Part shown: positions 1 through 23,566 of the stretch, piece after piece
Layout of the letters: each line of letters starts with the position of its first letter
Position numbering within the stretch: the stretch's first letter is position 1
From: a virus
IMG/VR virus record: IMGVR_UViG_3300044627_003543
Coordinates: 1-23,566 of that record
Direction: 5' to 3' (one strand)
Length of the DNA: 23,566 bases
Translations under genes and position numbers: made by a program
Notes under the pieces: generated by a model
What the model was told of the DNA's origin: nothing
The model's input: the letters and a program-made list of their open reading frames with translations, nothing else
The model's database searches: none

Positions 1-3000
1 CCTCGTCAACAACTTTTTTTGCAATATCTTTGCCAATAAGACCGAAGAACTCGTCCTCGCTAAGGTACTCCCTTGCGGCGACTTCGCGGCCGTTTTTGAT
101 GGCCGACATGCCGTAGGTGCCGTCGGAGTTTTTGTTGTAGTCAAGACGATCGATGCGACTACCCGTGCCAAACCGCTCGGCCACACGCGAACCCGTGGGC
201 AGCGCCACGCGGTCGTAGCCGCCGTCAATCGCGTCTTTAATAGCACGGCGTAACGCGAGCTGGTAGTAGTCGTCCTTGTAGGGTGCCTGTGGCACCTGCT
301 TCTTCTTTAACTCCTCCACGACCTTTGCTATGGTCTGTGCCTCGTCACCTTTTGACTTACCCGCCCAGATTTCCTTACCCCGGGCGTCATATACGGCGAC
401 CTCCTCCGGCTTGGTGACGTAGAGGCTCTCGACCGTCCAGCCCTTGGTGTCAATCTCATCGCCCCTGTAGCCGCGCTCACGCCCCTTCTGATGCCAGTCG
501 GACTGCAACTCGTCGACCAGCAGCGTCTTCTTGCCGTCGGTCACGCGGTCGCTCATGCGCAGGTGGGCAAGCACGTTGGGGTCCTCCCAGTGCGATTCGC
601 GGAATTGATTTGCGTATGCTTCCTTTTGAAGCCGCGCTTCTTCGCGCGCTAAGTACGCACTGCGCTCAGCACGCAGCTCGGTTCTTTCACTCTGTAGCTT
701 GCCAAATTCTTCACGATTACCCTCGGCCTTTAGCTGCGCCATGCGCGCGTCTAAGTCATCAATCTCAGCTTGCTTGGGAAACTCGGGCGTGCGGTTCTGT
801 GGCTGACGCTTTAGCTGCTCAATCTCGCGCTCGAGTTTCTCGGCCCTTGTTGAAAGCTGCTTAGCGCTGCTGAGATCGCCCATTGCCGCGTAATCTAGCG
901 CCCCTCTTTTGAGCGCTTCAAGGCTCTGCTCCTTGTAGACCATGTCCTCGCGCTTGCCGCTTGGCAGGTTCAGGGTGACTTCGCGGTGGTTCTCGCCACC
1001 GGGTAGTGACCACTGCGCCCACTTCAGGTCGTTGGGCAGCAGGGCGTCATCGACGACCAAGTCCTCGATGTACTTCTTAGCTTCTGCCTCGTTTTTAAAC
1101 GTTATGCCTAACGTATTGTTTTTGGAATTGGTGATGTACGTCTTACCGTACTCGCTTGAAATCGTGTACGGGTTCGGCAAGTTCTCAGTGACTATCTCGC
1201 CGTTTTCATTCTTGCCCCACGTCACGTTTTCTTTTTTGTAGGTCCTGTCGCCCAGTTGTAGTTTATTCTTGGCGATGTAGTCCTGCACCTCGGCGGCCGT
1301 AGCGTTGGGCTTGTCCTTCAAGAACGTATCGAGCCCCATCCCGCTGACCTCCTCCGCGCGCACGTTCTCGCCCTTTAATATGTCATTTAGCAACGCCTGC
1401 CCGCTGCCAGACTGGCGCTGCAGGTTCAATGCCGCCGCCTCGGTCGGCGAGTAGAACCCCTGCGCGTTGGCGGGGGCGAGCACCTTGGGGGTGACATCCT
1501 TGATAGATAGACCCGGCTGCGGCATCGCGCCTGACGCGCTGAGTTCGCGCACCATGTCGTCAACCCTTGTTGCGAACGGCGCAATTGCCTTGGCACCAGC
1601 ACCAACAAGCTTAGTAGCACCCCTGACGATGGGTGTTGCAAAGCCCGCGACGTCAAGCGCGCGCGGGTCGAGCAGCGGCTCGGTGCTATTGGTCAGGTTG
1701 CGAAAGTTTTTGCTGATGACGCTACTACGCACAGGGTTGTCCTCGTCTGCTTCGCGTGCGGTGCCCGTGTAGTCCTGCAACGCGGTGCCGGCGCTCTTGA
1801 GCGACTCAGCCAGAATCAGATCCGCGAGGAAGTGCTTGACCGGGTGCTTCTCTGCAGTCGGCGCAATCGCCTCGCTCACGAACTTGCCGGCCCTGTCCAT
1901 GTAGCCGCCTGCCGTGCCGATAAAGTCTTGTATCGCACTGCGCGGTGTCGCCTGCATGACGGGGCTGCTGGGGTTCTGTTGTTGTGCAATCTCAAAGCGC
2001 ATACGATCAAGCTCTGACTGGCTGACTTCGCCGCCCTCTGCTTTACCGGGCACAGAGTAGTAGCGATCGCCGTACTTGACGATCTTTGAGCCGCGAGACT
2101 CTTCTGCCTCAACAGCCTTACTCCAAGTTGGGTGTTCTGCACCCTTGAGCATGACGTAGCTGTCCTCGGGCAAGCCGTGCAGCTTACGCTCGCTTTCTGA
2201 CGTCGGCGCAACCGAGCCCCAATGACCGTTGTCCCCTTGTCCCATGCCGTAAGCGCGAGCCGTCTGGTAGTCGTAGTCAGACCCCTGTGGGTTAAATACA
2301 CCACCGCCGTCTGCGTACCTGCGGTTCGGCACAAACGTGCCGGTGCTTGGCGTCATGCTGTTCACGCCCGGCATCGACTTCGTGTAGTACTCGCGCTGCG
2401 CCTCAGGTGTGGGGAAGAGCGCCCTGCCCTCGGGTGTGTTGATGAAGTCACCGCCCGCTGCGTTAACCTCATGCGCCCGAGCGTTGATGTTCGCCCAGAC
2501 TTCCTTCATGTTCTCATAACGATTATCAGATGGCAGCACGCTTTGTTGCGTTGCAGCGGGCAACCCTTGCGCACGCTGCATGACTTGGCGGTCGCGCTCA
2601 AGGTTAACGTTCGCGCCCTTGCCGAGCTGCAGCGTGTGCGTGAGCTCATGCGGGATCGTGTTCTTCACGTCCTCGAGTTTCTGCATCACCGCGATGTTCG
2701 GCTCCTTGAACTTCACGTAGCCTGCGTCGCTGCCCGCTCCGATGTCAAAGCGAAGTTGCGAATCAAAGTACGGGTTCAACGACTCGAGGTAGCGATTAGC
2801 GTCGGGCGTCTTCTTGGCGGCCTGCATCAGGTGATATGCCTGCAAGCTCAGCGGCGTCGCATCCTTGGGTGGGTATGGTGCTTCGTAGCGCGCAGGGTTC
2901 TTGCCGATCTCAGCAACGAGCTCGCGCACCGTCGGGATGGCCGGCTTAGGCTGGGGCTTGAGGCTCATGATGTCGTCATCGGCCTTGCCGCCGTCCTTAA

Positions 3001-6000
3001 ACTTGGGCAACTTCAGGTGCTCCATCGCCGAGGTCAAGTCGTCGGCCGGGAAAGCCCCAGTTTTCAAGCCCTTGTGGTAGTCCTCAACGCGACGAATCAT
3101 CTCGTCGGTGACAAGCTCCGAGATATTCTCGTTGCGTTTGCCCAACGCCTCGTTTGCTAACGCTGCAATCTGCTCATTTGTCTGCGGCCCGTTCTTCCAA
3201 GTTGGTGCCAGCGATCTAGCTCGCATCTGTTGTGCAATCGGAGTGAATGCCTCGTTTAGCAGGATGGGTACCGGCGTGTTGGGGATTGAGCCCCCGTAAA
3301 GTCCGTCCCATTCGTGCGAGTACGTTCTGTTATTGGAAAGCCGCAACCCCGCGCCGGGTTGCACGTCAATCAGAGTGTGCCCTGCATAGTAAGGTGCCAC
3401 GCCTAGCAGATTTGGATCGCGAAATGCGGCCAGTGCGTCCAGCGGGTTAATGCCTGTCAGCTCCTGCCACCGCTTGCCGGTCTGCATCTTATCTAAAAAT
3501 TCTTTGCGGAAATTTGGATTCTCTCTGATGTACTGGTCGACCGCGGGGTCGTCGAAGTTGGGGGCGTCGGCAAACGGCTTCTTACCCTTGACCGTCGTGC
3601 TACGCAGGCTGTCGGAAAGGTCTTGGAAGTCTTTTGGCGTTGCGTTCGCGTTGAAGTAACTACGGTACAACTCGGTTACCGGCATTGCAAAGTTGACCGA
3701 GGTGTCACCCATCGTGAAGGGTGAGGCAACCACTTCACCGGTGCCGCCTCGGGCTGCGCCCTCACGCGACGCGATATCAAATCGATTCTGCACGCGCTTA
3801 GCAATCCCTTCGTTGGATGCGCCCCCAATCCGTTGCTTCATGTGTTCCAAGTCGCGCACATAGGGTTGACCACCGTGGCTGATCACTTCGTCAGGCACCT
3901 TCAAGCCCGACACCTCCATGATCTGCTGGTTGCGGTGCATCACGTCCCACGGGTTGACGTTGAGCATCGCGCCCAGCTTGGTCTCAAGGCTGACGGGCTG
4001 CACGGGTGCGAGGCCGCCTAGGTCTTTGATTTTAAAATCAGGTACGTGCGATGGTGCCCCGGTCACCACCTTCTTGGCTACTTTGCGCGCGCCACCGCCA
4101 GCCATACGAGCGATACCGCCCCCGGCCATGCGCTGCGGCTGGCTCATCAGCGCATACTTGGCAAGATCAAGGTCAAGCATTCGCGCGGCCTGTGGATCAG
4201 TGACCGTGTTCTTAATCGCCTCTTCGGCCACTGAGTCAACCATCCCGCCGTCGGCATACTTGAAGTCTTCCTTCTTGCCGTACACGGGGTTCTTCACCAG
4301 CACGAGCGGGCCGATCTGCAGCGCCTCGTCGGCGCTCGTGACGGGCTGCATAGTCGCGCGGTCGTAGAAGTACGAGTGCCGCTCGGGATCCATGCCCACC
4401 TGACGCCACTCGGGGCTCTTCAGGTACTCCTTTGCACGCTCGATGGCTTCCTGCTCGCTGATCTTGTTCCAGTCGCCCTTGATCGTTGCGATCGTGCCCT
4501 TGGGCTTACCGCTCGCGATGGCCAGCGCGGCCTTCTCGGACATGCCGAACTGCGGGTTAAGCACGCTTGCCACGCTCTCGTGCCCGATGCTCTTGCCAGC
4601 CCCAAAGCCGGGTTCCTGCTCGTGCACGGTGGGCACCCAGACGCCGTGGTTGCTGTACGACGGGATGTCAAGGCGCAGTCCGACCGGGTGGCCTTGCTCC
4701 AGCGTCTGCGATGGCAGGCCGTAGCGCTCGCGCTTATCGGCCGTGAGTGCGCCGGTGGCCTCCTCGCGCGTGGCGGGTGTAGGCACTGTGGCGTAGGGCG
4801 TGACGGGCTTGTACTCGTTGACCAGCGCGTCGTACTCGGATGCCGAGAGCTCGCCGCCGATGAGCTTGTTGGCCGCATCTTGCAGCTCAGGCGTGCGCTG
4901 AGTCACGTCCTTGTAGTTCATGTCAATGCGGCTGGTGACGGCCTTGGCAGCCTTCTTGACTAGACTGCCGCCGGCCATGTGCACGGCACCGCCCTTGTTG
5001 TAGTCATCGACGGGCTTGATCAGGGCGCTCTCAGGTAGCTGGTACTCATGCCACTCGTCAGGCCCAACAACGTGGCGAACCCGGTAGCCGGGCTCCCACG
5101 GCGTGTAGACCGTCTTGCCGAACTCGTCCTTTTGAAACATGTAAGGCTTGTCTTCCCGCATGACCGCCCGTCGAAACGGCATCGATGCCAGTATCTCGTG
5201 GGGCGCTTGTTCCTTGTCCAGCGTGTGCTGACTGTGCACATACTGTTTGGGCTGATACTTGAACGTCATCGAGTCGGCCAAGTTTTGCTTGTCACGCACG
5301 CGCTCGTTAATCCGATCGCCCAGCGAAGTATGAAAGTCCTGCAGGTCTGTCAGCGGCTTGGCCGCGGTAACGGGCGGCTTCATGCCCGCAGAAGCGGCGA
5401 CACGCCCCAGAAGGTCGGACACCTCAGTCTCAGGCGCTGTGCGGGTTGTGTTGTTGGCCGCGGCCACCATCTCTTGGATCGCATTCAGCGGCGCAGGCTT
5501 AGGCAAGATGGCCTTGACCAACTTCTTACCACCACCGCCGCCGGCCATGTGCACGGCACCGCCTTTGTTGTAGTCGCGCATCGCTCGCACCAAGTCCTCA
5601 TGTGTAGTCTCTGTGTTGCCAATCTTGTCCCAGACCGCGTGGTGGCCGAGGTGCTGGTAGAAGGGGTTGAGGCTTGGGTCAAGCTTAAGACCAAGCGCCT
5701 CTTGGCGTGCGCTCAGGCGATCGACGAGCTCGCGCCCACCTGCACCGCCCCCGCGGTTCTGGATTGAGCCCAGCCCGACTGGGGGCGTGGTGCCGTGCAG
5801 GTTGAGCTGACGCGCGTCCAGCGTGGGCACGTCGCCCCGGCCGAGCAGCGAGCCAACAAAGCCTGACTTGGCGGCCGCGATGCCGCGCAATTCGTCGGTG
5901 TAGTTGCGCCAGTCGCCGAGCGAACCGGTCACGCGGGTATTGAGGTCGGTGGCCATGCCGGGCAGGTTCTGCGCCGCCCACTCCATCTTGGCCACCTGAT

Positions 6001-6448
6001 CGTTCTGCTTGCCAAAGGGCGCGAACGCCGCTTGGATTTCTTTGAGCGCCTTGGAATCGAGCTCGCCGCGCTCGGCCATGTCGAGGTAGCGCTGCCCTAA
6101 GGGCGAGCCCAGCCACTCGGCAAAGGCACCCTCGGGGCGCACTTCGCCCCCGGTGTCGGGCAGCTTCAAGCCGCGCTTAGTCGCCGTCGCGTGCGACAGG
6201 CCGCCGCGCCCGATCGATGATTGCGTGATGGTGTAGGCCTTGATGAGGTCGCGGGCGTTAAGGTCGCCGGCCTCGGCGCGCTTGAGCTGGTCGGCCATAA
6301 AGCCGCCGTAGCCGCCTTGAATGTAGTCGGGTACTTCCTTGAGCTTGAGCTCCTTGTCGACGTCAGCAAGCGCCCGCCACTTCCAGTCTTCCACCTTCGT
6401 GGTAATGGGATCGATAAAACCCTTGACTGCTCGTTTAATACGGCTCAT
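1..6448 (-). CDS. Giant phage polyvalent protein, C-terminus beyond the window
   Basis: The frame starts at ATG 6448 and stays open to the left edge (at least 2149 residues). It begins 7 nt after the large terminase stop, so the two are co-transcribed. Visible parts are an N-terminal region (about 1-290) with no family I can name, and a set of Gly-Gly motifs such as YADGG and HMAGG at about 292-306, 482-494, 731-736, 774-786, 1152-1154, 1378-1383 and 1470-1475. A zinc-protease-like HELTH motif is at 1267-1271, followed by a Glu-containing segment (ENMKEVWA). A charged coiled coil spans about 1862-1948, and DELQSDWHQKGR is at 1979-1990. The last motif and the size are typical of phage large polyvalent proteins, which are often thought to be virion-carried, multi-enzyme proteins injected with the DNA. 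That role is inferred here. I see no portal or coat fold. The reading frame is secure; the function is not. Confidence 0.88.
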   Translation of the reverse strand, partial: MSRIKRAVKGFIDPITTKVEDWKWRALADVDKELKLKEVPDYIQGGYGGFMADQLKRAEAGDLNARDLIKAYTITQSSIGRGGLSHATATKRGLKLPDTGGEVRPEGAFAEWLGSPLGQRYLDMAERGELDSKALKEIQAAFAPFGKQNDQVAKMEWAAQNLPGMATDLNTRVTGSLGDWRNYTDELRGIAAAKSGFVGSLLGRGDVPTLDARQLNLHGTTPPVGLGSIQNRGGGAGGRELVDRLSARQEALGLKLDPSLNPFYQHLGHHAVWDKIGNTETTHEDLVRAMRDYNKGGAVHMAGGGGGKKLVKAILPKPAPLNAIQEMVAAANNTTRTAPETEVSDLLGRVAASAGMKPPVTAAKPLTDLQDFHTSLGDRINERVRDKQNLADSMTFKYQPKQYVHSQHTLDKEQAPHEILASMPFRRAVMREDKPYMFQKDEFGKTVYTPWEPGYRVRHVVGPDEWHEYQLPESALIKPVDDYNKGGAVHMAGGSLVKKAAKAVTSRIDMNYKDVTQRTPELQDAANKLIGGELSASEYDALVNEYKPVTPYATVPTPATREEATGALTADKRERYGLPSQTLEQGHPVGLRLDIPSYSNHGVWVPTVHEQEPGFGAGKSIGHESVASVLNPQFGMSEKAALAIASGKPKGTIATIKGDWNKISEQEAIERAKEYLKSPEWRQVGMDPERHSYFYDRATMQPVTSADEALQIGPLVLVKNPVYGKKEDFKYADGGMVDSVAEEAIKNTVTDPQAARMLDLDLAKYALMSQPQRMAGGGIARMAGGGARKVAKKVVTGAPSHVPDFKIKDLGGLAPVQPVSLETKLGAMLNVNPWDVMHRNQQIMEVSGLKVPDEVISHGGQPYVRDLEHMKQRIGGASNEGIAKRVQNRFDIASREGAARGGTGEVVASPFTMGDTSVNFAMPVTELYRSYFNANATPKDFQDLSDSLRSTTVKGKKPFADAPNFDDPAVDQYIRENPNFRKEFLDKMQTGKRWQELTGINPLDALAAFRDPNLLGVAPYYAGHTLIDVQPGAGLRLSNNRTYSHEWDGLYGGSIPNTPVPILLNEAFTPIAQQMRARSLAPTWKNGPQTNEQIAALANEALGKRNENISELVTDEMIRRVEDYHKGLKTGAFPADDLTSAMEHLKLPKFKDGGKADDDIMSLKPQPKPAIPTVRELVAEIGKNPARYEAPYPPKDATPLSLQAYHLMQAAKKTPDANRYLESLNPYFDSQLRFDIGAGSDAGYVKFKEPNIAVMQKLEDVKNTIPHELTHTLQLGKGANVNLERDRQVMQRAQGLPAATQQSVLPSDNRYENMKEVWANINARAHEVNAAGGDFINTPEGRALFPTPEAQREYYTKSMPGVNSMTPSTGTFVPNRRYADGGGVFNPQGSDYDYQTARAYGMGQGDNGHWGSVAPTSESERKLHGLPEDSYVMLKGAEHPTWSKAVEAEESRGSKIVKYGDRYYSVPGKAEGGEVSQSELDRMRFEIAQQQNPSSPVMQATPRSAIQDFIGTAGGYMDRAGKFVSEAIAPTAEKHPVKHFLADLILAESLKSAGTALQDYTGTAREADEDNPVRSSVISKNFRNLTNSTEPLLDPRALDVAGFATPIVRGATKLVGAGAKAIAPFATRVDDMVRELSASGAMPQPGLSIKDVTPKVLAPANAQGFYSPTEAAALNLQRQSGSGQALLNDILKGENVRAEEVSGMGLDTFLKDKPNATAAEVQDYIAKNKLQLGDRTYKKENVTWGKNENGEIVTENLPNPYTISSEYGKTYITNSKNNTLGITFKNEAEAKKYIEDLVVDDALLPNDLKWAQWSLPGGENHREVTLNLPSGKREDMVYKEQSLEALKRGALDYAAMGDLSSAKQLSTRAEKLEREIEQLKRQPQNRTPEFPKQAEIDDLDARMAQLKAEGNREEFGKLQSERTELRAERSAYLAREEARLQKEAYANQFRESHWEDPNVLAHLRMSDRVTDGKKTLLVDELQSDWHQKGRERGYRGDEIDTKGWTVESLYVTKPEEVAVYDARGKEIWAGKSKGDEAQTIAKVVEELKKKQVPQAPYKDDYYQLALRRAIKDAIDGGYDRVALPTGSRVAERFGTGSRIDRLDYNKNSDGTYGMSAIKNGREVAAREYLSEDEFFGLIGKDIAKKVVDE
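4967..5005 (-). repeat. Copy 2 of the 39-bp direct repeat inside the giant gene
   Basis: This is the partner of 5537-5575 and encodes the same DYNKGGAVHMAGG peptide at residues 482-494. The single difference, C for T at 4993, is synonymous (Lys codon AAG versus AAA). Confidence 0.9.
5537..5575 (-). repeat. Copy 1 of a 39-bp direct repeat inside the giant gene
   Basis: This copy matches 4967-5005 at 38 of 39 positions, 570 bp away and in the same frame. It encodes DYNKGGAVHMAGG (residues 292-304). Near-identity at DNA level, including third codon positions, suggests recent duplication or gene conversion. Confidence 0.9.
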
Positions 6449-6455
6449 GGTTTAC

Positions 6456-7880
6456 CTATGCTGCATAGGGGTTGTCGCGCTTGGGGCGGTCGTCGTCGGC
6501 GTAGTATAGGTCAGGGTCGGCGACCGGGTCAATGTTTACGAAGCCCATGTCGCGCAGCACCCTGAGCGCCTGACTGAGCGCGTCGACGTAGTCGTCGTGC
6601 TTGCTGTCGGGGAAGCTGCAGACTTGGCTTAGGAACGCGTCGCACCAGTCACGCGCGCAGCCCGGGTTGACCGTCGACTCGGGCAGGTAGACGCGACCGC
6701 GTGCGATCAGCGGGCTCACGATGTTTAGCCGCATGGTCTTGTCGGCGTTGCCCGGGTTGTAAGAGCGCACAGGCAGCCCGGCGCGCTGTAAGTCCTGCAG
6801 CAGCACGATGCCGGCCGACTTGTCCTCGATCAGGATCAGGTCGACCTTCTTGCCGTTGCCAAATTCGTTCTCGTCGCCGTAGATCTCCTCGCTCTCCGAG
6901 ATCACCTTGGGGCGCAGCTCGGGGTACTGGATGCGCTCGCTCCAGCAGTCGATCAGCATGACGCTCATGCCCTTGTCCTCGCTCGGCTTAAACACGCCAA
7001 GCACCACACACGCCGTGGGATCGGCCGCCGTGCGGGTGCTGGTCGCGCAGTCATATGACTGCACCACGTACTCGAACTGGGGCAGGGGCTTCTCAGCACC
7101 CCAGAGCTTGAACCACGCGCGCTTGACGATGCCGGTGTCCTCGCTCGAGAGGATCGAGGCGTGGATCTCTTGATCGCCCAGACGCGTGCCCTCATACTGC
7201 AGGATCTGGTCGCGAAAGCTGGGGGCGAGGTTGTCAAGGTTGGCGTAGGTCGACGCGGTGGTCAGGTATACGTCCTCGCCGTCACGGTCGGCCAGCGCGC
7301 TGATCAGGTCCTTGGGGCGCGGCGTGGTCGACGCGATGATGGTCGTGCGCTTGCCCAGCCGCACGCCGAACTGAATCTGATCCCACGCGTCGTCAAGGTA
7401 CTCCCACGCGGCCAGCTCGTCGAGCCACGCGCCGTGAAACTGCGGGCCGCGGAACCGCTCGGGCTCGGATGCGGGTATACCCTTGATTAGGCTACCGTTG
7501 GTTAAAACGATCTCAGAGAGGCTCTTGTTGTAGTCGGCAAGCAAGAGCTTAGGCATCACGTTCAGGATGCCGCTATCGCCCTCAAAGCAGGTCGCACGCA
7601 CGTCACCCGATGTGGGGGCGGATACCAGCCAGCGCGTGTTAGGTTGGGTCCACGCCCACCACCAGACCTGCTCGGCCGCGGTGCGCGTCTTGCCAGCGCC
7701 GCGGCCGGCCAGCAGCAGCCAGATCGACCACCAGTCGCCGGCCGGCAGGATCTGATGCGCGTGGGCCTTCTTAAGCCACGCGACGCGGGCCTCAAAGGCC
7801 GCGCGGTGTTCGGGTGGGTATGCGGCGTACTCGCGCTGAAACGCAGGATCGAGCAGCCTCTTGGCCAGACTACTTGCCAT
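6456..7880 (-). CDS. terL: Terminase large subunit
   Basis: This is the packaging motor and headful nuclease (474 aa). The N-terminal ATPase shows Walker A AGRGAGKT (58-65) and Walker B WLDE (152-155). The C-terminal RNase H-like nuclease shows Asp in SYDCA (D277), the IED acidic pair (352-353) and HDDYVDA (D429, D430, D433). The start at ATG 7880 gives MASSLAKRLLDP, a normal N-terminus, and overlaps the small terminase stop by 11 bp. A longer in-frame extension to 8156 only reads the small terminase gene out of frame and has no phage-like sequence. Upstream is the small terminase; downstream, after 7 nt, is the giant polyvalent gene rather than the portal gene usually found here. The family assignment is firm. 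Confidence 0.96.
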   Translation of the reverse strand: MASSLAKRLLDPAFQREYAAYPPEHRAAFEARVAWLKKAHAHQILPAGDWWSIWLLLAGRGAGKTRTAAEQVWWWAWTQPNTRWLVSAPTSGDVRATCFEGDSGILNVMPKLLLADYNKSLSEIVLTNGSLIKGIPASEPERFRGPQFHGAWLDELAAWEYLDDAWDQIQFGVRLGKRTTIIASTTPRPKDLISALADRDGEDVYLTTASTYANLDNLAPSFRDQILQYEGTRLGDQEIHASILSSEDTGIVKRAWFKLWGAEKPLPQFEYVVQSYDCATSTRTAADPTACVVLGVFKPSEDKGMSVMLIDCWSERIQYPELRPKVISESEEIYGDENEFGNGKKVDLILIEDKSAGIVLLQDLQRAGLPVRSYNPGNADKTMRLNIVSPLIARGRVYLPESTVNPGCARDWCDAFLSQVCSFPDSKHDDYVDALSQALRVLRDMGFVNIDPVADPDLYYADDDRPKRDNPYAA

Positions 7881-8343
7881 CTTGGCGCTCGGTCTGCAGG
7901 CCGTCGGCCAGCGAGATGAGCGTCTCGGGGGTAAATGCCAACGTGAGCGGGTTCTCGGCCTCGCCGACCAGCACTTGGCGATCGCCGTAGCGCTTGGGGC
8001 ACCAGCTCTTGAGCAGGCGCAGTCGCAGCTCAACGCGGTTCTTTTGCCACTGGACGAACGCGCTGTCACGCCGACCGCCCCCTTCGCCGGTGATCCGCTC
8101 GGGTTCCTCGTCGATGATTCTGATGGTGTCTTCGGCCAAAACGTCGAAGCCTGCATCTCTCGCGCGCGCGTACATTTCTCCGAACTCGGGCAGGTCGGTC
8201 ACCCAGTGCTGCACGGTAGAGCGCTTTGGCATGTTTGGCGACTGCAAAATACTCACCAGCGTCTCACCCATCGACAAGCGCTCGCAGATGTGCGACGCGA
8301 GCTCGTGCGTGTACAGACTCCCCGATCCCTTAGGCCTTCCCAT
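7870..8343 (-). CDS. terS: Terminase small subunit, phage Sf6 type
   Basis: This is the DNA-recognition subunit of the packaging complex (157 aa). An N-terminal MGRPKGS leads into a helix-turn-helix-like region (about 10-50, with TVQHWVTDLPEF). A central YARARDAGFDVLAEDTIRI helix follows, then a C-terminal RVELRLRLLKSWCPKRYGD segment. This pattern of YARAR, an acidic helix and a W...PKRYGD ending is that of the Sf6 gp1 small-terminase family. The start at 8343 is fixed by a strong GGAGG ribosome binding site 7 nt upstream. It is the first gene of the leftward packaging operon and overlaps terL by 11 bp. Confidence 0.93.
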   Translation of the reverse strand: MGRPKGSGSLYTHELASHICERLSMGETLVSILQSPNMPKRSTVQHWVTDLPEFGEMYARARDAGFDVLAEDTIRIIDEEPERITGEGGGRRDSAFVQWQKNRVELRLRLLKSWCPKRYGDRQVLVGEAENPLTLAFTPETLISLADGLQTERQDGK

Positions 8344-8421
8344 AGCTAACCTCCGATTATTCTCGCGATTTTATACCAGTGTTGTATTTTTGCATTAGGG
8401 TTTCCGATAATAAAATAAATG

Positions 8422-8434
8422 TTTACATTGTCAA
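8422..8434. promoter_or_regulatory. 13-bp operator-like near-palindrome, site 1
   Basis: The sequence is TTTACATTGTCAA. It is identical to site 4 (19399-19411) and shares the TTnAC-N3-GTnAA pattern with sites 2 and 3. One arm position breaks the dyad. It overlaps the proposed -35 box of the 8494 operon. Confidence 0.5.
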
Positions 8435-8468
8435 CAAAGGGGCTCATACTGAACGCAGTACCAGTAAA

Positions 8469-8488
8469 CAACACGACAAACACGGAGC
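8469..8488 (+). repeat. 20-bp leader repeat, copy 1
   Basis: The 20 bases CAACACGACAAACACGGAGC are identical to 10069-10088. Each copy sits just before a start codon (8494 and 10096) and carries the CACGGAG ribosome binding site. A CAGTACC string lies a few bases upstream of both (8456-8462 and 10061-10067). Confidence 0.85.
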
Positions 8489-8493
8489 TCCAA

Positions 8494-8751
8494 ATGAACG
8501 CAAATATGAAACGCTACGACGACTTACTAGAACAGGCCGCAAAGATCGGCAGCTACGAGAATCGCCGCTCGGTTGAATACATTTTAGGCGAAGCAGCTGA
8601 AAACGCAGGCGCGACCGTTAACGTTGAAAAGGCGCTCCCTGTTAGCGATTGGGAATACGTGTTTATCGGTAGCGTTGCAACTCTTCTGTGCACCGGTGAG
8701 TACAACAAAACTGTTTGCAAGTGGTTCGCCACACGCGGTATCACGTTTTAA
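8494..8751 (+). CDS. Small phage protein, function unknown
   Basis: This is an 85-aa protein, MNANMKRYDDLL onward. The first part (about 1-45) is helical and charged. The second part (WEYVFIGSVATLLCTGEY, about 54-71) is more hydrophobic but too polar for a clear membrane segment. I recognise no family. The start at 8494 is preferred over an in-frame ATG at 8419 because a CACGGAG ribosome binding site lies just upstream and the longer version would run through the promoter. It is the first gene of a rightward early-type operon of four genes that ends at 10000. Small genes in this position, next to DUF932, often act on the host, but nothing here shows that directly. Confidence 0.78.
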   Translation: MNANMKRYDDLLEQAAKIGSYENRRSVEYILGEAAENAGATVNVEKALPVSDWEYVFIGSVATLLCTGEYNKTVCKWFATRGITF

Positions 8752-8770
8752 ATCACACACGGAAAACACC

Positions 8771-8977
8771 ATGAACACAATTAACGTCGTCAAAGCAGCG
8801 CTTGCAGTAACCGCTCAAGCGCACTGGGAAAAGGCCACCGACAAGTGGGTCATCGAGGGCGATTACGGCTACATCAGCAGCTTCGCGTCGTTCAAAAAGG
8901 CAATGGCCTTTGCCAAAGAAGAGGCTGCTGTCGCCAACGCGATGGGCCGCCCAACCGACATCCAAGTCAACCTTTAA
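8771..8977 (+). CDS. Small phage protein, function unknown
   Basis: This is a 68-aa protein beginning MNTINVVKAALAV. It has an amphipathic N-terminal helix, then a compact segment rich in aromatic and Lys residues (HWEKATDKWVIEGDYGYISS, and FKKAMAFAKEEAAVANAMG). The pattern looks like a small folded cytoplasmic domain. No family is recognised. The leader CACACGGAAAACACC directly before the ATG matches those of its neighbours at 8992 and 9185, which supports the start and shows one operon with short 14-20 nt gaps. Confidence 0.75.
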   Translation: MNTINVVKAALAVTAQAHWEKATDKWVIEGDYGYISSFASFKKAMAFAKEEAAVANAMGRPTDIQVNL

Positions 8978-8991
8978 ACACGGAAAACACC

Positions 8992-9165
8992 ATGAAACAC
9001 TACACAGACTACTTTGACGGCTACTTAGCAGACAGATTTTTTTGTGCTCAAGTTGCTAATAGCTACTACTGGTTTGAGACATACGACGATGTTCTCGCTT
9101 TTAAAAAGTCAGATGCTTTTGACCCACGCATGAACATCAGCACACCTGCAAATTCACACAAGTAA
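8992..9165 (+). CDS. Small phage protein, function unknown
   Basis: This is a 57-aa protein starting MKHYTDYFDGYL. It is rich in Tyr, Phe and Asp, especially in the first 40 residues (VANSYYWFETYDDVLAF), and contains one Cys. It has no membrane span and no family I can name. It is real on context: the same CACGGAAAACACC leader as the gene before it, a short 14-nt gap, and position between two well-supported genes on the same strand. Its third-position GC is lower than that of the DUF932 gene that follows. Confidence 0.72.
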   Translation: MKHYTDYFDGYLADRFFCAQVANSYYWFETYDDVLAFKKSDAFDPRMNISTPANSHK

Positions 9166-9184
9166 TCACACACGGAGTCACACC

Positions 9185-10000
9185 ATGAACATCAAAATGT
9201 CTGCCCCCACCGCCTTTCGCTCACAGAGCCCACTTGACAACGCAATGATCGCGCGCTACGCGCCCTCTGTCTTCGCTCAGGAAGCCCACGACAGCCGTGG
9301 TGAGCGCTACGCCTTCATCCCAACCAGTGACGTGCTCGACGGCCTGCGCGCTGAGGGCTTTGAGCCCTACGAGGTTCGCCAGACTCGCGTGCGCGACCTC
9401 AACAAGCGCGAACACACCAAGCACCTACTGCGCCTGCGCCACCCCACGGCGCTCAAGAACGACGAGGGCTGTGGTGAGATCATCCTGCTGAACTCGCACG
9501 ACGGCACGAGCTCGTTCCAGTTGATGTCGGGGTTCTTTCGCATGGTGTGCGCCAACGGCATCATCGCCGGCGACGTGGCCGCAGACTGCCGCGTGCGTCA
9601 CACCGGCCGCGTGGTTGACGACGTGGTGGATGCGTCCTACCGCGTGATTGACGAGCTCAACAGTGTGGGCTCGCGCATCAACGACTACAAGGCCGTCGCG
9701 ATGGACCGCCCCCACCAAGAGCTCTTCGCACGCGCCGCGTTGGCACTGCGCTACGACGACGGTGCCGCGCCCATCACCTCGGAGCGCCTGCTCACCCTGC
9801 GCCGCTGGGACGACAACAAGGACAACCTCTGGACGACGTTTAACCGCGTGCAGGAGAACATGATCAAGGGCGGCGTGCAGGGTCGCACAGCTAACGGTCG
9901 CAACATGTCAACGCGTGCCGTGGGTGGCGTAACCGAGAACGTCAAGTTGAACAAGGCACTCTGGACGCTGGCCGACGAGTACGCCAAGCTCGCGGCGTAA
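9185..10000 (+). CDS. DUF932 phage/plasmid-like protein
   Basis: This 271-aa protein has the DUF932 layout. An N-terminal part contains GERYAFIPTSDVLDGL. A middle part contains LRLRHPTALKN and the conserved EIILLNSHDGTSSFQLMSG then FFRMVCANGI block (about 98-125). A helical C-terminal half includes LWTTFNRVQENMIKGG. The family is widespread in phages and plasmids and its biochemical role is not established. An early, host-facing or replication-linked role is a guess from position. The start follows a CACGGAG leader; a second Met at residue 5 is a less likely alternative. It ends the first rightward operon, with a small hairpin downstream. Confidence 0.9.
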   Translation: MNIKMSAPTAFRSQSPLDNAMIARYAPSVFAQEAHDSRGERYAFIPTSDVLDGLRAEGFEPYEVRQTRVRDLNKREHTKHLLRLRHPTALKNDEGCGEIILLNSHDGTSSFQLMSGFFRMVCANGIIAGDVAADCRVRHTGRVVDDVVDASYRVIDELNSVGSRINDYKAVAMDRPHQELFARAALALRYDDGAAPITSERLLTLRRWDDNKDNLWTTFNRVQENMIKGGVQGRTANGRNMSTRAVGGVTENVKLNKALWTLADEYAKLAA

Positions 10001-10008
10001 AAACAACA

Positions 10009-10022
10009 GGGGCGCAGGCCCC
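10009..10022 (+). terminator. Small GC hairpin after the DUF932 gene
   Basis: GGGGC-GCAG-GCCCC is a perfect 5-bp stem with a 4-nt loop, 9 nt after the stop codon. It is followed only by ATTTG, not a T-run, so it is at best a weak terminator or an mRNA 3'-end stabiliser. Confidence 0.35.
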
Positions 10023-10038
10023 ATTTGCATCAAATAAC

Positions 10039-10051
10039 TTTACAATGTAAA
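10039..10051. promoter_or_regulatory. 13-bp operator-like perfect palindrome, site 2
   Basis: TTTACAATGTAAA is a perfect dyad (6-bp arms, one central base). It lies between the DUF932 hairpin and the 10096 gene. TACAAT within it (10041-10046) could be a -10 box, but I see no good -35 box for it. Confidence 0.55.
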
Positions 10052-10068
10052 CTGTAGTCTCAGTACCT

Positions 10069-10088
10069 CAACACGACAAACACGGAGC
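10069..10088 (+). repeat. 20-bp leader repeat, copy 2
   Basis: Identical to 8469-8488. It supplies the CACGGAG ribosome binding site for the gene at 10096. Confidence 0.85.
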
Positions 10089-10095
10089 CTTAAAA

Positions 10096-10398
10096 ATGAA
10101 CTTCACCCCCTCAGCAGTCGACCAACTCGGCCTCCTCCTCGCCCAAATCGCCGACCTCACCAAGCAGGCCGACGCCATCAAGAAAGTTGTCAAAGAACGC
10201 GGTGCCGACGGCAACCTCGAAGTTGACGCAGACGGCGTCGCGTTCGCAGAAGGCGCATTGTTTCGCGCGACCTACAGCGAATTCAACAGCACCATCTTCG
10301 ACAAAGAAAAGTTCGTCAAGCAGTTCGGCGAGCCCGAGTACCTGAAGTGGACTAAGCAGTCTGCCTCGTTCCAAGTCCGCGTCAAAGCCCGCAAGTAA
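10096..10398 (+). CDS. Small phage protein with N-terminal coiled coil
   Basis: This is a 100-aa protein. Residues 8-36 (LGLLLAQIADLTKQADAIKK onward) form a heptad-patterned helix. A short acidic turn follows (NLEVDADGVAFAEG), then a mixed region with Phe, Lys and Tyr (FDKEKFVKQFGEPEYLKWTK), ending in a basic tail. I do not recognise a family. The overall shape, a helix plus a small beta-rich part, is common for phage early accessory proteins. It has its own upstream operator-like palindrome and leader, so it may begin a separate transcription unit with the next gene. Confidence 0.8.
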   Translation: MNFTPSAVDQLGLLLAQIADLTKQADAIKKVVKERGADGNLEVDADGVAFAEGALFRATYSEFNSTIFDKEKFVKQFGEPEYLKWTKQSASFQVRVKARK

Positions 10399-10405
10399 AC
10401 TCACC

Positions 10406-10421
10406 AGCCCCCTCGGGGGCT
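10406..10421 (+). other. GC-rich hairpin between two small genes
   Basis: AGCCCC-CTCG-GGGGCT is a 6-bp perfect stem with a 4-nt loop, located 8 nt after one stop codon and 13 nt before the next start. It has no T-run, so it is more likely an mRNA-stability or translation element than a terminator. Confidence 0.4.
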
Positions 10422-10434
10422 CAAGGAACCCAAC

Positions 10435-10644
10435 ATGACCTACCAACAACTTCTTGCGTCCTACCCCGACGACCTCGCCAAGCACGCAGTGTGCACAGGC
10501 TGGAACGCGGCCAACACCGTCATGATGAACGCGATCATGGACCAGATCACCGTCGCCACCGAGACCGGGAACTACTCGACCGCCTCGACGCTTTTCAAAC
10601 TGCTTGACAACCTGCAGTCCACGCTCGCCATCAAGCGGGTCTAA
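10435..10644 (+). CDS. Small phage protein, function unknown
   Basis: This is a 69-aa, mostly helical protein (MTYQQLLASYPDDLAKHAV at the start, TLFKLLDNLQSTLAIKRV at the end) with one central Cys and several Met. No family is recognised. An AAGGA ribosome binding site lies 9 nt before the ATG. It is the last rightward gene before a convergent junction, and its final 14 bp overlap the end of the leftward helicase gene. Confidence 0.72.
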   Translation: MTYQQLLASYPDDLAKHAVCTGWNAANTVMMNAIMDQITVATETGNYSTASTLFKLLDNLQSTLAIKRV

Positions 10645-11929
10645 CCATCGCGCGCAAGAGCTCGACCTGCGTCGTGCTCTTTTCCCCCAGCCGCGCCAAC
10701 ACCACCTCATCTGTCGTACCCGCCACAACGAGGTGGTGGATAAAAACCGGCCTTGTCTGACCCTGACGGTGCAACCTCCCACAAGCCTGAATGTACTGCC
10801 CAAGGCTTGCCGGGAGTGTGAACCACACCGCGATACTCCCCCCATGCTGCAGGTTCAAGCCCGCCCCGCACGAGTCAGGGTGCGCCAAGGCGACCTTCTG
10901 CAAGCCGGCGTTCCACCTGTCAACGTCCAGCAGCTCCGCACCCGTGGCGGCCTGTATCCGGTCGATCTCGTGCCTGTAGCCGTAGAACACCAGCACCGGG
11001 TTGCCGTTGGCACCCTCAATCACGTCCTGCAGGCCTGCAAGCTTCACGTTGGAGAACACGTGCACGGCCTTGTCCTCGTCGTAGATCGCCCCGCCCGAGA
11101 GCTGGTGAAGCTTGCCCCAGAGCACCGCGGCGTTAGCCGCCGTGATCGGTTCACCGTTTGAGATGGGCAGGAGCGCATCGCGTCTGAGCTGCTCGTAGAC
11201 CCTGAGCTCACCGGGCAGCATCTCGACCACCGTGTTGCTGTCAACACGCTCAGGCATGTCCAAGTAATCCTCAGCCCGCATGGCCACCGTGATGTCCTTG
11301 ACCCTTGCGTGTATCTCCTTTTCTGCGTTAGGCCGGGGTGCGAGGTTCCAGCCCATGTAGTCGCCAACAAAGAACGCGTTGGTGTAGCCCGTGTAGGTCT
11401 TGCCCAACCTCTCGCCCCTGTCAGCCAAGTAGCACTGGCTCCAGAGCCCCAGCAAGCCCTCTGAGGCCGGTGTGGCACTCAGGAGTATCACCCGGTCAAA
11501 CTTAACGCGCCTAAGCGCCTTAAAACGCGCCGTGGACGGGCTCTTGAACCCCTGACTCTCGTCCACCACCAAAACATTGAACGGCCAGCGGTCCTTGAGC
11601 TCGTCCACCAGCCACTTCACGTTGTCTCGCCCGATCACCTTGACCGCGCACGGTGTCCTGAGCGCCCTTAGTCGCTGCGCTGGGTTGCCCTTGATCACCA
11701 GCATCGGCATCTTGGGTGCCCAAAGATCGCGCTCGGCCTCCCACACGTGCTCAGAAACACGCTTAGGAGCCACGATCAGCACTTGGATAGGCTCACCCCT
11801 TGCCTTCATCATCCGAAGCGCCTGCAGGGTCGCTGCGGTCTTGCCCAGCCCCACCTCCGACCAACACATCGCCCCGCGGTGCTCCACCATGTGCTCGGCC
11901 ATCCTCAACTGATAATCGTGCAGTTTCAT
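10631..11929 (-). CDS. SNF2/superfamily 2 DNA helicase
   Basis: This is a 432-aa ATP-dependent DNA translocase of the SNF2 branch of superfamily 2. In order: a Q-type N-terminus MKLHDYQ, motif I SEVGLGKT (24-31), motif Ia LIVAPKRV, motif II DESQ (123-126), motif III SAT (151-153), motif V GAGLNLQ (355-361) and motif VI QACGRLHRQGQ (381-391). The DESQ box and GR.HR.GQ are those of phage replication-module SNF2 helicases. The start at 11929 has AAAGGA 8 nt upstream. The gene begins inside the VRR-NUC gene in another frame (137-bp overlap), so translation is probably coupled. It probably works with the primase, nuclease and polymerase in replication or recombination. The tail overlaps a convergent gene by 14 bp. 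Confidence 0.94.
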   Translation of the reverse strand: MKLHDYQLRMAEHMVEHRGAMCWSEVGLGKTAATLQALRMMKARGEPIQVLIVAPKRVSEHVWEAERDLWAPKMPMLVIKGNPAQRLRALRTPCAVKVIGRDNVKWLVDELKDRWPFNVLVVDESQGFKSPSTARFKALRRVKFDRVILLSATPASEGLLGLWSQCYLADRGERLGKTYTGYTNAFFVGDYMGWNLAPRPNAEKEIHARVKDITVAMRAEDYLDMPERVDSNTVVEMLPGELRVYEQLRRDALLPISNGEPITAANAAVLWGKLHQLSGGAIYDEDKAVHVFSNVKLAGLQDVIEGANGNPVLVFYGYRHEIDRIQAATGAELLDVDRWNAGLQKVALAHPDSCGAGLNLQHGGSIAVWFTLPASLGQYIQACGRLHRQGQTRPVFIHHLVVAGTTDEVVLARLGEKSTTQVELLRAMVRPA

Positions 11930-12197
11930 CTAAGAATCCTTTAACCTCATCGTGCCCATACAGGACCCGGGCATCAAACCCCAAGTCACCCAAAACCTTC
12001 AGCCGGTACTTTTGCAACTCACTAAGTTTTCCTGTGCCTGTCTTCAACTCGATGAACGTCACCCGCCCGCCCGGCATCAAAACCAAGCGATCAGGCCACC
12101 CCGCCGAGGCCGGGCTGACGAACTTCACCGCCAGCCCACCAAGCCGCTTTATACCCCCCACTAAACGCTTTTCTACGTCCTTTTCCATGTCACCCAT
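11793..12197 (-). CDS. VRR-NUC family nuclease
   Basis: This is a small PD-(D/E)xK-fold nuclease of the VRR-NUC family (134 aa), stand-alone as is common in phages, and possibly a structure-specific or Holliday-junction enzyme. The core is visible: GWPDRLVL (D36), FIELKTGTGKLSELQ (E50, K52, Q62) and DARVLYGHDEV. The family domain ends near residue 88. The remaining 46 residues (Gly, Asp and Ala rich) read the start of the helicase gene in a different frame, so they look like an overlap tail rather than a domain. Start choice is between ATG 12197 and ATG 12188; neither has a strong ribosome binding site, and both lie within the heptamer repeat array. Confidence 0.88.
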   Translation of the reverse strand: MGDMEKDVEKRLVGGIKRLGGLAVKFVSPASAGWPDRLVLMPGGRVTFIELKTGTGKLSELQKYRLKVLGDLGFDARVLYGHDEVKGFLDETARLSVEDGRAHGGAPRGDVLVGGGAGQDRSDPAGASDDEGKG

Positions 12198-12455
12198 GAC
12201 ACTATGACCAGCTTTGCTAACTCTATATAGGAAGTATGTAGTGTGTTACCACCTACCATCACAGTTACCCTATATAAAATATATATAAATATAGTGACAT
12301 AGGTGACATGTTCCCTATGATGACACCTAATGTCACTACCCCCCTTTCATGTCACCATATAGTGACATGAAAGCCCTTTTTTGCCTACTTTTTACACCGC
12401 ATGTCACCATGTCACCCATACGGTGACATACGCCGACAGTTTTTAACCATGTCAC
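12187..12455. repeat. Heptamer (ATGTCAC) iteron cluster, probable replication origin
   Basis: Ten exact copies of ATGTCAC lie in 269 bp. Six read on the plus strand (12187, 12330, 12349, 12401, 12409, 12449) and four are inverted (12294, 12303, 12362, 12423). ATGACAC, with one mismatch, occurs at 12196 and 12320. Many copies extend to CATGTCACC. Copies at 12348-12355 and 12362-12369 form an 8-bp-arm inverted repeat with a 6-nt spacer. A pure A/T run of 23 bp (12271-12293) lies directly beside the copies at 12294 and 12303, as a DNA-unwinding element would. The cluster sits between primase-helicase and nuclease/helicase genes. It fills an intergenic gap of 254 bp that has no gene. Origin function is inferred; an operator array is the main alternative. 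Confidence 0.7.
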
Positions 12456-14941
12456 CATACCTCGCCCCCAACGTCCACAACCCCCATCGCCTTGCTCAGC
12501 GGAACCGCCAGATAACGGCCAGTGGACAGCCGTTTTTTGAGCCCACCGTTCAACTTCAGCACCGCCGCACCCGCCAAACTGGTGTCCCTTTTACTGGGGC
12601 TCCTCACGTCCAGCCACCTCAGAATCTCTGAGGCGCTCATCCACTTACACCGCGTTTCGCTGAAATCCGCCCACGCCAAACCGTCCGTTATGAGCTCCAC
12701 AATCGGGTCTGACTGCTCAAACTGGTTGTTATGCACGCTCACCTCGCCCATCTCCGACTGGCTAAGGTAGTGCACCTCGCCAGCCTTCCAGAGCGCCAGC
12801 ACCTCGGCCCAGAGCTGCTGCATGTCGATCGAGTGGTCGTGCACGACAGCACTCACCGGGATCACCCAGAAGCGACTGTTGCCCGTGGGGTCCCCCAAGA
12901 ACGTCTCGTCGTTCACCGAGGCCGCGAACACCGTGCGCCGGGCGTAGCGCGAAGACGCCGCGGCATAGGGCCTGCGTATCTCGTCCACCGTCTGGGTCAG
13001 GAACGCCTTGAGCGCCGCGATGTCGCTCTTCTTAAACGTCGCATCTAACTCACCCAGCTCAGCCAGCCAGCCCGAGAGCACGTTCATGAGCGAGTCCTTG
13101 TCGTGCACGTTCAGGCTCTTGCCGGTGTTGACTAGGTTCAAGTTCGCCGGCACAAGCGAAGTCAGCCACCGGGTCTTGCCGATGTACTGCGCGCCTTGGA
13201 GCACCAACACGCCCCTAGCCATCACCCCGTCGGGCGAGTAGGCCGCGGCAATCGCCGAGAGCGCCCACTTGCGCATGAGCAGCTCCTTGCGCCCGCGCTC
13301 GATGGCCTCGGTCACCTCCACCAGCGTGTCGTACCAGCTCTGCAGCCGGCTCACACCATCCCACGGCTTGCTCGACACCCACTCAACCACGGGGTTGTAG
13401 ACGTTCATGTCGGCAATGGTAGTGACGATGCTCTTCAGGTACTGCGTCCTGATCTCGGCCTTGTGGCACATCGACCGGATTACCGTGAGCGAGGCCTCGG
13501 CCGCGTTGTCCATCGTCCACCCTGCCCCGGGCACCATGATCTCATCGTGCTTGTTGATGCAGTTGTAGCGCACGACGATGCCCGCGTTCTGGCAGACCGC
13601 GGCCACGTTCTCGATCGTCTGCTGGGGCGCGCCCTCGGCGTTCATGTCAGGCAGCGCCACCTGCGCACGCCGTGGGCGCATCATGCGCCGGATGTCGGCA
13701 ACTGGCATGTTCGCCCCCAGCTCCGCAAAGCGACGCCTAAGCGCCTGCACGAGTGCGGCCTGCTCAACCTGTCCGACGTCCAAACCGATCTCTGCCGTGA
13801 GCGCCTCCAAATCTGTTAAAGCGGCCGCCGCGATGCGCTCCGACCAACTGGCGACGGCCGCTGTCTTTTCCGCGGCGATTTCTGGCAAACCCTCGCACAT
13901 CTTGAGCATGGCGAGCTGCGAGGGGTGTGACTGTATCTGCACCAGATCGAGCGGATCAGCACCCTCATCGAGATGCCCGAACTTGTGCACGCGCACCAGA
14001 TCAAAGACGTTAACCGCGCGCCCCAGACACGGGTCGGTCGCGTGCTTGTTGACCACGTGCATACGGTCGTCGCTGATAAAGGCACCACCCACTGAGCCGC
14101 CACCGGCCTTGTAGGTGAGCCGGCGCTCGTTGTCATCCATCTGGAAGCGGAACTTATCCGACAGCCAGCGCACGATCACCTCCTCCACGCTGAAGGCGCG
14201 ACAGAACGCGCCCACCACGCCGGGCTTCTCGCGAGGATCACTCATGGCGTAGCCACCTTCGTACTCAGGCACCTTCACGTCCGACACGTCGATTGCGACC
14301 GAGTCAAACCAGCCAGACGACATGCCTGAGCGAGCACCGACCGGGTCAGCCACACCGGCCTCAAACACAGGCGCGGCCGTGTAGTGCGCCTGCACGGGGT
14401 TAAAGACCGAGTGATCAAGGCCCGCGATGCCGATACCCCACGCACGCAGCTGGGCGCTCGTGCGAGGCTCGGTGAGCCAAAACCACACATGCGCCTTGAG
14501 TACGCCGGGTGTGCGTCCTGCGGATGACGAGAGCTGCCACCAGTAGCGCACACCAGCGAAAACCCCACCGGGCAGCGTGGCCTCGATCCACGCGTCGATC
14601 GCCTCCTCAGGTGCGCCACCGTGCTCGAAGTTATCAACGTCAAACATGACCGCGTGCAGCGGCTGGTCAGTAAAGTTAACCAGAGCGCGGCGCACGTAGC
14701 CCGGGTACTCTGACTTCTCAGCGAGCTCGTCACCCACGTAAGCCCCGCGTATCAGGCACACGTCGGGTTTACCCTCAATCCTCTTGAGCATCGCGCCGAG
14801 CTCGTCTAAACTTGCGACCTGCTCGCGGCGCATCTTAAAGTGCTTGGCGTCCTCGTAGCCATCGATCGTACCGTCTTGTTTCCATAACTTGGTCATCCTG
14901 CGACCGTTCATCGTTTTAAGCAACGTTATCGTGTCTGTCAT
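12452..14941 (-). CDS. Primase-helicase: AEP-like primase fused to VapE-type helicase
   Basis: This 829-aa replication initiator primes and unwinds DNA. The N-terminal primase-like part has the AEP motif I pattern hhhDhD (VMFDVDNFE, D101 and D103) and a later KAHVWFW with H151. A linker follows with GAFCRAFSVEEVI (about 245-257) and NVFDLVRVHK (about 311-320). The C-terminal half is a virulence-associated-E type P-loop ATPase. It contains SSKPWDGVSRLQSW (523-536), Walker A GAQYIGKT (583-590), a Walker B region GWLAELGELD (624-633) and the arginine-finger-like GNSRFWVIPV (687-696). Its ATG is 1 nt past the stop of the helix-turn-helix gene, so the two are translationally coupled. Downstream lies the iteron cluster, a natural binding target for this protein or a partner. 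Confidence 0.92.
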   Translation of the reverse strand: MTDTITLLKTMNGRRMTKLWKQDGTIDGYEDAKHFKMRREQVASLDELGAMLKRIEGKPDVCLIRGAYVGDELAEKSEYPGYVRRALVNFTDQPLHAVMFDVDNFEHGGAPEEAIDAWIEATLPGGVFAGVRYWWQLSSSAGRTPGVLKAHVWFWLTEPRTSAQLRAWGIGIAGLDHSVFNPVQAHYTAAPVFEAGVADPVGARSGMSSGWFDSVAIDVSDVKVPEYEGGYAMSDPREKPGVVGAFCRAFSVEEVIVRWLSDKFRFQMDDNERRLTYKAGGGSVGGAFISDDRMHVVNKHATDPCLGRAVNVFDLVRVHKFGHLDEGADPLDLVQIQSHPSQLAMLKMCEGLPEIAAEKTAAVASWSERIAAAALTDLEALTAEIGLDVGQVEQAALVQALRRRFAELGANMPVADIRRMMRPRRAQVALPDMNAEGAPQQTIENVAAVCQNAGIVVRYNCINKHDEIMVPGAGWTMDNAAEASLTVIRSMCHKAEIRTQYLKSIVTTIADMNVYNPVVEWVSSKPWDGVSRLQSWYDTLVEVTEAIERGRKELLMRKWALSAIAAAYSPDGVMARGVLVLQGAQYIGKTRWLTSLVPANLNLVNTGKSLNVHDKDSLMNVLSGWLAELGELDATFKKSDIAALKAFLTQTVDEIRRPYAAASSRYARRTVFAASVNDETFLGDPTGNSRFWVIPVSAVVHDHSIDMQQLWAEVLALWKAGEVHYLSQSEMGEVSVHNNQFEQSDPIVELITDGLAWADFSETRCKWMSASEILRWLDVRSPSKRDTSLAGAAVLKLNGGLKKRLSTGRYLAVPLSKAMGVVDVGGEVW

Positions 14942-14942
14942 A

Positions 14943-15125
14943 TCAAACCTTGTAGTTGAATTTCTTACCCGCGGCCAAACTCAGCGCTGCTGCGAAGCGC
15001 TCCGACGGTTTGCGCTTCCCGTGCGCGATCATCCCTAAGTAACTCATGCTACTGTGCACGCCAAGCGCAAGATCACGCTTTTGCTGCGCAGTCAGCGAGG
15101 CATAATACTTACTGAACTTGAACAT
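14943..15125 (-). CDS. Cro-like helix-turn-helix regulator
   Basis: This is a 60-aa protein whose helix-turn-helix runs over about residues 11-52: LTAQQKRDLALGVHSSMSY, then GMIAHGKRKPSERFAAALS. The GKRKPS turn followed by an alpha-helix resembles small Cro/YdaS-type phage repressors. The start at 15125 (MFKFSKYY) is chosen because a GGAGG site lies 7 nt upstream. An ATG at 15158 would add 11 hydrophobic residues and has no such site. It faces the 15208 gene across an 82-bp divergent region with a 13-bp palindrome, the classic layout for a self-regulating switch protein. Binding to the palindrome family is inferred. Confidence 0.8.
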   Translation of the reverse strand: MFKFSKYYASLTAQQKRDLALGVHSSMSYLGMIAHGKRKPSERFAAALSLAAGKKFNYKV

Positions 15126-15207
15126 ACAAAACCTCCGAAAGAGCAAAAATATTAACACAGTTAAAATTCGTGATACTATTTAAATTCACTAACACGGAGA
15201 AACACAA
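15126..15207. promoter_or_regulatory. Divergent promoter region of the replication module
   Basis: The rightward promoter candidate is TTAACA (15152-15157), a 16-nt spacer and TACTAT (15174-15179), placing the transcript start about 22 nt before the 15208 ATG and leaving room for the CACGGAG site. The leftward side carries GGAGG before 15125. Promoter boxes on the minus strand are not clear. Confidence 0.6.
15152..15164. promoter_or_regulatory. 13-bp operator-like palindrome, site 3
   Basis: TTAACACAGTTAA is a perfect dyad with 5-bp arms and a 3-base centre. It overlaps the -35 box of the rightward promoter and is 27 bp from the start of the helix-turn-helix gene. It matches 9 of 13 positions of site 2. 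Confidence 0.5.
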
Positions 15208-15558
15208 ATGTTTATGATCAATATCCAAGCCCAGACGATTGAGGAACTACGCCGCAAGGTGCTCGACTTAATGCAAAACATGGCACCCGTTCAGTCGGCG
15301 CAGACAGTGGTCAAGGCCACCGTTGCTGAGCCAGTCGAAGAGACAGATGAACCCAAGCCTGCTAAGTCACGCAAGAAGAAAGAGCCCGAGCACATCAGCA
15401 TCGAGGACCTGCAGGCGCTGTGCGTCACAACAGCAGCTGAGGTGGGTAGCGTGGCCGTGAAGGCGATGATCTCATCCTACAGCACCGGCGGCATCAAGGC
15501 CATGACCGACGAGCAGCGCGATGAGCTGGCCGCCAAGCTGAGTAACCGCCATGAGTGA
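15208..15558 (+). CDS. Phage protein of unknown function with charged linker
   Basis: This is a 116-aa protein. A helical N-terminus contains IEELRRKVLDLMQNM. A linker (about 40-60) is rich in Pro, Glu and Lys (PVEETDEPKPAKSRKKKEPE). A helical C-terminal domain contains ISIEDLQALC and later MTDEQRDELAAKLSN. No family is recognised. It is the first gene of the rightward replication operon, translated from a CACGGAG leader, and overlaps the nuclease gene by 8 bp. That makes a partner or accessory role in the nuclease/SSB step plausible. A second in-frame ATG at 15214 is a less likely start. Confidence 0.8.
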   Translation: MFMINIQAQTIEELRRKVLDLMQNMAPVQSAQTVVKATVAEPVEETDEPKPAKSRKKKEPEHISIEDLQALCVTTAAEVGSVAVKAMISSYSTGGIKAMTDEQRDELAAKLSNRHE

Positions 15559-16648
15559 GCACGCCTACCTTGGATGCTCCAAGAGCCACCAGTGGCTGAA
15601 CTGCCCACCGAGTGTGCGCTTGGAGTCGCACTTCCCCGACGAGCAGAGCCCGTATGCGGCCGAAGGTCGTCTGGCGCACGAGCTCGGTGAGCGCGCGCTC
15701 GTGACAGGCAAACCGGCCGATGAAATTATCGGTGACTACAGCCAAGAGATGCGCGACGCGGTGCAGATCTACTTGGACCACGTGCGCGCAATCAAGCACG
15801 AGCACATGCTAGTTGAAGTTAAGCTTGACGTGAGCCCTTGGGTGCCAGAAGGCTTTGGTACGAGCGACTGCGTGCTGATCGATCGCCAGACCCTGCACGT
15901 CTTTGACTACAAGCACGGCAAGGGTGTGGCCGTGGACGTTGAGAATAATTCACAGGCCATGCTCTACGGCTTGGGTGCGATTAACGAGTACGACTTGGTG
16001 TACGGGCCCTTCACTGACATCGTGCTCCACATCGTGCAGCCACGCATTCATAACATCAGCTCGTGGACCACTAACGTTGACGAACTCCTTGCATGGGGCG
16101 AGACGGTTAAGCCAATTGCTGAGATCGCGTTCAGGGGCGAGGGTGAGGCCGTTGCAGGTGACCACTGCCGGTTCTGCAAGGCGCGTCACTCGTGCCGGGC
16201 ACGCGCTGACATGATGATTGCAACAGTGTCTGACCAACCCGCAGGCGAGCTCATGGCCGATGCAGAGCTTGCGGCCATCTACCCCAAACTTGCTGGCATC
16301 GTCGCGTGGGCCAATGATTTGCAGGACCAAGCGCTCAAGCGTGCAGAGACTGGCGTGAAGTTACCGGGTTTGAAGTTAGTTGAAGGTCGCAGCGTGCGCA
16401 GTTGGTCAGACGACGCAAAGGTTGCAGACAGGCTTTTAACAAACGACTTCAAGTCCGAACATATTTATGCTACAAAGCTGCTTGGAATAGGTGCCATCGA
16501 AACCCTCGTTGGCAAGAAGAAATTTACCGAGTTACTTGGTGATTTAATTACCAAGCCGCCCGGTAAACCCACGCTGACAACGATCGAGGACAAGCGATCG
16601 GAACTCAGCACAAACGATGCAGCGCTCGCCGAGTTGCTGCGTTCTTAA
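15551..16648 (+). CDS. DUF2800 Cas4/RecB-like nuclease
   Basis: This is a 365-aa PD-(D/E)xK nuclease of the DUF2800 family, expected to act on DNA ends. The RecB-type motifs are present: GRLAHELGE (H43), GTSDCVLID (D106) and VFDYKHGKG (D119, K121), followed by QAMLYGLG with a motif-IV-like Gln. Cysteines at C206, C209 and C215 in CRFCKARHSC, together with an N-terminal Cys (C9 or C18 in CSKSHQWLNC), fit the iron-sulfur cluster of Cas4/AddB-type enzymes. The C-terminal region (about 250-365) is helical and family-specific. It starts 8 bp inside the previous gene and is followed after 21 bp by the DUF2815 single-strand-binding-like gene, the usual partner order. Confidence 0.92.
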   Translation: MSEHAYLGCSKSHQWLNCPPSVRLESHFPDEQSPYAAEGRLAHELGERALVTGKPADEIIGDYSQEMRDAVQIYLDHVRAIKHEHMLVEVKLDVSPWVPEGFGTSDCVLIDRQTLHVFDYKHGKGVAVDVENNSQAMLYGLGAINEYDLVYGPFTDIVLHIVQPRIHNISSWTTNVDELLAWGETVKPIAEIAFRGEGEAVAGDHCRFCKARHSCRARADMMIATVSDQPAGELMADAELAAIYPKLAGIVAWANDLQDQALKRAETGVKLPGLKLVEGRSVRSWSDDAKVADRLLTNDFKSEHIYATKLLGIGAIETLVGKKKFTELLGDLITKPPGKPTLTTIEDKRSELSTNDAALAELLRS

Positions 16649-16669
16649 ACACGTTAAAAAGGTATCTAT

Positions 16670-17233
16670 ATGGCAACCGCCGCTAAAATCCAAGTTACAC
16701 GCTCTTCACGAGTTAACTCACCCAAAGCACGTGCGTCCTATCCGCACATCTTCAAGCCCACGGCCTTCCAAGGCGAGGGTGACCCGAAGTACTCGATCAG
16801 CCTGCTCGTGCCCAAGGCCGAGAAGAAGTTCATCGAAGACCTGCGCGCAGCCCAAGACGCCGCGATCAAGGAGCTCTACCCAACCAAGGTGCCCACAAAC
16901 TTTGAGCGCTGGGGTATCACCGACGGCGACGAGGTCGACGATCCAGCGGCCAAGGGCAACTGGGTGATCAAGGCGAGCAACAAGCAGCGCCCACGCATTG
17001 TGGACGCCAACAGCGCCGAGATCTTGGACGAGCTCGAGGTCTACGGTGGCTGCTACGTGCGCGCCAGCCTGAACGCCAAGGCCTACGGCACCTCACAAAA
17101 GGGTGGCGTGACCTTAGAGCTCAACGTCGTGCAGAAGGTCGCCGACGGCACACCGTTCGGTGGCGCAGCCAAGGCCATGACCGACGCCGTGGGCGAGCTC
17201 GGTGCCTACGTCGGTGACGACGAGAGCTGGTAA
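16670..17233 (+). CDS. DUF2815 single-strand DNA-binding-like protein
   Basis: This 187-aa DUF2815 protein probably has an OB fold related to phage single-strand-binding proteins such as T7 gp2.5. Recognisable segments are ARASYPHIFKPTAF (21-34), KYSISLLVPKAEKKF (40-54), GCYVRASLNAKAYG (about 127-140) and GGVTLELNVVQKV. The acidic, aromatic C-terminus DDESW resembles the protein-interaction tail of single-strand-binding proteins. It would coat single-stranded DNA for the nearby polymerase and nuclease. Its ribosome binding site is weak (AAAAAGG, about 8-14 nt upstream). The stop codon is followed after 4 nt by a structured, gene-free stretch of about 400 nt. Confidence 0.9.
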   Translation: MATAAKIQVTRSSRVNSPKARASYPHIFKPTAFQGEGDPKYSISLLVPKAEKKFIEDLRAAQDAAIKELYPTKVPTNFERWGITDGDEVDDPAAKGNWVIKASNKQRPRIVDANSAEILDELEVYGGCYVRASLNAKAYGTSQKGGVTLELNVVQKVADGTPFGGAAKAMTDAVGELGAYVGDDESW

Positions 17234-17237
17234 GCTA

Positions 17238-17600
17238 GTTACAGGTCGCCGGGCACCTGAACCCAAAGCCCGGCACCAACACGCATGAGGATTGCCGTAA
17301 CCACAGAGCAGCAAGTCGTAAGGCCCTATGCCCGAATAGCAGTCCTCAGTCGTGTTGGTATGTGAAAGCAGATGCTGTGGTGATGGGTAGCACCCAGCAA
17401 CCATTCTAGATCGTCGTTGATAACAGCTTGCCATTGTGCAGCGAGTAGCATGCCAACAAAGTGCTAACGGCACCCATTTCTGATTCGGTAGGTGCGTACA
17501 AGTCGTGTCACTTATGCCTGATGAAGCGAAAGCAGAAACCGCAAGGTCGCATAGCCCACCGGACACGATAAAGTGGTGGGGAAGATCAGAATGACAGCTC
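17238..17600 (+). ncRNA. Large structured RNA with two pseudoknots, unknown class
   Basis: This lies in a 399-nt gene-free gap between the DUF2815 and polymerase genes. Helices found by eye:
- Pseudoknot I: 17242-17246 with 17255-17259, crossed by 17248-17254 with 17268-17274 (7 GC-rich pairs).
- Long arm: 17275-17283 with 17351-17359 (9 pairs), a 2x2 internal loop, then 17286-17295 with 17339-17348 (10 pairs, one G-U).
- Hairpin: 17378-17381/17400-17403 and 17384-17388/17392-17396.
- Pseudoknot II: 17503-17509 with 17562-17568, crossed by 17555-17560 with 17575-17580. Its first loop holds stem 17512-17517/17549-17554, which carries two GNRA tetraloops (GC-GAAA-GC at 17526, ACC-GCAA-GGT at 17538).
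G-U pairs and GNRA loops occur in the plus-strand reading only, so the RNA is made rightward. It matches no group I, group II, tmRNA or riboswitch signature I know. It could be an independent RNA or a cis-acting leader of the polymerase. Confidence 0.62.
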
Positions 17601-17622
17601 GGAAAGACGGCACTTTATAAAG
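17591..17622 (+). promoter_or_regulatory. Possible promoter or palindromic site before the polymerase gene
   Basis: ATGACA (17591-17596), a 17-nt spacer and TTTATA (17614-17619) resemble a sigma-70 promoter. TTTATA lies within the perfect 10-bp palindrome CTTTATAAAG (17613-17622). The transcript would start only a few bases before the GTG, too close for the AAAGGA site to work well, so this is weak. Confidence 0.25.
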
Positions 17623-17632
17623 GATAAACACG

Positions 17633-19381
17633 GTGAAAACGGTCGCACTAGATATTGAAGTCTACAAGGATTACTTCCTTGTCATGCTCAAAGACGAGCA
17701 GAAGACGATGTACTACGAGATGTACGAAGGTCACGACCTGAACCGCGACGCACTGCGCAGCGTGCTGGGTCGGGTCTGCGTGGTGACGTTTAACGGCAAC
17801 GGCTACGACATGCCGCTACTAAACGCAGCGCTCGAGGGCGCGAGCTGCTACGAGCTCAAAGAGTACTCAGACAACATCATCGTGCACGACATACGGCCGT
17901 GGGAGCTTGACCTGCGCGCGCCCAAGGGTGTGAACCACATCGACTTAATCGAGGTCGCACCGGGGCTCACGGGGCTCAAGACCTACGCCGGGCGCATGGG
18001 CGCACCCAAGATGCAGGACCTGCCCATCGAGCCCTCGGCCAGCATCACGCCCGAGGACCGTGTGGCGTTGCGCGAGTACTGCGAGAATGACCTAGATGTC
18101 ACGCTCATGCTTTACGCGCGCCTGCAGCCCCAGATCGCGCTGCGTGAGAAGTTAGGCGACCAGTACGGCCAAGACCTGCGCAGCAAGTCCGACGCGCAGA
18201 TTGCAGAGGCCGTGATCAAGGCCGAGGTGCACAACGTGACCGGTAAGCCCGTTGGCAAGCCCCGTGTGACGATCGGCAAGGTGTTTAAGTACAAGGCACC
18301 CCCATTCATCCAAGAGAGCGAAGCGCTTGATTTCGTGCGCGCGTGTGACTTCGTGATCGCCGACACAGGCTCACCCAAGTGCGAGGCGCTAGACAACTAC
18401 CGCGCTGGCAACTACCGCGCTGGCAACTACCGCATGGGGATCGGCGGCCTGCACAGCACCGAGAGCGCGATCACGCACATCGTGGCCGAGGACGAGTTCT
18501 TAATCGAGCGCGACGTGGCGTCCTACTACCCCTCGATCATCCTGCAGTGCGGCCTGTACCCAGAGACGATGGGCGAGGCCTTCCTTGACGTGTACACGAC
18601 CATCTACGAGCGAAGGCTGGCTGCCAAGGCCGCGGGCGATAAGGTGACCGCTGACACGCTCAAGATTGCGCTTAACGGCACCTTCGGTAAGCTTGGCAGC
18701 AGGTATAGCTGCCTGTACTCACCGGGCCTGCTCGTGCAGGTCACGCTTACCGGCCAGTTAGCACTACTTGACCTGATCGCGATGGTAGAGGGCGCGGGCG
18801 CGCAGGTGGTGAGCGCCAACACCGACGGCATCGTGATACGGGGCAAGAAGACGCGCTACGTGGCCGTGCAGGAGGCCGTGGTTAAGTGGGAGAAGTGCAC
18901 GGGCTTTGTGACCGAGGAGGCCGCCTACCGCGCGCTGCACTCGCGTGACGTGAACAGCTACGTGGCCATTAAGGCTGACGGGCACGTGAAGCTCAAGGGC
19001 GCGTACGCCACCACCACGCTCTCAAAGAGCCCGGCTAACGAGATATGCTCGATCGCGGCCGTCAAGTACTTGGCAGAGGGCGTGCCCATCAGGCAGACCA
19101 TCTACGGCTGCGAGGACATCACGCTCTTTGCCACGGTGCGTGCGGTGCGCACGGGTGCGATCTACAGGGGCAGGTACTTGGGCAAGGTGGTGCGCTGGTA
19201 CCGGGGCACTGAGGGCGACTTCATCCGCTACAAGAAGAACGGCAACAAGGTACCCAAGTCAGACAACGCGGTGCCAATCATGGAGCTGCCAGAAGTATTA
19301 CCCACTGATATCGACTACCAGTGGTACATGAGCGAGGCGGTAAAGATTCTGATAGACGTAGGTCTTCATAAACTTTATTGA
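17633..19381 (+). CDS. Family B DNA polymerase with proofreading exonuclease
   Basis: This is a replicative polymerase, short for the family (582 aa). The 3'-5' exonuclease shows ExoI ALDIEVY (D7, E9), ExoII FNGNGYDMPLL (N54, D59) and ExoIII YCENDLDVT (Y149, D153). The link to the polymerase domain is GIGGLHS (269-275). The palm shows motif A RDVASYYPSI (D294), motif B LKIALNGTFGKLG (K344, N348, G352) and motif C SANTDGIVI (D398). In motif C the usual DTDS is NTDG, with one catalytic Asp retained, as in some other phage PolBs. The start is GTG at 17633, with AAAGGA about 9 nt upstream. Phages with the DUF2800/DUF2815 pair often carry a PolA instead. A tandem NYRAG repeat precedes the GGLHS motif. 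Confidence 0.93.
   Translation: MKTVALDIEVYKDYFLVMLKDEQKTMYYEMYEGHDLNRDALRSVLGRVCVVTFNGNGYDMPLLNAALEGASCYELKEYSDNIIVHDIRPWELDLRAPKGVNHIDLIEVAPGLTGLKTYAGRMGAPKMQDLPIEPSASITPEDRVALREYCENDLDVTLMLYARLQPQIALREKLGDQYGQDLRSKSDAQIAEAVIKAEVHNVTGKPVGKPRVTIGKVFKYKAPPFIQESEALDFVRACDFVIADTGSPKCEALDNYRAGNYRAGNYRMGIGGLHSTESAITHIVAEDEFLIERDVASYYPSIILQCGLYPETMGEAFLDVYTTIYERRLAAKAAGDKVTADTLKIALNGTFGKLGSRYSCLYSPGLLVQVTLTGQLALLDLIAMVEGAGAQVVSANTDGIVIRGKKTRYVAVQEAVVKWEKCTGFVTEEAAYRALHSRDVNSYVAIKADGHVKLKGAYATTTLSKSPANEICSIAAVKYLAEGVPIRQTIYGCEDITLFATVRAVRTGAIYRGRYLGKVVRWYRGTEGDFIRYKKNGNKVPKSDNAVPIMELPEVLPTDIDYQWYMSEAVKILIDVGLHKLY
18395..18433 (+). repeat. 15-bp tandem repeat inside the polymerase gene
   Basis: The unit AACTACCGCGCTGGC occurs twice exactly (18395-18409, 18410-18424), followed by a 9-bp partial copy. 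It keeps frame and encodes NYRAG-NYRAG-NYR just before the GGLHS motif. Perfect copies point to recent slippage. Confidence 0.9.
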
Positions 19382-19411
19382 CTCAGTTAAAAAAAAGCTT
19401 TACATTGTCAA
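19378..19411 (+). promoter_or_regulatory. Promoter with operator-like site 4, before the small-gene cluster
   Basis: TTGACT (19378-19383), a 17-nt spacer and TACATT (19401-19406) form a good sigma-70 promoter. The -10 box lies inside TTTACATTGTCAA (19399-19411), identical to site 1. A repressor bound there would block the promoter. The -35 box overlaps the polymerase stop codon. Confidence 0.55.
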
Positions 19412-19428
19412 TTCACACGGAGAAACAC

Positions 19429-19521
19429 ATGCTCACACGATATATTGCTTTTGTAGTTAAGGCCTCAGTAATTCTGTATTCCATCTTCATCCTGTACTTT
19501 GTTATTTCTTACGGGATGTGA
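19429..19521 (+). CDS. 30-residue membrane micropeptide
   Basis: This peptide starts MLTRYIAFVVKASVILY and ends VISYGM, one hydrophobic span with a short positively charged N-terminus. It is therefore probably a single-pass inner-membrane peptide. The reading is supported by a CACACGGAGAAACAC leader directly before the ATG, the same leader used by well-supported genes in this window, and by a promoter just upstream. It is first in a long co-directional gene train. No family is recognised. Phage peptides of this size can act as holin-like, superinfection-exclusion or host-membrane proteins, but the sequence alone does not say which. Confidence 0.65.
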   Translation: MLTRYIAFVVKASVILYSIFILYFVISYGM

Positions 19522-19523
19522 TC

Positions 19524-19703
19524 ATGGAACTCAAACCAGAGCACCTACCCTACGCCCCAGCCTCGGCCACCAACGTGCAACGCACTTGGAAAAAATACGG
19601 CTGGACCCCGCCCTCAAAGGATGCGGTAACCATTGCCAAGTGGGACTACTACAAGAGTCTCTCGTTGTTATCAGAAACCGCCCTACACATTAAAAAGGAT
19701 TAA
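19524..19703 (+). CDS. Small phage protein, function unknown
   Basis: This is a 59-aa protein from ATG 19524, two bases after the micropeptide stop. A GTG at 19518 overlapping that stop is an alternative start. It contains TWKKYGWTPPSKDA (about 21-34), a Trp-rich short motif reminiscent of small DNA-interacting phage proteins, followed by a helix (IAKWDYYKSLSLLSETALH). It has no Cys and no membrane span. No family is recognised. It is followed after 3 nt by the next gene, so it lies within one operon. Confidence 0.72.
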   Translation: MELKPEHLPYAPASATNVQRTWKKYGWTPPSKDAVTIAKWDYYKSLSLLSETALHIKKD

Positions 19704-19706
19704 ACC

Positions 19707-20069
19707 GTGGAACAAATTACACAGATCGCATTGAACAAAGCCATTGTTTTATTAAAGGCCATCAAGGCCGAGTACGTCATCCAGATACCGGATGAGCCAA
19801 TCATCAACGAGGGCTCGCTTGAGGTGGTCGCACCGCGCGAGCGTAAGAGGCGTCAGATGACGGTACCCTACGGCACGTACAGCACCTTTTTAACCGGCAA
19901 AGACTTTGACAAAATGCAACCCAGTGACGTGTTTTTACTTGAACCCGGCGAGTTTGACGCCGAGTCGTTGCGATCGGCGGCCGTGTCGCGTGGGTGCAAG
20001 TTGTGGGGCAACGGCTCGGTCATAAGCACCATTAAAAACAACGTCATCGAGTTCATGAGGCTGCAATGA
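19707..20069 (+). CDS. Phage protein of unknown function
   Basis: This is a 120-aa protein from GTG 19707, with an AAGGA site 8 nt upstream that decides the start. A helical N-terminus (IALNKAIVLLKAIKAEYVI) is followed by a basic patch PRERKRRQM (about 44-52), then by a compact region with KMQPSDVFLLEPGEFDAESL and a C-terminal SRGCKLWGNGSVISTIKNN. The basic patch and the last segment would suit nucleic-acid binding, but I recognise no family. Its stop overlaps the next start (ATGA). Confidence 0.78.
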   Translation: MEQITQIALNKAIVLLKAIKAEYVIQIPDEPIINEGSLEVVAPRERKRRQMTVPYGTYSTFLTGKDFDKMQPSDVFLLEPGEFDAESLRSAAVSRGCKLWGNGSVISTIKNNVIEFMRLQ

Positions 20070-20308
20070 AAGAACAACGCGAAATGCAGACGCACGTCGA
20101 CGAGCTCAACGCTCATATTAAGGCGCAGTCAGATAGGATTGATTTCTTAAGCGCGACGCTTGATCGAACGACTAGGATACACCGCGGTCTGGCGGCTGAT
20201 GCGGCACGCTACCGCTGGCTGAACAAGTACACCAGCCAGTTGTTCATGGTGACCGAGCAGCAGATGAACGACGAGGTTGATCGTGCGATGAGTGGGGGTG
20301 TGAAATGA
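20066..20308 (+). CDS. Small coiled-coil phage protein
   Basis: This is an 80-aa protein. Residues 1-40 form a charged coiled coil (VDELNAHIKAQSDRIDFLSA), followed by LAADAARYRWLNKY, a block often seen in small phage proteins. The C-terminus is acidic and short, ending GGVK. It starts by a 4-nt ATGA overlap with the previous gene and ends the same way, so it is translationally coupled on both sides. Function unknown. Confidence 0.78.
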   Translation: MKEQREMQTHVDELNAHIKAQSDRIDFLSATLDRTTRIHRGLAADAARYRWLNKYTSQLFMVTEQQMNDEVDRAMSGGVK

Positions 20309-20547
20309 TAGACTTTTATCCCCACCCAACAGATCCAAACTTGGTAGTTTTAAAAACAAAGCCACGATACATAGGCAAGCACTCAGACGAAGATTTAAAA
20401 GCTGCTGTACTTGCAGAGCGCGAGGCTTGCGCAAAGCTGTGTGAGTCACTGGGTGTATACCCTGAGTTAAATGTTTGGAATGGTGGGCCCGATTGGTACA
20501 AACGTCAAAAAGAATGTGCCACCGCAATTCGTGCGAGGGGTGCGTGA
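20305..20547 (+). CDS. Small phage protein with REACAKLCE motif
   Basis: This is an 80-aa protein. The C-terminal half carries LAEREACAKLCESLG (about 37-51) and ends with ECATAIRARGA. This helix-Cys-helix pattern, ending in IRARG, recurs in many small phage proteins of unknown role, sometimes at the end of longer ones. The N-terminus (YPHPTDPNLVVLKTKPRYIG) is beta-like. It overlaps the previous gene by ATGA and the next start by one base. A related pattern (IERDECAKIVDAM then ATQIRDRL) occurs in the gene at 23037. Confidence 0.8.
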   Translation: MIDFYPHPTDPNLVVLKTKPRYIGKHSDEDLKAAVLAEREACAKLCESLGVYPELNVWNGGPDWYKRQKECATAIRARGA

Positions 20548-20756
20548 TGAACAAAAAACCCGTAGCACACATCGTATTTATTAACGACGCACCGCGGTCC
20601 GTGATGCTGGTGGAACATGCAATTGAGCTTTGTGGTGAGGTATTTGACTCAACACCTGTATTTGAAAGCGTGCAAAAAGATTGGTACTTCATTAATGAGG
20701 TGCAATTTAAAACGCTTGCTAAAAAGTTTGGTTACGAGAAAAGGAAAGTGAAATGA
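20547..20756 (+). CDS. Small phage protein, function unknown
   Basis: This is a 69-aa protein from ATG 20547, whose A is also the last base of the previous stop (TGATG). A longer in-frame reading from 20475 would run through the previous gene and is not supported. It has a mixed alpha/beta appearance: HIVFINDAPRSVMLVEHAIE, then VQKDWYFINEVQFKTLAKKF. It has a basic tail (KRKVK) and one Cys. No family is recognised. Confidence 0.72.
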   Translation: MNKKPVAHIVFINDAPRSVMLVEHAIELCGEVFDSTPVFESVQKDWYFINEVQFKTLAKKFGYEKRKVK

Positions 20757-20929
20757 AAGAAACCAAATACACATATGAAGTAATAGGTTGTGCAACGATT
20801 TACATTGAAGAAGGCATGTACTTAATCGCCGAGCTTGAACAGAAGCTGGCTGACTTTAAAAAAGTATCAGCAGCTATGACCAAGCAGCTTGAGCGGTCAA
20901 TGCAAAAAACCAGACAGGTGTTGAAATGA
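20753..20929 (+). CDS. Small coiled-coil phage protein
   Basis: This is a 58-aa protein, MKETKYTYEVIG at the start. A beta-like N-terminus (ATIYIEEGMYLI) is followed by a helix of about 30 residues (LEQKLADFKKVSAAMTKQLE) with heptad spacing, ending RQVLK. It overlaps its neighbours by ATGA at both ends, which is the main support for a gene this short. No family is recognised. Confidence 0.7.
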   Translation: MKETKYTYEVIGCATIYIEEGMYLIAELEQKLADFKKVSAAMTKQLERSMQKTRQVLK

Positions 20930-21204
20930 TGTTTAACTTTTTTAAGAAAACCAAAGAAGATTTGCAAGCTGTTTATGAGCCGCAAAACATTCAGCCAGTA
21001 AGTGAAGCGTGGAAAACATCTGACGGTAAACTTTTTACCGACCTAGAGGCGGCATTGCGTCATCAAGACAGGCTAAATAGACGCTCTATTCACGAGGAAT
21101 TTAGAACCATATACGGGTTTAATTCTGTTGATGTTGATGAAATTCTTGTGTGTTGGGAAGCGTATGTGGCTGACAAACTTAAATCAGCGGAGGTGTTGAA
21201 ATGA
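20926..21204 (+). CDS. Small phage protein, function unknown
   Basis: This is a 92-aa protein starting MMFNFFKKTKEDL. It contains WKTSDGKLFTDLEAALRHQD (about 30-49), a pattern found in small phage proteins that describe a 'DGK.F....eA..Hq' unit, then a long acidic helix to the end (DEILVCWEAYVADKLKSAEV). Its ending, EVLK-stop with the next ATG overlapping, is almost the same as that of the gene before it. Base composition is more AT-rich than in the replication genes. Confidence 0.75.
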   Translation: MMFNFFKKTKEDLQAVYEPQNIQPVSEAWKTSDGKLFTDLEAALRHQDRLNRRSIHEEFRTIYGFNSVDVDEILVCWEAYVADKLKSAEVLK

Positions 21205-21377
21205 CCACACCAATCACATCAAAGCAGCTCGCAGCGCACATTCTGAAGATACTTGAAGACGTTGTGGCTGACTACCCTGAAGACGAGCGTGAAGAGGCTA
21301 AGGCAGCGATCCTGAACGCATATTCAGGTCAGATGTTTGGTATGCCAATGAGAATGGGAATGGGAGAGGACGCATGA
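21201..21377 (+). CDS. Small phage protein with Met-rich tail
   Basis: This is a 58-aa protein. A helical N-terminus (LAAHILKILEDVVADYPE) and an acidic stretch (EDEREEAKAAILNA) are followed by a Met/Gly-rich tail (MFGMPMRMGMGEDA). The tail is unusual: six Met in 16 residues. It is joined to its neighbours by ATGA overlaps on both sides (start at 21201, next start at 21374). No family is recognised. Confidence 0.72.
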   Translation: MTTPITSKQLAAHILKILEDVVADYPEDEREEAKAAILNAYSGQMFGMPMRMGMGEDA

Positions 21378-21784
21378 GCGCACTCAGACGCATTTTAAAA
21401 GTAAAAGGTGGCTACGAAGTCACCGTTTCTTGCACCAAAAAGCCGACTCTGACGGCGTTTTATCGAACTTACGAACAGTGCGGAAAATTTGCAGACGATT
21501 ATTTTCTTGATTACTTAGGCGTACAACTGAAGAGCGTTCATCACCCCGAAGGCAATGGCGTAGAGCCTGATGGTTTAAACCCTGACTCACTTGAAACGAT
21601 GGAGATTGAGATACCTATGAACGAACGACTGAAAGAGTTGTCACGACAAGCGGGGTTTAAAAACTGGGGGTATGACGAAGAACTTGAACGCTTTGCCGAG
21701 CTTGTGCGCCAAGACGAGCGTGAGCAAATCAAACAAGAAAATCAACGTTGTTATGTTGAAAGGGGCAATCATGAACAAAATTGA
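21374..21784 (+). CDS. Phage protein of unknown function
   Basis: This 136-aa protein seems to have two parts. The first (1-75) begins MSALRRILKVKGGYEVTVSC and has a compact fold with FADDYFLDYLG. The second (about 82-136) is MNERLKELSRQAGF, then LERFAELVRQDEREQIKQEN. The second part is a widespread phage tail-end helix module that also occurs as a separate small protein, so the gene may be a fusion. It overlaps the previous gene by ATGA and the next by 14 bp. Confidence 0.78.
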   Translation: MSALRRILKVKGGYEVTVSCTKKPTLTAFYRTYEQCGKFADDYFLDYLGVQLKSVHHPEGNGVEPDGLNPDSLETMEIEIPMNERLKELSRQAGFKNWGYDEELERFAELVRQDEREQIKQENQRCYVERGNHEQN

Positions 21785-22292
21785 TTTAATTATTGATGCG
21801 CTACAGGATACTGATTCAAAATGGTCGTATCGAAAGCGTGGTGAAGCCCTAGCCGCAGCCCGTGAGTTGCAACAAGAGTTAGCCAAGCCTGAGCAAGTGT
21901 TTGGGGGCATGACTGACCGCGAAGCAATGACAATGGCGTTGAGAATATTGGCAAACAAGCGACTACGCACAGACGAACACCTCATTCCGATTGTTGTTGA
22001 TGCTTTACGCCAAGCACTCGCACAGCCTGAGCAAGAGCCTGTGGCATATGTTGAAAAAGGCGATTTGTATTGGTGTGATGATACAAGCGTTTATGACGCA
22101 GAAAAGTTAGACGGTCATGGGCTTTACACAGCACCATCACCCAAGCCGTGGGTCGGGCTGACGGATGAAGAGATCAAAGAGGTGCTTGGATTAAACGAAA
22201 CCTCTTGGTCGTTATCAGGGGTTGCGTTGCAACATGTAATGGATGACGCTCGTGCCTTAGAAACAAAGCTGAAGGAGAAAAACGGTGGCTAA
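21771..22292 (+). CDS. Phage protein of unknown function (helical, Gln/Pro linker)
   Basis: This 173-aa protein starts at ATG 21771, with AAAGGGG about 8 nt upstream. A reading from 21672 would overlap the previous gene by over 100 bp. A helical N-terminus carries RGEALAAARELQQELA (about 24-39). A repeated helix (VVDALRQALAQPEQEPVAYV) follows, then a short beta region with YWCDDTSVYDAE, a Pro-rich turn (YTAPSPKP) and WVGLTDEEIKEVLG. The block 'ALAQPEQEPVA ... YTAP.P..WVGLTDEEI' is a modular architecture common in small proteins of proteobacterial phages; its role is unknown. Confidence 0.8.
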   Translation: MNKIDLIIDALQDTDSKWSYRKRGEALAAARELQQELAKPEQVFGGMTDREAMTMALRILANKRLRTDEHLIPIVVDALRQALAQPEQEPVAYVEKGDLYWCDDTSVYDAEKLDGHGLYTAPSPKPWVGLTDEEIKEVLGLNETSWSLSGVALQHVMDDARALETKLKEKNGG

Positions 22293-22659
22293 GCCTAAAG
22301 CAGAGTACACAGTCACTCTTAACGAGCAGCCAATGACGCAAGAAGAGATAAGCGCCAAGTACGTTGAGAACTCCAAAAAATACCTGCAACAACAAATTGA
22401 CTTTTATAAAAAATTGAACCAGTTAAAAAGGAACGAAATGACGCCATCAGAGAAACTACATCTTGATGCCGCAGCCTACGCAACAAACCGCGGGAATCTT
22501 TATCTTGAAGTTGCGAAAGAAGGCATAGCTATAAAGAGAACACCCGTGCAAATGCAAGGTATTTGGTTGGCTCATTACGAGGGTTACAGAGAAGGCTACT
22601 GGGTGGCAACAAGCAATGAATTCACAACAGACCCCGCTAAACTAAAGGAAACAAAATGA
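22285..22659 (+). CDS. Phage protein of unknown function
   Basis: This 124-aa protein starts at GTG 22285, fixed by GGAG 8 nt upstream. A charged N-terminus (TVTLNEQPMTQEEISAKYVE) precedes a helical Lys/Gln-rich segment (KYLQQQIDFYKKLNQLKR). The C-terminal half is richer in aromatics (IWLAHYEGYREGYWVATSNE). No family is recognised. It overlaps the previous gene by 8 bp and the next by ATGA. Confidence 0.76.
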   Translation: MAKPKAEYTVTLNEQPMTQEEISAKYVENSKKYLQQQIDFYKKLNQLKRNEMTPSEKLHLDAAAYATNRGNLYLEVAKEGIAIKRTPVQMQGIWLAHYEGYREGYWVATSNEFTTDPAKLKETK

Positions 22660-22964
22660 CACCAGATAACAAGGACAAAGAGTTTTACGAGCTTGGTAAG
22701 AAAATGTTTGACCATATACAAGTGATCAAAGCAAGGACAAAAACTATGACTGAAGAAGACGAAGCCTTTGACGCAATTGAACGCGCTCAACAGCAGCGGG
22801 TCGAGGACAGCATACGCCGCGCAGCACAAGAGAGTGCGTTGCATTTCATATCGGAGAGTGACGCAATCGAACTGGGCATGATGACGCTACGCAAGGCGTA
22901 CGAGATTGGCTATCGTGCAGGAATGTATACAGAGCAGAGGAAGAAAGATGAACATCCCCGCTGA
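22656..22964 (+). CDS. Phage protein of unknown function
   Basis: This is a 102-aa, strongly helical, highly charged protein (DEAFDAIERAQQQRVEDSIR in the middle). It ends with LRKAYEIGYRAGMYTEQRKK, a YEIGYRAG helix common near the ends of small phage proteins. There is no membrane span. It starts by ATGA overlap with the previous gene, and its last 17 bp overlap the following micropeptide gene. Confidence 0.77.
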   Translation: MTPDNKDKEFYELGKKMFDHIQVIKARTKTMTEEDEAFDAIERAQQQRVEDSIRRAAQESALHFISESDAIELGMMTLRKAYEIGYRAGMYTEQRKKDEHPR

Positions 22965-23040
22965 CCTGCCAATATGGATGATGTGGTTTTACGGCGCATG
23001 GTGCGCACTGATATTATTTTTTAAATGGTGGTTTAAATGA
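22948..23040 (+). CDS. Trp-rich 30-residue membrane micropeptide
   Basis: This peptide starts MNIPADLPIWMMWFYGAW and ends FFKWWFK. It has five Trp and four Phe, one hydrophobic span, and Lys near the C-terminus, so it is probably membrane-inserted. It is supported by GAGGAAG about 8 nt before the ATG, a 17-bp overlap with the previous gene and an ATGA overlap with the next, matching the packing of the whole train. The role is unknown. Confidence 0.6.
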   Translation: MNIPADLPIWMMWFYGAWCALILFFKWWFK

Positions 23041-23330
23041 AAGAACTAACCGATTTTCAAAAGAAGTTCTTTGCCCGCGGCACAGGTGCCACGCTGTTCA
23101 CGCAGGAAGAGTTTGATAACGCCCTTGCAATTGCCCGGGCCGAGATCATGCAGATCGCGATCAACACCACCAAGACCGCGATTTCAATCGAGCGCGACGA
23201 ATGCGCCAAGATTGTTGACGCGATGCGCAAGGGCCTTGATGGTGTGGACGTGCCGATGGTGCTGGACGTGGCGCTCGAGCAGCTCGCAACGCAGATCCGC
23301 GATAGGCTAACGAAGCAGCGGCATGGTTAA
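23037..23330 (+). CDS. Small phage protein, helical
   Basis: This is a 97-aa protein beginning MKELTDFQKKFFARG. A short Phe-rich start precedes helices with EEFDNALAIARAEIMQ. Then comes SIERDECAKIVDAM (about 50-63), resembling the REACAKLCE unit of the 20305 gene, and it ends ATQIRDRLTKQRHG. GC content is higher than in the genes just upstream. It is coupled to its neighbour by ATGA. Function unknown. Confidence 0.78.
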   Translation: MKELTDFQKKFFARGTGATLFTQEEFDNALAIARAEIMQIAINTTKTAISIERDECAKIVDAMRKGLDGVDVPMVLDVALEQLATQIRDRLTKQRHG

Positions 23331-23340
23331 GGGGTCCGAC

Positions 23341-23566
23341 ATGGAACTGAACGAGCAAGAGTTAAAAGGTATTGCGCAAATAGGCGCAGCAATACGCGCC
23401 AACGCGCAACAAGTAGGTGGCGCACACTACGCAGTCAAGGCCATACAGCCGTGGGACTTCATCATCGCCAACAACTTGGGCTATCTAGAGGGCAACGTAG
23501 TGAAGTACGTTAGTAGGTGGAAGGACAAGGGCGGCGTTGAGGACCTGAAGAAGGCGCAGCACTACC
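23341..23566 (+). CDS. DUF3310 protein, C-terminus beyond the window
   Basis: Seventy-five residues are visible. The DUF3310 signature is clear: GGAHYAVKAIQPWDFI, then NNLGYLEGNVVKYVSRWKDK and GGVEDLKKAQHY at the cut edge. The family is common in phages next to replication and nucleotide-metabolism genes, and is sometimes annotated as a nucleotide kinase without proof. The start at 23341 is preferred because AAGGGG lies about 7 nt upstream. An ATG at 23323 in the same frame would overlap the previous gene by 8 bp. Confidence 0.9.
   Translation, partial: MELNEQELKGIAQIGAAIRANAQQVGGAHYAVKAIQPWDFIIANNLGYLEGNVVKYVSRWKDKGGVEDLKKAQHY

Follow-up and report, generated by a model that had tools for sequence, protein, structure and literature searches.

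What lies in the 399-nt gap (17234-17632) that separates an SSB-like gene from a DNA polymerase gene in a 23.6-kb virus record, IMGVR_UViG_3300044627_003543, whose entire 23,566 nucleotides are referred to here as the window? The initial annotation, which gave the gap its correct length of 399 nt, proposed that it held one large structured RNA, possibly closed by an outer helix. Related sequences back the individual structures, with the exception of that outer helix; in place of a single RNA, however, we found several modules with differing histories that recur at other loci and in other phages. We favor, at a probability of roughly 0.55, the reading that the gap would be a mosaic serving the polymerase message, within a polycistronic phage transcript, as its leader and processing region, with one module, unit C, cleaving itself between positions 17548 and 17549. 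The modules and both flanking genes all lie on the plus strand, as follows.

16670-17233, plus strand: SSB-like gene of the Enc34 ssDNA-binding family (PF10991, E = 7.3e-42; phrog_112), 5' of the gap.
17242-17274, plus strand: pseudoknot I, H-type, with 5 and 7 pairs and loops of 1, 0 and 8 nt; retained in every relative whose gap is readable, insert-free ones included.
17275-17359, plus strand: the arm, with base helix 17275-17283/17351-17359, upper helix 17287-17294/17340-17347 and an exchangeable interior; from arm-end pairing and relatives.
17354-17457, plus strand: unit B, with stem P1 (17354-17363/17448-17457) and conserved GAAAGCAGAUGCUGUGG (17364-17380) and GUGCAGCGAGUA (17436-17447); from distinct copies, covariation and a held-out model.
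17459-17592, plus strand: unit C, a hammerhead-like RNA with pseudoknot II; from a structural scan, compensatory changes, fold energies and a 98% identical unit at another locus, L125.
17512-17554, plus strand: hammerhead-like core of unit C, with stem I 17512-17517/17549-17554 and CUGAUGA 17518-17524; from the structural scan and fold energies.
17526-17533, plus strand: stem II hairpin of the core, between A17525 and A17534, with GAA at 17535-17537.
17538-17547, plus strand: stem III of the core, followed by C17 (17548); cleavage predicted at 17548/17549.
17593-17611, plus strand: hairpin tag, GACA-stem-GAAAGA-stem, whose window copy carries a bulged U; from its exact 19-base form and covarying stems.
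17633-19381, plus strand: DNA polymerase gene with a GTG start (phrog_1252, E = 2.6e-178), 3' of the gap.

Nine viral contigs (L001-L009) carry the same gene pair with a polymerase identity of 92-97% and a readable gap, the gaps of L001 and L002 and those of L003 and L004 being near-identical; an SSB search supplied two further, more distant contigs, L156 and L157. Alignment of these gaps revealed a modular make-up. In L006, L008, L156, and L157, the gap contains only pseudoknot I, after which the polymerase ribosome site follows immediately. The gaps of L001, L005, and L007 contain pseudoknot I, the arm, and unit B, and those of L003, L004, and L009 contain pseudoknot I, an arm, a different hairpin-ended unit, a second arm, and unit B. 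Among the aligned SSB-polymerase gaps, unit C is present only in the window, and a BLAST search detected no copy of it in any of the nine closest relatives. The arm, unit B, and unit C do recur together in L125, a 4.5-kb contig, 5' of a different gene; there, unit B is nearly identical to that of the window, and the unit C stretch is 98% identical.

This modular gain and loss, with pseudoknot I common to all, indicates that the gap is a mosaic and not one RNA. Because the arm, unit B, and unit C precede a different gene in L125, and are present or absent among relatives, the cassette that they form moves between places. Judged from these sequences, units B and C, which are partly or wholly missing in close relatives, are exchangeable cassettes rather than an essential switch, and the cassette would be dispensable for polymerase expression as such; similarly, the lack of unit C in L001-L009 argues that its predicted cleavage is dispensable in the SSB-polymerase operon. 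Thus, the original interpretation stood in part: a structured RNA with a likeness to ribozyme cores is supported, but the single-RNA reading is not, as most of the proposed RNA is missing in L006, L008, L156, and L157. Loss of helices in relatives, named in advance as evidence against the proposal, does occur, but by whole modules. We rejected the outer closing pair, GAGCTG with CAGCTC, because its 3' part is found in L125 in another gene context and its 5' part is missing in most close relatives.

Pseudoknot I proved to be as first described, with a 5-pair stem 1 (CAGGU 17242-17246 / ACCUG 17255-17259), a 7-pair stem 2 (GCCGGGC 17248-17254 / GCCCGGC 17268-17274), a 1-nt loop, and an 8-nt A-rich loop; the whole reads CAGGU-C-GCCGGGC-ACCUG-AACCCAAA-GCCCGGC. 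Compensatory changes support both stems: in L157, a G-C pair of stem 2 has become A-U, and in L156, a U-A pair of stem 1 has become C-G, alongside a bulged U in stem 2. In the distant polymerase relatives PHS21, AH2, LP.1, AL, JS26, and AchV4, the same site is occupied by a terminator-like hairpin and no pseudoknot; hence, pseudoknot I may have replaced a terminator, and expression control at this point is apparently old.

The operator of T4 gene 32 pairs a pseudoknot with an adjoining ribosome site (PMC535899), and a comparable role, in which the SSB-like protein would bind pseudoknot I and control translation of the next gene, is conceivable but improbable. Like that operator, pseudoknot I is of the H-type and neighbors a phage SSB gene, which here lies directly 5' of it, and in the insert-free gaps of L156, L157, L006, and L008 it stands directly 5' of the polymerase ribosome site. 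In the window, however, about 360 nt intervene before the start codon, and distant relatives have the terminator-like hairpins in its place. Further, the SSB family is not that of T4 gp32, and the T4 operator precedes the SSB gene itself, whereas pseudoknot I is located 3' of it.

The arm described in the initial annotation was likewise upheld, with ACCAACACG and CGUGUUGGU forming its base beneath the upper helix. All of the 15 distinct arm ends, drawn from many contigs, were paired at 8 of 8 positions, compared with a mean of 6.4 and a maximum of 7.2 in 2000 shuffles. Arm interiors are replaced wholesale among relatives, and those of L007 and L125 contain a tRNA T-arm-like stretch. The GUUGG at 17354-17358 can pair either with the CCAAC of the arm or with the CCAAC at 17453-17457, so that the arm base and P1 of unit B are partly mutually exclusive. 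In the Manatee Spring phage genome MW202484 (L299:2430-2640), an arm, ACACGCAUGAGG...CCUCAGCCGUGU, starts immediately at the 3' terminus of a tRNA-like gene.

Unit B is widespread. Among the matches listed for its pattern GAAAGCRRATGCTGTKG in IMG/VR, 79 of 121 then show the 3' core GCAGCNAGTA, and a broader pattern applied to the collected loci yielded 71 distinct sequences in phage contigs, the window and its relatives included and some contigs possibly interrelated. The first four positions of the P1 stem flanking GAAA and GAGUA are paired in 69, 70, 67, and 68 of these 71 copies, whereas shuffled controls averaged between 35 and 52 and reached at most 50 to 61 (34.8 and 51 for the first pair); P1 pairing had played no part in selecting the copies. 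For 15 diverse copies, the covariation score was 0.70; shuffling brought it to 0.20, and sliding to no more than 0.19. A covariance model from which the window's lineage had been withheld recovered the window copy with 44.3 bits (E = 1.5e-12). The GAAA opposite GAGUA would fit the AGUA/GAA of a bulged-G (loop E) module. Of the 71 copies, 53 have a detectable gene start, and for 34 of these the distance to the downstream start codon is 20-39 nt; the genes that follow, which include those for HNH endonuclease, CopG-like repressor, polymerase, and unknown proteins, are mutually unrelated.

The Rfam scan called for in the initial annotation produced no meaningful match in the gap, and none reached the gathering score in the window, L125, L007, L009, L003, L005, L156, or L157; the expectation of a structured plus-strand RNA outside Rfam was therefore sustained and its novelty not removed. 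At E <= 5, Rfam gave no match to the window copy of unit B; judging by that copy and the window's relatives, unit B would lack an Rfam family. BLAST comparison of canonical unit B with named phages returned short, weak matches only; a scan of a genome collection with the unit B 3' end gave two matches, both judged to be chance, and a literature text search with motif strings found none. The RNA class to which unit B belongs was met in no searched library or paper; it appears to be an undescribed class located just 5' of many phage genes. Copies of unit B at two loci merit separate mention. At L211:3664-3762, a tRNA-like interior with a D-arm and a T-arm scores 20.8 bits with the tRNA model, below the cut-off. 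At L194:1307-1384 and 1555-1615, two divergent neighboring copies each lie just 5' of a small reading frame, and they suggest a minimal core of P1-GAAAGC...GYGAGUA-P1'.

The likeness of pseudoknot II to ribozyme cores, proposed at the outset, was borne out, in that it encloses a hammerhead-like core, and the two GNRA loops reported in the gap, GAAA and GCAA, are loops II and III of that core. The stretch 17512-17554 reads UUAUGC-CUGAUGA-A-GC-GAAA-GC-A-GAA-ACC-GCAA-GGU-C-GCAUAG, and the core nucleotides C3, U4, G5, A6, G8, A9, G12, A13, A14, A15.1, U16.1, and C17 are complete within 17518-17548, as they are in L211, L212, and L233. The two helices of pseudoknot II, an outer stem (CGUGUC 17504-17509 / GACACG 17562-17567) and a crossing helix (CCCACC 17555-17560 / GGUGGG 17575-17580), exhibit compensatory changes over four sequence types, with a single mismatch in L212; a lack of covariation, also named in advance as evidence against the proposal, did not occur. 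Three helices surround the core; covariation comes from stem I, where both sides are changed at four of five pairs across the four types, while stems II and III are paired but invariant at the compared positions and add none. A structural scan of the collected loci identified the variant also in L125, L211, L212, and L233, bringing the loci known here to five, two of them nearly identical; a match in L061 is likely false. In fold energy, the hammerhead is at the minimum in L211, L212, and L233, and 1.5 kcal/mol above it in the window. A hammerhead model run over 100 whole records revealed no further strong copy.

An A-A mismatch at the stem II base (10.1/11.1) is common to all copies, and so to the four types, at a position where the published hammerhead search demands a base pair, N10.1-N11.1 (PMC3088659). 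With the Rfam hammerhead model, L211 scores 16.7 bits against a cut-off of 48.5, and the window has no match. Because of the mismatch and this low score, we classify unit C, from its sequence, as hammerhead-like rather than as a member of the family. It is established both that prophage hammerheads flank genes and that hammerhead pseudoknots are needed for fast cleavage (PMC3088659), and unit C is probably self-cutting.

The A-A mismatch would also suit a leader that controls the polymerase gene in cis without cleavage, in which the units would serve as binding sites for a protein or ligand or as antitermination RNAs, and the hammerhead core would be a degenerate scaffold. The frequent position of unit B close 5' of start codons, its strongly conserved internal loops, GAAA and GAGUA, which seem to resemble the bulged-G (loop E) module, and the terminator-like hairpins in the gap of distant relatives are consistent with such control. 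However, the genes after unit B (HNH endonuclease, CopG-like repressor, unknowns, and polymerase) are unrelated, and therefore suggest no common pathway or ligand; we regard control without cleavage as possible but unlikely.

Pseudoknot I stays at the SSB end of the gap, and the arm, unit B, unit C, and the hairpin tag form a cassette between it and the polymerase gene. Under the processing model that we prefer, cleavage by unit C between 17548 and 17549 would part the SSB mRNA from the polymerase mRNA and leave the latter with an 84-nt structured leader, in line with a proposal made for other hammerheads of phages (PMC3088659). The arm and unit B may protect the upstream 3' end or regulate it; in gaps that lack unit C, they may do so for the polymerase 5' end, and may in this way shape transcript ends or ribosome access.

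The hairpin tag extends the comparison to other phage loci. Its exact form, GACNCCTCGGAAAGACGAGG, occurs in at least 120 IMG/VR stretches, where an estimated one or fewer would be expected by chance, and the motif, frequently in the vicinity of tRNAs, is found in over 100 phage contigs. Of 124 tag contexts matched without a pairing requirement, most of them fetched via the CCUC form itself, 116 are fully paired, many with stems other than CCUC; in the window, the stem needs a bulged U to pair. In 23 of 101 contexts, a T-arm motif is no more than 130 nt from the tag, compared with 0.4% per 130-nt tile, and in Microcystis phage Mvi-JY20 the tag is 3 nt 5' of tRNA-Leu. Contigs with the tag also carry tRNAs, skipping-rope and Betaproteobacteria-1 RNAs and, in one case, GOLLD. 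In the window itself, no tRNA gene was recognized and the GOLLD and ROOL family models had no match.

Two further repeated units carry the tag. Unit A, GCCUUUAGCAAGC...UAAGGGUC...GCCUAGCUUUAGGGCUUGAC plus the tag, is a recurring phage RNA unit (L163, L164, L166-L168, L170-L174, and L184), often right 3' of a Cro-like gene, whose inner stem sequence varies between copies. Its CCUUUAGC...UAAGGGUC portion presumably resembles a retron msr; we rejected a retron or group II identity, as no reverse transcriptase (PF00078) was found in 20 records, some of them fragments. In L158, L164, L166, L170, and L176, where the tag comes after the Cro-like gene, it is flanked by TTGACA and CATAAT-like boxes that are spaced as in a promoter; next comes a long terminator with a loop able to pair upstream, possibly a pseudoknotted terminator RNA. 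The other unit, GGUGUGAGUGAUAG... with the tag at its end (L196, L203, L219, L265, L281, and L291), occurs shortly 5' of a reading frame starting ATGGAGATCATTGA or similar.

The case for structure in the gap comes from comparison, as far as these sequences go, and not from folding energy, which is unremarkable and uninformative (z = -1.35 on the plus strand and -1.33 on the minus strand). The plus-strand value would accord with chance structure in a neutral gap; covariation in four modules, and the failure of the structural scan to find the hammerhead in 12.7 Mb of shuffled sequence, already contradict this, and we consider it virtually untenable. Selfish RNA cassettes, passed from phage to phage by recombination and maintained with no service to the host operon, would account for the presence or absence of whole modules among close relatives, the nearly identical units B and C 5' of a different gene in L125, and the HNH endonuclease genes after unit B in two contigs, one of them tested. 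Yet the compensatory changes reflect selection on structure, unit B holds its close distance to start codons, and the 20 records lack a reverse transcriptase, making purely selfish elements quite improbable.

If unit C cleaves, as our processing model predicts, the hammerhead family gains a variant that published search rules discard over its stem II mismatch. More broadly, and quite tentatively, phages may hold interchangeable RNA cassettes (units A, B, and C, arms with swapped interiors, and a near-invariant tag) before genes and between tRNAs, where they process or control transcripts. Since the slot taken by units A and B elsewhere is one that a hammerhead can fill, these two units could themselves be unrecognized self-cleaving ribozymes. 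The hairpin tag ties the units to tRNA islands that also house GOLLD and skipping-rope RNAs, and the modules offer simple, testable entry points to the possible processing and control of phage transcripts by RNA alone. The parts of the gap, a hammerhead variant and the RNA class of unit B, are more interesting than a single RNA.

Among known systems, unit C most directly invites comparison with the hammerhead ribozyme (RF00008), with which it shares all core nucleotides, three helices, and a C at H17; like phage examples (PMC3088659), it has a pseudoknot on the stem I side and a site between phage genes. It departs from that family in the A-A that replaces the 10.1/11.1 pair, in a pseudoknot that joins the stem I side with a downstream strand, and in scores below the cut-off of the Rfam models. 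GOLLD and ROOL (PMC12286853) are, like the modules described here, phage RNAs outside protein genes, and contigs with the tag contain tRNA islands and, once, GOLLD; the gap, however, has no sequence or model match to them and, rather than forming a single large RNA, is built from small units that precede genes and can be exchanged. Skipping-rope (RF02924) and Betaproteobacteria-1 (RF02932) RNAs are companions of the tag on the same contigs, but the modules of the gap match neither model.
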